This document shows, one piece after another, positions 1 through 64,000 of a stretch of DNA of 64,000 bases. The notes below the pieces were generated by a model. The model had not been told where the DNA came from, did no database searches, and saw only the letters and a program-made list of their open reading frames with translations. The stretch lies in assembly GCA_019638085.1 (NCBI GenBank), contig JAHBUL010000003.1, forward strand, positions 124,001-188,000. Reading direction: 5' to 3'. The position numbers and the translations under genes are program-made. The DNA comes from Flavobacteriales bacterium (GTDB lineage: Bacteria; Bacteroidota; Bacteroidia; Flavobacteriales_F; PHOS-HE28). Each line of letters begins with the position of its first letter. Position 1 is the stretch's first letter.

Positions 1-878
1 AGTTCCTCTTCTGCCAGGAGCTGGTATTGGGCTTCGGACACCTCGGCGAGCAATGCCTTCACACCATCCGTGAAGCCTTTGACCATGTAGGTGATAAAGG
101 GGATCACATCGCCATTTGGCGCTGCGGCCTGGGCCACCTGTCGGAGATATTCGTTCCGCGTGGTGGCAACATGCATGGCCATGCGGTGGGCTGCAGCTGC
201 GGGGATACCCGCATTCAACAACAACTGGAATTCGACCATCCGTGCGGTACGCCCGTTCCCCTCGGCAAAAGGTTCGATCCACAGCAGATAGAGATGAGTA
301 AGTACAGCACGGATGATAGAGAAAGCCATCCGTTCCTCTTCGTTCTCCGGCCGGAAGAGCTCGCTTTCCGTCCACGCATGCAGGCGCTCCATCAGCGGTG
401 CGATATCCTCCGGGCGAACTTTCCCATAGGAAGTCTTCACCCGGTATTCCCCGGCGGTGGATCCATTGGTGGAAGGGAGCTCCTTCAGCACCTGCGCATT
501 GAGCATTTGAATAACCCATGGACCAGTATCCGGATCCCCCGATCGGCTTCGGGCCTGCGTCCAGTTCACGGCCTTCAACAGATTCCGGATCTCGCGTTCC
601 AAGAACATCTGGGAGGGAGGTAGCTGTAGGCTCCCTTCCAAAAGGCGATCCACCTGATCCTCACTGAGGCCGTTGCCGTCCAAAGAGGCATTCGCGACGA
701 TGCCCTGGAGGGTGGAGATGTAACCGATGAGATCCCCCTCCCGGACAGCCAAGGCCGCTTCACGCATGTAGTGACACGCCAAGGTGGCCTCCCCGAGATG
801 GATCCATACAGGAAACGGCACTTGATCCGGCCTGAATTGGAAACTTATCCAAGATGGTGTCTCTTTAGATGTCGGCAT
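1..878 (-). CDS. Fic family protein, catalytic His replaced (3' end outside window)
   Basis: The reading frame starts at an ATG (878-876) and runs off the left edge after about 292 residues. Its layout is that of a class II Fic protein: an N-terminal helical part, then the Fic core with the loop EPFAEGNGRTAR. Canonical Fic enzymes (AMPylation and related transfers) have HPFx(D/E)GNGRxxR; here the catalytic His position is Glu (codon at 275-273). The usual N-terminal inhibitory motif (S/T)xxxE(G/N) is also degenerate, reading NASLDGN with Asp for Glu. The phosphate-binding GNGR part is intact. By sequence this looks like a Fic fold with altered or lost transferase activity, possibly a regulator. 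The start sits 7 nt downstream of a TAGATTTG box embedded in an inverted repeat. Fold assignment is strong; function is unknown. Confidence 0.85.
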   Translation of the reverse strand, partial: MPTSKETPSWISFQFRPDQVPFPVWIHLGEATLACHYMREAALAVREGDLIGYISTLQGIVANASLDGNGLSEDQVDRLLEGSLQLPPSQMFLEREIRNLLKAVNWTQARSRSGDPDTGPWVIQMLNAQVLKELPSTNGSTAGEYRVKTSYGKVRPEDIAPLMERLHAWTESELFRPENEEERMAFSIIRAVLTHLYLLWIEPFAEGNGRTARMVEFQLLLNAGIPAAAAHRMAMHVATTRNEYLRQVAQAAAPNGDVIPFITYMVKGFTDGVKALLAEVSEAQYQLLAEEE

Positions 879-882
879 TAAT

Positions 883-898
883 GTCCAAATCTATGGAC
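883..898 (-). promoter_or_regulatory. Fic promoter -7 box inside a GTCCA inverted repeat
   Basis: On the minus strand the sequence GTCCATAGATTTGGAC contains a perfect Bacteroidota -7 element TAGATTTG (893-886), 7 nt before the Fic ATG. The box is flanked by inverted GTCCA/TGGAC half sites, so it looks like an operator overlapping the promoter. The same GTCC motif recurs as a tandem array further upstream. Confidence 0.55.
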
Positions 899-928
899 GA
901 TGAGGCTGTATGAGTATGAAGCAGTTAA

Positions 929-991
929 TCAAAACATGAACATAAAGATGTCCATTAGAACGTCCACTATAATGTCCTTGAGCCCGTCCAT
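929..991 (-). CDS. Possible 20-residue amphipathic peptide upstream of the Fic gene
   Basis: An ATG at 991 opens a 20-codon frame (MDGLKDIIVD then VLMDIFMFMF) ending in TGA at 929. Asp falls at residues 2, 6, 10 and 14 because the 12-bp DNA repeat equals four codons; the remaining residues are hydrophobic, which would give an amphipathic helix. There is no clear ribosome-binding or promoter element apart from a weak ATTTA. It may simply be a by-product of the repeat. Confidence 0.2.
   Translation of the reverse strand: MDGLKDIIVDVLMDIFMFMF
950..989. repeat. Four GTCC motifs at exact 12-bp spacing upstream of the Fic gene
   Basis: GTCC begins at 950, 962, 974 and 986, each followed by an A/T-rich 8-nt spacer (ATTAGAAC, ACTATAAT, TTGAGCCC). 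Together with the inverted pair at 883-898 this makes six copies of the motif in about 105 bp upstream of the Fic start. It could be an array of protein-binding sites. It could also be the trace of a short repetitive peptide-coding stretch. Confidence 0.5.
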
Positions 992-1052
992 GGCATAAAT
1001 CCGTGTATACGACCCGCTTTCTCGTTCCATATAAGCGTTGGCTCACTGGCTA

Positions 1053-1637
1053 TTATGCTGCCCAGATCAGTACCATCAAGCTAAAGAACAAGGCTGCCGC
1101 ACCCAAGGCCATGCCCGCTATCGCGAAGCCCTTTCCGCGGTCTTCGCGGTCGCGACATTGGCGGCTACCGATCAATCCCAATGCGAAGGCGATGGCTCCT
1201 CCGATGAGGAGCAAGTAGATGCTTTGGGTAGCGATCCCCACGATCACGGTGGTGAGTGCAATGGGAAAGGAGGAGATGGCTTTCACATTCCATCTGCGTT
1301 TTTCCGGGGCATAGTAGGAGGTGTCCTGTGCGGTAGCCTTCATGTGATCCTCGGTGCCCGCGAGTGAACCAGGTGCGTTCGAGCTGATCCCGGTAGCGAG
1401 CGAGGAAGCATCGGTGGAACAGGAGGCGCTGAGAGGCACCGGATCCGGTTCGCTCACGGGTGGCATCGAACGGACATTAGCCTCCACAACCGTAGGAAGG
1501 GGAACGGTAGAGCGCTTATCGGTCTGCACCGGCCCTTGCCTCCGTAGCCAACCATACTTCGGCGCATTGCGTGTCGAGTTGCAACCCACGGATAAGACCA
1601 GGAAGGCGGGAAGCAGATATCGGATAGGGCGTTGCAC
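1053..1637 (-). CDS. Lipoprotein with DUF4190-like membrane tail
   Basis: The start is GTG at 1637, just after a TAGTTTTCG-like box. The 194-residue protein begins with a lipoprotein signal (lipobox LSVGC, Cys about residue 19), then a Ser/Pro-rich linker. The C-terminal third has two hydrophobic segments separated by a conserved-looking SRQCRDREDRGKGFAIAGM stretch, the pattern of small DUF4190-type membrane proteins common in Bacteroidota. No enzymatic motif is visible. The likely place is the cell envelope; the role is unknown. It stands alone, divergent from the next gene. Confidence 0.7.
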   Translation of the reverse strand: MQRPIRYLLPAFLVLSVGCNSTRNAPKYGWLRRQGPVQTDKRSTVPLPTVVEANVRSMPPVSEPDPVPLSASCSTDASSLATGISSNAPGSLAGTEDHMKATAQDTSYYAPEKRRWNVKAISSFPIALTTVIVGIATQSIYLLLIGGAIAFALGLIGSRQCRDREDRGKGFAIAGMALGAAALFFSLMVLIWAA

Positions 1638-1773
1638 AGCCGAAAACTACCCGCTGTGATTACGCACCCGAACAGGGTTGCAAAAGGTCATCAACCACCG
1701 ACCATGGACAACCTGAAGGAGGACAGGAGGGCAACTGTACACGACCGGTATCCGGGGACCGGAGCCGATGGAC

Positions 1774-1781
1774 GAACTTTG
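1774..1781 (+). promoter_or_regulatory. -7 box GAACTTTG
   Basis: A TAnnTTTG-like box lies 5 nt before the ATG at 1787, implying a leaderless or nearly leaderless transcript. Confidence 0.4.
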
Positions 1782-1786
1782 GCCCC

Positions 1787-2524
1787 ATGCGCTTGCGGGC
1801 ATTTCTTCTCATTTCTGCTGTCCTTGTGGGTCTGAGCTTGGTGCATGCCCAAGTCGGGGTCACCACGTTCGGCTTGCAGCTGAAGCCGGTGATCCCATTC
1901 GGGTTTTTCGACCCTGTGACCACCTTGCAACAGGAGCACCTCACAGGCACCTTGGAGCTGCAAGGCGGACTGGCCTTCGGGATGACCGTACGCACGGGGA
2001 TCAGCAAGTCCATTTCGCTGGAGGCGGGTATTGACCAGATCACACGCCGCTATGATTTCGGCATCGCGAACGATACTAGCGGATACACCGACTCGGGAAG
2101 CTTGCGCTTCGTTGGCTATGAGGTACCGATCACGTGTTTGGTGTACATCCGCTTGGGCGAACGCACCTGGATGAATAATGCGTTGGGTGTGAGCATCGAT
2201 TTTTACCCTGGCGATGCCAAGAAGGAACTGGAGTTCGCACAGGCCTATCTCTTCAGGCGGAATTGGGCCCAGATCGGGGTGGTGGGGAACATCGGCGTGG
2301 AATACAGGACCGAGAAGAGCGGCTATTTCTACTTAGGGGCCACTTTCCACCGGCCCTTCGGCGATATGGCGCAAGCCGACGTTACTTGGCTGGACCGCTA
2401 TGCGGGTTATCGGCCCTATAAAATGTCCACATTACTGAGCGGAAGCTACCTCACCGCGGACCTGCGTTACTACTTCCACGAAGACCCGGACAAGGCAAGG
2501 CTGCGTAAGTCACGGGGAAAGTAA
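1787..2524 (+). CDS. Outer-membrane beta-barrel-like protein
   Basis: This 245-residue protein has a clear signal peptide (residues 1 to about 22, ending VHAQ). The rest is rich in alternating hydrophobic and polar strands with aromatic girdle residues, for example YRTEKSGYFYLGATFHRPFG and the closing YLTADLRYYFHE. This is the usual look of an 8-10-strand porin-like (OMP_b-brl) family member. A strand-terminal aromatic near the C-terminus is followed by a short basic tail. No ligand can be assigned. It is monocistronic. Confidence 0.6.
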   Translation: MRLRAFLLISAVLVGLSLVHAQVGVTTFGLQLKPVIPFGFFDPVTTLQQEHLTGTLELQGGLAFGMTVRTGISKSISLEAGIDQITRRYDFGIANDTSGYTDSGSLRFVGYEVPITCLVYIRLGERTWMNNALGVSIDFYPGDAKKELEFAQAYLFRRNWAQIGVVGNIGVEYRTEKSGYFYLGATFHRPFGDMAQADVTWLDRYAGYRPYKMSTLLSGSYLTADLRYYFHEDPDKARLRKSRGK

Positions 2525-2567
2525 GCGCAGCTTTCCGGTCCCAGTAGCGCGCTCCGAAAGCATTCAC

Positions 2568-2575
2568 CAACTTTG
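2568..2575 (+). promoter_or_regulatory. -7 box CAACTTTG
   Basis: The box lies 6 nt before the ATG at 2582, matching the short-spacing class seen repeatedly in this window. Confidence 0.4.
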
Positions 2576-2581
2576 CGCAGC

Positions 2582-2986
2582 ATGGAACCTCGCATGAACG
2601 AACGCACCTTGGCCTGGGCATCAGGCATTCTACTGCTGGCCGTGGCCTTAGGAGCCTTTGGTGCCCATGGCATACAGGACCGCGTGGATGCGCAGGCCTA
2701 TCATAACTGGAGCACAGCGGCCCAATACCAGTTCTACCATGGTTTGGCCTTGTTGGGCCTGGCCGCCTTGGGTGGCCGGCTGACCTCCCGCGTGGTGAGC
2801 TTTGTTCGTATTCTTTTCCTCTTGGGCATCCTCTGCTTCTGCGGTTCGCTGTATCTGTTAGCAGCCAGGGATCTGCTTGGTCTTCAAGGCATTGTGCGGA
2901 TATTGGGTCCCATTACGCCACTTGGCGGGCTGATGTTCATTGCCGGCTGGGCGGTGATCCTGGTCGGCTCCTTCCGCAAGGGCTGA
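2582..2986 (+). CDS. DUF423 family membrane protein (YgdD-like)
   Basis: The ATG at 2582 is chosen because the promoter box ends 6 nt before it; ATG 2594 is an alternative. The product is about 134 residues with four transmembrane segments. It carries the family hallmarks GAFGAHG in the first helix and a YHNWSTAAQYQFYHGLALL stretch in the second. DUF423/TMEM256 proteins are inner-membrane proteins of unknown function. Length and topology are normal for the family. Identity is clear; function is not known. Confidence 0.85.
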   Translation: MEPRMNERTLAWASGILLLAVALGAFGAHGIQDRVDAQAYHNWSTAAQYQFYHGLALLGLAALGGRLTSRVVSFVRILFLLGILCFCGSLYLLAARDLLGLQGIVRILGPITPLGGLMFIAGWAVILVGSFRKG

Positions 2987-3022
2987 TCACGTGGAACCCC
3001 ACACATGACCCGCCTCGTTCCC

Positions 3023-3030
3023 TACATTTG
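3023..3030 (+). promoter_or_regulatory. -7 box TACATTTG for pckA
   Basis: This is a perfect TAnnTTTG box, with 27 nt between its end and the pckA ATG, so this transcript should carry a short leader. Confidence 0.5.
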
Positions 3031-3057
3031 CGCTTCCTAAAAGTGAACATTACGATC

Positions 3058-4674
3058 ATGAATGATTTCGGACTGAAGCCGAAGAACGCAGACCTTTCCA
3101 AGATCGGCCTGAGTAACATGGGTGACATTTACTGGAACCTGGAACCAGCCGAGCTGGTCGAACACACCATCGTTAATGGGCAGGGTGTACTGGCGGATAG
3201 TGGTGCCTTGGCAGTGGACACCGGCGAATTCACCGGCCGTAGCCCGAAGGATAAATTCTGTGTGAAGGACGCCACCACGGAGAACAGCGTATGGTGGGGC
3301 GACATCAATATCCCGATGGATCCCGCCACCTTCGATCGGTTGCGCGAACGCATGGGCGCCTATATGATGGGCCGTGATGCCTATGTACACGATGCCTATG
3401 CCTGCGCCGACCCGGCCTTCAGGCTGAACCTGCGTCTGGTAGCGGAACTTCCATGGGGTGCCCTGTTCGGCAACAACATGTTCCTGCGGCCCACCAAGGA
3501 TGAACTGAAGGGCTTCTCGCCCGAGTGGAACATCATCTGTGCACCCGGCTTCCTGGCCGATCCCAAGGTGGATGGTACGCGCCAACACAATTTCACGGCG
3601 GTTGACTTCACCCGGAAGATGATCCTGATCGGGGGGTCAGCATACACCGGTGAGATCAAGAAGGGCATCTTCAGCGTGCTGAACTACATATTGCCGCAAG
3701 AGCATGATGTGCTCAGCATGCACTGCTCAGCCAATATCGGTAAGGATGGTGACACGGCGGTCTTCTTCGGCCTGAGCGGAACTGGAAAGACCACCCTGAG
3801 CGCCAACCCGCAGCGGCAACTCATTGGTGACGACGAGCACGGCTGGGGCAAGAACGGAGTGTTCAACTTCGAAGGCGGATGCTACGCGAAGTGCATCGAC
3901 CTCTCCCAGGAGAAGGAGCCGGAGATCTGGGATGCTGTGCGCTTCGGAGCCTTGCTGGAGAATGTCAGCTTCGAGGAGAACAGCCAGAGCAAGGTGGATT
4001 TCAGCGACAGCAGCAAGACCGAGAACACCCGCGTGAGCTATCCGATCGAACACATCGTGAACCACGCGATACCGAGCATGGGTGGCCATCCGAAGGATAT
4101 CTTCTTTCTTACATGCGATGCATACGGAGTGTTGCCTCCGATCAGCAGGCTCAGTCCGGGCCAAGCGATGTACTGGTTCCTCAGCGGTTACACAGCGAAG
4201 GTGGCCGGCACCGAAGCGGGGATCACCGAGCCGAAGACCGTTTTCAGCGCCTGCTTCGGCGCACCTTTCCTGCCGCTTCACCCCACGAAGTATGCGGATA
4301 TGTTGGGGAAGCGGATGAAGGAGCATGATGTACATATTTGGCTGGTGAACACCGGCTGGAGCGGAGGGGCATATGGCACAGGTGAACGCATGAAGTTGCG
4401 CCACACCCGGGCCATGATCAACGCGGCCCTGCATGGCGATCTGGACAAGGTGGAATATTCCGTGCACCCGGTATTCGGGGTGAGCATGCCCACAACTTGT
4501 CCTGATGTACCCACGGAGATCCTCGATCCAAGGAACACTTGGAAGGACAAGAATGCCTACGATGCACAGGCCGATGAATTGGCCAATGCGTTCCAGGCCA
4601 ATTTCAACAAATACCGGGATAACGCCAGTGCCGAGATCATCAAGGCGGAACCTGCCGCCCGGGTGAAGGCCTGA
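3058..4674 (+). CDS. pckA: Phosphoenolpyruvate carboxykinase (ATP)
   Basis: The enzyme converts oxaloacetate and ATP to PEP, CO2 and ADP, the entry step of gluconeogenesis, in the cytoplasm. Starting at ATG 3058 the protein is 538 residues, the usual size for the ATP-dependent form (E. coli 540). Visible motifs are the P-loop GLSGTGKTTLS (about residue 240), the metal-binding GDDEHGW after it, the oxaloacetate-binding region TGRSPKDKF near the N-terminus, and the C-terminal GERMKLRHTRAM adenine-site region. It is followed by a strong terminator, so it is transcribed alone. Confidence 0.97.
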   Translation: MNDFGLKPKNADLSKIGLSNMGDIYWNLEPAELVEHTIVNGQGVLADSGALAVDTGEFTGRSPKDKFCVKDATTENSVWWGDINIPMDPATFDRLRERMGAYMMGRDAYVHDAYACADPAFRLNLRLVAELPWGALFGNNMFLRPTKDELKGFSPEWNIICAPGFLADPKVDGTRQHNFTAVDFTRKMILIGGSAYTGEIKKGIFSVLNYILPQEHDVLSMHCSANIGKDGDTAVFFGLSGTGKTTLSANPQRQLIGDDEHGWGKNGVFNFEGGCYAKCIDLSQEKEPEIWDAVRFGALLENVSFEENSQSKVDFSDSSKTENTRVSYPIEHIVNHAIPSMGGHPKDIFFLTCDAYGVLPPISRLSPGQAMYWFLSGYTAKVAGTEAGITEPKTVFSACFGAPFLPLHPTKYADMLGKRMKEHDVHIWLVNTGWSGGAYGTGERMKLRHTRAMINAALHGDLDKVEYSVHPVFGVSMPTTCPDVPTEILDPRNTWKDKNAYDAQADELANAFQANFNKYRDNASAEIIKAEPAARVKA

Positions 4675-4693
4675 CCTTTCCGGCCCGACTTTT

Positions 4694-4731
4694 GAATGCC
4701 CGCGCCCATCCAGTGCGGGCATTCATATTTT
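4694..4731 (+). terminator. Rho-independent terminator after pckA
   Basis: A perfect 10-bp stem GAATGCCCGC/GCGGGCATTC with an 11-nt loop is followed by ATATTTT. It lies 20 nt after the pckA stop. Confidence 0.85.
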
Positions 4732-4733
4732 CG
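4726..4733 (+). promoter_or_regulatory. -7 box TATTTTCG overlapping the pckA terminator tail
   Basis: A TAnnTTCG-type box with 20 nt before the ATG at 4754. It overlaps the T-run of the preceding terminator, so termination and re-initiation share bases. Confidence 0.4.
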
Positions 4734-4753
4734 TGCCGCTGGTGATGTGACCA

Positions 4754-6214
4754 ATGATGAGCAAGTGGAGAGTGATATTGATGTGGGTTGCGTACCTGGC
4801 CATGTTAGGGGCGAGTGCGCAGGAGAATGCGTTGACCAAGGTGAACCGCCCGGAAGACCTTCTGGAGGACCTCGCCGTGATCCGCCAGACCGTGGAGCAG
4901 GCCCATCCGGACCCCTATCGGTACAGGAGCAAGGCCGAGTTGGATAAATTATTCGATGATATCGCCACCTCCCTCGTTGTACCGATCACTTCAGAGGAGT
5001 TCATCCAAGCGACGCTTCCGGTTTTTCGCGCCATCGGCGATGCAGGTACCATGCTCAGCCCGCCCCGGGCCTTGCAACAGATCTACGACCATTCCGAACC
5101 ATTGATACCTGTGACGGTCGCTGTGATCGGCGACCGCCTGTACTTGGACGAGGAACTGAAAGGCTTTCGAAGCCTGCCTACAGCGTGCGAATTGTTGTCG
5201 ATCAATGGGCGGCCGGCAGCCCAAGTGCTGGCCAGATTGAGAAACGGGCAAGTCCCGGAAGGGTCCGACACCACCTTGCTGGATCGACGGATCGAGCGGA
5301 ATTTCCCCGAGATGTATCGGCGATACGTGGAGCGGGCGGAGAAATTCGTGATCAATTTCCGCACTGCGGAAGGGTTCACGGATGAGCGCGAGTTGTTCGC
5401 ACTGACAAAGGATGAGATGCGCCGATCCTATCGGCCCAAAGGGTACGATATGCTCCCATGGCGTTTGGAGGAGTTCCCCGCTACCAGCTCAGCTTGGCTT
5501 ACTATGGCTACGCTGGACGCTTCGGAGCTGGAACGGCAGCGGATCACTCCGGAACGCTTCCTGACCAATGTGCTGGATGCCTTGAACAAGGCCAATACCT
5601 CCACGCTGGTGATCGATATGCGAGGAGCCAATGGTCAGGACCTTGGCTTGGCAGAGCAGGTGTTCAGTCTTATTGGACTCGAACCATACCGTGTCGTGAA
5701 ATCAGTATCCATCCGGAGTGGGCGCGTGCCGGATTCCTACCGCTTTGCCACGCCCTCGCCGGACTTTTTCGCTTCAGTAGGTGGCATGTACATGCCTGAA
5801 GCAAAGGGACGTCGCGAATTGAAACAAGATGATCCGCGACTGCAGCAGATCCTACCGCTCTCCAAGGCATTTCAAGGGAAGGTGTACGTGGTATCCGATG
5901 GGCTCACCAGGGGTGCGGCGGCTGCTTTCGTGATGATGGCCAAACGAACCGGACGTGCCCGGATCGTAGGCGAGGAAGTGGGTTCCAATGCCTTCAGTTT
6001 CTGCGGTGGGAACGTCATGGAGGTCACCTTGCCACGTAGCGGATGTGTGCTCCATGTTCCTCTGAACTGCTACGAGCCTGAAGGAATACCGGACGGTCCG
6101 GCAGACCGCGGTGAAATGCCGAACTACCGTGTACCCCAGCGCACCGCCGACCTGGCCCAAGGAAAGGACACCGTGCGCGAAGCCCTGCTGAACCTGATCG
6201 AGGAGATGCAATGA
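4754..6214 (+). CDS. S41 peptidase-like secreted protein, probable loss of catalytic Ser
   Basis: A signal peptide (to about residue 23, GASAQ) is followed by the N-terminal helical region typical of S41/C-terminal processing-protease relatives (pattern VEQAHPDPYRY). The C-terminal S41 core reads GKVYVVSDGLTRGAAAAF then GRARIVGEEVGSNAF. In active members this loop has a nucleophilic Ser followed two or three residues later by an acidic residue (for example TFSAAEEF); here the aligned positions are Gly and Ala. It is therefore likely a non-catalytic periplasmic relative. It overlaps the next gene by ATGA, so the two are probably translated together. Confidence 0.7.
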   Translation: MMSKWRVILMWVAYLAMLGASAQENALTKVNRPEDLLEDLAVIRQTVEQAHPDPYRYRSKAELDKLFDDIATSLVVPITSEEFIQATLPVFRAIGDAGTMLSPPRALQQIYDHSEPLIPVTVAVIGDRLYLDEELKGFRSLPTACELLSINGRPAAQVLARLRNGQVPEGSDTTLLDRRIERNFPEMYRRYVERAEKFVINFRTAEGFTDERELFALTKDEMRRSYRPKGYDMLPWRLEEFPATSSAWLTMATLDASELERQRITPERFLTNVLDALNKANTSTLVIDMRGANGQDLGLAEQVFSLIGLEPYRVVKSVSIRSGRVPDSYRFATPSPDFFASVGGMYMPEAKGRRELKQDDPRLQQILPLSKAFQGKVYVVSDGLTRGAAAAFVMMAKRTGRARIVGEEVGSNAFSFCGGNVMEVTLPRSGCVLHVPLNCYEPEGIPDGPADRGEMPNYRVPQRTADLAQGKDTVREALLNLIEEMQ

Positions 6215-7344
6215 GGGGTGCCTTTCGCGGTAGGGGAAAGGCACCATTCTTAGGGTTGTTGGCCATCGGTGTTCTGGGTTGTGGAGGGAATTCCACGCCG
6301 GGAGCATGGAAGGAATGGGAGCGCATACCCGTGCACTCTGCGGAGTTCTTCCAGCTTTGGCAGCACGAACAAGCTCGGCTGTTGCTCACCTTCGGACCCG
6401 GGGGCACCACGGACACTACCGGCATCTTCATCGTCGGGCACGATCAACTGAGCGCAGGGAAGGGCAGCAAGGCGGTTGTGTTCAAGCAACCGCTGGATCG
6501 TGTGGCGCTGCTGAGCACCACACATGCTTCCTTCATCTCGGCATTGGACCGAGCCGATGCCGTGGTAGGCTGCGCCTATACCGATCGACTGCGCGATCCC
6601 TTGGTGATCGCCATGGCACAGGCAGGCCGGTTAGTGGAGATCGCCAGCGCGGAAGGCGTGGACCGGGAACGGATCCTGATGCTGGCACCGGATGCGCTGT
6701 TCACCTATCCGTACGGGAGTGAAGGCAGTGCGAACCTGCCGGGCCAACTGCCCATGATCCCCATTGCTGAATACCTGGAGAAGTATCCGCTGGGCCGGGC
6801 GGAATGGATCCGGGCATTCGGGGTACTGTTCGGCAAGGAGCCATTGGCGGACAGCTTGTACGCGGGTATCGTACATCGGTATGAAGAAACCAGGGCATCC
6901 GTACCGCGGAGTGCGGTAGCACCGGATGTATTCTTCGGAAGTGCATGGAAAGGCACATGGTCGGTGCCTGCGGGGAACAGCTACATGGCACGTTTGATCA
7001 CCGATGCGGGCGGACACTACCTGTTCGCGGATCACGAGGCTCCAGGAAACCTCGACCTCGACCTGGAGATGGTATTACAAGTGGGTGCAAAGGCTGAATT
7101 CTGGGGCCGCATACTCGACCAACAGACATCGGTGAAGGAAGCGGATGTGGCTGGTAGCGACAGCCGGGTCATGGCTCTGCCCGCCTTCACGCAAGGAGGT
7201 TGTTTTTATGCCAATAGCGCAACAAGCGATCTATTCGGACAAGCTGGCTTGGAGCCCGAAATGGTCTTGAAGGATCTGATCGACATCTTCCATCCCGCGC
7301 AAGCAGGAGATCGGAAGCCGGTATATTTCAAGCCGGTTCAATAA
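6211..7344 (+). CDS. ABC-type periplasmic binding lipoprotein (FepB/BtuF-like)
   Basis: This 377-residue protein begins with a lipoprotein signal (lipobox GVLGC). It has the two-lobe layout of cluster III binding proteins: a first lobe containing RVALLSTTHASFISALDRAD and VVGCAYTDRL, then EGVDRERILMLAPDALF, a linker helix, and a second lobe with GNSYMARLITDAGGHYLF. Such proteins deliver ferric siderophores, heme or cobalamin to a permease. No permease or ATPase gene is adjacent. ATGA overlap with the preceding S41-like gene suggests a two-gene operon. Its 3' end overlaps the convergent gene by a few nucleotides. Confidence 0.8.
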   Translation: MRGAFRGRGKAPFLGLLAIGVLGCGGNSTPGAWKEWERIPVHSAEFFQLWQHEQARLLLTFGPGGTTDTTGIFIVGHDQLSAGKGSKAVVFKQPLDRVALLSTTHASFISALDRADAVVGCAYTDRLRDPLVIAMAQAGRLVEIASAEGVDRERILMLAPDALFTYPYGSEGSANLPGQLPMIPIAEYLEKYPLGRAEWIRAFGVLFGKEPLADSLYAGIVHRYEETRASVPRSAVAPDVFFGSAWKGTWSVPAGNSYMARLITDAGGHYLFADHEAPGNLDLDLEMVLQVGAKAEFWGRILDQQTSVKEADVAGSDSRVMALPAFTQGGCFYANSATSDLFGQAGLEPEMVLKDLIDIFHPAQAGDRKPVYFKPVQ

Positions 7345-7808
7345 GGGATCCGCATTTTGCGGTAAACCTTTGCAAGCAGCCAGGCCGGGCCGATCAATAG
7401 GAATTGGAGGTCCTTGAGGAAGCTGGGTTTCCGGCCTTCCACGCCATGTCCGATGAACTGCGCGATCCAGGCCAGAACGAAGATGCCGATCGAGATGGCC
7501 CACAGCGGCCATGCAACCTCGTTGTCCAACACTTTTGCTACCAGAACGCACAACACTGTGAACAGGCCCATGCCGATGGCCAAGACCACGGAGTGGCGGA
7601 GATAGAATAGCACTACGGCCAACAGCACCACAGATACCACAGTGAGACGGCCCCAGTACGGGAGGTGAAGTGCGGGAATGGAATACAACAGGCCAAAGAT
7701 CGAGAAATAGATCAGCGGCACCGCGATCCAATGCACGGCCACATTGGTAGGATTTCGATGGCTTTCGCCGTATTCATCGAATAGGTGTTGAATGGTACGC
7801 GCAGCCAT
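7338..7808 (-). CDS. Mpo1-like (DUF962) membrane protein
   Basis: This is a 156-residue protein with about four transmembrane segments. It opens with HLFDEYGESHRNPTNVAVHWIAVPLIYFS and has a C-terminal IAQFIGHGVEGRKPSF, both typical of the DUF962/Mpo1 family. Yeast Mpo1 is a 2-hydroxy fatty acid dioxygenase in lipid alpha-oxidation, and the conserved His residues are retained here. Bacterial members are untested to my knowledge, so the activity is an inference. It starts 10 nt after the DinB gene ends, so the two form an operon. Confidence 0.85.
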   Translation of the reverse strand: MAARTIQHLFDEYGESHRNPTNVAVHWIAVPLIYFSIFGLLYSIPALHLPYWGRLTVVSVVLLAVVLFYLRHSVVLAIGMGLFTVLCVLVAKVLDNEVAWPLWAISIGIFVLAWIAQFIGHGVEGRKPSFLKDLQFLLIGPAWLLAKVYRKMRIPY

Positions 7809-7818
7809 GGGACGTAGT

Positions 7819-8340
7819 TCAGGTGAGGTAGCGCTCGCGGATGATGCGCAGGTGATGTTCGGAGTGGCCGGCGATGATCCAACCCAGTGCCGGGACCGTG
7901 ACGTGCTTGCCATTGGCGGTACCACTGCGCCCCAGTGCTATGGGGTCCAGCCCTTCGAAGAGTTCCATCGTAGACTCTCGTACGGCGCGCAGCTCGCGCA
8001 TGATGTCATCGATCGGCCGGACACTCGTGCGTGCTTCCGCTTGGTAAGCATCCTCATTCATGCCCGGCAGGTCGGCCCGCTCGTTCCTGGCGATGCACAG
8101 TGCCCGGTAGGCGAACACCCGTTCGGTATCGATGATATGCTGGAACACTTCCTTGGTCGTCCACTTTCCCGGGGCATATCTGTATTCCCATTTGTCATCA
8201 GGTACCAAAGCGCGCGTTTTTTTCTCCTGTTCGGTGGCGTGGCGGAAGGCCGAGGCGAGATGTTCGCCTTGGGCCGCAAGCAAATACGCACCGTGATAGG
8301 CCGGATAATCACCAGGTCTCGGCCGTTCGATCGTTTTCAT
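7819..8340 (-). CDS. DinB-superfamily protein
   Basis: This 173-residue four-helix protein has the DinB/YfiT pattern: an early WEYRYAPGKWTTKEVFQHIIDTE segment (metal-ligand His in helix 2) and a late GWIIAGHSEHHLRIIRERY segment with two further His ligands. The family binds a divalent metal; some members are thiol-dependent S-transferases or are DNA-damage induced, but a given member's substrate cannot be read off. The ATG at 8340 is preceded by a TACATTTA box. The gene leads a two-gene operon with the Mpo1-like gene. Confidence 0.85.
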   Translation of the reverse strand: MKTIERPRPGDYPAYHGAYLLAAQGEHLASAFRHATEQEKKTRALVPDDKWEYRYAPGKWTTKEVFQHIIDTERVFAYRALCIARNERADLPGMNEDAYQAEARTSVRPIDDIMRELRAVRESTMELFEGLDPIALGRSGTANGKHVTVPALGWIIAGHSEHHLRIIRERYLT

Positions 8341-8345
8341 CAGCA

Positions 8346-8353
8346 TAAATGTA
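8346..8353 (-). promoter_or_regulatory. -7 box TACATTTA before the DinB gene
   Basis: The box ends 5 nt from the ATG at 8340, in the short-spacing class. Confidence 0.35.
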
Positions 8354-8404
8354 CGCTTCCCACTGACGCAGGTCGACGTTCATAGGGTCGGGGGGCAATG
8401 GTGA

Positions 8405-9352
8405 TCATCGGGTCAGTTCCACTGCCTGGGCCTCCGATGCTCCGACCACCTCCTTCAGCATGGTGATCCATCCGCGGAAGGAACGCCACCAATTTGCTTG
8501 GGTACAGTACGGATCCGTCAAGGCGATCACGCCCACGCGGACCCCCGGACCACAAGCTGTTCGGAACAGGTCACGGGAGCGGCGGGCGTGTACGCCCACA
8601 GTGGCCACATCGAATGCGGTGATGCCGTCCTCACGCGCTTGGATCCCGAACGCGTGTGCGTTGCCCCATGTGCGACTGCGGGGCTTGCCATAGGCAGGGA
8701 CCGCCGTGATCCGATCACCGGGAACACCGAGCTTCATCAGCTCGCTGCGTGCCGACTGCGCATAGGTGGGCCAGCCCGGCTGCGCCACCGCATCCGGAAA
8801 GGTGAACCACGAGCGGCGTTGGAGTACATTGATGTTCATGCCGTTCAATGTCAGGGATGCCACGTAGATCTCAGGGGTCCCCGTTTCCAGCGGGAGATGC
8901 CATGCCACCAAGCGGATCCGATCCACAGCATTGGGCACATGGCCGTTATAGAGCTGAGGCTGTGGAGTGACCGCTTGGTCCATCAGGGTATCCGTACCGG
9001 CGATCAATAGGAAACCGGCTCCGGCCGTCCCGCTCACATTGATCCGGACTTCACCTTGAAAGGGGATGTGAAGTTGTACGGTGATCCCTTCATCAGGCGA
9101 CAGGTAATGTGCGAATCGACGCACCGTTCCGGTGGTGTATACCCGGGTGTAATTGCTATCGAGTATAAGTTCAGCAGCCTCCTGCATGGGTGCCGGGTCC
9201 ATCCACCCCTCTACCACCATCACTTTGGCACCACTGAGCTCCGTGATGGCCAAGTAGGGAAATGCTTCGATGACGATCGCTGCCAGCACCACGAGCGGGC
9301 CGGCCACCATCCACCATAGGATCCTTGATCGCTTCCGGGGGGGCGTTCGCAT
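8405..9352 (-). CDS. YdcF/SanA-like membrane-anchored protein with inserted beta domain
   Basis: This 315-residue protein has one N-terminal transmembrane anchor (about residues 11-30). The first half of a DUF218-type fold follows (AKVMVVEGWMDPAPMQEAAELIL ... RVYTTG). A beta-rich stretch of roughly 100 residues interrupts it (VQLHIPFQGEVRINVSG to LTLNGMNINVLQ), resembling a carbohydrate-binding module. The DUF218-like half then resumes (SELMKLGVPGDRITAVPA ... FDVATVGVHARRSRDLF). DUF218 proteins act in envelope biogenesis. The ATG at 9352 overlaps the upstream TPR gene stop (TGATG). Confidence 0.5.
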   Translation of the reverse strand: MRTPPRKRSRILWWMVAGPLVVLAAIVIEAFPYLAITELSGAKVMVVEGWMDPAPMQEAAELILDSNYTRVYTTGTVRRFAHYLSPDEGITVQLHIPFQGEVRINVSGTAGAGFLLIAGTDTLMDQAVTPQPQLYNGHVPNAVDRIRLVAWHLPLETGTPEIYVASLTLNGMNINVLQRRSWFTFPDAVAQPGWPTYAQSARSELMKLGVPGDRITAVPAYGKPRSRTWGNAHAFGIQAREDGITAFDVATVGVHARRSRDLFRTACGPGVRVGVIALTDPYCTQANWWRSFRGWITMLKEVVGASEAQAVELTR

Positions 9353-9672
9353 CACGCGTCTTCCAGATCCTCCTTCAAGGCCAGCAACTCCGACCTTGTT
9401 TTGCGATCGCCGCTCACCAGGCATTGCAATGCCCCGGCCTCACAGGTGTGGACGGCATCTTCATTGCGGCCCAGTTCCGCCAGTACTTGGGCCAGTTGGT
9501 AGTAGCACGCGATGTAGGTCGGGTCCTCACGCAGCAAGGTCTCCAGGTCTTCCGCCGCTCCAGCCCGGTCTTCGGCGCGCCTGCGCTCCAGCGCGATGGC
9601 ATAGCGGAGAAAGGTGTCCCCCGGTTCTTCGGCGAGCATGGAGCGGAGTTGATTCAGGCGGTCGGTGGACAT
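9352..9672 (-). CDS. Small TPR protein
   Basis: The ATG at 9672 gives 106 residues. The sequence holds two to three tetratricopeptide-like helices, with the pattern GDTFLRYAIALERRRAEDRAGAAEDLETLLREDP then YYQLAQVLAELGRNEDAVHTCEAG. There is no signal peptide, so it is probably cytoplasmic and acts through protein contacts. Its stop overlaps the start of the YdcF-like gene, implying coupled translation. Confidence 0.7.
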   Translation of the reverse strand: MSTDRLNQLRSMLAEEPGDTFLRYAIALERRRAEDRAGAAEDLETLLREDPTYIACYYQLAQVLAELGRNEDAVHTCEAGALQCLVSGDRKTRSELLALKEDLEDA

Positions 9673-9678
9673 GTTTGA

Positions 9679-9702
9679 TATTCGTCCCCTAGGGACGGAA
9701 TA
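9679..9702. other. Hairpin in the 9673-9907 gap
   Basis: TATTCGTCCC and GGGAC-G-GAATA pair around a CTA loop, with one bulged G. It lies just upstream of the TPR gene start. The rest of the 235-bp gap shows nothing I can assign beyond a doubtful 21-codon frame at 9846-9911. Confidence 0.4.
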
Positions 9703-9907
9703 GGAGGGCTGCAAACCTACAACGACACGGCGGTGCCTACATCCCCGGAACGGATCTTCTGGGACATGCGCCGAGCCGCTTTGCACAACTTGTCGATGAT
9801 GGATCAACGCCTAACTTGGTGAGCAAGGATCAAGGTGGGGCGTACATGAACAAGTGGATGATGTGCTTTTGGTTGGCCTTCAAGTGTGAGTACCCGGTCC
9901 AGAGGAA

Positions 9908-11437
9908 CTAGCGGTCCACTGCAAATCCTAAGCGCCGCATGAGCGAATCCACCGGGAGTTCCGCCCCGATGACCTTGTGAACAAGTGGTTTCCCGGTACT
10001 TATTTCCTGCACATCGAAAGATCCGTTCATCGCTTTGGCCCAGATCACCGGATCCCCTCCTACGACCAGGATCTGCCGCCTACGCATGCGGGATTCTTCT
10101 CGAACTCGCCAGGCCCTTCTGTCCCCATCAGGCATGTAGGTGGGCGGCAGGTCCGGCTCACAGACCGGGCAACCCATGTTCATGAAGAAGGCCTCACCGA
10201 CATCGGGGTTACGGACCAACACCACCACCTCGGCTGAGGTCTCCTTTGCGTAGCGCATCAGGGTTTTGCATTCGAGCCGAACGTTGCTGATCTTTTTCAT
10301 ATGTATCGGAGCCCCGTCCGGGTTCGCGAGTGCTTTCGTCCAAACCGATGATGCCTGCTCGTAGCGCAGCGAGAAGGTCACCACGGATGCCACACCCATG
10401 ATAGGAACCAGATAAGGACGAACACGCCCATACGGCTCCAACAGCGCCAGCGCCCAACCCAAGAGCAGAGGAACAGCGAGGTACATGCGCGATAACGGAA
10501 AGAGAATGGACGAAGTACCATCATGGATCTTCGCGAAACCGAACGAGAAGAAGATCGTCAACAAGGCGGCGAGGATGGCCCACGCCGCAGACTTTTTGCC
10601 CAACCGGAACAAGGCCACCATTACGGCGCCCAGAAGCCAGAGCACTAAATGTCCATTGGGCCACCACAGAGGGCAAAGCCACGCGAAATGCGCGTCCAAC
10701 CGAGCGAGCGCCTCGGGTATGAGTTCGGGATGGAAGACCATGCGCCAGTCGAAGACGGTGTGAACCAAATGTTCGCTCCGGATCGCGTAAAAGTGCATGG
10801 ACCACCACCAGAACATCAGAACGGGAAGTGCCCCACAGCCGGCCCAAAGCCATTGAAAACGGTCCTTTGCATGGTTGAAAAGGAAGAACGTACCGAATGC
10901 CGCAACAGCCACTAGCGTGTTCATGTTCACGAAGGCGGCTGCTGCGAGCACGGCACCGAGCAACGCGGACCTCCGTACGGAGATCTTCATGCCCGCAACC
11001 CAAGGATAAAAAGCGAGGATGGCCAAGCCGTTCAGGTTCGTGAATTGCAGGCCATGCTCCACGGGCAGCAGGATAGGGATCACGGCAATAAGCGTGGCGG
11101 CGACAGGCTTCGAGTGGAGGTATTGGAAGAAGGCGAAGGACCAGTAGGGTATCATGGCCAGGAATGCCATCACCACGGGCACGGCCACGATGGGGTCGGT
11201 GCCAAAATGCACGAACGGGGCGGCCAGCAAGGCCTCCAACATGACACCGTAGTCCTGCCCATAGAAGAAAGGCTCATGGAAGATGCCGTTCGCATAGTCC
11301 CGAGCGGCCATCCACACCACCGTGAGGTCGTCGCTCGCATAGCCGATGGTGATGTGGAGTAGATGCACACGATCGACCAGACCCAGCAGGATGATGCACC
11401 AGAATACAGCCTTCGCTACGAGGTCACTTCGCCTCAT
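9908..11437 (-). CDS. Polytopic GT-C-like membrane glycosyltransferase
   Basis: This 509-residue protein has about ten transmembrane helices and a soluble C-terminal tail of about 120 residues. The first periplasmic loop holds the acidic pair in GYASDDLTVVWMAARDY, placed as in GT-C enzymes that transfer sugars from polyprenyl phosphate. The substrate is unknown. The gene start (ATG 11437) overlaps the end of miaA by 14 nt, so it is the last gene of the operon begun by the IS1096-ORF3-like gene. Confidence 0.6.
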   Translation of the reverse strand: MRRSDLVAKAVFWCIILLGLVDRVHLLHITIGYASDDLTVVWMAARDYANGIFHEPFFYGQDYGVMLEALLAAPFVHFGTDPIVAVPVVMAFLAMIPYWSFAFFQYLHSKPVAATLIAVIPILLPVEHGLQFTNLNGLAILAFYPWVAGMKISVRRSALLGAVLAAAAFVNMNTLVAVAAFGTFFLFNHAKDRFQWLWAGCGALPVLMFWWWSMHFYAIRSEHLVHTVFDWRMVFHPELIPEALARLDAHFAWLCPLWWPNGHLVLWLLGAVMVALFRLGKKSAAWAILAALLTIFFSFGFAKIHDGTSSILFPLSRMYLAVPLLLGWALALLEPYGRVRPYLVPIMGVASVVTFSLRYEQASSVWTKALANPDGAPIHMKKISNVRLECKTLMRYAKETSAEVVVLVRNPDVGEAFFMNMGCPVCEPDLPPTYMPDGDRRAWRVREESRMRRRQILVVGGDPVIWAKAMNGSFDVQEISTGKPLVHKVIGAELPVDSLMRRLGFAVDR

Positions 11438-12329
11438 TGATGCACTGCTTGGTCTTTTCCAGGTCCGCAGGCTTGATCCACTTCCACGTTTTCTCCCGCC
11501 TCAACCAGGTCACCTGCCGCTTGGCATAGTTGCGCGTGTGCTGCTTGATCAGGTTGATCGCTTCCTCGCGGGAGAGCTTCCCGTCGAAGTGTTCGAAGAA
11601 TTCGCGGTAGCCCACGGTGCGCAGCGCGTTCCGCTCCCGATGGGGCAGGAGGGAGCGTGCTTCGGTCTCCAAACCATCTGCGATCATGCGGTCCACACGG
11701 GCGTCGATGTTGGCGTATAGTTCAGCGCGGGGCACGTCCATGGCGATGCGCAGGAGACGGATGTCCGTGCGTTGGCGCTGGCCGGTATGTTGTGCGCTGA
11801 AGGGCCTGCCACTTACCAGGCAAACTTCCAAGGCGCGGATCACACGTTGCGGGTTGTTCCGATCGATCACCGTGGAAATGGCGGGGTCCAAGCGGTCCAG
11901 TTCTGCGAGCAGGTCCGGTAGCCCGTGCTGTTGGAAGCGGTGCTGTAGTTTCTCACGCACCGCATGGTCCACCATCGGCATGGGATCCAATCCGTTGCAC
12001 AAGGCATCAAGGTACAGGCCGCTGCCGCCAACGAGTACCGCGATCCCATGCTTGGAAAGTAGTTCTTGCAATACCGGCTCCGCCTGCCGCGCAAATTCAC
12101 CCGCGCTCCAGGTCTCGCTCAGGTCCAAGTGCCCGAGGAAGTGGTGCTTCACGCCCAGCAATTCCGCCTCCTGCGGCCGCGCCGTACCGATGCGCATCGC
12201 ATGGTAGAACTGCCTGGAATCCCCGCTGATCACCTCGGTGCCGTAGTGCTTGGCCACCATGGCCGCAATCTTGGTCTTGCCGCTCGCCGTGGGGCCGCCG
12301 ATCACTACCAGCAGACCTTTGCTCGTCAT
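11424..12329 (-). CDS. miaA: tRNA dimethylallyltransferase
   Basis: MiaA transfers a dimethylallyl group to A37 of tRNAs reading UNN codons. The 301-residue protein has the P-loop GGPTASGKT near the N-terminus, then the DSRQFYHAMRIGTARP substrate-binding motif, GGSGLYLDALCNG, the NNPQRVIRALEV basic region, and the C-terminal RNYAKRQVTWLRR motif. Length is normal. The start overlaps the upstream gene stop (ATGA). Confidence 0.97.
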   Translation of the reverse strand: MTSKGLLVVIGGPTASGKTKIAAMVAKHYGTEVISGDSRQFYHAMRIGTARPQEAELLGVKHHFLGHLDLSETWSAGEFARQAEPVLQELLSKHGIAVLVGGSGLYLDALCNGLDPMPMVDHAVREKLQHRFQQHGLPDLLAELDRLDPAISTVIDRNNPQRVIRALEVCLVSGRPFSAQHTGQRQRTDIRLLRIAMDVPRAELYANIDARVDRMIADGLETEARSLLPHRERNALRTVGYREFFEHFDGKLSREEAINLIKQHTRNYAKRQVTWLRREKTWKWIKPADLEKTKQCINEAK

Positions 12330-12874
12330 AGATACTCCTCGCCGAGGTCGTCTATGCTGCCGCCGTAATGCTCGTCGTCATCATCATCTCCATACGGGTC
12401 GTGATCGGTGTGCTCCCCGTTCGACACCTCCAGCGGGTCCTGTTCCAAAAGACCTGCCCGGGAAGCTTCTGCGGGTGCCTTGCCCACGCTGAGGCTTACC
12501 CGTGGATAGGTGAGGTCCGCTACCGGATCATCCGTACCGATGCGCTCCACCATGAACATCCACATGTGCAGGAAGTCGTAGGCATAAACAAAGCGCTGGT
12601 CCGGATCGCGCACGTGGTCGCCCACCTCCACGTCATCCATCAGCAAAGGGACCGTGCCTTCCTCCGCAAAGCCCATGTCCGCTAGCGGGATCTCAATGCC
12701 CTTGCTCCACTCAGCATCGCTCACGTAGAAGCACGCCATCTCATCACTGGTAAAGCCGAACGCCTCCTTGATCGCCTGATGGAATTCCTTGAACGTCTGG
12801 CCAGAGCCGATCTCGATATCGCGGAAAGCCTCGCTGGGATCGTCGATCAGGACACGGAAGCGGTAAATGAGCAT
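12326..12874 (-). CDS. IS1096 ORF3 / plasmid pRiA4b ORF-3-like protein
   Basis: This 182-residue acidic protein has the family pattern YRFRVLIDDPSEAFRDIEI at the start, then FKEFHQAIKEAFGF, DVEVGDHVRDPDQRFVYAYDFLHMW, and a very acidic tail with a run of Asp. The name comes from passenger genes on mobile elements, but Bacteroidota carry chromosomal copies beside miaA, as here; no transposon is present. Function unknown. Overlap with miaA (ATGA) suggests co-translation. Confidence 0.85.
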   Translation of the reverse strand: MLIYRFRVLIDDPSEAFRDIEIGSGQTFKEFHQAIKEAFGFTSDEMACFYVSDAEWSKGIEIPLADMGFAEEGTVPLLMDDVEVGDHVRDPDQRFVYAYDFLHMWMFMVERIGTDDPVADLTYPRVSLSVGKAPAEASRAGLLEQDPLEVSNGEHTDHDPYGDDDDDEHYGGSIDDLGEEYL

Positions 12875-12934
12875 GCGGAAAGGAACTTAGTGGTTTCCAG
12901 AGAACGCGAAAGTAACCGGAGAGTTCGAGGTAGC

Positions 12935-13012
12935 TGGTGATCGGTGGCTAGTGACTGGTGGTTGGACCACCGCGCGCGAGACTCGGGACTCGGGACTCAC
13001 GACTCCTGGCTC
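12935..13012. repeat. Two adjacent heptamer arrays (TCACCAN and GAGTCNN families)
   Basis: Read on the minus strand, about five GAGTCNN heptamers (13012-12978) are followed by about four TCACCAN-like heptamers (12962-12935). The same two families occur in the same order at 30239-30402. The first array runs into the 3' end of cca: its stop codon (12999-12997) lies inside a repeat unit, so the last residues of that protein are encoded by the repeat. Confidence 0.75.
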
Positions 13013-14499
13013 CCGACTTCCTCGGAACTCCCCGAAATCGGTGGTACCTCCATCCCCTCCACCACGGTCAATCCCAGCTTGGCGCCTTCCTCCAGCATCA
13101 CCGGCCAAGCGGCGGCCTTGTCGTTGTGGATCTTGCCATCCAGGATCGCATCCTTGATCACGGTCTTGATGTCACCGATCTTCTTGCAGGGCTTGATGTT
13201 GAAGGCTTGCATGATATCCTCGCCGGTGATCGGCGGCTGGAAATTGCGCACGCGGTCCTTCTCCTCCACTTCTTTCAATTTCTCCATCACCACCTCGTAG
13301 TTGGCGAGGTAGCGCTTCTTCTTCGCTTCGTTCTTGCTGGTGATGTCGGCTTGGCACAGGATCATCAGTGCATCGATATCATCGCCCGCATCGAAAAGCA
13401 GGCGACGCACGGCGCTGTCGGTCACGATGTCCTTGGTGAGGGCGATGGGGCGCAGGTGCAGCAGCACCATCTTCTTTACGAAGCGCATCTGCTCGTCCAA
13501 GGGCAGTTTCATCCGGCGGAAAATGCCCGGCACCATGCGCGCACCCTTGTCCTCGTGCCCGTGGAAGGTCCACCCGTGGCCCGGTTCAAAGCGCTTGGTC
13601 TTCGGCTTGGCGATGTCGTGCAGGATCGCAGCCCAGCGCAACCAGAGGTCGTCGCTCTTCTCCGCGACGTTATCCAGCACCTGCAGCGTATGGTAGAAGT
13701 TGTCCTTGTGGCCGATGCCGTGTTTCTCTTCAGCTCCGAGCAGCTCGATCATCTCCGGAAAGAAGCGCACCAGCAGTCCGCTATCCAGCAGCAGCTTGAA
13801 ACCGATACTGGGCACTTTGGCGAGGATGATCTTGTTCAGCTCGGTATGGATACGCTCCGCACTGATGATGTCCAACCGTTCGGCGTTGCGCTGGATGGCC
13901 TTGAAGGTGGGCGCGTCGATAAAGAAGCCGAGTTGCGTTGCGAAGCGGATGGCACGCAGCATCCGCAACGGATCGTCGCTGAAGGTGACGTCCGGCGCCA
14001 AGGGCGTTCGGATGATGCCGCGTTCCAGGTCGTGTACACCATTAAATGGATCGATCAACGCACTACGGTCCTCCGCATTGAGCGAGATCGCCAAGGCATT
14101 GATAGTGAAGTCCCGGCGCTCCTGGTCGTCGCGGATGGTGCCCGGTACCACCTCCGGCTTCCGGCTGTTGCGACTGTAGCTCTCCTTGCGCGCGCCAACG
14201 AATTCCACTTGCACATCACCGAGCATGAACATCGCCGTTCCGAAATTCTTGAAGACGTGTACATGGCCCGCGTCCAGTTCCTTGGCCACTGCTTCGGCGA
14301 ATGCAATACCGTCACCTTCGGTCACGATATCGATGTCCTTGCACGGCCTTCCGAGCAGCAGGTCGCGCACATATCCGCCAATGGCGTACGCCTTTACGCC
14401 CATGCGCGCGGCCACGCGTTCCGCAGCTTGGAAGAGCGGTTGGTCCAGTACACCTATGAGGCGCTCCGGGTCCACGGTATGTTCGGTTTGTGCAGGCAC
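12997..14499 (-). CDS. cca: CCA tRNA nucleotidyltransferase / poly(A) polymerase family with HD domain
   Basis: The enzyme adds or repairs the 3' CCA end of tRNA. The 500-residue protein starts at GTG 14499. It has the nucleotidyltransferase head GGYVRDLLLGRPCKDIDIV (about residues 41-60), the RRDFTINALA and RMLRAIRFA motifs, and an HD domain (LHDIAKPKTKRFEPGHGWTFHGHEDKGA). The C-terminus beyond VEGMEVPPIS is encoded by a heptamer repeat, so about 10 terminal residues are probably not ancestral. It has its own promoter at 14529-14536. Confidence 0.95.
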   Translation of the reverse strand: MPAQTEHTVDPERLIGVLDQPLFQAAERVAARMGVKAYAIGGYVRDLLLGRPCKDIDIVTEGDGIAFAEAVAKELDAGHVHVFKNFGTAMFMLGDVQVEFVGARKESYSRNSRKPEVVPGTIRDDQERRDFTINALAISLNAEDRSALIDPFNGVHDLERGIIRTPLAPDVTFSDDPLRMLRAIRFATQLGFFIDAPTFKAIQRNAERLDIISAERIHTELNKIILAKVPSIGFKLLLDSGLLVRFFPEMIELLGAEEKHGIGHKDNFYHTLQVLDNVAEKSDDLWLRWAAILHDIAKPKTKRFEPGHGWTFHGHEDKGARMVPGIFRRMKLPLDEQMRFVKKMVLLHLRPIALTKDIVTDSAVRRLLFDAGDDIDALMILCQADITSKNEAKKKRYLANYEVVMEKLKEVEEKDRVRNFQPPITGEDIMQAFNIKPCKKIGDIKTVIKDAILDGKIHNDKAAAWPVMLEEGAKLGLTVVEGMEVPPISGSSEEVGSQES

Positions 14500-14528
14500 G
14501 TTGAAAAGACGTTCCGGTGAACGGGGCG

Positions 14529-14536
14529 CGAAAATA
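14529..14536 (-). promoter_or_regulatory. -7 box TATTTTCG for cca
   Basis: The same octamer as at 4726-4733. It lies 29 nt upstream of the GTG start at 14499. Confidence 0.4.
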
Positions 14537-14572
14537 GGGCTGTTGGAATAGTTTAAAGCCGGTACACTTGCA

Positions 14573-14580
14573 CCGCGCTA
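14573..14580 (+). promoter_or_regulatory. Candidate -7 box TACACTTG
   Basis: It lies 35 nt before the cytosine deaminase ATG at 14616, divergent from the cca promoter. Confidence 0.3.
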
Positions 14581-14615
14581 ACATCCAAGCGCGTTCACCC
14601 CGAAGATCGAACACC

Positions 14616-15047
14616 ATGGACGAATTCATGCAAGCCGCCATCGACGAGGCGCACAAGGGACTTTCCGAAGGTGGCATCCCCATCGGCTCAGTATTGGTGA
14701 AGGACGGAAAACTGGTGGCCAGCGGACGCAACAAGCGCGTGCAGGAGAAGAACCCGATCCTCCACGGCGAAATGGATTGCCTGAACAACGCAGGCCGCAT
14801 CGGCAGCTACAAAGGCACCACGATCTACTCCACCCTGATGCCGTGCTACATGTGCGCCGGCACCATCGTCCAGTTCAAGATCCCCAAGGTGATCGTGGGC
14901 GAAAGCCGCACCTTCCCGGGAGCACGCAAGTTCATGGAGGAGCACGGCGTGGAAGTGATCGACCTCGATCTGCCGGAATGCGTGCGGATGATGGAGGACT
15001 TCATCGCCGCGAAGCCGGAGCTTTGGAATGAGGATATTGGGGAGTAG
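14616..15047 (+). CDS. Cytosine deaminase, yeast Fcy1 type
   Basis: This 143-residue zinc deaminase has HGEMD (Zn ligand His and catalytic Glu) and TLMPCYMCAG (two Cys ligands). The C-terminus WNEDIGE closely resembles the yeast cytosine deaminase ending WFEDIGE, and VIVGESRTF matches that subfamily better than guanine or tRNA adenosine deaminases. The expected reaction is cytosine to uracil in pyrimidine salvage. The stop codon TAG (15045-15047) shares its G with the first unit of a heptamer array. The substrate assignment is by motif only. Confidence 0.8.
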   Translation: MDEFMQAAIDEAHKGLSEGGIPIGSVLVKDGKLVASGRNKRVQEKNPILHGEMDCLNNAGRIGSYKGTTIYSTLMPCYMCAGTIVQFKIPKVIVGESRTFPGARKFMEEHGVEVIDLDLPECVRMMEDFIAAKPELWNEDIGE

Positions 15048-15216
15048 TTGTCAGTTGTCTGTTGCTAGTTGTCAGTTGTCTGTTGCTAGTTGTCAGGGTG
15101 CTTCGAGCTGATACCGTGCATAGCGAGCCCTACGTGGCTTGAAGCAGCACAGAACAACTTCCGGAGGCAAGAGCCTAAGGGTCGGACCTGACAACTAGCA
15201 ACAGACAACGGACAAC
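15047..15216. repeat. 170-bp element bounded by inverted GTTGTCN heptamer arrays
   Basis: Left array 15047-15095: seven exact 7-bp units ordered GTTGTCA, GTTGTCT, GTTGCTA, repeated 2.3 times. Right array 15189-15216: four units in inverted orientation (TGACAAC, TAGCAAC, AGACAAC, GGACAAC). The two arrays frame a core of about 93 bp and end inward as GTTGTCAGG/CCTGACAAC. The element exactly fills the gap between two convergent genes, starting in one stop codon and ending 6 nt before the other. Similar elements are at 42160-42363 and 53007-53331. Confidence 0.8.
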
Positions 15217-15222
15217 TGAAAC

Positions 15223-15693
15223 TCACTTCTTCTTCTCCCACTTCGGATCCGGAATGGGGATGGCTACCGTGTTGATGGGCTTCGCGTGCCCGTTGTGGCA
15301 AGTGATGCAGGTCACCTTGAATTGCGAGGTCAGGTAGTTCTCCTTGAAATCCCCCTTCACGGCGAAATGTGCGCTGTCCACCTCTTGCACCATCTTCATC
15401 ATGCCCAAGGCGGTCTTCTTCAGCTTGGTATCAGCCATGAAATCCAGCTTGGTGGTGTCGGAGGTGGAGCGCGCGTGGCAGTCCTTGCAGGAAAGTCCGA
15501 GGGCCACCTCGAAGCTGTGCATCACCTGCATCAGTTCATCATGGGAGATATCCTTGGGCAGTACTTTGAGGTTGTTCTCATGCTCTCCGTGTACGACGGC
15601 GGCAGGGGCGGGGCTGAAGGCATAGGTGCTGGCGATCAATAGGCCGGTGATCAGCGCCATCACAGCGGTTTTGTGATTGAATGAATGTGACAT
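15223..15693 (-). CDS. Secreted diheme c-type cytochrome
   Basis: ATG 15693 gives 156 residues with a signal peptide (to about residue 30). Two heme-binding CXXCH motifs are present, CKDCH and CITCH. The spacing, the HDELMQVMHSFEVALGLSCKDCH helix before the first heme, and LTSQFKVTCITCHNGHAKP around the second resemble the cytochrome subunit fold of photosynthetic reaction centres, a family common as small periplasmic cytochromes in non-phototrophic Bacteroidota. It is probably a periplasmic electron carrier; partner unknown. Confidence 0.8.
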   Translation of the reverse strand: MSHSFNHKTAVMALITGLLIASTYAFSPAPAAVVHGEHENNLKVLPKDISHDELMQVMHSFEVALGLSCKDCHARSTSDTTKLDFMADTKLKKTALGMMKMVQEVDSAHFAVKGDFKENYLTSQFKVTCITCHNGHAKPINTVAIPIPDPKWEKKK

Positions 15694-15857
15694 GAGGTGG
15701 GGCTTTATGGATTTGCTTGCGAGAAGCAATGTACAAACCGTTCGTTTCCGGGAATGGGTTCCGTGCCTATTCGGAGCGCACCATGAGAGCGGGGCTAACG
15801 GTCTCGGCTATGAGTAGTTGCGTGGGTTAGCACTTAACTTTGCAAGTACACACCAAA

Positions 15858-15881
15858 CTGAAAATCCTCGCGGATTTTCAG
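15858..15881. other. Perfect 10-bp hairpin in the 15694-15933 gap
   Basis: CTGAAAATCC and GGATTTTCAG pair around TCGC. Just upstream are a second short inverted pair (GCTAAC ... GTTAGC, about 15795-15830) and a TAACTTTG box (15835-15842). This complex spacer borders the AT-rich island and may be part of its recombination or attachment site; as a terminator it lacks a T-run. Confidence 0.5.
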
Positions 15882-15933
15882 ATGTAGGCGAGTAGAAGCA
15901 ATTACTTATAGCCATTGTTGTGGCTAGTATTTT

Positions 15934-16461
15934 TTATTTCCATTCGCTTTGTAACTTTGCATACACTAAATCATCAACCCAATTCCCTCTAAGCCACAAA
16001 CTTTGTTTGAAATGAGCTTCCTTTCTAAACCCAAGCCTTTTCATTAGGTTAACTGAACTTTCATTTTTAGGATCTAAAGAAGCAAAAATCCTATGCTTCT
16101 CTAGTCTTGTGAACAAATAATCTATCACAGCCTGGAGTGTTTCTGATGCAAATCCTTGTTTATGATATTCTTTATTTAAAGTACATCCAATTTCACATTG
16201 TAAATTTCTTTCATCAGAAAAGTGAATGCCAATATCTCCAATTATTTTATCAGAAATAGTTTCAATAATTACAAGTTGAAACCAAGTTTCAGGAACATTA
16301 AACTCATCAGGGTTTTTATTTATAAATTCGTTTACATCTTCTGCACTTTTAGGTATCCAACCTTGGAATTGATTTGTTTTAGAATCTGATCTATAGTTAA
16401 ATACCGCTTCAGCGTCTTCTTGCTTCATAGGTCTTAAAATTGTCCTTTTTGTTTCTATCAT
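15934..16461 (-). CDS. GNAT N-acetyltransferase, RimJ/RimL type
   Basis: ATG 16461 gives about 175 residues. The protein starts MIETKRTILRPMKQEDAEAVF, typical of RimJ/RimL-like GNATs, and has the acetyl-CoA-binding region GCTLNKEYHKQGFASETLQAVIDY and SLDPKNESSVNLMKRLGF. Substrates of this type are protein N-termini or small molecules, including some antibiotics; nothing here decides between them. It is the last gene of a three-gene unit in the AT-rich island and follows the small membrane protein after 14 nt. Confidence 0.9.
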   Translation of the reverse strand: MIETKRTILRPMKQEDAEAVFNYRSDSKTNQFQGWIPKSAEDVNEFINKNPDEFNVPETWFQLVIIETISDKIIGDIGIHFSDERNLQCEIGCTLNKEYHKQGFASETLQAVIDYLFTRLEKHRIFASLDPKNESSVNLMKRLGFRKEAHFKQSLWLRGNWVDDLVYAKLQSEWK

Positions 16462-16475
16462 AATCACTAATAGTA

Positions 16476-16649
16476 TTAACTTTTTGGTTTATTACTTTTA
16501 GATATTCCACTTACAATAAATGAAAAAGATATAATTAATAAAAATGCTTTAAACCATTTAGAGTTCCCATACATATCTGTAAATTGAACCACAAGAAAGA
16601 CTATTAAGAAGAGACTTGCAAATAAAAAATATTTGGATTTAGTATTCAT
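16476..16649 (-). CDS. 57-residue membrane protein between the two GNAT genes
   Basis: An ATG at 16649 overlaps the stop of the upstream GNAT gene (ATGA), and a 57-codon frame ends at TAA 16476. The product has two hydrophobic segments (about residues 7-22 and 35-49), a polar DMYGNSK turn between them and a basic tail. It matches no family I know. The overlap with one GNAT and the 14-nt gap to the next argue that it is a real, translated member of the unit. Confidence 0.65.
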   Translation of the reverse strand: MNTKSKYFLFASLFLIVFLVVQFTDMYGNSKWFKAFLLIISFSFIVSGISKSNKPKS

Positions 16650-17176
16650 AGATTAATGTATTTGTTTTTTTGCAACTCCCATTTCCAAATGCTTCCTTCA
16701 TCTGGATCATTTAGTTCATCAACTTTTTCAAACCCACATTTGATTAGCACTTTTGTAGAAGGGTTAAATTCTCCTAGAGTATGTGCAGAAACTAGTTTAA
16801 CCTGATGATTCTTAAAAGCATTTTCAATTAAGGCATTAGTCATTTCAGTAGCTAGACCTTGACTTCTGTATTCTTGAGCAATTTCGTAACCAACTTCCAC
16901 CTCACCTTCAATTGTCGGCTTGCCTTTATATCCTCCGATTCCTATTAGTTTGTTTTCGGATTTATATATTGGTAAATACGTCCACCACCCACTTTCAGAG
17001 CTATTCTCTTCTAACTTATTAAGTGCATATTGTAAGGCTTCCTTGCCAAATTCTGTCCAATTATCTGGTACTTTCACATTCAACTTTGAGGCAATATTGG
17101 CATTGCCTTTTATGGCTTCTTTCAAAATTTCTTCATCACACTGAATAATTTTTAAGCTTTTTGTTTTTAGTATCAT
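16646..17176 (-). CDS. GNAT N-acetyltransferase
   Basis: This 176-residue protein has the GNAT core: KLIGIGGYKGKPTIEGEVEVGYEIAQEYRSQGLATEM (strand 4 and the pyrophosphate loop) followed by VSAHTLGEFNPSTKVLIKCGFEKV. It is related to but distinct from the downstream GNAT, which argues against simple tandem duplication. It is the first gene of the island's leftward unit. Codon use is AT-rich, unlike the flanking genes, consistent with transfer. Confidence 0.9.
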   Translation of the reverse strand: MILKTKSLKIIQCDEEILKEAIKGNANIASKLNVKVPDNWTEFGKEALQYALNKLEENSSESGWWTYLPIYKSENKLIGIGGYKGKPTIEGEVEVGYEIAQEYRSQGLATEMTNALIENAFKNHQVKLVSAHTLGEFNPSTKVLIKCGFEKVDELNDPDEGSIWKWELQKNKYINL

Positions 17177-17424
17177 TTTATACTTTTTAGTTTGTTCCTA
17201 TTTAGTTTTTAGTTGTTAGTAGCGTAAATAACTATGTACTTTTTTCAGGACGGGTCAATATTAGCCACAACGATACAGTATACGCAAGTCCGGTCCAAGG
17301 CAAAGCAACACATCTCGCTGGGGTTGAGTAGATGAGAGCGAAAGTACGCAGGGCAGCCCAAGTTATAGGTGAGCTGGAAATACACAAAATGCGTAAGTGG
17401 TAAAGTGTACCCCGGAAGAGTCGG

Positions 17425-18534
17425 TCAATCAACCAACTGCTCCACATCGATCTCCCACGCACACTTGAAATGCCCCTCCGGACAAGCCTTGTAGCCGTGC
17501 AGCCCGCAAGGCCGACAGTACAGCGGCTCCATGCGCTCTACAATGCGTCCGTTGGCATTCAGCGGTCCGAAGCCGAAGGCTGGCACGGTGCTGCAGAACA
17601 CGGCGGTGACAGGGGCGTTCATCGCGCTGGCGATGTGCAATGGCGCGCTGTCGTTCACGTAGTTCATGGTCGCGCCTTCCATCAGCGCGGCGGTGCCCAA
17701 GAGCGAGAGCTTCCCGGCCAGGACCTCACCACGACCGGCTTCCTTGGCGATGCGCTCACACAGTTCGGCATCGCCGGGACCGCCGATGAGCAATACGCGC
17801 TGATCCTTGGGTAGGAGCTTGATCAGCTCGATCCACTTTTCGGCGGGCCATTGCTTGGTGAACCAGACGGAGGCGGGCGCGATGGTGATGTAGACCACAC
17901 GTTGCTCCCGCAGGGTCTCCGCCCCGGGGTCCGATCCATATCGGACCTGCGGAGCTCCAGGAGCCGCAGGGTCCTCTAAGAGAGACCCTGCGGGAGTTAT
18001 CAGATGATCAACTGATCTTCGATCTTCATCCGAAGGGTAGAGCTTCGGCAAGGGCCGCGACGCATCCGTCAAGTGCGCGATCAGGTCGTTCAACCGGTCC
18101 ACTTCGTGGATGACCACCGCATCGCTTTTCACAGGATGATCGCGGAGTGCTTTCGGCTCCGGGATCTGGTGCTTCAGCTTGCGGGAGAAGAGGAAGCTCA
18201 GCGGGTTCTTGTCGTAGCCGATGGTCTCCTTTCCGCCGGAAAGCGCTGTCATCAGGCCGGTGCTGAAGAAGCGCTGGGCGTTGATCACATGGTCGTAGCG
18301 CTGCTTGCGGATCGTGCCGATCAGCTTGAACAGCGCGCGCGTCTTGCCTTCGCGTTTGTCCCAGACGTGGAGCTTCCGTAGGAATGGATGCCCCTTGAAG
18401 AGACCATCATTGCCCTTGCGTACCACGAGGTCGATGGCGGCATCCGGGTAGTGCGCGTGCAGCTCCTCTACGATGCTGGTGGCTAGCACGGCGTCGCCTA
18501 AAAAGGCTGTCTGTATGATGAGGAATTGTTTCAG
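17425..18534 (-). CDS. Glycosyltransferase family 9 (heptosyltransferase-like), apparent CTG start
   Basis: The protein has the GT9 layout: an N-terminal Rossmann strand LIIQTAFLGDAVLATSIVEEL, then a second domain with IAPASVWFTKQWPAEKW, LLIGGPGDAELCERI, and NDSAPLHIASAMNAPVTAVF near the donor site. Such enzymes build lipopolysaccharide core. The first strand requires translation to begin upstream of GTG 18489, but the only nearby candidate is CTG at 18534 (LKQFLIIQ). A CATCTTTG box lies 22 nt before that codon. A 92-bp palindromic insert (17905-17996) is read through in frame, adding about 30 residues before IAPAS. Confidence 0.85.
   Translation of the reverse strand: MKQFLIIQTAFLGDAVLATSIVEELHAHYPDAAIDLVVRKGNDGLFKGHPFLRKLHVWDKREGKTRALFKLIGTIRKQRYDHVINAQRFFSTGLMTALSGGKETIGYDKNPLSFLFSRKLKHQIPEPKALRDHPVKSDAVVIHEVDRLNDLIAHLTDASRPLPKLYPSDEDRRSVDHLITPAGSLLEDPAAPGAPQVRYGSDPGAETLREQRVVYITIAPASVWFTKQWPAEKWIELIKLLPKDQRVLLIGGPGDAELCERIAKEAGRGEVLAGKLSLLGTAALMEGATMNYVNDSAPLHIASAMNAPVTAVFCSTVPAFGFGPLNANGRIVERMEPLYCRPCGLHGYKACPEGHFKCAWEIDVEQLVD
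17905..17996. repeat. 92-bp palindromic insert inside the GT9 gene
   Basis: A perfect 15-bp inverted pair CTCCCGCAGGGTCTC (17905-17919) and GAGACCCTGCGGGAG (17982-17996) encloses further palindromes, including GTCCGATCCATATCGGAC (17929-17946) and GCAGGGTC/GACCCTGC (17966-17990). The gene stays open across it, encoding a Pro/Gly/Glu-rich loop. Confidence 0.7.
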
Positions 18535-18556
18535 CGTCGGGCAGGGCTTCCGGCTA

Positions 18557-18564
18557 CAAAGATG
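18557..18564 (-). promoter_or_regulatory. -7 box CATCTTTG for the GT9 gene
   Basis: The same octamer precedes dapD, mutY and the GT2 gene. Its position, 22 nt before the CTG codon at 18534, supports initiation there. Confidence 0.35.
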
Positions 18565-18585
18565 CTGGAAGCCTCGCTAAACCCT

Positions 18586-21500
18586 TCACGCCCTCGCAGG
18601 AGCCAGCTCTTTCCGGCGTATGGTGCGGCTCCGGAAGAAGCGGAACACGATGGGGAACACGAAGAGGATGAAGAATGTGGCGCTCACCAAGCCGCCGATG
18701 ATCACTACCGCCAAGGGCTTCTGGCCTTCGCTGCCGATCCCCGTGCTGGTGGCGGCCGGCACCAGGCCCAGCCCGGCCATCAGGGCGGTCATCACCACGG
18801 GGCGGATGCGGGCGCGAACACCATCGATGATGGAGCGGTCCATCGGCATGCGCAGCGCGAGGTTGTCGTTGAACTCGGTGATGAGGATCACGCCGTTCTG
18901 CACGCAGATGCCGAAGAGCGCGATGAAGCCCACACCGGCGGAGATCCCGAAGTTCACGCCGGTGATGTGCAGTGCGACGATGCCGCCGATCAGGGCAAAG
19001 GGCACGTTGATCAGCACCAGCCCTGCATTGCGCACATCCCCCAAGGCGATGAAAAGGATCACGAAAATGGCCACCAGGCTGATGGGTACCACCTGTGCCA
19101 ATCGGTTGGATGCGCGCACTTGGTTCTCGAATTCGCCGGACCATTGGATGGCGTAGCCGGGAGGCAGTTTCACGTTGCCTTCCACGTTCCTGCGTGCTTC
19201 GGCGATGGTGCTACCGAGGTCGCGGTCGCGCACGGTGAACTTCACGCCGATGAAGCGGCTGTTGTTGTCGCGGTAGATGAACGCTGGCCCGGTGTGGCTG
19301 GTGATGGTAGCTATCTCCTTCAAGGGGATGCGGCCGCCACTGAGCGTGGGCACCAAGGTGGCTTCGATCTCATCTTCGCTCTTGCGGTACTCGTAAGGGA
19401 AGCGGATACGGATGTCGAATTTGCGTTCGCCCTCATACATCACGTTGGCCGTTTTGCCGCCGATGGCCATTTCCAGCACGGCCTGGGCATCGGCGGTGCT
19501 CACGCCGTACAGGGCCATCTTGGTATCGCTCAATCGGATCTGTATCTCGGGTTGGCCGAGGTTGCGCAGCACGCCGGGATCCTTGATGCCTTCCACGTTC
19601 TCGATCTGCAGGTAGACCGCGTCGGCGAGGCTGTCCAAGGTGTTCAGGTCCGGCCCGAAGAGCTTCACGGCATTGTTGGCGTTCATGCCTGCGACCGCTT
19701 CGGCCACGTTGTCGATGATCGGCTGGGAGTAGTTGTAGTTGATGCCTTGGAACTGCTTCAGTTCCGCATCCATGGCATCGATCAATCCGTTCCGGTCCAT
19801 GCCCTTGGGCCATTGCTTCTGAGGCTTCAGGTTCACCTGCATCTGCACGTAATAGAAACCGCTGGGGTCGGTGCCGTCGTTGCTTCGGCCGGTCTGGCTG
19901 AGCACACCGTCCACCGCCTCGAATTCGTTGAGCTTTGCGCGCAGCGTGCCCACCATCTTCACCGTTTCCGGCAGGCTCATGCTCATGGGCATCTTGGCTT
20001 CCACCCAGAGCGCGCCCTCATTCAGTTCCGGCAGGAATTCCGTTCCCATCCACTTCAGCGAAACGAGTGAAAGTAGGAGTGCGGCGATGGCCGTGGTGAA
20101 GGTGATGCGGGGATGGTCGAAGGCCCAGCGGAAGCCACGGAAGACCCAGCGATCGAAGAAGCGGGCCGTCCGACTTTCCTTCTCCTTCACGTTCTTGTTC
20201 AGCAGTGCGGCACAGAGCACCGGTACCAAGGTGAGCGTGAAGATCAGCGCGCCCAGCAAGGCAAAGCCGAGGGTGAAGGCCAAGGGTGAGAACATCTTGC
20301 CTTCCACCTTCTCGAAACTGAAGATGGGGATGAGCGCGGTGATGATGATCAGCTTGCTGAAGAACACGGCCTTGCCCGTGCGCGTGGCCACCCGCTTGAT
20401 CAGGCCCAGCTTGCTCATGCGGTTGAACCGGGCCATGCCTACGCGTTTGGCGAGCTGGTCCATGGCCACGAAGATCCCTTCCACCATCACCACGGCTCCG
20501 TCGATGATGATCCCGAAGTCGATAGCGCCCAAGGAGAGCAGGTTGGCGCTCATGCCCTTCATGTGGAGCAGGAAGAAGGCGAAGAGCAGGGAGAGCGGAA
20601 TGATGATGGATACGATGAGCGTGGTGCGCCAATCGGCCATGAAGAGGAACACGATGGCCGTGACCAGGATGATGCCTTCCAGCAGGTTGTACATCACCGT
20701 TTCGGTGCAGAAGGCCATCAGCTTATCGCGATCGTAGAAGGTCACCATCTTCACGTCCTTGGGCAGGATCTTGGTGTTCAGCTCCTTGATCTTGTCCTTG
20801 ATGCGACCGAGCACTTCGCTGGGGTTCTCGCCCTTGCGCATCACCACGATGCCCTCCACCACATCATCGTCCGCGTTCAAGCCCACCTGCCCGACGCGGG
20901 GCAGGTCGCCCTCCTTCACTTGGGCCACGTTCTTCACCAGGATGGGTACGCCATCGCGCTCCTCGATGATGATGTTGACGATGTCCTCGATGGAGGTGAG
21001 CAGACCCATGCCGCGTACCACGAAGGCCTGTCCGTTCTTCTCGATCACATCGCCACCCACGTTGATGTTGCTGCGGCTCACCGCCTCGTAGACCTCCAGC
21101 GGGGTGAGGTCGTACTGCATCATCCTGCCGGGATCGGCCTCGATCTCGTAGATCTTCTCCCTTCCGCCAAAATCCACCACATCGGCCACGCCGGGCACCT
21201 GCCGCAGGTGCCTGTCGATCACCCAGTTCTGGATGGTGAGCAGCTCACGCGAATCCCGTGTCGGACTTTGGAGCGTGTAGCGGAAGACCTCGCCGGTGGG
21301 GCCATAGGGCGGTTGCACGTCGGGTGCGGCGCCATCGGGCATATCCAGCGTGGCAAGCTGGTTGTTCACTTGTTGGCGCGCGAAAAAATCCTCCACGTCA
21401 TCGTCGAAAATGATGGTGATCACGCTGAGCCCGAACATGCTCTGTGAGCGCACGTGGGTCTTGCGCTGCACGCTGTTCATGCTGATCTCGATCGGCGTGG

Positions 21501-21702
21501 TGATGAAGCGCTCGATCTCCTCCGCACTGCGCCCCGGCCACTGGGTAACGATCACGATCTGCGTATTGGTCACATCGGGGAAGGCCTCAATGGGGGTGTT
21601 CTTGAAACTGACCGCCCCTGCGATCACCAGTATCGTCACCCAGAAATAGGTGAAGAAGCGGTTCTTGAGGGAGAACGTGATAATGGACCGGATGAAAGCC
21701 AT
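18586..21702 (-). CDS. Heavy-metal RND efflux pump, CzcA/CusA family
   Basis: This inner-membrane proton-driven pump exports metal cations across the envelope. At 1038 residues it has the full RND plan: 12 transmembrane helices and two large periplasmic loops. Transmembrane helix 4 carries DFGIIIDGAVVMVE, with the Asp-Asp-Glu proton-relay spacing of the HME subfamily. The N-terminus (NTPIEAFPDVTNTQI) is typical too. Metal choice (Cu/Ag or Zn/Co/Cd) cannot be fixed from these motifs. It is the last structural gene of the efflux operon, after a repeat-filled 107-bp gap. Confidence 0.95.
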   Translation of the reverse strand: MAFIRSIITFSLKNRFFTYFWVTILVIAGAVSFKNTPIEAFPDVTNTQIVIVTQWPGRSAEEIERFITTPIEISMNSVQRKTHVRSQSMFGLSVITIIFDDDVEDFFARQQVNNQLATLDMPDGAAPDVQPPYGPTGEVFRYTLQSPTRDSRELLTIQNWVIDRHLRQVPGVADVVDFGGREKIYEIEADPGRMMQYDLTPLEVYEAVSRSNINVGGDVIEKNGQAFVVRGMGLLTSIEDIVNIIIEERDGVPILVKNVAQVKEGDLPRVGQVGLNADDDVVEGIVVMRKGENPSEVLGRIKDKIKELNTKILPKDVKMVTFYDRDKLMAFCTETVMYNLLEGIILVTAIVFLFMADWRTTLIVSIIIPLSLLFAFFLLHMKGMSANLLSLGAIDFGIIIDGAVVMVEGIFVAMDQLAKRVGMARFNRMSKLGLIKRVATRTGKAVFFSKLIIITALIPIFSFEKVEGKMFSPLAFTLGFALLGALIFTLTLVPVLCAALLNKNVKEKESRTARFFDRWVFRGFRWAFDHPRITFTTAIAALLLSLVSLKWMGTEFLPELNEGALWVEAKMPMSMSLPETVKMVGTLRAKLNEFEAVDGVLSQTGRSNDGTDPSGFYYVQMQVNLKPQKQWPKGMDRNGLIDAMDAELKQFQGINYNYSQPIIDNVAEAVAGMNANNAVKLFGPDLNTLDSLADAVYLQIENVEGIKDPGVLRNLGQPEIQIRLSDTKMALYGVSTADAQAVLEMAIGGKTANVMYEGERKFDIRIRFPYEYRKSEDEIEATLVPTLSGGRIPLKEIATITSHTGPAFIYRDNNSRFIGVKFTVRDRDLGSTIAEARRNVEGNVKLPPGYAIQWSGEFENQVRASNRLAQVVPISLVAIFVILFIALGDVRNAGLVLINVPFALIGGIVALHITGVNFGISAGVGFIALFGICVQNGVILITEFNDNLALRMPMDRSIIDGVRARIRPVVMTALMAGLGLVPAATSTGIGSEGQKPLAVVIIGGLVSATFFILFVFPIVFRFFRSRTIRRKELAPARA

Positions 21703-21736
21703 GGAAGACTACGGAGACTTATGGAAGGTTGATGCC

Positions 21737-21801
21737 AATTCCGGATTGCTAATTCCTAATTCGGACAGGATGGAATTAGGAATCAGCAATCCGGAATTAG
21801 G
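21737..21801. repeat. Inverted AATTAGG-type heptamers between adaptor and pump genes
   Basis: Four 7-bp units (AATTCCG, GATTGCT, AATTCCT, AATTCGG) at 21737-21764 face four inverted units at 21774-21801 across a 9-nt loop. This gives a near-perfect 28-bp stem in the intercistronic gap. A stem of this length could hinder reverse transcription, or stabilise or attenuate the upstream part of the efflux mRNA. Confidence 0.7.
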
Positions 21802-21809
21802 AATTAATG

Positions 21810-22889
21810 TCAGCGGTCGTTGAGGGCGTCGTAGAGGAAGAGTTGGTTCTTGGAAACGATCACTTCGCCGGGCTCCAGGCCTTCTTGGAGCCAGGTGATG
21901 TTGCCGGTGGTGAAGGCGGGCACCACTTCACGGGTGGTCACATTGTAGCGGTCCTTGAACATCATCACATAGTGGCGGCTGTTGTCGGAAACCACGGCGG
22001 ATGCAGGGATGGCCGGTAACACTTCCTCCTTCTTGAAGGTGAGCTTCACATGGGCCACCATTTCAGGTTTCGGCAACACGGCCTCATTGGGCAGCGTGAT
22101 GCGGATGCGCATGGTGCGTGTGCGCGGATCGAGGACGTTGAAGATGCGATCGACCTTTCCACGGAATACTTTATCGGGATAGCTCAACGTGGTGATCTGC
22201 GCATCCATGCCCTCCTTCACCCGGGCGATGTCGCTCTCGTACACATCGGCCAACACCCAAACCTCATTCAGCTCAGCAATGGTGAAAACGGGTTCCGGGT
22301 GATCCTCCGGAAGGGTGATGTCGCGCGTGATCGACTTCCCGATCACGTAGCCGTCCATGGGGGCACGGAGCACATAGCGCGATCCCGCCTCGATGGTGTA
22401 GATGGAGAAGACCTCGTTCATGCGCTGCAGCTGGGCCTTTGCCTTCTCCAGGTCGTAGCGGGCCTCTACCAGTTTGCGCTCGCTCAGCAGTTTGGAGCTG
22501 AAGAGTTCCTCCTTCGTCGCGAGGTTCTTCTCGGCTACTTCCCGGTCGCTCTGAGCCTCAATGAGCTTGCGTTCCATTTTGGCCACATCGCCACTGCGGA
22601 TCTTGGCCAGCGTCTGTCCCTTTTTCACGCGGTCGCCCAGCTCGGCATCCACGCTGATCACCTGTCCGCTCATGATGGCGAAGACCGAGGCCAGCTTATT
22701 CTCGTCGGCGGCGATCCGTCCGTAGAGGTGGATCACGTTCTCCACTTGCTTCATCACCACCGTATCCAACTGGATGCGTTGGAGCATGGTATCGCTGAGC
22801 ACGAAGGCGTTGGTATCCGCCACGGGCGGTTCAGCCACGCCGCAGCCGGCCGCCAGCAGGGCAGCAAGCAGGAGAACGGTCGCATGCAT
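21810..22889 (-). CDS. RND efflux periplasmic adaptor (HlyD/CusB family) lipoprotein
   Basis: The ATG at 22889 is preferred because it gives a clean lipoprotein signal (MHATVLLLAALLAAGC) and no overlap with the upstream gene; ATG 22955 is possible. The 359-residue protein has the adaptor order: a barrel-sandwich half (GQVISVDAELGDRVKKGQTLAKI), a coiled-coil hairpin (VAKMERKLIEAQSDREVAEKNLATKEELF ...), the second lipoyl half (LRAPMDGYVIGKSI), a beta-barrel (LWVLADVYESDIARVKEGMDAQI-like) and a membrane-proximal domain. It links the pump to the outer-membrane channel. Confidence 0.95.
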   Translation of the reverse strand: MHATVLLLAALLAAGCGVAEPPVADTNAFVLSDTMLQRIQLDTVVMKQVENVIHLYGRIAADENKLASVFAIMSGQVISVDAELGDRVKKGQTLAKIRSGDVAKMERKLIEAQSDREVAEKNLATKEELFSSKLLSERKLVEARYDLEKAKAQLQRMNEVFSIYTIEAGSRYVLRAPMDGYVIGKSITRDITLPEDHPEPVFTIAELNEVWVLADVYESDIARVKEGMDAQITTLSYPDKVFRGKVDRIFNVLDPRTRTMRIRITLPNEAVLPKPEMVAHVKLTFKKEEVLPAIPASAVVSDNSRHYVMMFKDRYNVTTREVVPAFTTGNITWLQEGLEPGEVIVSKNQLFLYDALNDR

Positions 22890-22908
22890 TCGCGCACGCC
22901 GGAAGTTT

Positions 22909-24165
22909 TTAGCGATCGAAAAGGCGCTGGCCCGTAGCGAATTCAAGTTCTTCATAAGCGTTCTGTAGATCGGCCCTCAACTGGTTCAAAGCGATGATCG
23001 TGGTGTTGTAGGATTCGAAAAGGTCCGTGAACTCCAGGAGTTTGATGTTGTTCCTGACGTAGTTCTCCACGAGACTTTCGCTGAGTTCATCAAGCTGTTC
23101 TTCCAAGCCGATGCTCACCTCGTTGTATTGCGCTTGTAGCACGCGCAGGTTCTCCAAGGCATGCAATACCTCGCTCAGCACGGACAGTTCCGTTCCTTGC
23201 GCAGCTGCTGCAGCTTGCCCCACGGATGCTTCGGCCCAGCGGATGCGGCCTTGGTTGCGATCGAAGAGCGGGATGGAGAAGCCCAGGGTCACTGCCGTTT
23301 GGTGCGGATGGATGCCGCTTGCCTGATCATATATCGCTCCGATGGCCAGGTCCGGCACGGCCATGCGGCGCTGGAGCTTGAGGTCCAACTCAGCAGCCTC
23401 CCGGGCGGCATTGGCGGCCTGCACGATGGGCCGGTACCGCTGGGCCAAGGCGATCAAGGTATCCGTGGGGAGCGAGGGCGCAGGTGGTAGTGCGAGTTCC
23501 GAAGGGGAAGGGGTGATGATCACCACGCGCTGTTCCACCAGCAATTGACGAAGTTCCTGCTGGAGCGCATTGAGATGCCGGAGCAGATCGACGCGCTGTT
23601 CATTCAATGCGAAGAAAGCGGTGCGCAACCGGGTCGCGGCCTTCAAGGAGACGTTGCCTTTTTCGTACTGTTCCCCGTACGACTCCTGTAGTTCCTTCAG
23701 CAAGGCCAACTGGGAGCCGATGGCGGTGATAGATCGTTGTACGTAGTACTGTTCGTAGGCCCCGCTGTGCAGGCGCAGTCGCAAGGCCGCCACCAACTCG
23801 GCATATTCAGCCTCGCTCACTCGCTTGTGCCGCTCCGCTGTGCGCACGGCCAAGGAGCGTTGCCCGGCAATGCGGAACAGTTGCTCCACGGCAAGCACCT
23901 TCTGGCCGTCCGGCCCGACATTGATCAAAGGTTCGCCCGATCTGCCCACCACCCATTCACTGCTGAACTCGGGGTTGTGAAAAAGCCGGGCCTGCACGCG
24001 TTCCGCATCGGCCTGGTCGATCTGGTAACGCTGGCCCACCAAGGCCAACGAGCGCGTCATCAGCAGGCTGTCCGCTTGGCGCATCGTGACGCGCAAGGTG
24101 TCCTGTGCATTCACGGAAAGGAGGAAGGAAAGGCAGGCGCACAGGCCGATGGAACGGGTCCACAT
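22909..24165 (-). CDS. TolC/CusC-family outer-membrane efflux protein
   Basis: This 418-residue protein has a signal peptide (to about residue 20, SVNAQ) and two TolC-type repeats of long amphipathic helices rich in Gln, Leu and Ala. The second repeat opens with the strand-helix transition VTLGFSIPLFDRNQGRIRWAEASV, a hallmark of OEP repeats. It forms the trimeric exit duct of the efflux system. Direct repeats likely to bind the adjacent response regulator lie just upstream. Confidence 0.93.
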   Translation of the reverse strand: MWTRSIGLCACLSFLLSVNAQDTLRVTMRQADSLLMTRSLALVGQRYQIDQADAERVQARLFHNPEFSSEWVVGRSGEPLINVGPDGQKVLAVEQLFRIAGQRSLAVRTAERHKRVSEAEYAELVAALRLRLHSGAYEQYYVQRSITAIGSQLALLKELQESYGEQYEKGNVSLKAATRLRTAFFALNEQRVDLLRHLNALQQELRQLLVEQRVVIITPSPSELALPPAPSLPTDTLIALAQRYRPIVQAANAAREAAELDLKLQRRMAVPDLAIGAIYDQASGIHPHQTAVTLGFSIPLFDRNQGRIRWAEASVGQAAAAAQGTELSVLSEVLHALENLRVLQAQYNEVSIGLEEQLDELSESLVENYVRNNIKLLEFTDLFESYNTTIIALNQLRADLQNAYEELEFATGQRLFDR

Positions 24166-24188
24166 GCTGCAAAGGCAGCGCTTTGGTC

Positions 24189-24224
24189 TTAAGGCTTCCT
24201 TGGGGTCGACCTTAAAACTTCCTT
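24189..24224 (-). promoter_or_regulatory. Direct repeats TTAAnnCTTCCTT upstream of the efflux channel gene
   Basis: TTAAGGCTTCCTT (24189-24201) and TTAAAACTTCCTT (24212-24224) are identical except for the two variable bases and lie 23 bp apart, about two helical turns. They sit between the kinase stop and the TolC-like start, the place expected for an OmpR-family regulator to control the structural genes separately from the sensor genes. Confidence 0.5.
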
Positions 24225-25581
24225 AAGTCGCCAAGGGCAGCGTCAGCAGAAAGCCATGCGTGCCGTTGTATTCGTAGCGTAGGCTTCCCCCGGTGCGCTC
24301 AGCGACCTGCTGCACAATGGAGAGGCCGAGGCCGCTGCCGGGAGTGCGAGCGCTTTCGGGTCCACGGAAAAAGGGTTGGAACAAACGATCCTCCGGCAAC
24401 GCTGTGTGGCCGGCATTGGTGAAGCGCGCCTGAACGGTATCGGAAGTATGTGAAAGTTCCACCGCCACGCGTTGGTCAGGGGAATAGTTGGCAGCGTTGG
24501 AAAGCAGGTTGCGCAGGGCGGTGCGTAACAGCATTTCATTCATGTTCACCACCAGGTGCGCTTCCGAGCGGATGCTGTCCGCCATGTCCACCGTGGCCTG
24601 CAGGTCCGGATGGGCGGCACGCACTTCGGCGATGGCCGCGAACAAGGCCTCGTCCACACGGACCGCACTGCTCGGCATTGGAATGTCGGTGCGCAGGCGT
24701 TGCAGCAGTAGGAGTGACTCCACCAGGCCACCCTGCTCGGCGATGTCGGCCTGCAGTGTTTGCAGGATGGGCATTACCTCTGGGTCGTTGGTGGAGAGGT
24801 TCAGTGCGCGCTCCACTTGGGCGTTCATCCGCGCGAGTGGCGTGCGCAGCTCATGACTGGCGTTGTTCACAAAAGCTTTTTGTAGCTCGAAGGCGTGGCG
24901 AAGGCGCAGCAGCATGGCGTTGTAGCTCACGGCCAATCGGTCGATCTCGTCCTTGATGCCGCGCACGGGCAGTTGCTGGTCCAGCCGATGGATGTCAATG
25001 TGGTCGATCGCATGGCTGAGCCGTTCCAGAGGGCGGAAGGCCAAGCCGATGAAAAAGTAGCCCGCACCGAAGATGAAGAGCGAGCCCAGCACCAAGGCAA
25101 TGATCAGCGTGCGCAGGAGATTCTCCAGCTCGCGCCGCCCGTACTTGTCGTATGCGGAGGCGAGTATGACATAGTCCGCGCCGTTCTCCGTGAAGTGTAC
25201 GCCCACCACTTCGTCCCCATCATCATCGCGCCAGTTCATATCGCCCTCGTTCCGGATCCGTTCCAGCAGGGCATGGGAATAGGGGATCGGTTCATCGTCC
25301 AAGCTGCTGTAAAGCAGGTCATCGTGTTCATTGAAGAGCAGCACCTTCTCATCGAGCATACGATGGATGGTGTTGTGGTCCAGCACGCGCAGCAGATCGC
25401 GGTCGGCGGCCCTTACCTCGCTGAGCAAGGTGGCGGTGCGGTAGCACTGTTTGCGCAAGCGCTCGAAGAATTCACTTTGTCGGGAATGCGCGTTGGAGGA
25501 GTAGATGTAGCCCAACGTGCCCACCAGCAGCACCAGCGAAAAGCCGGCGAAGAGCAGGGAGAGTCGAACGCGGGTGGTCAT
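24223..25581 (-). CDS. Sensor histidine kinase of the metal-efflux system
   Basis: This 452-residue inner-membrane kinase has two transmembrane segments (about 8-28 and 150-175) around a periplasmic sensor domain, a HAMP linker, the phosphoacceptor H-box NASHELRTPLARMN, the N-box LRNLLSNAANYS and the G-box GSGLGLSIVQQV. Its start overlaps the response regulator stop (ATGA). The position upstream of the RND genes suggests that it senses periplasmic metal, as CusS does. The sensor domain itself shows no obvious metal-ligand cluster. Confidence 0.93.
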   Translation of the reverse strand: MTTRVRLSLLFAGFSLVLLVGTLGYIYSSNAHSRQSEFFERLRKQCYRTATLLSEVRAADRDLLRVLDHNTIHRMLDEKVLLFNEHDDLLYSSLDDEPIPYSHALLERIRNEGDMNWRDDDGDEVVGVHFTENGADYVILASAYDKYGRRELENLLRTLIIALVLGSLFIFGAGYFFIGLAFRPLERLSHAIDHIDIHRLDQQLPVRGIKDEIDRLAVSYNAMLLRLRHAFELQKAFVNNASHELRTPLARMNAQVERALNLSTNDPEVMPILQTLQADIAEQGGLVESLLLLQRLRTDIPMPSSAVRVDEALFAAIAEVRAAHPDLQATVDMADSIRSEAHLVVNMNEMLLRTALRNLLSNAANYSPDQRVAVELSHTSDTVQARFTNAGHTALPEDRLFQPFFRGPESARTPGSGLGLSIVQQVAERTGGSLRYEYNGTHGFLLTLPLAT

Positions 25582-26279
25582 GGATCACGATCGTCGAGGG
25601 TATAGCCGAAGCCATGCTTGGTGTGGATCAGCGGCCGATCGAAACCCTTGTCCACCTTACTGCGCAGGAAGCTGATGTACACCTCGATCGTGTTGGACGA
25701 AACTCCGTAGGCGTTGTCCCACACCTGTTCGGCGAGGTCGTCCTTGCTCAGCACGCGACCCCGGTTGCGCGCCAGGCAGGCCAGCAGGTTGAATTCCTTG
25801 GGTGTCAGCTCGATCGCTTTTCCGCCGCGCGATACCTGCTTGCGTTGCAGATCGATCCGCAGGTCCGCCACCTCGATATGCTCCACCGCCAAGGGATGGC
25901 TTTCGGCGCGTTTCAGAAAGACGTTGACCTTGGCGAGCAATTCTTGGAAGTGTACGGGTTTCACCAAGTAGTCGTCCGCGCCGAGCTTGAAGGCGTTGAG
26001 CTTGCTATCGATGTCGCCAAAAGCGGTGAGGATGATCACGGGCGTGTTGCGGTCCTTCAGCCGGATCTCCTGGCAAAGTTTAAAGCCGTCCAGTTCCGGC
26101 AAGCTCAGGTCCAGCAGCACGAGGTCGAACGTGCGGCTGCGGATGGCGCGTATGGCCATGTTGCCATCAAACACCGGAAGCGGCAAGAATCCGGCACCCT
26201 CCAACTGCTCGCAGAGCGATCGCGAAAGGCGTGGGTCATCCTCCACAACAAGGATCGACTTTCTACCGGTTGTTTTCAT
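25578..26279 (-). CDS. OmpR/PhoB-family response regulator of the metal-efflux system
   Basis: This 233-residue protein has a receiver domain with VEDDPRLS, the phospho-accepting Asp in LVLLDLSLPE, the conserved Lys in LVKPVHFQELLAK, and a C-terminal winged helix (ELTPKEFNLLACLARNRGRVLSKDDLAEQVWD ... VEVYIS-type). It should bind direct repeats; a matching pair is present before the TolC-like gene. It is the first gene of the sensor-efflux operon, order regulator, kinase, channel, adaptor, pump. Confidence 0.94.
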   Translation of the reverse strand: MKTTGRKSILVVEDDPRLSRSLCEQLEGAGFLPLPVFDGNMAIRAIRSRTFDLVLLDLSLPELDGFKLCQEIRLKDRNTPVIILTAFGDIDSKLNAFKLGADDYLVKPVHFQELLAKVNVFLKRAESHPLAVEHIEVADLRIDLQRKQVSRGGKAIELTPKEFNLLACLARNRGRVLSKDDLAEQVWDNAYGVSSNTIEVYISFLRSKVDKGFDRPLIHTKHGFGYTLDDRDP

Positions 26280-26382
26280 GTTTCCGGACGAAGATCCACA
26301 AACCTGCGGGAAGATGGCGCGGACTTATTGATCTTTCACCAATGCCCCCTTCAAGGAACGAACGGCACGAACGCATCACCCT

Positions 26383-27456
26383 TCAGCCGGAACCTCCCGC
26401 ATTCTGCGAACCGACCCAAAGCCCACCTTGCTGGTCTTTGTAAATGCAGAATAGCAAGGCTTCCTTATCTCCTTCTTCCAACGGAAAGCGGACCAGCGAT
26501 CTCCCATCGCTGTGCCAAACACCATCATCGAAGGTCACCATCCACAGCTCGCCTTTGTCATCCTCCGTCATACCTAAAAAGTACGGGAACTTCTCCTCGC
26601 CTTCAGCAGCAGCAATGCCGTCCGCCCGCGTATAGTCTACGAGCCTTGTTCCGTTCACCACCGTGCTGGTCGGCTTTATATCGTAACGGTATTGCGTGTT
26701 GCAGAACCAGAACTTGCCGGCCTTGTCCTCCAAGATCGAGCGGATGCCGAACGAGCCGCCTTCCGGCGTATCCGTCAATTGCTTTTCATAGAGCCAGCTT
26801 GCGGTATTTCCGTCGAAGCGACACACCCCGACCGTTGTTGTGCCGAACCACATGTTGCCTTTGCGGTCCTTGTACATGGAATAGATGCCATAGGGGTCGT
26901 ACGTGGCTTGCGGGTACTCCGAATGGAACGTGTCGGCTTGCGCGGTCTTGGGGAATTCCAAGTGGTACAAGTGCTTGCCATCGTAGCGATAGGGGCCGCG
27001 CTTACTGTTCCAGCCCATGCGGAACCACAGGTCGTCCGGGCCCAGTTTCCATTGGTTCAGCACGGATTTGATCACAGGCAACGTCGTGAAGCTTTTCCCA
27101 TCGAATTTGCAGACCCCGTCCTGCGTATCGAAGTACAGATCCCCGGCCTTGTCTTCTTGGATCCCGAGCACGGTATTACTGCAGAGGCCATGTTTTGTAC
27201 TGAACCGAATGAGGCTCTTGCCATCGTATCTGTACACGCCACTGTCGCCGCCCCCGAACCAAAAGGCATCACGCGAATCCTGGAAAATGACCATCACCTT
27301 GTCATCAGTACTTGTAACAGTGTCGCCGCTGAATGCCATTGTCTGCGTGCTGCTGGGCAAAACGCCACGTTGCTCCACGACGTCAGCTCCCGTGCAGGAA
27401 TGGATCGATGCCACAACACCGAGGAAAGCGGTCTGTATGATGAGCACGCTTTTCAT
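26383..27456 (-). CDS. Secreted beta-propeller protein (two-component regulator propeller repeats)
   Basis: This 357-residue protein has a lipoprotein-like signal (SIHSC). The body is a series of propeller blades with recurring motifs such as DAFWFGGGDSGVYRYDGKSL, GDLYFDTQDGVCKFDGKSF, GNMWFGTTTVGVCRFDG and GELWMVTFDDGVWHSDGRSL. No kinase or regulator domain follows, so it is a stand-alone propeller, probably a binding protein. Its first residues (MKSVLIIQTAFLG) look oddly like the start of the GT9 enzyme at 18534. It overlaps the upstream CorC-like gene (ATGA). Confidence 0.75.
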   Translation of the reverse strand: MKSVLIIQTAFLGVVASIHSCTGADVVEQRGVLPSSTQTMAFSGDTVTSTDDKVMVIFQDSRDAFWFGGGDSGVYRYDGKSLIRFSTKHGLCSNTVLGIQEDKAGDLYFDTQDGVCKFDGKSFTTLPVIKSVLNQWKLGPDDLWFRMGWNSKRGPYRYDGKHLYHLEFPKTAQADTFHSEYPQATYDPYGIYSMYKDRKGNMWFGTTTVGVCRFDGNTASWLYEKQLTDTPEGGSFGIRSILEDKAGKFWFCNTQYRYDIKPTSTVVNGTRLVDYTRADGIAAAEGEEKFPYFLGMTEDDKGELWMVTFDDGVWHSDGRSLVRFPLEEGDKEALLFCIYKDQQGGLWVGSQNAGGSG

Positions 27457-28736
27457 TGATCGCTATTGACCGTGATCAGCACTTTATCGATGCGGTTGCC
27501 ATCCATATCCAGTACTTCGCCGATGAATCGTTCGTCTTGGATCGTATCACCGACCACTGGTAAGTGCCCCAGCCGGTTGAGGAAGAACCCGCCTACCGTG
27601 GCATATGCACTTGTATCCTCATCCATCAGCAGCTTTCCGGTATGTTGGTTGAGGTGGCCGATGAGCACTTGGCCACCCACGATATAGCTGCCATCATCAC
27701 GCTCCACGATCTCCGGGATGGCATCCTCATCGTCATCAGGCAGGTCGCCTATGATGGCTTCGGTGAGGTCGTGCAGCGTCACCATGCCTTTGAGCGAGCC
27801 ATGTTCGTCGATGACCAAGGCGGCGTACTGTTTGTGCTTTCTGAAGCGGTTGATAATGGTAAAGGCGGGTGTGCTCAGTGGAATGAAGATCGGGGGACGG
27901 ACAGCGTCCTGGAGCGTGAAGCCCGGTTCACGGGAATGGTCCAACAGATCGCGTAAGCTCAGGATCCCCCATACCTCCTCGATGCGGCCTTTGCACACGG
28001 GGAATTTGGAATGGCGGCTTTCCTTCACTTGGTCGATGATCTCGGCCAAGGGCTTTTCACTGTCCACCCAATCCAGTTCGTGGGTGTGGGTCATCAGGGT
28101 CTTGGCCACCTGGTCGGTGAAGCGGAACAGGTTCTGGTGCGCTTCGGTCTCCTGTTTTTCCAGCACCCCTTGCAGGTTGGCCGTGCGTAGCATGGCGCGC
28201 AATTCGTCCTCGCTCACCGGTTCGTCCTGGCTCTTGTCAAGCGGAAGCAATTTCAGGATCAACGAGGTGGAGCCGGAGAGTATGCGCACCAGCGGAAAGG
28301 TGATCAGGGTGAACACCCGTATGATGGGTGCCGTGAACAAGGCGACCTTTTCGGGGCTGTTCAGCGCGATGCTCTTGGGCACCAGTTCACCCACCACGAT
28401 GGTGAAGTAGGTGATGCCGCCGATCACCAGTACCAACGCCACGGTGTGCGCGTAGGGCATCAGAAGGGGCCATTGAAGCAGGAAAGTTTCGAGATCACCG
28501 GTAAGGGCAGCACCACCGTATGCACCAGCGATGATGCCGATCAGCGTGATACCGACCTGTACGGAACTGAGGAAGGCCTCGGGTTCTGCCAACAGCTTCA
28601 AGATGGTCTTCGCGCGTTTGCTCCCTTGGTCCGCAAGTGCTTGTATGCGGCTCGGCTTCACCGATACCAGCGCGATCTCGCTCAATGAGAAAAAGCTGTT
28701 CAGCAGGGTAAGCAGCGCGATGATCAGGATCTCCAT
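27453..28736 (-). CDS. CNNM/CorC-family membrane protein (DUF21-CBS-CorC_HlyC)
   Basis: This 427-residue protein has an N-terminal DUF21 domain with about four transmembrane segments (LTLLNSFFSLSEIALVSV ... GELVPKSIALNSPEKVA), then two CBS domains and a C-terminal CorC_HlyC domain (EIVERDDGSYIVGGQVLI). Family members are implicated in Mg2+/Co2+ export or resistance. A second paralogue in this window is gldE. It starts 3 nt after the dapD stop, so dapD, this gene and the propeller gene form an operon. Confidence 0.9.
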   Translation of the reverse strand: MEILIIALLTLLNSFFSLSEIALVSVKPSRIQALADQGSKRAKTILKLLAEPEAFLSSVQVGITLIGIIAGAYGGAALTGDLETFLLQWPLLMPYAHTVALVLVIGGITYFTIVVGELVPKSIALNSPEKVALFTAPIIRVFTLITFPLVRILSGSTSLILKLLPLDKSQDEPVSEDELRAMLRTANLQGVLEKQETEAHQNLFRFTDQVAKTLMTHTHELDWVDSEKPLAEIIDQVKESRHSKFPVCKGRIEEVWGILSLRDLLDHSREPGFTLQDAVRPPIFIPLSTPAFTIINRFRKHKQYAALVIDEHGSLKGMVTLHDLTEAIIGDLPDDDEDAIPEIVERDDGSYIVGGQVLIGHLNQHTGKLLMDEDTSAYATVGGFFLNRLGHLPVVGDTIQDERFIGEVLDMDGNRIDKVLITVNSDQ

Positions 28737-28739
28737 CGG

Positions 28740-29561
28740 CTATACCGCCACGCTGTGCTCCCTTAACGCCTCGTTCAGCGACGTCTTCCGGTCCGTGCTC
28801 TCCTTGCGCTGGCCAATGATCAGCGCACAAGGCACGCCGTATTCGCCCGCCGGGAATTGCTTCGGCAAGGTGCCGGGGATCACCACGGATCGCGGCGGCA
28901 CGTAGCCTTTCATCTCCTTCGGCTCCGGGCCTGAAACATCGATGATGCGCGTGCTGGCCGTGAGCACCACATTGGCACCGAGCACCGCTTCGCGACCGAT
29001 GCGCACGCCCTCCACCACGATCGCACGCGAGCCGATAAAGGCACCATCCTCGATGATCACCGGCGCAGCCTGCACGGGTTCCAATACCCCTCCGATGCCA
29101 ACACCGCCGCTGAGATGCACATGCTTGCCGATCTGTGCGCAGCTCCCTACCGTGGCCCAGGTATCCACCATGGTGCCTTCGTCCACGTACGCGCCGATGT
29201 TCACGTAGCTCGGCATCATGATCACGCCGGGAGCGAGGTAGCTGCCGTAGCGCGCGATGGCATGCGGCACCACGCGCACACCGAGTTCGGCATAACGATG
29301 CTTCAAGGGGATCTTGTCGTGGAATTCCAGCGGTCCAGCTTCCATGGTGATCATCTTGCGGATCGGGAAGTAGAGCAGCACGGCCTTCTTCACCCACTCG
29401 TTCACCTTCCACTTCCCGCCATCAGATTCTGCCACGCGAATTTCTCCACGATCCAATTGTTCGATCACCCCCTCGATGGCGAGTATCACCTCTTCATCCG
29501 CGAGCATCGTGCGGTCGTCCGATATGTATCGGACCCAAGCCTTTTCGATCAATTCATGCAT
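28740..29561 (-). CDS. dapD: 2,3,4,5-tetrahydropyridine-2,6-dicarboxylate N-succinyltransferase
   Basis: This enzyme acts in the succinylase branch of lysine and meso-diaminopimelate synthesis. The 273-residue protein has the left-handed beta-helix hexapeptide repeats (GVIMMPSYVNIGAYVDEGTMVDTWATVGSCAQIG) and the GGVGIGGVLEPVQAAPVIIEDGAFIGS stretch of DapD. Residues 10-15 (VRYISD, between AW and DR) are encoded exactly by an 18-bp palindrome and look like an insertion relative to the usual AWENR/AFERR start of the family. The ATG lies 4 nt after a CATCTTTG box. Confidence 0.95.
   Translation of the reverse strand: MHELIEKAWVRYISDDRTMLADEEVILAIEGVIEQLDRGEIRVAESDGGKWKVNEWVKKAVLLYFPIRKMITMEAGPLEFHDKIPLKHRYAELGVRVVPHAIARYGSYLAPGVIMMPSYVNIGAYVDEGTMVDTWATVGSCAQIGKHVHLSGGVGIGGVLEPVQAAPVIIEDGAFIGSRAIVVEGVRIGREAVLGANVVLTASTRIIDVSGPEPKEMKGYVPPRSVVIPGTLPKQFPAGEYGVPCALIIGQRKESTDRKTSLNEALREHSVAV
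29517..29534. repeat. 18-bp palindrome inside dapD
   Basis: GTCCGATATGTATCGGAC pairs its two 8-nt arms around TG. On the coding strand it reads VRYISD. An 18-bp relative, GTCCGATCCATATCGGAC, lies in the GT9 gene (17929-17946) in the same reading frame (VRYGSD), and another, CCCCGATATGTATCGGGG, lies in the gap at 29782-29799. Confidence 0.75.
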
Positions 29562-29565
29562 GGCA

Positions 29566-29573
29566 CAAAGATG
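29566..29573 (-). promoter_or_regulatory. -7 box CATCTTTG for dapD
   Basis: The box ends 4 nt before the dapD ATG (29561), in the short-spacing class. Confidence 0.4.
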
Positions 29574-29580
29574 GGCAGCG

Positions 29581-29823
29581 GATCAGACGATCAGAAGATC
29601 AGACGATCGGATGATCGTTCGACTCCGCAGGAAGTACCGACCTTTGTAGAACGGATCGACCCAATGCAACGGCAACAACCGAACAGCCATCCTTACAACC
29701 ATCAGATCAGCGTGAATCCGCTAGATCAGCGTCATCCGCGTTCCCGTTCGCCTTCCAATAAGGCCGGTATTCCATTTTCTGCCCCGATATGTATCGGGGA
29801 TCTGATCTTCTGATCATCTGATC
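29581..29823. repeat. Octamer-bounded repeat element between dapD and ruvX
   Basis: Five 8-bp units (GATCAGAC, GATCAGAA, GATCAGAC, GATCGGAT, GATCGTTC) at 29581-29620 face three inverted units at 29800-29823 that end 3 nt before the ruvX ATG. Between them lie short repeats of the type ATCNGCGT/GTCATCCGCGTT and the palindrome CCCCGATATGTATCGGGG (29782-29799). No gene is visible. Any ruvX promoter must be built from this element. Confidence 0.7.
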
Positions 29824-29826
29824 GAA

Positions 29827-30240
29827 ATGCGTGTCCTCGCCATCGACTTCGGCCTCAAGCGTACCGGCCTCGCCGTCACGGATCCAGCACGCATCATCGC
29901 ATCGGCTTTGGACACCGTGCCTTCCGCTGAACTGATGGCCTACCTGAAACGCTATGTCGCCAAGGAAGCCGTGGAGGGCTTTGTGGTGGGCATGCCGTGC
30001 AACTTGGATGGCACGCCAACGGATATCACCAAGAACGTGGTGCTTTTCATTTCAGCACTGAAGGAAGCTTTCCCAAGGCAGTGGGTGGAGACCGTGGATG
30101 AGCGTTTCACCTCCACGATCGCCCAGCGCACCATGCTCGAGAGTGGCATCGGAAAGATGGCCCGCCGGAACAAGGGCACGGTGGATCGGATCAGTGCGAC
30201 GATCATTCTGCAAAGCTGGATGGATCGAAGACGTTATTGA
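29827..30240 (+). CDS. ruvX: Putative pre-16S rRNA nuclease / Holliday junction resolvase-like YqgF
   Basis: This 137-residue RNase H-fold protein has the YqgF motifs: AIDFGLKRTGLAV (first acidic residue), VVGMPCNLDGTPTD, VDERFTSTIAQRTM (second acidic residue) and DRISATIILQSWMD (third). Family members process the 5' end of 16S rRNA and have also been proposed as resolvases. Length is normal. Its stop TGA (30238-30240) overlaps the first unit of a GAGTCCT array. Confidence 0.93.
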   Translation: MRVLAIDFGLKRTGLAVTDPARIIASALDTVPSAELMAYLKRYVAKEAVEGFVVGMPCNLDGTPTDITKNVVLFISALKEAFPRQWVETVDERFTSTIAQRTMLESGIGKMARRNKGTVDRISATIILQSWMDRRRY

Positions 30241-30402
30241 GTCCTGAGTCCTGAGTCCTGAGTCTCGAGTCCGCCCACCCCGGTCACCGGTCACCACTTA
30301 CCACTCACCACTCACCAGTCACCAGTCACCACTCACCACTCACCACTCACCACTCACCACTCACCATTCACCAGTCACCAGTCACCAGTCACCAGTCACC
30401 CT
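30239..30402. repeat. GAGTCCT array followed by a TCACCAN heptamer array
   Basis: Five GAGTCNN units (30239-30273) begin inside the ruvX stop codon. After a short spacer, about 17 head-to-tail heptamers of the TCACCAC/TCACCAG type run from 30284 to 30402. The units differ only at the last base or two. This is the longest array in the window and shows the same family order as 13012-12935 on the other strand. The rest of the gap to def holds a promoter box. Confidence 0.85.
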
Positions 30403-30454
30403 ATTAGCGGATATCCGCTCTTTCAATGTCATCTGCGTTCCATCCTTCCCGCCG

Positions 30455-30462
30455 TAAATTCG
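30455..30462 (+). promoter_or_regulatory. -7 box TAAATTCG for def
   Basis: The box lies 9 nt before the ATG at 30472. Confidence 0.45.
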
Positions 30463-30471
30463 CGCTCTCAA

Positions 30472-31053
30472 ATGATCCTACCTATCCGCTCCTACGGTGA
30501 TCCCGTGCTCAAGAAAGTGGCCGTCGACATCGAGCCCGGCCATCCCGGCCTGAAGCAGTTGATCACCGACATGTATGAGACCATGTACGCCGCCAGTGGT
30601 GTTGGCTTGGCCGCTCCGCAGGTCGGTGAAAGCATCCGCCTCTTCGTGGTGGATTGTTCGCCCTTTGCGGAAGATGAGGACGGCAATCCCACGGAGGATG
30701 CGCACTTGAAGGACTTCAAGAAGGTCTTCATCAACCCGTATATCGTGGAGGAGGAAGGGGAGGAGTGGCCTTTTGAGGAAGGCTGCCTGAGCATCCCCGG
30801 CATCCGCGAGGACGTGGAGCGCCAGCCGAAGATCGTGATGCAGTACATGGACGAGAACTTCAAGGAGCATGAAGAGGAGTTCGATGGCTTTGCCGCCCGG
30901 GTGCTGCAGCACGAGCATGATCATCTGGACGGCATCCTCTTCACCGAACTGTTGCCACCTTTGCGGAAGCGCATGTTGAAAGGCAAGCTCCGCGACATCA
31001 GCATGGGCAAGACGGATGTGAAATACAAAATGAGATTCACCCCAGTGAAATGA
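30472..31053 (+). CDS. def: Peptide deformylase
   Basis: The enzyme removes the formyl group from nascent N-terminal methionine, in the cytoplasm. The 193-residue protein has all three motifs: GVGLAAPQVG (motif 1), EGCLSIP (motif 2, metal-ligand Cys, about residue 104) and QHEHDHLDG (motif 3, the HExxH-type His pair, about residue 146). An acidic segment (DEDGNPTEDAH) lengthens the loop after motif 1. The stop overlaps the next ATG (ATGA), starting a three-gene operon. Confidence 0.97.
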   Translation: MILPIRSYGDPVLKKVAVDIEPGHPGLKQLITDMYETMYAASGVGLAAPQVGESIRLFVVDCSPFAEDEDGNPTEDAHLKDFKKVFINPYIVEEEGEEWPFEEGCLSIPGIREDVERQPKIVMQYMDENFKEHEEEFDGFAARVLQHEHDHLDGILFTELLPPLRKRMLKGKLRDISMGKTDVKYKMRFTPVK

Positions 31054-31616
31054 GGACCACCTTGAATTGCATGGCCGTGCTGATCGCACTGGCATTCCTT
31101 TCCGCATGCGGCGGAAGCAGTACGGATAAGACCGATACCAATGCCGATGGCGTGGCTGCCGAGCGTATCCGTGCGATGGAGGATTCCCTGTACGCCAAGC
31201 CGGGCGTGGATCGCAAGGGCGCCCAGGCCTTGTTGGATGTATATCTGCTCTATGCCAAGGTGCATCCGTTGGATTCCCTCACGCCGGAATACCTCTTTCG
31301 CGCTGCCGGCATGAAGAGCAGCTTGGGCGATCCCCAGGGCAGCATCGTGCTGTACGACCGCATCATCCGCGATTTCCGGTCCTGGAGGAAAATACCGGAT
31401 ACCTATTACCTCAAGGCCTTCACCATCGATAACGGGCTACACCAGCGCGGCGAGGCGGAGCGGGCGTATACGGAAGTGATCAACCGATTTCCGGACCATC
31501 GCTTTGCCAAGGATGCCGAGCAGATGATCGAGAACCTCAAGTACACCGATGAGGAACTGATGCAGCGGTTCGAGGCGATGAACGCGGATAGCCTGGCTGC
31601 CCAAGCAGCTAAATGA
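31050..31616 (+). CDS. TPR-containing lipoprotein
   Basis: This 188-residue protein has a lipoprotein signal ending LSACGG (Cys about residue 20). A helical repeat region follows, with TPR-like patterns PEYLFRAAGMKSSLGDPQGSIVLYDRIIRDF and AYTEVINRFPDHRFAKDAEQMIENL, close to the outer-membrane assembly lipoprotein style (BamD-like) but shorter. Cysteine anchoring places it in the periplasm. It is translationally coupled on both sides by ATGA overlaps (def before, thioredoxin-like after). Confidence 0.8.
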   Translation: MRTTLNCMAVLIALAFLSACGGSSTDKTDTNADGVAAERIRAMEDSLYAKPGVDRKGAQALLDVYLLYAKVHPLDSLTPEYLFRAAGMKSSLGDPQGSIVLYDRIIRDFRSWRKIPDTYYLKAFTIDNGLHQRGEAERAYTEVINRFPDHRFAKDAEQMIENLKYTDEELMQRFEAMNADSLAAQAAK

Positions 31617-32251
31617 GCATGAGCACGACCGATCAACAAACGGCCACTCCAGAGGCCTTATTGGCAGCTGTATCGCTCTCCATGACCCCGGCGGATTTCC
31701 GGAAGCTCTTGGAGCAACTCGTGAAGGAAGGACGCACTACCGGCGAGGATCAAGGGGAGGAAATGGTGGCCTACACCCGGCTTAACTTGGCACGCACCGT
31801 ACGGAACGAGAAGACCGTGAAGCTGCTACCCGAGGTGAGCGAAGCATTGGCCCATGCGCGGCAGATGACCTGGCTGGTGATCACGGAACCCTGGTGTGGC
31901 GACAGTTCGCAAGTGATGCCGGTGCTCGGCCTGATGGCGAATGCGGCGCCCAACATCCGCATGCGGGTGGTGCTGCGCGATGAGCACCTGGACCTGATGG
32001 ACCGCTACCTCACCCACGGTGGGCGCAGCATCCCCAAGCTGATCGCGATCGATCCACACGGAGAGGAACTGTTCACATGGGGTCCTCGCCCGAAGGTTGC
32101 GCAAGACCTGGTATGGGCCAACAAGGAACTTCCGGAAGCACAGCAGCTGCCCAAAGAGGAGCTCTACGCCAAGGTACACGGCTGGTATGCGGCCAACAAG
32201 GGCGTCGCTATCCAGCAGGAGCTTTTGGAAAAGTTGAAAGCCGAAGGCTGA
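31613..32251 (+). CDS. Thioredoxin-family protein with WCGDS motif
   Basis: This 212-residue protein has a helical N-terminal half, then a thioredoxin fold with the motif EPWCGDSSQ in place of WCxxC and a cis-Pro region GGRSIPKLIAID. Only one Cys of the usual pair is present, so it cannot form the standard disulfide; such members are common in Bacteroidota and their role is not established. ATGA overlap with the lipoprotein gene places it in the def operon. Confidence 0.8.
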   Translation: MSMSTTDQQTATPEALLAAVSLSMTPADFRKLLEQLVKEGRTTGEDQGEEMVAYTRLNLARTVRNEKTVKLLPEVSEALAHARQMTWLVITEPWCGDSSQVMPVLGLMANAAPNIRMRVVLRDEHLDLMDRYLTHGGRSIPKLIAIDPHGEELFTWGPRPKVAQDLVWANKELPEAQQLPKEELYAKVHGWYAANKGVAIQQELLEKLKAEG

Positions 32252-32302
32252 AACGCTTCCAGCCTATTTCCGCTTTCCCGTTTTCAACTTCAAGCCCTCA
32301 GC

Positions 32303-32806
32303 TCAGATCCGCACCAAGGCCATCAATGTGGCCACCAGGTTCGGCATGGCCACCACGGGAATCAAGGAGGCGGAGACCTCATCATGTTCCTTTTCGGACT
32401 TCGTGGCCGCCGCAGGGCCGCTCTTCACCTGCTTCACGATCGCGATCGAGTTGACCTTGTATTGGCCATCCGCCAACGCTTGCACGGCACCCACCAATTG
32501 GGCATCATTCACTTTCGCGGGGTCATAGGTCACCTTGGCATGGCCGATCTCCTCCCCATCGTGGAAGATCACCTCGGCCGTGGTAACACCGGGAACCTTG
32601 TCCAGCGTGCTCTTGATCATGTTCGCGCACATCATCTGGCAGCTCATGCCACCAATGCTCATGTCCGCCGTGGCCATGGGTTCACCCTCGGTAATGGAAA
32701 CCTCCTTTACCGTGCGATCGGCCACCACCATGGCTTGGTCCCCGGAAGGACCTTGGCCGCACGCGACGAGAAAAATGAGGGACAGAAGGGAAAGCTGCTT
32801 TTTCAT
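32303..32806 (-). CDS. Lipoprotein with heavy-metal-associated (HMA) domain
   Basis: This 167-residue protein starts with a lipoprotein signal (LVACGQG). An HMA domain of about 70 residues follows (ADMSIGGMSCQMMCANMIKSTLDKVPGVTTAEV). The metal motif is C-x3-C (Cys 56 and 60) rather than the usual C-x2-C. The tail from about residue 130 is low complexity. It probably binds copper or a similar soft metal at the outer face of a membrane. It is divergent from the EamA gene, each with its own promoter box. Confidence 0.85.
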   Translation of the reverse strand: MKKQLSLLSLIFLVACGQGPSGDQAMVVADRTVKEVSITEGEPMATADMSIGGMSCQMMCANMIKSTLDKVPGVTTAEVIFHDGEEIGHAKVTYDPAKVNDAQLVGAVQALADGQYKVNSIAIVKQVKSGPAAATKSEKEHDEVSASLIPVVAMPNLVATLMALVRI

Positions 32807-32825
32807 GGTAGTCGGTATTGCCGTA

Positions 32826-32833
32826 CAAAAGTA
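32826..32833 (-). promoter_or_regulatory. -7 box TACTTTTG for the HMA lipoprotein
   Basis: A perfect TAnnTTTG box, 19 nt before the ATG at 32806. Confidence 0.5.
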
Positions 32834-32877
32834 GCCTTAGTTCCAACATCGGCGTGCGCAGGTATGTCGGCTCCCTC

Positions 32878-32885
32878 TACCTTCG
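32878..32885 (+). promoter_or_regulatory. -7 box TACCTTCG for the EamA gene
   Basis: The box lies 18 nt before the ATG at 32904; the same octamer precedes the GT39 gene. Confidence 0.45.
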
Positions 32886-32903
32886 CCGCCTTCGCCAGCG
32901 GGC

Positions 32904-33809
32904 ATGGAGATCACAACCACCAACGATCGGGTCAAATGGCTCCTGCTGGCGGTGCTTTCGCTGGTCTGGGGAAGCTCCTTCATCCTGATGAAGCGCGGGC
33001 TTTACCAAGGCGGTGAACCGGCCCTTTCACCCGTTCAACTCGCCAGCGCCCGTCTCTTCATCGCCTGGCTCGTGCTCAGCCCGCTCTTGTTCAAGTATGC
33101 GAAGTTGATCTTTGCCCACTGGAAACCGTTGGTGGGAACGGCGCTTTTGGGCAACGGCATACCGGCCTATCTGTTCGCATTCGCGCAGAGCCGGATCGAC
33201 AGCTCGTTGGCCGGGATGCTCAACAGCTTGGCACCGCTTTTCACCTTGGTAGTGGGCGTGCTGCTGTTCCGTTCGCGCGTGCGCGCCATCAACGTGGTGG
33301 GTGTGTTACTCGGCTTGGTCGGGGCTGTGGGAACCATCATGTACCGCCATAACGATGATCTTCCTCCTTGGAGCATCTATGCGGCGCTACCCATTCTCGG
33401 CGCCTTGTGCTATGGGCTCAGTGGTAACATCATCAAGCATTGGCTCTACATGCTTCCCGCAGCGGCCACCTCGGTCCTGGCCATCAGCATTGTAGGGCCC
33501 CTGGGGCTTCTCGGGATCTTCGTTTCGGGATTACCCCACACATTGGCCACCAACCCGCATGCCTGGCATGCCATGGGCTACGTGGCGGTGCTGGCCGTCT
33601 TCGGGACCGGTATCTCGCTGATCCTATGGAATGCCTTGATCAAACGCACTTCGGCCGTTTGGGCTTCTTCCGTCACCTACCTCATGCCCATCGTGGCCAT
33701 CGGCTGGGGTGTGTTGGATGGTGAAACAATGCTTCCCATGCAGCTACTGATGGTAGGCGTGATCCTGCTCGGCGTGTACATGGTGAATCTGGGAACGCGG
33801 GTGAGGTGA
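32904..33809 (+). CDS. EamA/DMT-family transporter
   Basis: This 301-residue protein has ten predicted transmembrane helices in two EamA repeats. It opens LLLAVLSLVWGSSFILMKRGL, the classic EamA start. The second half ends each repeat with RTSAVWASSVTYLMPIVAIGWGVLDGE, the usual conserved stretch. Members export or import metabolites such as amino acids or nucleobases; no substrate can be inferred. It is followed by a GAGTCNN array rather than a terminator. Confidence 0.93.
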   Translation: MEITTTNDRVKWLLLAVLSLVWGSSFILMKRGLYQGGEPALSPVQLASARLFIAWLVLSPLLFKYAKLIFAHWKPLVGTALLGNGIPAYLFAFAQSRIDSSLAGMLNSLAPLFTLVVGVLLFRSRVRAINVVGVLLGLVGAVGTIMYRHNDDLPPWSIYAALPILGALCYGLSGNIIKHWLYMLPAAATSVLAISIVGPLGLLGIFVSGLPHTLATNPHAWHAMGYVAVLAVFGTGISLILWNALIKRTSAVWASSVTYLMPIVAIGWGVLDGETMLPMQLLMVGVILLGVYMVNLGTRVR

Positions 33810-33830
33810 GGCTTCAGGTGGTCGAGACCT

Positions 33831-33893
33831 GGGTCTTGAGTCTTGAGTCGGGAGTCTTGAGTCCTGAGTCATGAGCTTGGAGACGCGAGTCTG
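33831..33893. repeat. GAGTCNN heptamer array
   Basis: About nine consecutive 7-bp units (GGGTCTT, GAGTCTT, GAGTCGG, GAGTCTT, GAGTCCT, GAGTCAT, then degenerate GAGCTTG, GAGACGC, GAGTCTG). The array begins 22 nt after the EamA stop and ends 19 nt before the -7 box of the next gene. Confidence 0.8.
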
Positions 33894-33911
33894 GGTTCCG
33901 GTCTCTCTACG

Positions 33912-33919
33912 CATCTTTG
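33912..33919 (+). promoter_or_regulatory. -7 box CATCTTTG for the GT2 gene
   Basis: The box lies 5 nt before the ATG at 33925, which helped choose that start. Confidence 0.4.
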
Positions 33920-33924
33920 CCCGG

Positions 33925-34671
33925 ATGTTCCAAGGCAAAAAAGTGATCGTGGTGCTGCCGGCCTACAAGGCGCAGCATACGCTGAAGCAGACCTATGATG
34001 AGATCCCCTTCGACATCGTGGACGAGGTGGTGCTCGTGGACGATAACAGTCCCGACGACACCGTAGCGGAAGCCAAGCGCATCGGTATCAAGCACATCGT
34101 CGTGCATGAAAAGAACACGGGCTACGGGGGCAACCAGAAGAGCTGCTACGACAAGGCCTTGGAACTGGATGGCGACATCGTTGTGATGCTGCACCCGGAT
34201 TACCAGTACACGCCGATGCTCATCCACAGCATGGTATCCATCATTGGCAACGGGGTATACCCGGTGGTCTTCGGTTCGCGTATTCTGGGTGGTGGTGCAC
34301 TTAAAGGCGGCATGCCCATGTACAAGTACATCGCCAACCGGCTGCTCACGCTCACCCAGAACATCCTCCTGGGTGAGAAGCTCAGCGAGTACCACACCGG
34401 ATACCGCGCGTATTCGGCCGATGTGCTGCGGAAATGCGAATACCACCGCTGCTCGGACGACTTCGTCTTCGACAACCAGATGATCGGCCAGATCTTCTGG
34501 AACCGCTTCGAGATCGCAGAGGTCACCTGCCCAACGAAGTATTTTGACGAGGCCAGCTCCATCAATTTCAGCCGTAGCATGACGTATGGTTTCGGTGTGC
34601 TCAACGTGTCGTGGCGGTACTTCCTGGCCCGTACGGGGATCATGGGGTGGAAGCTGCTGGGGAAGCGGTGA
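33925..34671 (+). CDS. Glycosyltransferase family 2
   Basis: This 248-residue cytoplasmic GT-A enzyme has the first strand KVIVVLPAYKAQHTL, the first acidic pair in VVLVDDNSPDDT, GYGGNQKSCYDKAL, and the DxD-like MLHPDYQYTP. The C-terminal part (GEKLSEYHTGYRAYSADVLRKC, then YFDEASSINFSRSMTYG) is typical of polyprenyl-phosphate mannosyl/glucosyl transferase-like GT2 proteins without a membrane tail. Together with the next gene (GT39) it could supply and use a polyprenyl-phosphate sugar; that link is an inference. Confidence 0.93.
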   Translation: MFQGKKVIVVLPAYKAQHTLKQTYDEIPFDIVDEVVLVDDNSPDDTVAEAKRIGIKHIVVHEKNTGYGGNQKSCYDKALELDGDIVVMLHPDYQYTPMLIHSMVSIIGNGVYPVVFGSRILGGGALKGGMPMYKYIANRLLTLTQNILLGEKLSEYHTGYRAYSADVLRKCEYHRCSDDFVFDNQMIGQIFWNRFEIAEVTCPTKYFDEASSINFSRSMTYGFGVLNVSWRYFLARTGIMGWKLLGKR

Positions 34672-34811
34672 TCCACAAGCGCTTTTACCACGGAGGCGCA
34701 GCGACACAGGGGTGTGGCGCGAAGGAGGTAAAAGAGTACAGGAGTCCTTTGCGGTAAAGATCCGTTGCGATCCCTTTGCGTCGTAGCGCCGTTGCGGTTA
34801 AATCCCACCTC

Positions 34812-34819
34812 TACCTTCG
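34812..34819 (+). promoter_or_regulatory. -7 box TACCTTCG for the GT39 gene
   Basis: The box lies 7 nt before the ATG at 34827. Upstream (about 34680-34800) are degenerate repeats of the CTTTGCGNNGTTGCGGTTAA kind with no gene. Confidence 0.45.
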
Positions 34820-34826
34820 GCCGCTC

Positions 34827-36614
34827 ATGCGGAAGCTATCCAAACTACAGGTCCAGCTGATGATCGCGCTCGTCGCCGCGCTGCTCTTCATCCCCGGTCT
34901 GGGCGCCGTACACCTCTTCGATTGGGACGAGATCAATTTCGCGGAGATCGCTCGGGAGATGCTGGCCACCAACAACTGGCTGCAACCGCAGATCGGCTAT
35001 GTGCCCTTCCATGAAAAGCCACCGCTCTTCATGTGGATGCAGGCCGGCAGCATGTCGGCTTTCGGCGTGAACGAGTTCGCTGCGCGCTTACCGAACGCCC
35101 TCTGCGGCATCATCACCTTGCTCGTCCTCTTCCGCATCGGTATGCGCATGCGCGGTCGGTTGTTCGGGTTGCTCTGGGTGCTGGCCTACGTTGGTTCCAT
35201 CCTGCCGCATCTCTACTTCCGCAGCGGCATCATCGACCCGTGGTTCAACCTCTTCATCTTCCTTGGTTTCCTGGCCTTCATCCACATGAGCGACACGGCT
35301 GTCAGTGCGGATCTTTCCTCCCGGCAGAAGAACATCGCCGCCGCGTTGGCCGGACTCTGGCTCGGATTGGCCGTGCTCACCAAAGGCCCGGTCGGCATCC
35401 TCATTCCAGCACTCGGTGCGCTGGTCTATTGGGTGATGAACCGGTTCAGGCTGTACGTTTCCATCCCACGCGTCCTGCTGATGTTCGCCGTGCTGCTCAT
35501 CGTCCCCGGTATCTGGTTCGGTGCGGACCTGCTGCAGAACGGTCCCACCTTCATCACGGCCTTCTTCTGGCGCCAAGTGGCCATGCTCTCCTCGGAAGAT
35601 GCCGGCCACGGAGGTTTTATCGGCTATCACTTCGTAGTGCTCCTGATCGGCTGCTTCCCAGCATCCATCTTCGCCTTGCAGGAAATGTTGAAACGTGCCC
35701 GCCCCCCCTTGTCGGTTCTCGACTGCGCTCGAACTGACAAGGGGGCGCAAGCAGCAGGACAGCAGCCTGACAACGGACAGCCTGACAACGGACAACTGAC
35801 AACTGACAACCGACAACTGACAACTCCTGCCCTGAGCGCAGTCGAAGGGGACAACTACAGAAAGTGGATGCTCATCCTCTTCTGGGTGGTCCTCATCCTC
35901 TTCAGCCTGGTCCAGACCAAGATCGTCCACTACAGCAGCCTCGCGTACTTCCCGCTCACCTTCCTTGCCGCACTGCAACTGGAGCACCTGTGGAACGGCG
36001 GCAGGGCCACGCTCTGGTCGCGATTGCTGATGGGCGCCATCGGAACGCTCTTCGCGCTGGTCACCTTACTGTTGCCCTACCTCGGCATGCACCCGGAACT
36101 GCTTGCGCCTTTGCTGAAGAACGATGCTTTCGCCCAGGGCAATCTGATGGCGGAAGTACACTGGACGGGCTGGGAAGCCCTGGCGGGCGTATGGATGGTG
36201 GTGATCCTTTACCTCGGCCACCGCTTTTTCTCCAGGGCAGAATACCGGAGCGGCATCATCTCCCTGTTCGGTGGCACAGCGCTCTTCGTCACCATCACGC
36301 TGTACTACTTCATCAACAACATCGAAGGCTATTCCCAGCGCGCCGCCGTGGAATTTTTCCAGCAGCGACAAGGAGAGAATTGCTATGTGATCACCAAGAA
36401 CTACAAGAGCTACGCGCAGTGGTTCTACAGCCTCACGCCACCCCTCACGGACCCGCACGCGTACAGTGAGGAATGGCTCCTGCACGGCGAGGTGGACCGG
36501 CCGGTGTACGTGGTGTGCAAGGTGACCAGTGCGGAAGAAGTGGCAACGATACCGACGCTGAAGGAGATCGGCCGGAAGAATGGCTTTGTTTTCTGGAAGC
36601 GGCAAGCACCTTGA
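34827..36614 (+). CDS. GT39/ArnT-like membrane glycosyltransferase with an in-frame repeat insertion
   Basis: This 595-residue GT-C enzyme has an N-terminal acidic motif in HLFDWDEINFAEIAREML (Asp-Glu, as in ArnT and protein mannosyltransferases), EKPPLFMWMQ, about twelve transmembrane helices, and a soluble C-terminal periplasmic part. It should transfer a sugar from polyprenyl phosphate to a lipid or protein acceptor on the periplasmic side. Residues about 291-342 (from RPPLSVLDC to AVEGD) are encoded by dispersed repeats (35704-35850) read in frame, between predicted helices. The last codons are duplicated at 37616-37648. Confidence 0.88.
   Translation: MRKLSKLQVQLMIALVAALLFIPGLGAVHLFDWDEINFAEIAREMLATNNWLQPQIGYVPFHEKPPLFMWMQAGSMSAFGVNEFAARLPNALCGIITLLVLFRIGMRMRGRLFGLLWVLAYVGSILPHLYFRSGIIDPWFNLFIFLGFLAFIHMSDTAVSADLSSRQKNIAAALAGLWLGLAVLTKGPVGILIPALGALVYWVMNRFRLYVSIPRVLLMFAVLLIVPGIWFGADLLQNGPTFITAFFWRQVAMLSSEDAGHGGFIGYHFVVLLIGCFPASIFALQEMLKRARPPLSVLDCARTDKGAQAAGQQPDNGQPDNGQLTTDNRQLTTPALSAVEGDNYRKWMLILFWVVLILFSLVQTKIVHYSSLAYFPLTFLAALQLEHLWNGGRATLWSRLLMGAIGTLFALVTLLLPYLGMHPELLAPLLKNDAFAQGNLMAEVHWTGWEALAGVWMVVILYLGHRFFSRAEYRSGIISLFGGTALFVTITLYYFINNIEGYSQRAAVEFFQQRQGENCYVITKNYKSYAQWFYSLTPPLTDPHAYSEEWLLHGEVDRPVYVVCKVTSAEEVATIPTLKEIGRKNGFVFWKRQAP
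35704..35850. repeat. Mosaic repeat inside the GT39 gene: hairpin, GTTGTCN array, REP-like sequence
   Basis: A long hairpin (CCCCCTTGTC/GACAAGGGGG, 35704-35745, with TTCTCGACTGCGCTCGAA in its centre) is followed by TGACAAC-type heptamers (about nine units, 35768-35824) and then CCTGCCCTGAGCGCAGTCGA (35826-35845), a REP-like palindrome half. The whole block is open in the gene frame, encoding a Gln/Asn/Thr-rich stretch. Confidence 0.8.
36582..36614 (+). repeat. Direct repeat copy 1 (3' end of the GT39 gene)
   Basis: The last 33 nt of the GT39 gene, encoding GFVFWKRQAP and the stop, recur at 37616-37648 (GFVFWKRENP and stop) with about five differences. Confidence 0.75.
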
Positions 36615-36672
36615 GTACCGGGGCTGCCGTCATGTCAATGACATCTCAGTTTATTGCTGTCATTCAGTCCTG

Positions 36673-37578
36673 ATGAGAAAGCTGACCACATGTGTGCTGT
36701 TCTGCGTCATCTGCTTCTCCTCCGAGGGACAGGTATACAGGGCAGTGTTAGAGAATGGCAAACCAAAGATCTTCGACTGGCCTGTTATGATGACAAGGGT
36801 CTATTTCAACATTGCCGACTCAATCTACGACTATACATTGTTCAGGGAACCGGATGGTCTCTTCTATTTCGGCCAAGGATTTGACCATGTAGATGATTCG
36901 CTTTCAATGGTCATGAGCCCGATTGTTGGCGAACATAAAAGGAAAGACACGCTGGAAGTAAAAACCTATAAACCGTCCTTCCACTGGACGGCCAATGAAA
37001 TTCGCTCGACGAGCAGGTTCATGCCATTCATTACCGGACCGGAAAGCTTCATCAATACGTACGAGGAAGAATATGATCTGACTCCTTTTGTCAACGAGCT
37101 GATCTATACAACGGCACAGGACAGCCTTCATCTCCAAGACATTTCCAAGGTGCCCGCGAGCGATGTGATCAGATTAACTCGGATCGACGGAGGTTTTCAC
37201 GGGCCTGTTAGGATTCAGTTCTATGAGATCGACCTGGATGATGATGCCGACCCGAAGATCAGATACATCGAAACCATGATCGACTCTTCAATGAAATGTC
37301 GGACCACGCTCGATCTTGACTTCAGGTTGAACAGGAGGGATGCCAAGGCCTTTATTAAATCCCTGCACGCTGCAGAGAATGAAGAGGTCACGTACTTCAC
37401 AAAGACCAACCTGAATAAGCCCTTTCTGATTGAAGTGCGGAGAGGTGACAAATACACAGTGCTCGAAAGAAGCACTGGATTCGACCCAGAGCGACAATAT
37501 CAATCGAGTTACTGCGGCTTTCTGTGGAACGTGGAGCGTTTCAGGAAGCGATATGAAAAAAAGCAAGCCAAACAATGA
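36673..37578 (+). CDS. Unknown secreted protein, lower GC than its neighbours
   Basis: ATG 36673 is taken because it begins a good signal peptide (MRKLTTCVLFCVICFSSEGQ). The 301-residue product is acidic and rich in aromatic residues, without transmembrane segments after the signal and without motifs I recognise. Base composition is clearly lower than in the genes around it. The gene lies between two copies of the GT39 3' end (36582-36614 and 37616-37648), which suggests that it arrived by insertion or unequal recombination. Candidate hairpin CCGCTC/GAGCGG follows it at 37582-37597. Confidence 0.6.
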   Translation: MRKLTTCVLFCVICFSSEGQVYRAVLENGKPKIFDWPVMMTRVYFNIADSIYDYTLFREPDGLFYFGQGFDHVDDSLSMVMSPIVGEHKRKDTLEVKTYKPSFHWTANEIRSTSRFMPFITGPESFINTYEEEYDLTPFVNELIYTTAQDSLHLQDISKVPASDVIRLTRIDGGFHGPVRIQFYEIDLDDDADPKIRYIETMIDSSMKCRTTLDLDFRLNRRDAKAFIKSLHAAENEEVTYFTKTNLNKPFLIEVRRGDKYTVLERSTGFDPERQYQSSYCGFLWNVERFRKRYEKKQAKQ

Positions 37579-37615
37579 ACTTCCGCTCACGCGAGCGGTG
37601 AAGTCCCAGCCTACA

Positions 37616-37648
37616 GGCTTTGTGTTCTGGAAGCGGGAAAACCCTTGA
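37616..37648 (+). repeat. Direct repeat copy 2 (relic of a GT39 3' end)
   Basis: It matches 36582-36614 in about 28 of 33 positions and stays in frame to a TGA, reading GFVFWKRENP. It has no gene of its own and looks like the remnant of a displaced or duplicated glycosyltransferase end. The remaining 37649-37788 stretch shows nothing else but a TACTTTTA box at 37760-37767. Confidence 0.7.
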
Positions 37649-37788
37649 ACCGGATGCTATTTGTTATCGACCGGAAACCCTGCTGGCATGGCACTCTGTA
37701 AGGAGCCGAGCACCGAATAAGTGATTATAGCTGAGTTGGCTGATTTGAGTAGTTTACCCTACTTTTAGCGTGCTAAAAAGAATAAACC

Positions 37789-37836
37789 ATGAAGATCATT
37801 ACAAGCATCCTTACCGCTCTCCTCCTCGTGTTGTAA
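37789..37836 (+). pseudogene. Truncated gene start encoding only a signal peptide
   Basis: ATG 37789 follows a TACTTTTA promoter-like box by 21 nt and encodes MKIITSILTALLLVL then stops at TAA 37834-37836. This is a convincing signal-peptide start with no mature protein behind it. It abuts the truncated end of the convergent PIN gene at 37850, so a deletion probably removed the 3' parts of both genes. Confidence 0.5.
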
Positions 37837-37849
37837 GCTTCCCCTGTGA

Positions 37850-38182
37850 TCAGATCTCAGCCTTCGCGGCTTTGGCCAGCGCGAGCAAGTAGTCGTCCTT
37901 GGGGTCGCGACAAACCGGCAGAAGCGGTGCTCGAACTAGGACGACTTCCGTTATCAAGCAGAAGTCGGCGAAGAACTCCCTGGCCTCAGACAAGGGGAAG
38001 TACTTGCGAAACTTCGGGCGCTCCACCACATCGAGCAGTTCCGCTAGCTGTTCATTGGAGGTGAAAACTTGGAACCTGGGATCCGCAAGGACCGGGGAGA
38101 ACCCCGAAAGTTCGCCATGCATCAGCGAACTCACCAGCACGTTGATGTCAACGACCAGCCGCACCTCGGTTGTGCTTGTCAT
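37850..38182 (-). pseudogene. PIN-domain toxin (VapC-like), C-terminally truncated
   Basis: ATG 38182 gives 110 residues with the PIN core: VVDINVLVSSL (first Asp), SNEQLAELLDVVERPKF (Glu) and CRDPKDDYLLALAKAA (second Asp). Family members run on to a DxLVTGDxDLL segment holding a further acidic residue. Here the frame hits TGA after KAEI, while the +1 frame just there reads DLITGE, so a one- or two-base frameshift plus loss of the rest is likely. The start overlaps the antitoxin gene by 35 nt. The toxin is probably inactive. Confidence 0.7.
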
Positions 38183-38399
38183 ACCGATCCTGCCGAACAT
38201 CCTCCACGAGCTGGTCGATCTCGCGCGGGGTCATCTTGACCTTACCCATGGTGGCAGACATCCGAGCTACGGCATCCTTCTTCCGCTTCTGTGCCAAACG
38301 CGCTGCGACCTGATCCGCTTCCTTGTCGGATAGCTGGTCCACGATCTGGAGCAATTGATCGAGCGTGATGGAAACTTTGGCCGTGGTGTCGAATGACAT
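38148..38399 (-). CDS. Antitoxin partner of the PIN toxin
   Basis: ATG 38399 gives 83 residues. The N-terminal part (AKVSITLDQLLQIVDQLSDKEADQVAARLAQKRKK) is helical with a regular heptad pattern; the C-terminal TPREIDQLVEDVRQDRYDKHN is acidic and could occupy the toxin's RNA site. Size, order (antitoxin first) and overlap with the PIN gene fit a VapBC-type module. The gap from here to the amidohydrolase (38400-38633) shows no other gene. Confidence 0.7.
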   Translation of the reverse strand: MSFDTTAKVSITLDQLLQIVDQLSDKEADQVAARLAQKRKKDAVARMSATMGKVKMTPREIDQLVEDVRQDRYDKHNRGAAGR

Positions 38400-38633
38400 G
38401 GAATGCGGGTATAGCTCAAAGGTAATCATGAGCAATTTCATGTGCTTTCGGCTCTTCCTCCCGCTGCCAAACTTTCAAAGCTGGCTCGTCACCAGTAGTT
38501 TGGGTCGGAAGTGTGCTCTCACGGTTTCTTCGCTCAATAGGGCTTCTGGAACGCACTTGCATGAAACGGAACACCGTGGTGATCTTCCTCCGTGCCGATA
38601 GACCAATCTCCTTTGAACAAGGACCGTTCAACT

Positions 38634-40356
38634 TCAGTCCCGCTTATACAGGCTCTTCCCTGCCTTGATCGTCTCCATCACTTGGATGTCCTTGATCGTG
38701 GCGGGTTCCACCTTCAGCGGATTCTTGTCCAAGATCACCAGGTCCGCCAGCTTGTTCACTTCCAGCGAACCCTTGGAAGCCTCTTCGAAATGCTGGTAGG
38801 CGGCATCGATGGTCATGGCCTTCAAGGCCTGCATGGGCGTTAGGCGATGCTGCGGCCCCAGGACCCGGCCGGTGCGGGTGGTGCGGTTCACGGCACTATC
38901 GAAAATGCGCATGGAGTTCGGAAAGGTCACCGGCGCATCGGAGTGGATGCTGAAAGCGCATGTCCTCCGCCAGCAGCCAACAGGTGGGAGAGATGTTCTC
39001 GGCGCGCTCCGGCCCGGCCACGGATTCGCGGTGCCAATCGCCCCAGTAGAAGGTGTGCATCGGGTAGAGCGAAGGGAAGATCCCCAGCTCCTTCAACTCC
39101 GGCACTTGGTCCTTGCGGAGGTATTGGCCATGGATCAATACGGGGCGGCGGTCTTTTCCCGGATACTTTTCCGAGACGCTGCGGACCACCCGGATGAATT
39201 GATCGATCGCGGCATCACCATTGGCGTGTGCCAGCACTTGCCATTCCTTCTGGAAAGCCTGGGCCATGAGGCGCTCCAAGGTGCTGTCCTGCGCGAAGAT
39301 CGGGAAGCCAGCGTAGTCGGCCTTCATGCCATGGGGCGGTTGGAAGTAGGGCTGGGTGAACCACGCGGTCTTCCCTTGCGGGGATCCATCCAATGAGAAC
39401 TTCACGCCACCGATGCGGAAGTGATCGGTATAGACACGCGCCATCAGCGGGCCGTTCAACATGGTATCGCCCTCGGTCATCTCCATGTCCGGGTACGCCA
39501 CCACGTCCAGTTGCAGTTTTCCACGCTTGCCTGCGGCGGCGAATACGCGCAACGAGTTGCCGTCCGTGCGGCCATCCTGCACGGTGGTGAAACCGTTCTG
39601 CTCATAGATCTCCTGCGCCGAGGTGATCAGGTCCATCGCCTCTTCCAGGCTGAACTTGGGCATTAGCGTCAGCAGTGCACCGATATGGGCGTTCTCATCC
39701 AGCAGGCCGGAGGGTGTGCGGCTGTCCTGCTCGCGGTGGATCGTTCCGCCATCGGGATCCTTGGAAGCTGCGGTAATGCCGGCCATCTGCAACGCCTTGG
39801 TGTTATACACGCCGAGATGCCCCGACTGGTGGATCACGAAAACAGGGATCTCGGTGGAAACGGCATCGAGCTCCTGCCGCGTGGGGTGGCGGTGCTCGAC
39901 AAGCTGCGAATCGTCGTAGTCGAAGCCGATCAGGATGCCATGGTCCTTCACCATGCTGCTGGTGGCCATGAACGAGCGGAGGATCTCCTGGATCTGCGGG
40001 ATGGACGTGGCAGGGCCGTCCGGCGGTGGCAATAGGTTCGCGGAGATGGCCTGTACGCCGACCTGTGACATATGGCTGTGCGCATCCACGAAACCGGGGA
40101 TCAAGGTTCGTCCTTGGAGGTCATGCATGGCGGTGCTATCCCCTTGCAGTTCCATGGCTTTGGCCTTGCTGCCCACGAACAGGATGCGACCGTCCTTGAT
40201 GGCGATGGCCTCCGCTTCGGGATCGGCATCGCTCACGGTGATGATATCCCCTCCGAAGTAGATGGCATCAGCGGGATCGGATCTTTTGGATGCCGGTCCG
40301 CTACAGCTGACGAGGGCGAAGGAAACGAAGAGGGAGGCAACAGGAATAGCACGCAT
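38634..40356 (-). pseudogene. YtcJ-like amidohydrolase with a frameshift near the C-terminal metal site
   Basis: The gene begins with a lipoprotein signal (LVSCSG) and the amidohydrolase start GRTLIPGFVDAHSHMSQVG (HxH-type metal ligands). The first frame continues to DMRFQHPLRC and stops at 38896. The adjacent frame continues the family sequence as FSIHSDAPVTFPNSMR ... LADLVILDKNPLKVEPATIKDIQ to 38634. One extra T in the run at 38953-38955 explains the shift, which falls just before the HSDAP metal ligand. Family members hydrolyse amide-like bonds; the substrate is unknown. It is either a broken gene or a one-base sequence error. Confidence 0.8.
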
Positions 40357-40478
40357 GGAGCTCGTTGAATTTCGGCGATGGTATTGTTGAGGAACAGGGT
40401 TCTTGATCCCTGCTTGAATGTGCGAGGGATAATTCCGGCTGGGACATATTCCCTATGCCCACTTCCCGCCCTTTGCGC

Positions 40479-40486
40479 TACTTTGC
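40479..40486 (+). promoter_or_regulatory. -7 box CTACTTTG for the APC transporter
   Basis: The box lies 6 nt before the ATG at 40493. Confidence 0.4.
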
Positions 40487-40492
40487 CCACCC

Positions 40493-42160
40493 ATGTCCAG
40501 CCCGCTATTCCGCAAGAAATCCGTGGAGCGCATCATGCTCGATCATGCCGAGCGCGAGGCGGCAGGCCATCAGGGCATGAAACGCACCCTCACCGTGCGC
40601 GACCTCACCTTCATGGGTGTGGCGGCGGTGATCGGCGCGGGCATTTTCAGCACGGTGGGCGCGGCAGCCTACGAGGGCGGCCCAGGGGTGGTCTTCCTCT
40701 TCATCATCACGGCGGCGGTATGCGGCTTCACTGCACTTTGTTATGCGGAATTCGCGGGGCGCGTGCCGGTGAGTGGCAGTGCATACACATACAGCTATGT
40801 GGCTTTTGGCGAAGTGGTGGCGTGGATCATCGGCTGGGCGTTGATCCTCGAATATGCCATCGGCAACGTGGTGGTCGCCATCTCGTGGAGCAGCTATTTC
40901 ACCAACATTTTAGCGGCGTTCGGCATTCATCTGCCCACTTGGCTCACGGCGGATCCGCTCAGCGCCAAGGCCGCCTTTGACGAAGCGACCCTGATGGGCG
41001 CATCCACCGAGGGGCTGGCCTGGGCCACCGCACCGGTGATCGGCGGCTGGCATGTGATCATGAACATTCCGGCACTGTTGATCGTGGTGGCCGTGACCGC
41101 CTTGGTATACATCGGCATCCAGGAAAGCAAGAAGGCCGCCAACGGCATGGTGATCTTGAAGTTGGTGCTGCTTGGTGCCGTAGCACTGGTGGGCCTGTGG
41201 TACATCAAAGGGGCCAACTATGTGCCTTTCCTGCCGAATGGCATGGGTGGCGTGCTGCGCGGCGTCAGTGCGGTCTTCTTCGCCTACATCGGCTTCGATG
41301 CCATCAGCACCACGGCGGAGGAATGCAAGGACCCGCAACGCGACCTGCCGCGAAGCATGATGTATGCGCTGATCATCTGCACGGTGATCTACTGCATCAC
41401 GGCATTGGTGCTCACCGGCATGGTGCCCTACACGGAGTTCAAGGGCGTGATGGATCCGTTGGCGTACGTGTTCAACAAGGTGGACCTGCCTGCCTTCGGA
41501 TTTGCCATAAGTGTGGGTGCGGTGATCGCGGCCACCAGTGTGCTGCTGGTGTTCCAGCTGGGCCAACCGCGCATCTGGATGAGCATGAGCCGCGATGGCT
41601 TGTTGCCCCCGCGCTTCGGACACCTGCATCGGAAATTCGGCACGCCGGCCTTCGCCACCATCGTTACCGGTGTACTCGTGGGCATTCCGGCGCTCTTTGC
41701 CCCGAGCGACATCATCACCGACCTCACGTCCATCGGCACCTTGTTCGCCTTTACGCTCGTTTGCGGCGGGGTGCTTCTTCTGCCACGGGCGAACAGATTG
41801 GATAGCAAAGGCCGCAAGCGCTTCCAGATCCCCTACATCAACGGCCGCTACCTCCTGCCGCTGTTGGTACTGTCCTACTATTACCTGGACCATGAGCGCT
41901 TATGGATGGCCTTTACCAGCATGCATCTGGATCGGCAATCGGTGCTGATGGCGGGCTTCGCCATTTTCGCGCTGGGCACGGCGGTGCAGACGTTCCGCAG
42001 GCGCTATTCGCTGATTCCCTGCATCGGCATGCTCAGCTGCGCCTACTTAATGACAGAGATACCCGCAGCAAGCTGGGAGGTCTTCTTCGGCTGGATGGCC
42101 TTGGGCTTGTTGGTGTATTTCCTGTATAGCCGCAGGCATAGTAAGCTCAGAGCAGGCTAG
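40493..42160 (+). CDS. APC-family amino acid permease (CAT type)
   Basis: This 555-residue protein has about 14 transmembrane helices. It has the APC signature FMGVAAVIGAGIFSTVGAAAY in helix 1, SGSAYTYSYVAFGEVVAWIIGWALILEY in helix 3, and FFAYIGFDAISTTAEECKDPQRDLPRSM in helix 6 and the following loop, as in cationic amino acid transporters. It imports amino acids by exchange or proton symport; specificity cannot be assigned. The stop TAG shares its G with a GTTGTCN array. Confidence 0.93.
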   Translation: MSSPLFRKKSVERIMLDHAEREAAGHQGMKRTLTVRDLTFMGVAAVIGAGIFSTVGAAAYEGGPGVVFLFIITAAVCGFTALCYAEFAGRVPVSGSAYTYSYVAFGEVVAWIIGWALILEYAIGNVVVAISWSSYFTNILAAFGIHLPTWLTADPLSAKAAFDEATLMGASTEGLAWATAPVIGGWHVIMNIPALLIVVAVTALVYIGIQESKKAANGMVILKLVLLGAVALVGLWYIKGANYVPFLPNGMGGVLRGVSAVFFAYIGFDAISTTAEECKDPQRDLPRSMMYALIICTVIYCITALVLTGMVPYTEFKGVMDPLAYVFNKVDLPAFGFAISVGAVIAATSVLLVFQLGQPRIWMSMSRDGLLPPRFGHLHRKFGTPAFATIVTGVLVGIPALFAPSDIITDLTSIGTLFAFTLVCGGVLLLPRANRLDSKGRKRFQIPYINGRYLLPLLVLSYYYLDHERLWMAFTSMHLDRQSVLMAGFAIFALGTAVQTFRRRYSLIPCIGMLSCAYLMTEIPAASWEVFFGWMALGLLVYFLYSRRHSKLRAG

Positions 42161-42363
42161 TTGTCGTGTATCAGTTGTCCGTTGTCAGTTGTTAGTTGTC
42201 CGGCTGCCGATGTGGCTCTAAGCTGTCTTGCGATGTGGCTCGTTCGGTTCTCTTGACTGCCTCCACGCTGGTTTTCGAAGCGGAAATTGTTGGAAGTGAA
42301 GCATTCAATCTGCGCGCTGAACTACCCAAGAGTCCTGCCAACGGACAACTGACAATGGACAAC
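42160..42363. repeat. 204-bp element bounded by inverted GTTGTCN heptamer arrays
   Basis: Left array 42160-42201 has six units (one degenerate), starting inside the stop codon of the permease gene. Right array 42336-42363 has four inverted units (TGCCAAC, GGACAAC, TGACAAT, GGACAAC). The core of about 135 bp contains two copies of GATGTGGCTC and no gene. The architecture is the same as at 15047-15216. Confidence 0.8.
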
Positions 42364-42386
42364 TAAGGGGAACTCGGAACTATCAA

Positions 42387-42394
42387 CCACCTTT
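42387..42394 (+). promoter_or_regulatory. -7 box CACCTTTG
   Basis: The box lies 9 nt before the ATG at 42404. Confidence 0.4.
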
Positions 42395-42403
42395 GCGCCG
42401 CCA

Positions 42404-44440
42404 ATGGCTTTTCTCCATCCCTCCTTCCTCTGGGCGCTCGCTGCGCTGGCCATCCCGGTGATCATTCACCTCTTCCAGTTGCGGCGGTTCAAGCGGATCG
42501 ACTTCCCCAATGTGCGCTTTCTGCAAGAAGTGACGCAGCAGACCCGCTCGCGCAAGAAGGTGCGGCATTGGCTGGTGCTCCTCGCGCGGTTGCTGGCGCT
42601 GGCGTGCTTGGTGATGGCCTTCGCGCAGCCCTATTTGAAGACCGATGACGGAGCCGTGAAGGCGGGAGAACGCGCCGTAAGCCTCTACCTCGATGATAGC
42701 TGGAGCATGGACGGCCAGAACAGCGGTGGCCGACTTTTGGACCAGGCCCGCACCGATGCACAGGACGCCGTGATGGGCCACAACCCCACGGACCGCTTCC
42801 AAGTGCTCACCAACCTCTTCGAGGGTCGCCAACAGTTGCTGATGGGGCGCGATGAAGCCTTGGCCGCTGCCGGACAGGTGGAGGTGGGGCCTTACGCCCG
42901 GCCGATCTCACAGGTGATGGAACGCCAACGCGAGGCCTTGGCTCGAAGCGATGCTCCGGCGAAGCGGGCTTTCCTCTTCACTGATCTTCAGCGCGTGACC
43001 ACCGACGTGGAGGAATGGACCAACGACAGCACGGTGCATACCGTGATCGTACCGCTGGAGGCTGCCAATGCGGACAACCTCGCCATCGATTCGGTCTGGT
43101 TCGGCAACCCGGTGCGCCGCCTGGGGCAAGTGGAAGATCTGCACGTCCGCGTGCGGAACTATGGGAAGCAGGAGCTGCGCAACGTGCCGCTGAAGCTCAC
43201 GATAGACGGACGCCAGCGCGCGATGGCCACCTTCGGGATCGGTGCCAATACCCTGGTGGATACTGTGCTGAATTTCACTAATGATGCTACCGGCTACCAT
43301 CGGGGCGAGGTCTCCATCGATGACCGACCGATCACCTTTGACAACAACTTCCACATCGCCTACCGAACGGCGGAAAAGCTGCACGTGCTACTGGTGAGCG
43401 GGGGGCAGGCCATCAGCGACAAGGACATCACGGCGGTGTTCGCCGGGGACAGTGTACATGCCTTCACCAGCCAGCCGTACCGCCAGATCGATCTCGCTGA
43501 GTTGGCCAAGCAGGACCTCGTGGTGCTGAATGCCCTGCCGGATATTCCCAGTGGCTTGGCCAATGAGCTGAAGGAGTTCGTTGAAGGCGGAGGGAGCGTT
43601 GCGATATTCCCTGCGACCAATGCCGAAGCAGCCTCGTACCGCGCGGCTCTGACCCAGTTCGGAGCAGGATTCGGTGCACGCGATACCACCGGCATCAAGG
43701 TGGAACGGATCGATCTGCGTTCGCCCTTCTTCCGGGACGTATTCAGTAGCATGCCCGCCAACGTCGATCTGCCGATGGTGCGGACGCGCTATGCGATCAC
43801 CCCGGCACCGGCGGCCGATGTGCTGCTGCGCCTGCAGAGCGGTGCGGCATTCCTCAGCTCCACGCCGCAGGGCAAGGGCCGCGTGTACTTGAGCGCCGCC
43901 CCGCTGGATGCTTCGGGTGGCACCTTCAGCCGCCACGCCTTGTTCGTCACTTCCATGTTGCGCATGGCCGAACTGGCGCGCCCCATGGGTCCGCTCTACC
44001 ACATCATCGGCGATGAGGGCGCCATTCCCTTGGAAGGTGCCGATCTGCAAGGCGAGGCTCCTCCTCATTTGAAGGGACCCGAAGGGATCGACATCATCCC
44101 GGAAGTGCGGCGCACCGTGGGTGGCGTATCGCTGGTGCTGCATGATGAGGACCTGAAGCCCGGGCCCTATGCCGTAACGGTGGAGGACGATACGATCGCC
44201 ATCCTTGCATTGGATCTTTCCCGCAAGGAGGGCGACCTCAGTGCCTACACTGCGGATGAACTGCAGGAGATATTGGTACAGCGCGAACTCACTACTATTT
44301 CCGTGCTGGAGAAATCCGGCAACGAACTTGCCGCCAGCCTGAAGGACCTCGGCCAAGGCCCGAAGCTTTGGAAATGGTTCATCCTGGCCGCCCTGATCTT
44401 TTTGATCCTGGAGATCCTCTTGATCCGCACTATCCGATGA
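42404..44440 (+). CDS. BatA-domain (N-terminal) membrane protein
   Basis: This 678-residue protein opens with the BatA signature MAFLHPSFLWALAALAIPVIIHLF, then LRRFKRIDFPNVRFL and a second transmembrane segment. A von Willebrand-like domain follows with DDSWSM (a MIDAS-like DxSxS variant), then beta-rich repeats, a glutamine-amidotransferase-like segment around DLVVLNALPDIPSGLANELKEFVEGGGSV, and a C-terminal transmembrane helix. Such proteins are common in Bacteroidota and linked to envelope stress tolerance, without a defined biochemical role. The stop overlaps the dihydroorotase start (ATGA). Confidence 0.88.
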   Translation: MAFLHPSFLWALAALAIPVIIHLFQLRRFKRIDFPNVRFLQEVTQQTRSRKKVRHWLVLLARLLALACLVMAFAQPYLKTDDGAVKAGERAVSLYLDDSWSMDGQNSGGRLLDQARTDAQDAVMGHNPTDRFQVLTNLFEGRQQLLMGRDEALAAAGQVEVGPYARPISQVMERQREALARSDAPAKRAFLFTDLQRVTTDVEEWTNDSTVHTVIVPLEAANADNLAIDSVWFGNPVRRLGQVEDLHVRVRNYGKQELRNVPLKLTIDGRQRAMATFGIGANTLVDTVLNFTNDATGYHRGEVSIDDRPITFDNNFHIAYRTAEKLHVLLVSGGQAISDKDITAVFAGDSVHAFTSQPYRQIDLAELAKQDLVVLNALPDIPSGLANELKEFVEGGGSVAIFPATNAEAASYRAALTQFGAGFGARDTTGIKVERIDLRSPFFRDVFSSMPANVDLPMVRTRYAITPAPAADVLLRLQSGAAFLSSTPQGKGRVYLSAAPLDASGGTFSRHALFVTSMLRMAELARPMGPLYHIIGDEGAIPLEGADLQGEAPPHLKGPEGIDIIPEVRRTVGGVSLVLHDEDLKPGPYAVTVEDDTIAILALDLSRKEGDLSAYTADELQEILVQRELTTISVLEKSGNELAASLKDLGQGPKLWKWFILAALIFLILEILLIRTIR

Positions 44441-45708
44441 AAGACCTGTTGCTTCGCCAAGTGAAAGTGCTGGACCCCGGCGGTCCGCTGCACAATACGG
44501 TTACCGACCTGCAGATGGAGAACGGCCGATTGGTGAAGGCCGGAGCGAAATTGCCCAAGGGAAAAGGGGAGGAGATCGCCATGGAAGGGCTGCACGCTTC
44601 CCCCGGTTGGGTGGACCTGCGTGCGCACTTCCGCGATCCCGGCGAGGAATACAAGGAAGGCCTGTTGAACGGGTTGGACACCGCTGCGGCCGGAGGATTT
44701 ACAGCGGTGGCCGTGCTGCCGAGCACCAACCCGCCAGTGGACCAGCGGGCCGCGGTGGAATACCTGCTGCGCAAGGGCCAAGGGCATGCGGTACGGGTGT
44801 TGCCGCTTGGCGCTATCACCAAAGGATTGAAGGGAGAGCAGCTCGCCGAGCATTTCGATATGAGCGATGCGGGTGCCGTGGCCTTCACCGATGATCTTGC
44901 GCCCTCGCGGAACGCACGTGTGATGCTGCTGGCATTGCAGTACGTCATGAATTTCGATGGACGCGTGATGGCCCATGCACAGGATGTGGACCTCGCAGCG
45001 CTGGGACAGATGCACGAAGGAGTGATGAGCACCCGGCTGGGTATGCGCGGTATTCCGCCCATGGCCGAAGCAGTGCGGCTGGCCCGCGACCTGGAACTGC
45101 TGGCCTACACCGGTTCGCGCTTGCACGTGGACCTGGTGAGCACGGCGGAAGGCGTGGAGCTGATCCGACAGGCCAAGGCCAAGAAGCTGCGGGTAACAGC
45201 CAGCGTAGCCGCGCACCACCTGATGCTGGACGACGGCAGCCTGCGCGGCTTCGACACCAACTACAAGGTGATGCCGCCCTTGCGAAGCCTCGAGCACATG
45301 GAGGCGCTGCGCGAGGGTGTGAAGGACGGCACCATCGATAGCATCGTCAGCGATCACCGGCCGGAGGATACCGAGCACAAGAAGGTGGAATTTGCGCAAG
45401 CGGCGTTCGGCATCATCGGGCTGGAGACGGCGTATGCCGTGGCCAACACCGCTTTGAAGAGCCGGATGTCCGCACGCAAGATCGTGGAGCGCTTTTGCCA
45501 AGGCCCCCGTGCTGCCTTGGGCCTTTCCGTGCCGCACCTCGTGGAAGGCGAGATGGCCGAGATCACCCTCTTCGCACCGGAACACCAATGGATGTTCGCC
45601 GAGAAGGACGTTTTGAGCCGCTCGCGGAACACACCCTTCGTCGGGCATCGTTTTACCGGGAAGGTGATGGGGATCGTGAGTAATGGGCAGGTGAGGATGA
45701 TGAGCTGA
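44437..45708 (+). CDS. Dihydroorotase-like protein, Bacteroidota type
   Basis: This 423-residue cyclic amidohydrolase is annotated as dihydroorotase in relatives (third step of pyrimidine synthesis). It has GWVDLRAHFRDPGEEYKEGL, so the first His of the usual HxH metal pair is Arg. Other landmarks are TAAAGGFTAVAVLPSTNPP, MAHAQD, TASVAAHHLMLDD and SDHRPEDTEHKKVEF, where canonical enzymes have DHAPH. From memory this variant occurs across a Bacteroidota subfamily, so it is a family trait, but its activity as a true dihydroorotase is open. It is coupled to the BatA-domain gene by ATGA. Confidence 0.8.
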   Translation: MKDLLLRQVKVLDPGGPLHNTVTDLQMENGRLVKAGAKLPKGKGEEIAMEGLHASPGWVDLRAHFRDPGEEYKEGLLNGLDTAAAGGFTAVAVLPSTNPPVDQRAAVEYLLRKGQGHAVRVLPLGAITKGLKGEQLAEHFDMSDAGAVAFTDDLAPSRNARVMLLALQYVMNFDGRVMAHAQDVDLAALGQMHEGVMSTRLGMRGIPPMAEAVRLARDLELLAYTGSRLHVDLVSTAEGVELIRQAKAKKLRVTASVAAHHLMLDDGSLRGFDTNYKVMPPLRSLEHMEALREGVKDGTIDSIVSDHRPEDTEHKKVEFAQAAFGIIGLETAYAVANTALKSRMSARKIVERFCQGPRAALGLSVPHLVEGEMAEITLFAPEHQWMFAEKDVLSRSRNTPFVGHRFTGKVMGIVSNGQVRMMS

Positions 45709-45730
45709 TCAATCCCATTGACTCCGGGCC

Positions 45731-45738
45731 TAATTTCG
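45731..45738 (+). promoter_or_regulatory. -7 box TAATTTCG for the heme A synthase gene
   Basis: The box lies 6 nt before the ATG at 45745. Confidence 0.45.
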
Positions 45739-45744
45739 CGCCCC

Positions 45745-46833
45745 ATGTCCAATGCAAGTGCGCATCCGCTCCGGCCAGTGGTGATCTGGCTGCTCACCGG
45801 TTGTTTTCTCATTGCCTGCATGGTGGCCATCGGTGGTATCACCCGGCTCACCGGCAGCGGCCTCAGCATCACCGAATGGAAACCGATCATTGGGGCGCTG
45901 CCACCCATGAACGAGGCCGAATGGCATGAGGCTTTCGATAAGTACAAGCAGATCCCGGAATACAACTTGATCAACCAGCATATGGAGCTGGATGATTTCA
46001 AGGAGATCTTCTTCTGGGAATTCCTGCACCGGAATTGGGGCCGCTTGATGGGCATCGTCTTCATCGTGCCCTTCGTGTGGTTCTGGCGGAAAGGACTGTT
46101 GAAAGGCTGGCTGATGCGCCGTGGCTGGAGCATTCTGATCGGCGGTGGGCTGGTGGGAGCGCTGGGCTGGTTCATGGTGGTAAGCGGCTTGGAGGATAAC
46201 CCCGACGTGAGCCAATACCGGTTGGCCATCCACCTCTGCGCGGCCTTCATCGTTTTCTGCCTTGTGCTTTGGACCATCTTCGACATCCAATGGGGGCGAA
46301 GGAGCTTTTTGGGCGATGGCACATCGGCGGCCAAGTGGTCGCGGTGGCTGTTGGTGATCGTACTGTTCCAGATCATCTATGGAGCGTTCACCGCAGGTCT
46401 CGATGCCGGGCGCATCTACAACACCTGGCCGCTGATGAACGGTGAGTTCATGCCGACCAACGTCACTGCGTTCGGCAGCCTTTGGAAGGACTTCACCGAC
46501 CACCGCGACGGCGTGCAGTTCATCCACCGCAACTTCGCATGGGTGGTGGCCATTGCCGTGATCTGGTTCGGCTATGCCAACCGCAGGAACAAGGCGCTGA
46601 AGGGCGGGGATCGCCTGCTCTTTTTCGCAGTGGTGATCCAGTTCGCGCTCGGCGTGCTCACGCTGATCACCCAGGTGTGGTTGCCCTTGGGCGTGCTGCA
46701 CCAGTTGGGTGCACTGCTGCTGCTATCGGTGCTACTGCACGTGCTGCACCACACCGGCCGGATCATTCCAGCGAAGGCTGTGCGCGAAGCTGCGGATGTC
46801 CGTGCGGATGCGCTCGGTCACCGGGGCCAGTGA
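45745..46833 (+). CDS. ctaA: Heme A synthase (COX15/CtaA)
   Basis: The enzyme oxidises the C8 methyl of heme O to make heme A for cytochrome oxidase, in the inner membrane. The 362-residue protein has eight transmembrane helices in two pseudo-repeats, with conserved motifs GGITRLTGSGLSITEWKPI, FWEFLHRNWGRLMG (heme-ligand His), YGAFTAGLDAGRIYNTWPLM and QFIHRNFAWVVA. This is the alpha-proteobacterial/mitochondrial COX15 layout. Its 3' end overlaps gldD on the other strand by 102 bp. Confidence 0.95.
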   Translation: MSNASAHPLRPVVIWLLTGCFLIACMVAIGGITRLTGSGLSITEWKPIIGALPPMNEAEWHEAFDKYKQIPEYNLINQHMELDDFKEIFFWEFLHRNWGRLMGIVFIVPFVWFWRKGLLKGWLMRRGWSILIGGGLVGALGWFMVVSGLEDNPDVSQYRLAIHLCAAFIVFCLVLWTIFDIQWGRRSFLGDGTSAAKWSRWLLVIVLFQIIYGAFTAGLDAGRIYNTWPLMNGEFMPTNVTAFGSLWKDFTDHRDGVQFIHRNFAWVVAIAVIWFGYANRRNKALKGGDRLLFFAVVIQFALGVLTLITQVWLPLGVLHQLGALLLLSVLLHVLHHTGRIIPAKAVREAADVRADALGHRGQ

Positions 46834-47400
46834 GTCCGCATTCGGGCGCACATCGAAGTAGAGTGCGCCGTAAAGGAAATTCGATACGCTATCGGTGAGG
46901 TAGAACACCATGGGGCTGGCCACATTGCCATCCACGGCGAAAATGGTACCGAACACACGGGCGCTATCACGTAACACTTCCTCTACCTTGATGCGCGTGG
47001 CCAATACTTGGTGCTTCTGCTTGAATTCGTGCGCATCCCGCACCAGCTCCGGCAGGTCGCCCTCCACCCGGCGCCATGTCATGTGTACCGCGGCTCGCTG
47101 ATCCGGAAAAAGCATGTTGGTCCAGCACGTGCGTCCATCATCCGGGCCGATCCCCTTGCCTTCCACCAAGCGGGCGTACACCGGCACTTCCGCCGTGAAC
47201 GGGCAATGGCTGGGAACAGTGTGCGTGCTGTCCGGCGGAAGGTCGATCCGGAAATAGCCACGAGGCTTGGGGACGGGATCCTCCGTACAGCTGGTAGTAA
47301 GCGTCATAAGCAGCACCAAACCAAGACAAGCAGTCAGCCCCAGTCTCCTCCTGACAACTGACAACTGGGAACGGACTACTAACCCCCTAAGCCACCTCAT
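46732..47400 (-). CDS. gldD: Gliding motility lipoprotein GldD
   Basis: This 222-residue lipoprotein has a signal ending LTTSCTED and the GldD core PKPRGYFRIDLPP, VPVYARLVEGK, WTNMLFPDQRAAVHMTWRRVEGDL and SNFLYGALYFDVRPNADSLAPV. GldD is needed for gliding and type IX secretion in Flavobacterium. ATG 47400 overlaps the gldE stop. Heptamer repeats encode part of the region before the signal (47352-47379). About 11 residues after HSLRW extend past the usual end into antisense overlap with the COX15 gene. Confidence 0.93.
   Translation of the reverse strand: MRWLRGLVVRSQLSVVRRRLGLTACLGLVLLMTLTTSCTEDPVPKPRGYFRIDLPPDSTHTVPSHCPFTAEVPVYARLVEGKGIGPDDGRTCWTNMLFPDQRAAVHMTWRRVEGDLPELVRDAHEFKQKHQVLATRIKVEEVLRDSARVFGTIFAVDGNVASPMVFYLTDSVSNFLYGALYFDVRPNADSLAPVTERIRTDIRSFAHSLRWNDPAGVVQHVQ
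47352..47379. repeat. GTTGTCN-type heptamers inside the 5' end of gldD
   Basis: TGACAAC, TGACAAC, TGGGAAC and GGACTAC follow each other in 7-bp register. In gldD they encode VVRSQLSVV between the ATG and the hydrophobic signal core, so the repeat has lengthened or replaced the start of the protein. Confidence 0.6.
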
Positions 47401-48673
47401 CCCGCATATGCACCTTCACCCGGCGCACCCGTTTGTTATCCGCGCTCTCCACGGTGAAGTTGAAGTTGTGCAGGCTCACGCGTTCACCTTTCTGGGGAAT
47501 GCGGCCGGTGAGTTCCAGTACGAATCCACCCAAGGTCTCACTCTCACCCTTGTGCTCCTCGAACAACTTGCCATCGATCCCGAGGATGCGGTACATGTCA
47601 GTGAGCGGGGCACGGCCCTCGAACACGTAGGTGCGGTCGTCCAGTTTGCTGTAGATCAGGTCCACGTCATCGTATTCGTCCGTGATATCACCCACGATCT
47701 CCTCGATCACATCCTCCAAGGTGATGATCCCGCTGGTGCCACCGTATTCGTCCACAACAATGGCCAGGTGAACGTGTTTCTTCTGGAATTCCTTGAGCAG
47801 CTCGTCCAACTTCTTGTTCTCCGGCACGAAGTACGCGGGCCGCAACAGGCTGTTCCAGTCAAAGTCCTGCACTTCGATGTGCGGTAGCACATCCTTGATG
47901 TAGAGCACGCCAACCACGCGGTCAGCGGTTTCCTCATAGACCGGTACCCGGGAAAATCCGCTGTTGATGATGGCATCCAAGAGTTCCTTGAAGCTGATGT
48001 CCTTGTTGAAGGCGGTCATCTCGGTACGGGCGCGCATCACCTGCCGCGCTTCGATGTTGCCGAACTTCACGATGCCGCTGAGGATGCGTTGCTCTTCCGC
48101 CGTGGTACTGGCATCGTTGGTCAGTTCCAAGGCATGTCCCAAGGATTCAGCATCCACGTTCTTCGCCCTTTTCTTGTAGCGCTTCTCAATGAAGGAGGTG
48201 GAGCCCAGCAGCGGCTTGGTCACCGGGGTCCAGAAGATCCGCAGGCCCAGGAGCGGTGTGCTGAAGAACTGCGCCACCCTGATGGGATGGCTGGTGGCGT
48301 ACACCTTGGGCAAGACCTCGCCGAACAGCAGGATGATGGTCGTAACGGCGATCACCTGGATCAGGAACATCAACTTCTCGCTCATCAACGACGTGTCGAT
48401 CAGGTTGGCCACCAGAATGGTGGAGAGCACGGTGATGCCCACGTTCGCAAAATTGTTGGTGACCAGGATGGTGGCCAGCAGCTTGCGTGGCTTGGAAAGC
48501 AGCTCCAGTACATTGGCACCGCTCGTGCCACCGCGCTCCTTCAGGTCGCGCATATGGGTGGCGTTCAGGGAGAACATCGCCACTTCACTCGCAGATGTAA
48601 TGGCCGATAAGGCAAGCAAGAGCACAATACCGATCCATGCGGAAAGGGTCAACGGATCAAAATTCCCCATCAC
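47387..48673 (-). CDS. gldE: Gliding motility-associated protein GldE (DUF21-CBS-CorC)
   Basis: This 428-residue membrane protein has a DUF21 transmembrane domain (SAITSASEVAMFSLNATHM ... GEVLPKVYATSHPIRVA), two CBS domains and a CorC_HlyC domain (DRTYVFEGRAPLTDMYRILG). The context ssb-gldE-gldD identifies it as GldE rather than a generic CorC protein; the paralogue at 27453 lacks that context. In Flavobacterium extra GldE partly compensates for GldD defects. It ends 14 nt inside gldD. Confidence 0.92.
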   Translation of the reverse strand: MMGNFDPLTLSAWIGIVLLLALSAITSASEVAMFSLNATHMRDLKERGGTSGANVLELLSKPRKLLATILVTNNFANVGITVLSTILVANLIDTSLMSEKLMFLIQVIAVTTIILLFGEVLPKVYATSHPIRVAQFFSTPLLGLRIFWTPVTKPLLGSTSFIEKRYKKRAKNVDAESLGHALELTNDASTTAEEQRILSGIVKFGNIEARQVMRARTEMTAFNKDISFKELLDAIINSGFSRVPVYEETADRVVGVLYIKDVLPHIEVQDFDWNSLLRPAYFVPENKKLDELLKEFQKKHVHLAIVVDEYGGTSGIITLEDVIEEIVGDITDEYDDVDLIYSKLDDRTYVFEGRAPLTDMYRILGIDGKLFEEHKGESETLGGFVLELTGRIPQKGERVSLHNFNFTVESADNKRVRRVKVHMRDEVA

Positions 48674-48744
48674 AGCAGGGATCGTTCAGGGTACGCCGCA
48701 GGGGTCTCCTGCGGCCGGGAAGGTCGGCTGCGTCGCTTCAAAGC

Positions 48745-49188
48745 TCAGAAGGGAAGGTCGTCATCACCGCCCGGATCGGCTGATTGTGTAGCGGGTTGAG
48801 CAGGTTGGGCAGCCTCCGCTTGACGCGGTGCGCTTCCTTGCGCAGGACCGTCACTGGTGGGGCGATCCAACATGGTGAGGTTGTCCGCCATGATCTCGGT
48901 GGTGTACCGCTCGATGCCGTCCTTCTCCCACTTACGGGTGCGCAGTTTGCCTTCCACGTACACCTTACTGCCCTTCTTTACGTATTTCTCCACTACTTCC
49001 GCCAAGCCGCGCCACACCACCACACGGTGCCACTCGGTCACTTCGCGTTTTTCGCCGGTCTGGCGATCCTTGTAGGATTCACTGGTTGCCAGGTTGAAGT
49101 TGGCCACGGTTACATCGTTCTGCAGATGCCGTACTTCGGGATCGGCGCCGAGGTTGCCGATCAGGATCACTTTATTCACGCCGCTCAT
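48745..49188 (-). CDS. ssb: Single-stranded DNA-binding protein
   Basis: This 147-residue protein starts at ATG 49188 ([20 protein letters not shown]). It has the OB-fold motifs [48 protein letters not shown] and [13 protein letters not shown], a Gln/Pro/Ala-rich linker, and the acidic tip GGDDDLPF that recruits replication and repair partners. It lies between mutY and gldE, as in other flavobacteria. A TATCTTCG box lies 20 nt upstream. Confidence 0.97.
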
Positions 49189-49208
49189 GGGGATGGGTAT
49201 TGAGCGAG

Positions 49209-49216
49209 CGAAGATA
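49209..49216 (-). promoter_or_regulatory. -7 box TATCTTCG for ssb
   Basis: The box is identical to the one before the HU gene (50361-50368) and lies 20 nt from the ssb ATG. Confidence 0.45.
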
Positions 49217-49271
49217 ACAGTACGATCGTTCTTCCCGGCCAAGAAGGTGTCAGCCCCGTGCTGTGGAGCCC

Positions 49272-50321
49272 TTACATGGCTTCCATTAACCACCGTTCGA
49301 TCAACCGCGGCACGGCCAATGCATCCAGCTTCTTTAGCGGAATACGCTCCCAATCACCAGGTGGTGCATAGGTTTTAGGTGGCACCACTTCCCAGAAAAT
49401 AGCGTGGATCACTTGGTGGCTCAATACATGCCGGCCCATTTCGCTTTTGTGGAGGATGGTCCATCCCGGTCCTAACGTGGTGTTCAGTAATGCTCCCAGC
49501 GGACGCTTCCCTAGCTTTTTTCCACTTTCCAGCAACGGCAGCTCGTACAGCCCGGTCCAGATATCCTTTCCGGTCCGCTGGCGCATGTAGATCGCGTTGC
49601 CCGCAGCGATGTGCAGGTAATTGAAGAATCTGTCGCGCGTCTTCGATTTGCCTTGTTTCACCGGCAAGGATGAAATGCTTCCGGTAGCTACTGCGATGCA
49701 TTCCTTTTGCAGCGGGCACAGGGCGCAATCCGGACTCTTGGGCGTACAGACGGTCGCCCCCAGTTCCATCACCGCCTGATTGTGGTCGCCGGGATGTTTC
49801 GGGTCGAGCAATTCCGTGGCCAGCTCCTTGAACTGCTTGCGCCCTGCCGTGCTATCGATCGGCGTGTTGATGCCGAACACGCGGGCCAGCACGCGATACA
49901 CGTTGCCATCCACAACGGCCTCCGGCCGGTGGAAGCAGATGGAAGCAATGGCTGATGCCGTATAGTCCCCCACGCCCTTCAAGCGGAGCAATGCGGCATG
50001 GCTGTCGGGGAATTTCCCGTCGAATTCCTCCATCACCTGCCGGGCGGCGGCCAATAGGTTGCGCGCCCGGCTGTAGTAGCCGAGCCCTTGCCATTCCTTC
50101 AGTACCTCGTTCTCATCCGCAGCGGCCAGTTCGGCCACGCTGGGCCAGCGCCCGATGAAGCGCAGATAATAGCTGAGCCCTTGGTCCACACGGGTCTGTT
50201 GCAGGATCACCTCACTGAGCCAGATCCGGTACGGGTCGCTGGTTTCACGCCATGGCAAAGGCCGATGATGGACCCTGTACCAGGGCAGGAGCTTGCGACT
50301 GAACCACGAACGACTTGACAT
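49272..50321 (-). CDS. mutY: A/G-specific adenine glycosylase
   Basis: The enzyme removes adenine mispaired with 8-oxoguanine. ATG 50321 gives 349 residues with the catalytic-helix motif [17 protein letters not shown] (Glu), the helix-hairpin-helix [16 protein letters not shown], the catalytic-Asp helix [14 protein letters not shown], the iron-sulfur motif C-x6-C-x2-C-x5-C ([17 protein letters not shown]), and a C-terminal Nudix-like domain recognising 8-oxoguanine. It is divergent from the HU gene. Confidence 0.97.
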
Positions 50322-50328
50322 ACAGGGA

Positions 50329-50336
50329 CAAAGATG
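50329..50336 (-). promoter_or_regulatory. -7 box CATCTTTG for mutY
   Basis: The box lies 7 nt before the ATG at 50321, in the short-spacing class. Confidence 0.4.
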
Positions 50337-50360
50337 CGTTGCCGATGCCGAGCTAAGTGC

Positions 50361-50368
50361 TATCTTCG
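50361..50368 (+). promoter_or_regulatory. -7 box TATCTTCG for the HU gene
   Basis: The box lies 25 nt before the ATG at 50394. The divergent mutY box is 25 bp away, so the two promoters overlap. Confidence 0.45.
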
Positions 50369-50393
50369 CAGCCCCAAAAACGGTGGTCAGGTT

Positions 50394-50687
50394 ATGACGA
50401 AGGCGGAATTGGTCAGCAATATCAGTAAGCGCACAGGGATTGAACGCGGTGTGGTCCTTGGAACGTTGGAAGCGTTCATGGACGAGGTGAAGAACAGCTT
50501 GGAGGGCGGTGAGGACGTGCATTTGCGCGGCTTTGGCAGCTTCCTTGTGAAGCATCGCGCACAGAAAACGGGGCGCATCCTGAAGAACAACACCACCATC
50601 ATCATCCCTGCACACGACATCCCGTTCTTCAAGCCGGCGGATGTCTTTGTGGACAAGGTGAAGAACCGCCCTAAAAAGACCATCTGA
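50394..50687 (+). CDS. HU/IHF-family DNA-binding protein
   Basis: This 97-residue protein begins MTKAELVSNISKRTGI. It has the DNA-binding arm region LRGFGSFLVKHRAQKTGRILKNNTTIIIPAHDIPFFKPA, matching the family signature GF/GxF...R.gRNP with variation (KNN for RNP). It bends and compacts DNA as a dimer. Its stop overlaps the next ATG (TGATG). Confidence 0.95.
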   Translation: MTKAELVSNISKRTGIERGVVLGTLEAFMDEVKNSLEGGEDVHLRGFGSFLVKHRAQKTGRILKNNTTIIIPAHDIPFFKPADVFVDKVKNRPKKTI

Positions 50688-51244
50688 TGGGATTGAAGCG
50701 CCAGCACTGGATGATGATCACGGCTGCCGTACTGGTGGTCGTGTTGCTGGCATTGGCACCACGCACGCCATCCGGCCGATCCGATAAGAATGCCACCTCT
50801 GCACGCGTGAGCGAGGATCCCAATAGTGGGTCCACCCCCCGTGCCGACGGACCACGCGAAGGATCAACCAGTTCCAACCCCAAAGTATCCGCTATCCTGA
50901 GCGAACTGGCAGCTGGCAAGCCTCCCATGGAGACCATCGTGAAGCTGCGTGACCTCGCCGATGAAGAGCCGGACAACGTGGAAGCACAATACCACATGGG
51001 CCTCTTCAGTTGGCAGACCAACCAGTATGACAAGGCCATGGAGCGCTTCAAGAAAGTGATCGAATTGGATCCCAAAGGCTATCCGGATGCATACGCCTAC
51101 TTGGGCCAAGCCTACGCCACCTTGGACAGTGCCGATAAGGCTGTCGAGGTACTGGAGACCTACAAGACATTGGTGACCGATACCGCCCTGATCAACGGGG
51201 CCGACCGGTACATCACCGAGATAAAGAACAAGCACAAACACTAA
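50687..51244 (+). CDS. TPR protein with N-terminal membrane anchor
   Basis: This 185-residue protein has one N-terminal transmembrane segment (about residues 8-24), a Ser/Gly/Pro-rich linker, then TPR units: VEAQYHMGLFSWQTNQYDKAMERFKKVIELDPKG, then PDAYAYLGQAYATLDSADKAVEVLETYKTL. It probably lies in the periplasm, anchored to the inner membrane. The ATG overlaps the HU gene stop, so the two are translated in sequence; the small basic protein follows after 6 nt. Confidence 0.8.
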   Translation: MGLKRQHWMMITAAVLVVVLLALAPRTPSGRSDKNATSARVSEDPNSGSTPRADGPREGSTSSNPKVSAILSELAAGKPPMETIVKLRDLADEEPDNVEAQYHMGLFSWQTNQYDKAMERFKKVIELDPKGYPDAYAYLGQAYATLDSADKAVEVLETYKTLVTDTALINGADRYITEIKNKHKH

Positions 51245-51250
51245 GTACAC

Positions 51251-51343
51251 ATGCCCTGCGGTAAAAAGAGGAAGCGCCATAAGATGGCTACGCACAAGCG
51301 GAAAAAACGCTTGCGCAAGAATCGCCACAAGAAGAAGAAGTAG
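51251..51343 (+). CDS. 30-residue highly basic ribosomal-type protein (AURKAIP1/COX24-like)
   Basis: ATG 51251 to TAG 51341-51343 encodes 30 residues beginning MPCGKKRKRHKMATHKRKK, with about 60% Lys, Arg and His. This matches the pattern of the AURKAIP1/COX24-domain proteins of Bacteroidota, relatives of the mitochondrial small-subunit protein mS38, expected to sit on the ribosome. It starts 6 nt after the TPR gene ends and is followed by the RNase G gene. Identification rests on the pattern and on memory of the family. Confidence 0.75.
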   Translation: MPCGKKRKRHKMATHKRKKRLRKNRHKKKK

Positions 51344-51449
51344 GCGTTGAAGCCCGGCATGGCCCCGGTCCGTGGAATGACGGACCGCGGGCGCATGCGT
51401 GCAGGGATTTCGCGCCCCACTGGGCGCTTCACCTTATTTCTTATTTCTC

Positions 51450-53000
51450 GTGAGCGTAGATCTGATCATCCGCTCCCAAGGGAGCGAAGTTGCCATCGCC
51501 GTCCTGCGCGACAAGCTCCTTATGGAGCTTCATCGCGAGCGCACCGAGCGGGGCTTTGCCGTAGGCGATATTTACTTGGCCAAGGTGCGCAAAGTGGCGC
51601 CCGGCCTCAACGCGGCCTTTGTGGACGTGGGGCACGAGAAGGACGCCTTCCTGCACTACTACGACCTGGGCCCTCAGTACCTCAACAGCTATAAATTCGC
51701 CAAGGGCGCCGTTTCAGGCACGGTGAAGACCTCGTTACTGGAAGGCTGGAAGCCGGAAAAGGACATCACCAAGGACGGCAAGCTTGCCGAAGTGCTCAGT
51801 GCCAGCCAGAGCATACTGGTGCAGATAGCCAAGGAGCCGATCAGCACCAAAGGACCACGCCTTACAGCGGAAGTGACGCTGGCCGGGCGCTACATGGTGC
51901 TGGTGCCCTTCATCAACAAGGTCAGTATCAGCAGCCGCCTCACCGACGAAACGGAGCGCAAGCGCCTCAAGGGCCTTATGCAGGCCATCCGTCCCAAGAA
52001 TTTCGGCGTCATCATCCGGACCAACGCGGAGGGCCGCAAGACCGAAGACCTGGAGGCCGACTTGAAAAGCCTGTTGCAACGCTGGGACGAGATGTTCCGC
52101 AATCTGCGCAACGGCATCCCACCGAAGAAGGTGTTGGGCGAGATCGACCGCACCAGTGCCGTGCTGCGCGACGTGTTGAACAAGGACTTTACCAGCATCA
52201 TCGTTGACGATGAACTGGTCTATGAGGAAGTTCGCGAAACCTTGGAGAAGACCGCGCCCGATCGGGTGGATATCGTAAAGCACTACAAGGGCAAGCTCGA
52301 TATCTTCGATAACTACGGCATCAACAAACAGATCAAGCAGGCCTTCGGCCGACAGGTGATGCTGCCCAGCGGAGGCTACCTCATCGTCGAGAAGACAGAG
52401 GCCATGCACGTGGTGGATGTGAACAGCGGCAGCCGCAAGGGCGGGCGCAACAGCCAGGAGCAGAACGCCTTGGAGATCAACGTGGAAGCCGCCAAGGAGA
52501 TCGCAAGGCTATTGCGGCTGCGGGATATGGGCGGCATCATCTGTGTGGATTTTATCGACCTCTATGAATCGGAGAACCGGCGCACCTTGCACAAGGTGCT
52601 GAAGGACGCCATGGCCGACGACAAGGCCAAGCACAACGTCCTTCCTCCGAGCAAGTTCGGCGTGATCGAAATGACGCGCCAACGCGTCCGCCCGGAAACC
52701 GAGATCGACACCAGCGAGAGCTGCCCCACCTGCGGAGGAACCGGCGAGGTAAGTGCTCCCGTGCTCATTGTGGACGAGATCGAGAACGGCCTCAACTACT
52801 TGCTCTCCGAAAAGGACATGAACGGCGTAAGCCTGCACGTCCATCCGTTCGTGGCGGCATACTTCACCAAGGGCCTCCCCAGCATGCAGATGAAATGGTG
52901 GTGGCGCTGGAAGAAGTGGGTGAAGGTGGTACCGCAAGGCTCCAGCAGATACCTCGAGTTCCACGTCTTTGATGGCGAGGGCAAGGAGGTGGCGGTTTGA
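51450..53000 (+). CDS. rng: Ribonuclease G/E family protein
   Basis: The GTG at 51450 (VSVDLIIRSQGSEVAIAVL) matches the usual start of Bacteroidota RNase G better than upstream codons. The 516-residue protein has the S1 domain (FAVGDIYLAKVRKVAPGLNAAFVDVGHEKDAFLH), the catalytic core with acidic metal ligands (VVDVNSGSRKG and GGIICVDFIDLYESENR) and the zinc-link CPTCGG. It endonucleolytically processes rRNA and mRNA. It closes the HU-TPR-basic protein cluster. Confidence 0.93.
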   Translation: MSVDLIIRSQGSEVAIAVLRDKLLMELHRERTERGFAVGDIYLAKVRKVAPGLNAAFVDVGHEKDAFLHYYDLGPQYLNSYKFAKGAVSGTVKTSLLEGWKPEKDITKDGKLAEVLSASQSILVQIAKEPISTKGPRLTAEVTLAGRYMVLVPFINKVSISSRLTDETERKRLKGLMQAIRPKNFGVIIRTNAEGRKTEDLEADLKSLLQRWDEMFRNLRNGIPPKKVLGEIDRTSAVLRDVLNKDFTSIIVDDELVYEEVRETLEKTAPDRVDIVKHYKGKLDIFDNYGINKQIKQAFGRQVMLPSGGYLIVEKTEAMHVVDVNSGSRKGGRNSQEQNALEINVEAAKEIARLLRLRDMGGIICVDFIDLYESENRRTLHKVLKDAMADDKAKHNVLPPSKFGVIEMTRQRVRPETEIDTSESCPTCGGTGEVSAPVLIVDEIENGLNYLLSEKDMNGVSLHVHPFVAAYFTKGLPSMQMKWWWRWKKWVKVVPQGSSRYLEFHVFDGEGKEVAV

Positions 53001-53006
53001 GTTCCA

Positions 53007-53331
53007 GTTGTCAGTTGTTGGTTGTTCGTTGTCAGGACTGGCGCAGCGGCTTTTTGCGCTTGGCTAGTTCTGTGCAGCACATCGCTTGGAGCTGCCAGTC
53101 CTCAGGGTATAGGGGATATGGCTGATCTTGGACCACAGATGTCACGGATGAATGCTTTCGGGGCCGGACTTTGCCATCGCGAACTATGCCGCTTCCGCGC
53201 AGCGGAAACATTTGTGAAATCTGCGTCATCCGTTAAAATTACTTCGTGGGGAGATGAGGAAGTGACACACCAGTAATGCGCACTGAATTGGCCAAGCCCC
53301 CCCTGACAACGAACAACTGACAACGGACAAC
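53007..53331. repeat. 325-bp element bounded by inverted GTTGTCN heptamer arrays
   Basis: Left array 53007-53034 (GTTGTCA, GTTGTTG, GTTGTTC, GTTGTCA) and right array 53304-53331 (TGACAAC, GAACAAC, TGACAAC, GGACAAC) are inverted and end inward as CAGG/CCTG, like the element at 15047. The core contains a degenerate inverted stretch CCACAGATGTCACGGATGAA ... AAATCTGCGTCATCCGTTAA. No gene is visible in 53001-53333. The right array stops 2 nt before the recX ATG. Confidence 0.8.
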
Positions 53332-53333
53332 TA

Positions 53334-53786
53334 ATGTCCAGTGACACCGAATTCATAGCCAAAGCCCGCAACTACTGCGCCCGCCAAGAGCGTTGCCAGC
53401 AGGAAGTGCGGGACAAGGTGTACTCCTGGGGTGGGCACAAAGAATCGGTGGAACAGATCATCGCACAGCTCATCGGTGAAGGCTTCTTGAATGAAGCGCG
53501 CTTCGCGGAGCACTACGCGGTGAGCAAGAGCCGGCAGAAAGGCTGGGGTCGACGCAAGATCGAGCAAGCGCTGAAGGCGAAGGGCGTTTCGGGGCGCTGC
53601 ATTGCTTCGGGCATGAAAGCCATCGACGGCAATGAAGAGGAGCAGCAGCTCCGGCTAGCGGTGGCCAAACGCTGGGAACGGTCGAAAGATGAAGAGCCGT
53701 TCATCAGGAAGGGAAAGCTGGTCCGCCATTTCATCGGAAGGGGTTTCTCCCGGGATCAGATCGAGGCGGCGATGGAAGAATTGTAG
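53334..53786 (+). CDS. recX: RecX-family regulatory protein
   Basis: This 150-residue helical protein has RecX-type three-helix repeats: ARNYCARQERCQQEVRDKVYSWG, then IAQLIGEGFLNEARFAEHYAVSKSRQKGWGRRKIEQALKAKGVS, and RKGKLVRHFIGRGFSRDQIEAAMEEL. RecX binds RecA filaments and limits their extension. recA is not in the window. The start lies 2 nt after a heptamer array, so promoter and 5' leader must be inside the repeat element. Confidence 0.88.
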   Translation: MSSDTEFIAKARNYCARQERCQQEVRDKVYSWGGHKESVEQIIAQLIGEGFLNEARFAEHYAVSKSRQKGWGRRKIEQALKAKGVSGRCIASGMKAIDGNEEEQQLRLAVAKRWERSKDEEPFIRKGKLVRHFIGRGFSRDQIEAAMEEL

Positions 53787-53848
53787 TGTGAACGTTGTCC
53801 GTGATGGATCGGAAGTACACACCGTTCTTGATGCGCTTCATGCTGTGT

Positions 53849-53856
53849 ACTTTCGC
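53849..53856 (+). promoter_or_regulatory. -7 box TACTTTCG for prfB
   Basis: The box lies 29 nt before the ATG at 53886. Confidence 0.45.
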
Positions 53857-53885
53857 GACCCGAAAGCACCGGGTCCTCCCGCACC

Positions 53886-54983
53886 ATGATCACGATCGAC
53901 AAGATACACGACCTCACCGAGCGCCTTGGATCACTTAAAGGCTACTTGGAGATCGAGGATAAACGCGGGCGTATTCAAGAGGAGCAGAAATATACGCTCG
54001 ACCCGGAGTTCTGGAACGACCAGAAGAAGGCCCAAGGGGTGATGCATAAGATCCGCGAGTTGAAGCGTTGGGTGGAACTGTACGAGAACGTGAAGCGGGA
54101 GGTGGATGATGCAGAGGTGACCTACGAGTTCTTCAAGGCGAAGGAGGCCAGCGAAAAGGAACTGGAGGCTCAGTTCAAGAAGGCCGAGGACGCTTTGGAG
54201 GAGCTTGAGTTCAAGAACATGCTGAGCGCCGAGGAGGATCCCTTGAGCGCCGTGGTGCAGATCACCAGCGGGGCGGGTGGCACGGAGAGCAACGACTGGG
54301 CACTGATGCTGCTGCGCATGTACCGCATGTGGGCGGAGAAGAGCGGTTATCAAGTGAAGATCCTCGATTATCAGGACGGCGATTCCGCAGGTATTAAGCA
54401 GGCCACCATGGAAGTGGCGGGGGAGTTCGCCTTCGGCATGCTGAAGAGCGAGAACGGCGTGCACCGCTTGGTGCGCATCAGTCCATTCGACAGCCAGGCA
54501 CGGCGGCATACGAGCTTCGTCAGCGTCTACGTCTTCCCCTTGGTGGACGAGAGCATCGACATCTACATCAATCCGGCGGACATCACTTGGGACACCTTCC
54601 GCAGCGGCGGTGCAGGTGGCCAGAACGTGAACAAAGTGGAGACCGGGGTGCGACTTCATCACGGCCCTACCGGCATCGTGATCGAGAATACCGAAACACG
54701 GAGCCAACTCGACAACAAGACCAAGGCACTACAGCTGCTGAAAAGCCAGATGTATGAGGCCGAACTGGAACGCCGTCGCAGCAAGCGTAGTGAGATCGAG
54801 GCGGGCAAGAAAAAGATCGAATGGGGCAGCCAGATCCGCAACTATGTGCTGCAACCATACAAACTTGTGAAGGACGTCCGCACCGACCACGAGACCAGCA
54901 ACGTGGATGACGTGCTCAATGGCGAGATCGATGAATTCCTCAAAGCGTGGCTCATGCAACATGGTCAAAGCCAGAAAGCGTGA
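53886..54983 (+). CDS. prfB: Peptide chain release factor 2
   Basis: RF2 releases finished chains at UGA and UAA. The 365-residue protein has the codon-recognition tripeptide SPF ([15 protein letters not shown], about residue 200) that separates RF2 from RF1 (PxT), and the catalytic GGQ in [11 protein letters not shown] (about residue 243). The gene is one continuous frame from ATG, with no in-frame TGA near codon 25. The programmed +1 frameshift used by many bacteria is absent, as expected where Shine-Dalgarno pairing is weak. Confidence 0.96.
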
Positions 54984-55004
54984 TTTGACGATTGAAATGG
55001 TAGG

Positions 55005-55032
55005 GTTGTCAGTTGTTAGTTGTCGGTTGTCC
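55005..55032. repeat. Single GTTGTCN heptamer array
   Basis: Four units (GTTGTCA, GTTGTTA, GTTGTCG, GTTGTCC) lie between prfB and the ArsC-like gene. No inverted partner is visible nearby, so this is a solo array. Confidence 0.7.
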
Positions 55033-55152
55033 GGCTTGGCCGCGATAGGCACTTGGCAAATTCAATGGGGCCTTTCTCTCACGGGTCACCAACTACTTCA
55101 TATCAGCGTAGATCATAACGATCTGCGCTATCTCCGTTCCAAATAGAACAAC

Positions 55153-55509
55153 ATGGCCGACTACACCATCTACCACAACCCTCGCTGCTCCAAAAGCCGT
55201 GAAGCACTTGCCCTGTTGAAAGAGAACGGCATCGAGCCGAAGGTGATCCAATACCTGAAGGACGTACCCACCCGGAAGGAGCTGGAGTTGCTCGTGATGC
55301 AGCTCGGCATCCCGGCCTCGGAGCTCGTCCGCAAGAACGAAGTGCTCTACAAGGAAAAGTATAAGGGCTTGAAGCTGAACGAACACGAGTGGGTCCGTGT
55401 GATGCACGAGAACCCGCAACTGATCGAGCGCCCCGTGGTGGTAAAAGGACACAAAGCCGTGATCGGCCGACCAACGGAGAACGTGAAGGAACTGATCGAT
55501 AAAAAGTAG
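55153..55509 (+). CDS. ArsC-family reductase (glutaredoxin-dependent arsenate reductase-like)
   Basis: This 118-residue protein starts YTIYHNPRCSKSREALALL, with the catalytic Cys12 of the ArsC family, and has VPTRKELELLVMQLGI and the later IERPVVVKGHKAVIGRP with its conserved Arg. It resembles ArsC more than Spx or YffB, though without other ars genes its physiological role may be a general thiol reductase. The stop TAG lies inside the stem of a palindromic repeat. Confidence 0.85.
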   Translation: MADYTIYHNPRCSKSREALALLKENGIEPKVIQYLKDVPTRKELELLVMQLGIPASELVRKNEVLYKEKYKGLKLNEHEWVRVMHENPQLIERPVVVKGHKAVIGRPTENVKELIDKK

Positions 55510-55542
55510 GGTAAGGGCGATGCATGCATCGCCATACCCTAC
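55506..55542. repeat. Strong palindrome between the ArsC-like gene and fumC
   Basis: Outer arms GTAGGGTA/TACCCTAC surround the perfect 18-bp palindrome GGCGATGCATGCATCGCC. The ArsC-like stop codon is part of the left arm. It resembles dispersed REP-like palindromes and may also act as a transcript end, although there is no T-run. Confidence 0.7.
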
Positions 55543-55554
55543 GCCCCAAGAACC

Positions 55555-56949
55555 ATGAACTACCGCATAGAAAAAGACACCATGGGCGAGGTGAAAGTAC
55601 CCGCCGACAAGTACTGGGGCGCCCAGACCGAGCGCAGCCGCAATAACTTCAAGATCGGGCCTCCGGGCAGTATGCCGATCGAGATCATCCACGCCTTCGC
55701 CTACCTGAAGAAGGCTGCAGCACTTGCGAACCTGGAGCTGGGAAAGCTTCCGCAGGAGAAGAGCGACCTCATCGGCAAGGTCTGCGACGAGATCCTCACC
55801 GGCAAGCTGGACGATCAGTTCCCGCTGGTGATCTGGCAGACCGGCAGCGGCACCCAGAGCAACATGAACGTGAACGAGGTGGTGGCCAACCGCGGACACG
55901 TGCTGCAAGGGGGGGATCTCACCGATGCGGAGAAGGTGCTGAAGCCCAATGATGACGTGAATAAGAGCCAGAGCAGCAACGACACCTTCCCCACGGCCAT
56001 GCACATCGCGGCCTACAAAGCCACTTGGGAAGTGACCTTGCCCGGGGTAAAAATGCTCCGGGATACACTGGCGAAGAAGAGCAACGATTTCAAGGACATC
56101 GTGAAGACCGGTCGTACACACTTCATGGATGCTACTCCGCTAACATTGGGCCAGGAGATCAGCGGCTACGTGCAGCAGTTGGATAACGGCATCCGCGCGG
56201 TGAACAACGCGCTGGAGATGATCCGTGAACTGGCGCTGGGCGGAACCGCCGTGGGCACCGGCCTCAATGCTCCCAAGGGATATAGTGTGCTGGTCGCAAA
56301 GAAGATAGCGGAGCTTACCGGCCTTCCTTTCGTCACTGCACCGAACAAGTTCGAGGCCTTGGCCGCGCACGATGCGATCGTGGAACTCAGCAGCGCCTTC
56401 AAGCGCTTGGCCGTTTCCCTCAACAAGATCGGCAACGACATCCGCATGCTCAGTAGCGGTCCCCGCAGCGGCATCGGCGAGATCATCATTCCGGAGAACG
56501 AACCGGGATCATCCATCATGCCCGGCAAGGTGAACCCCACCCAACCCGAGGCCCTTACCATGGTGTGCGCCCAGGTGATCGGCAACGACGTGGCCGTAAG
56601 CGTCGGCGGTATGCAAGGCCAGTTCGAGCTGAACGTCTTCAAGCCGATGATGGCCGCCAACGTGTTGCAAAGTGCTCATCTGCTCGGTGATGCCTGCGTC
56701 AGTTTCAACGACCACTGTGCCGAGGGACTGTTGCCCAATAAGCCCGTGCTGAAGCAGCACTTGGACAACTCGCTGATGCTGGTGACCGCGCTGAATACAC
56801 ACATCGGCTACTACAAAAGTGCCGAGATCGCGAACAAGGCGCACAAGGAGGGCACCACCTTGAAGCAGGCCGCGCTGACCTTGGGCTACGTAAGCGCCGA
56901 GGATTTCGACAAGTGGGTGGACCCGGCGGAGATGGTGAGCGGGGGGTAG
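55555..56949 (+). CDS. fumC: Fumarate hydratase, class II
   Basis: The enzyme interconverts fumarate and malate in the TCA cycle. The 464-residue protein has normal length and the class II landmarks: [34 protein letters not shown], and the signature [11 protein letters not shown] (about residue 320) with the catalytic Ser loop. No iron-sulfur cysteines, so it is the oxygen-stable form. It is monocistronic, bracketed by palindromes. Confidence 0.97.
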
Positions 56950-56962
56950 GTGAGGTTGCTCC

Positions 56963-56998
56963 CTCAGCGATCTTCTGCCGTACGGCAGAGATCCTGAG
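56963..56998. repeat. Palindrome after fumC
   Basis: CTCAG-c-GATCT-t-CTGCCGTACGGCAG-AGATC-CTGAG is nearly self-complementary over 36 nt. It may serve as terminator or REP-like repeat; there is no clear T-run. Confidence 0.55.
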
Positions 56999-57029
56999 TA
57001 AGCCTGTTCCCTGCCCGAGTGAACCTGCC

Positions 57030-57037
57030 TTCTTTTG
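57030..57037 (+). promoter_or_regulatory. -7 box TTCTTTTG
   Basis: The box lies 6 nt before ATG 57044 of a 25-codon frame, the same spacing as for leaderless genes in this window. Confidence 0.35.
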
Positions 57038-57043
57038 CATGCT

Positions 57044-57121
57044 ATGACCAAAAAGCAAAAGCAGATCGAGATCGCCAAGAAGCTACCTCCAAGGTCCGGT
57101 CAGCTTTCCGGCAATTCGTGA
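57044..57121 (+). CDS. Possible 25-residue leader peptide upstream of the DUF983 gene
   Basis: ATG 57044 opens a 25-codon frame starting MTKKQKQIEIAKKLPPRSGQ and ending TGA 57119-57121, 47 nt before the DUF983 start. It is basic and Gln/Lys-rich. Support comes only from the promoter spacing and codon style; it could be a small protein, a leader, or the remnant of a longer gene start. Confidence 0.4.
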   Translation: MTKKQKQIEIAKKLPPRSGQLSGNS

Positions 57122-57168
57122 CGATCGTTACTAATATTCCCCTGAAAAGCCCGACCTTCGCGGGAATC

Positions 57169-57561
57169 ATGATAAAGGACACGAAGCTTTACAGCATTCT
57201 CAATTTCAAGTGCCCATATTGCCATCTCGGTGATTTTTTCGTGGCCCATCCGTACAACCTCATGCGAACGGGTGACCTGCATGATCGCTGTTCGGAATGC
57301 AATGGCCGCTACACGATCGAGCCTGGTTTTTATTACGGTGCCATGTACGTGTCCTACGGCATGGGTGTGGCCTTGGCCGTGAGCATTTGGGTGGCCTATC
57401 TGGTGCTTGCTCCGGATGCGGCCATCCCTTGGATCATCGGGACGGTGGCGGTCGCGATGGTCGCTGTAGGACCCTTGTTCTATGCCTTGAGCAAGATCAT
57501 TTGGGCTAACATGTTCCTGGATTTCGAGAATCCTACGGGCGCACATCGCAGCATGGACTGA
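57169..57561 (+). CDS. DUF983 membrane protein
   Basis: ATG 57169 gives 130 residues. The N-terminal part carries two Cys pairs, FKCPYCHLGDFF and HDRCSECNGRY, of the DUF983 zinc-ribbon type, followed by EPGFYYGAMYVSYG and two transmembrane helices. DUF983 proteins are often found near heme-copper oxidase genes, but here no such gene is adjacent. Function unknown. Confidence 0.88.
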   Translation: MIKDTKLYSILNFKCPYCHLGDFFVAHPYNLMRTGDLHDRCSECNGRYTIEPGFYYGAMYVSYGMGVALAVSIWVAYLVLAPDAAIPWIIGTVAVAMVAVGPLFYALSKIIWANMFLDFENPTGAHRSMD

Positions 57562-57600
57562 AGTGGAGGTTGATCACGGGCCTACCAGTACCTTGCGATC

Positions 57601-58233
57601 ATGTTCACCGAACAAGCTCTACAGGACGCGTTCTTAACCGTGGTCAAACGCCGCAACTTTCCTGCGGGATCGGTGATCATGCAGGTAGGGGACACGATCA
57701 CGCAGATCCCCATAGTGGAAAAGGGAAGCCTACGGATCCTGGCCCAGGATCCGGACGGGAAGGAGCGCTTTCTCTACCACATCATGCCCGGCGAGACCTG
57801 CTCCATGTCGCTCACGTGTTGCGAGGCGAAAAAGACCAGTGGCATCATGGCCGTGGTGGAGGAGGATGCCGAGCTGCTGATGGTGCCCGCCCGTTATGCG
57901 GATGAATGGATGGTGTACCCCGAATGGCGGAGATATGTAGGTGCGGCACAGGCCCAGCGTTTCGGTGAATTGCTGGAGACCATCGAAAAACTGGCCTTCC
58001 TGAAAATGGACGAGCAGCTCTGGGACTATCTGGTGAAGCGCGTACAGGCCACCGGTGTCACCACATTGAAGGCCACCCACCAGGACATCGCCCAAGAACT
58101 TGGCTCGCCACGTGAGGTGGTCACGCGCTTGCTCCAACAATTGCAGCGGCGCGGCATGGTCACCCTATCCCGGGGTGCGATAGAAGTACACTTGGCCGAT
58201 GTGGCCGAAAGAGCATCAGAGGAAGGGCTGTAG
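57601..58233 (+). CDS. Crp/Fnr-family transcriptional regulator
   Basis: This 210-residue protein has a cyclic-nucleotide-binding-like domain ([22 protein letters not shown] ... [33 protein letters not shown]) and a C-terminal helix-turn-helix ([31 protein letters not shown]). A Cys-Cys pair in the sensor domain (LTCCEAKK) could react with sulfur species. It faces and overlaps (18 bp) the sulfur cluster on the minus strand, and is the natural candidate for its regulator. A TACCTTG box ends 5 nt before the ATG. Confidence 0.9.

Positions 58234-64000: not shown

Follow-up and report, generated by a model that had tools for sequence, protein, structure and literature searches.

Dispersed heptamers and palindromes read in frame in a loop of an ArnT-like glycosyltransferase of a Flavobacteriales bacterium: a probable case of layered, tolerated repeat insertion

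Results

A repeat mosaic within a glycosyltransferase gene

The DNA under study, hereafter the window, is a stretch of 64,000 nucleotides from a Flavobacteriales bacterium, and on its + strand, at 34827-36614, lies a gene for a protein of 595 amino acids, the reading frame of which runs open through a segment built of repeats. The protein contains the Pfam domain PMT_2 (E 1.9e-13), and its AlphaFold2 model, with a mean pLDDT of 89 and values mostly above 90 outside the insert, found its best PDB fold in ArnT (5ezm, E 2.2e-17), a second ArnT structure, 5f15, also matching. The sequence-only reading had labeled the product a GT39 glycosyltransferase, of which the word glycosyltransferase stands; however, the GT39 protein mannosyltransferase identity was rejected on structure comparison, in which Pmt4 scored 2.6e-5 against the 2.2e-17 of ArnT, and ‘ArnT-like GT-C’ is the better description by both domain and fold. 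The protein shares the PMT_2 domain and the fold with ArnT and the GT-C enzymes, but differs from them in a loop between two helices, residues 285-346, which is lengthened by the repeats; the helix count and the basic residues suggest that this loop faces the cytoplasm.

The mosaic itself occupies 35696-35855 and consists of a hairpin, about nine heptamers of the NGACAAC type and a REP-like palindrome, all in frame and together adding approximately 43 amino acids. The hairpin (35696-35753, + strand), which is common to the sister species G013, has arms of 23 nt at 35696-35718 and 35731-35753 that are 83% complementary, with a predicted energy of -34.9 kcal/mol, and its core, GGTTCTCGACTGCGCTCGAACTGACA, is located at 35714-35739. 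The heptamer array follows at 35768-35825 (+ strand), with about eight NGACAAC units that are translated as QPDNGQPDNGQLTTDNRQLTT; Tandem Repeats Finder reported a period of 7 and 8.3 copies at 35767-35825, and a tolerant scan placed eight units at 35769-35824. The REP-like palindrome, CCCTGAGC-NNN-GTCGAAGGG (35830-35849, + strand), reads CCCTGAGCGCAGTCGAAGGG and sits between two heptamer units, the second of which is the ninth, a GACAAC at 35850-35855 (+ strand) directly after the palindrome.

The earlier account of this segment, made from the letters alone, proved accurate in nearly all respects: ORF analysis found the frame open over the whole repeat segment, the complementary arms of the hairpin lie inside the gene as described, the ‘about nine’ heptamers are the eight of the array plus the one at 35850, and the REP-like piece is present and dispersed, with 12 copies in the genome against one match of the reversed control. 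Apart from the GT39 label, it erred in one point, namely that all the repeats were taken as dispersed; this holds for the heptamers and the REP-like piece, but not for the exact hairpin, of which no further copy was found in its own genome.

Loop length and age of the insert

Among 34 aligned Bacteroidota orthologues, the loop measures 18-19 residues in 27 and 20-23 in three, and in the other four it measures 62, 55, 37 and 33, the first of these being the window protein; the orthologues thus contain no equally long conserved segment at this position, and the long loops (33-62 residues) are confined to one clade. Within the genus, the long loop occurs in eight species, which form a single clade (support 100/99) on a tree built without the loop sequence, a distribution that requires one change (none of 500 shuffles was as low). 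Codons of the heptamer type (PDNQQxTTxN and variants) were recognized in seven of these eight; in G006 (L003), a palindrome fills the glycosyltransferase loop, and heptamers are hard to recognize.

The palindromes, on the other hand, vary by lineage. In the glycosyltransferase loop, CCCTGAGC-NNN-GTCGAAGGG is found in the window species alone, a different palindrome in G013 alone, CCTCAGGGTCCCCTTCGGGAGACCGCTGAGG in G004 and G006, and yet another in G020. The CCTCAGGGTCCCCTTCGGGAGACCGCTGAGG palindrome is dispersed, with 15 copies in G004, 8 in G006 and 16 in G032, whereas the reversed control gave no copy; among its variants, the stem is preserved through paired changes. One paired change is likewise seen in the hairpin stem shared by the window genome (G000) and G013, and a family of this hairpin has eight copies in G013 and eight in G002, with paired changes in the core stem. 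It is to be noted that the copies of this family (L174-L200) have a common core, with outer arms that form a different palindrome at each site (about 18 bp in L198), as if each stem had grown by copying of the sequence beside it. At the level of sequence, the tree and the alignment show that the eight-species clade owes its heptamers to a single gain in its ancestor, and that different palindromes, among them members of dispersed families, joined the loop later, in different lineages. Farther afield, in a Saprospiraceae orthologue (L088, around 4413), a heptamer stretch of the GGTTCAA type was observed in frame in a different loop, with no gain in length.

Readability, selection and disorder of the insert

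As 7 and 3 are coprime, all three frames of a heptamer array encode one and the same cycle of seven residues, namely D-N-x-Q-x-T-T or, in the opposite orientation, V-V-x-C-x-L-S. A stop codon (TGA) can arise only in the D-N-x-Q-x-T-T orientation, where a T occupies the variable position in the critical phase. Across the eight genes with in-frame arrays, the variable base was T in none of the 10 TGA-critical positions, as against 15 of 18 elsewhere (Fisher p 2e-5). Since an open frame forces a base other than T in the critical phase, the bias shows the repeats to be read as codons, and is not evidence of benefit.

Both halves of the glycosyltransferase gave dN/dS values of 0.13-0.24 in every comparison, and thus the part that follows the insert must still be made and selected. 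The insert itself had a dN of 0.16-1.45, compared to 0.02-0.17 for the rest of the protein, and was predicted to be disordered, with a pLDDT of about 50 over residues 290-340.

The heptamer family in the window and the genome

The heptamer pattern matched the genome 177 times, and its control once; in the window, the array pattern gave 26 matches, where 0.01 would be expected from shuffles. Four units make up 50 of the 76 arrays examined, and neighboring arrays, 6-271 bp apart, face inward in 18 pairs and outward in one. Within a pair, the likeness of the two arms did not significantly exceed that of shuffled arms (p 0.12), a result that lends no support to their co-evolution and that would not be predicted for a simple element with matching inverted ends; of the features of a MITE, the inward orientation is nonetheless present.

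Many arrays abut stop or start codons, and most are inward-facing pairs between genes. Such pairs occur in the window at 15046-15223, at 42159-42364, where the pair begins at a stop codon, and at 53006-53332, where the left arm lies 6 nt after a stop and the right arm 2 nt before a start; single arrays are located at 47351-47379 (+ strand), adjoining a stop codon, and at 55004-55032 (- strand), 21 nt after one. The pair at 15046-15223, which is 139047-139223 on contig C23, was the sole intergenic pair compared with G013, and it falls at a break in synteny, no exact empty site being recovered: the G013 match to the left gene flank ends at contig position 139045 (window 15045), at the very stop codon where the pair starts. 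Arrays of this kind may sit at rearrangement points. At the same pair, about 2.4 kb of the window genome (contig C23, 139047-141444) are missing in G013.

The number of heptamer matches varies widely in the genus, from 0 to 289 per genome, and arrays of period 7 built of other units are over-represented throughout Bacteroidota, where the counts were 26 for period 7, 11 for period 8, and 0-2 for periods 4, 5, 10, 11 and 13. A search of plasmid records returned no match. Other heptamer families (TGAGTCC / GTCTTGA, TCACCAC) were also observed in the genome, at 30238-30400 and 33833-33879 of the window and at 15429, 154233 and 157828 of contig C23.

Three of the 12 REP-like copies in the genome sit within heptamer arrays, with identical junctions. 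This exceeds chance under a simple uniform model (P ~2e-6), and the arrays thus look like preferred landing places of these palindromes. As in REP (PMC3733652), the palindromes are short and dispersed, and their stems are kept by paired changes; they differ in that copies here lie within a gene, beside or inside heptamer arrays. The genome has two matches to Y1_Tnp, the domain of REP-associated (RAYT) transposases, but the analysis revealed neither movement of the repeats, nor target duplication, nor an enzyme to account for them.

In-frame arrays in other conserved genes

The survey covered the heptamer matches listed and the stretches around them, 547 kb in all, so that the in-gene arrays counted are a minimum; array sites were scanned for long open frames, which were then checked against solved homologues or genus orthologues. 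By this analysis of predicted frames, at least seven further conserved genes of the genome have heptamer arrays in frame: rsgA (L172 14867-15925, + strand), miaB (L222 2937-4553, -), argS (L209 2745-4649, -), dnaE (L206 1313-5035, +), an FAD oxidoreductase gene (L201 2199-3572, -), fdhD (L218 2397-3284, +) and a ROK kinase gene (L173 11954-12979, +). Several other in-gene candidates were rejected by eye, namely those at L167, L168, L207, L213, L063 and L096, where the frame looks like the antisense of another gene, and that at L212, where the array lies near the likely start.

In alignments of the glycosyltransferase, RsgA, MiaB, ArgS and the FAD oxidoreductase, the insertion is missing from orthologues, the gene being open. 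The RsgA insert consists of 38 residues located before the IIDTPG motif, and is missing from solved RsgA structures and from many relatives; the sequence DNRQLTTDNSSPTFIIDTPGVK belongs to this region. That of MiaB lies in the C-terminal TRAM region, DnaE has about 52 extra residues relative to the E. coli polymerase, and the array of the FAD oxidoreductase was found only in the window genome and G013 among 12 relatives searched. The array of the ROK kinase occupies a loop that is longer by only about two residues net than in a solved homologue, and is thus weak evidence of an insertion.

The type of repeat in the RsgA, MiaB and ArgS loops differs by species, units of GACAAC, CGAAC, GCCACTC, TGAGTCC and GATCAGA being represented; these differences between lineages at the same loop could also reflect turnover in place. 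The RsgA loop of G013, for example, has an array of the TGAGTCC type in place of GACAAC. The ArgS loop of G024 and G010 (L312, L309) contains other short repeats, of the CATGGGCA and GATCAGA types, and has thus been hit by several repeat families. Two further features were noted in these proteins: DnaE (L206) has additional low-complexity inserts, KCKMENVESRT and a long PSPPSPP run, and a RSDDQTIRRSDD stretch of MiaB (L222) resembles the translation of a GATCAGAC octamer repeat present at 29581-29616 of the window.

Discussion

We consider it very probable that the segment consists of layered in-frame insertions of dispersed repeats in a short loop of conserved length, where they are tolerated. 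A heptamer array of about four NGACAAC units (28 nt) arrived once, in the ancestor of the eight-species clade, and REP-like palindromes of several dispersed families then settled in or beside it, lineage by lineage. The frame has stayed open through the identity of the heptapeptide in all phases, with TGA avoided by a base other than T in one unit of three, and the protein would have been kept since the added disordered loop is tolerated, as its predicted disorder, its fast evolution and the conserved flanks suggest. In this genome, no fewer than seven other conserved genes undergo the same process, and the repeats presumably spread by copying, whether by non-autonomous transposition, by template switching or by both. 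Of the earlier proposal that the repeats are ‘tolerated, or used, as protein linkers’, the loops and the seven or more genes bear out tolerance, but the fast evolution and predicted disorder of the insert do not favor use.

A serious rival for the arrays, though less so for the palindromes, is that the arrays grew in place at tolerant loops, by slippage or by fold-back template switching, their similarity reflecting a mutational bias toward seven-base periods together with turnover; we regard this as possible, if not the likelier course. Such growth would account for the many different units of period-7 arrays across Bacteroidota, for the change of unit from one species to another within the loops of rsgA and miaB, and for pair arms that are no more alike than shuffled ones, and fold-back copying would produce outer arms like those of the hairpin family, which are site-specific and nonetheless palindromic; moreover, PMC4679880 reports, citing Mrazek and colleagues, a model in which heptamers arise by slippage. 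However, slippage alone predicts neither the dominance of one unit in the window genome, with its 177 matches, nor the preference for four units, nor the strong inward orientation, and the palindromes of the loop belong to dispersed families.

That the inserts are selected because they serve as linkers in the protein, or because they act in the RNA, for instance as hairpins that pace the translation of the membrane protein or of core enzymes, appears improbable. The array has indeed been retained throughout the eight-species clade, the hairpin stem common to the window genome and G013 bears a paired change, and conserved core genes keep such inserts; against this, the insert is predicted disordered and evolves at a far higher rate than the remaining protein (see the dN ranges above), its length and content differ between sister species, and most of the genus does without it. 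An artefact of assembly or binning is more improbable still, and very much so, even though assembly errors typically arise at repeats and metagenomes have supplied a large part of the assemblies of the genus: separate assemblies of eight species have in-frame arrays at the same loop, the hairpin recurs in a separate assembly at 94% protein identity, and the frame and the critical bases are preserved.

A more speculative and rather doubtful reading is that the inward four-unit pairs are a spreading element with a frame-independent peptide. A pair placed at a turn would then read as two antiparallel strands, as in the FAD oxidoreductase (LSVVSSQLSG ... NGQLTT), the palindrome in the DNA becoming a hairpin in the protein, and genomes would swap the unit sequence by lineage in the same loops.

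The nearest biological parallel appears to be the Rickettsia palindromic elements (RPE; PMC10969869), which are about 150 bp long, form ten families and encode a conserved peptide. Compared by anatomy, the two systems resemble each other in having dispersed repeats in frame within unrelated open genes and also between genes, and here, too, the elements are found elsewhere in the genome (177 heptamer matches, 12 REP-like copies, eight genes with in-frame arrays). The repeats of the present Bacteroidota, in contrast, are 28-nt heptamer arrays, single or in inverted pairs, and hairpins of 20-60 nt, which are nested on each other and differ between species at the same loop. Nearest in sequence are the TAACTGA heptamers (MacGregor 2015, PMC4679880), which are direct repeats, with one indirect case, and mostly intergenic, the coding copies lying mostly at protein ends. 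They, too, are seven-base units near gene starts and stops, occur in some Bacteroidetes, and are one base away from CAACTGA, a rotation of TGACAAC; their translations, LITDN* and LSVISYQ, parallel LTTDN and QLSVVS here. Nonetheless, identity with the TAACTGA direct repeats was rejected, as the unit here is NGACAAC (rotation CAACTGA) and mostly forms inward-facing pairs; furthermore, the arrays here mostly have four units, lie inside core protein domains, and have the stop base replaced. A literature search of limited reach found no account of inverted heptamer pairs, nor of such pairs lying in frame in Bacteroidota core genes.

Rickettsia offers the best-documented example of dispersed repeats spreading in frame into many unrelated genes, and there a reduced genome and relaxed selection might be the cause. 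The present genomes belong to a different phylum and measure about 4 Mb, and the genes affected include conserved ones such as rsgA, argS, dnaE and miaB. The material comprises dozens of species at graded distances, in which the same loop is empty, holds a single array, or has been multiply invaded in close relatives. Since these states coexist in close relatives, whether such an insert is tolerated or has become a working part of the protein is directly testable. The findings also caution that a long loop in a protein predicted from a Bacteroidota genome may derive from repeats.
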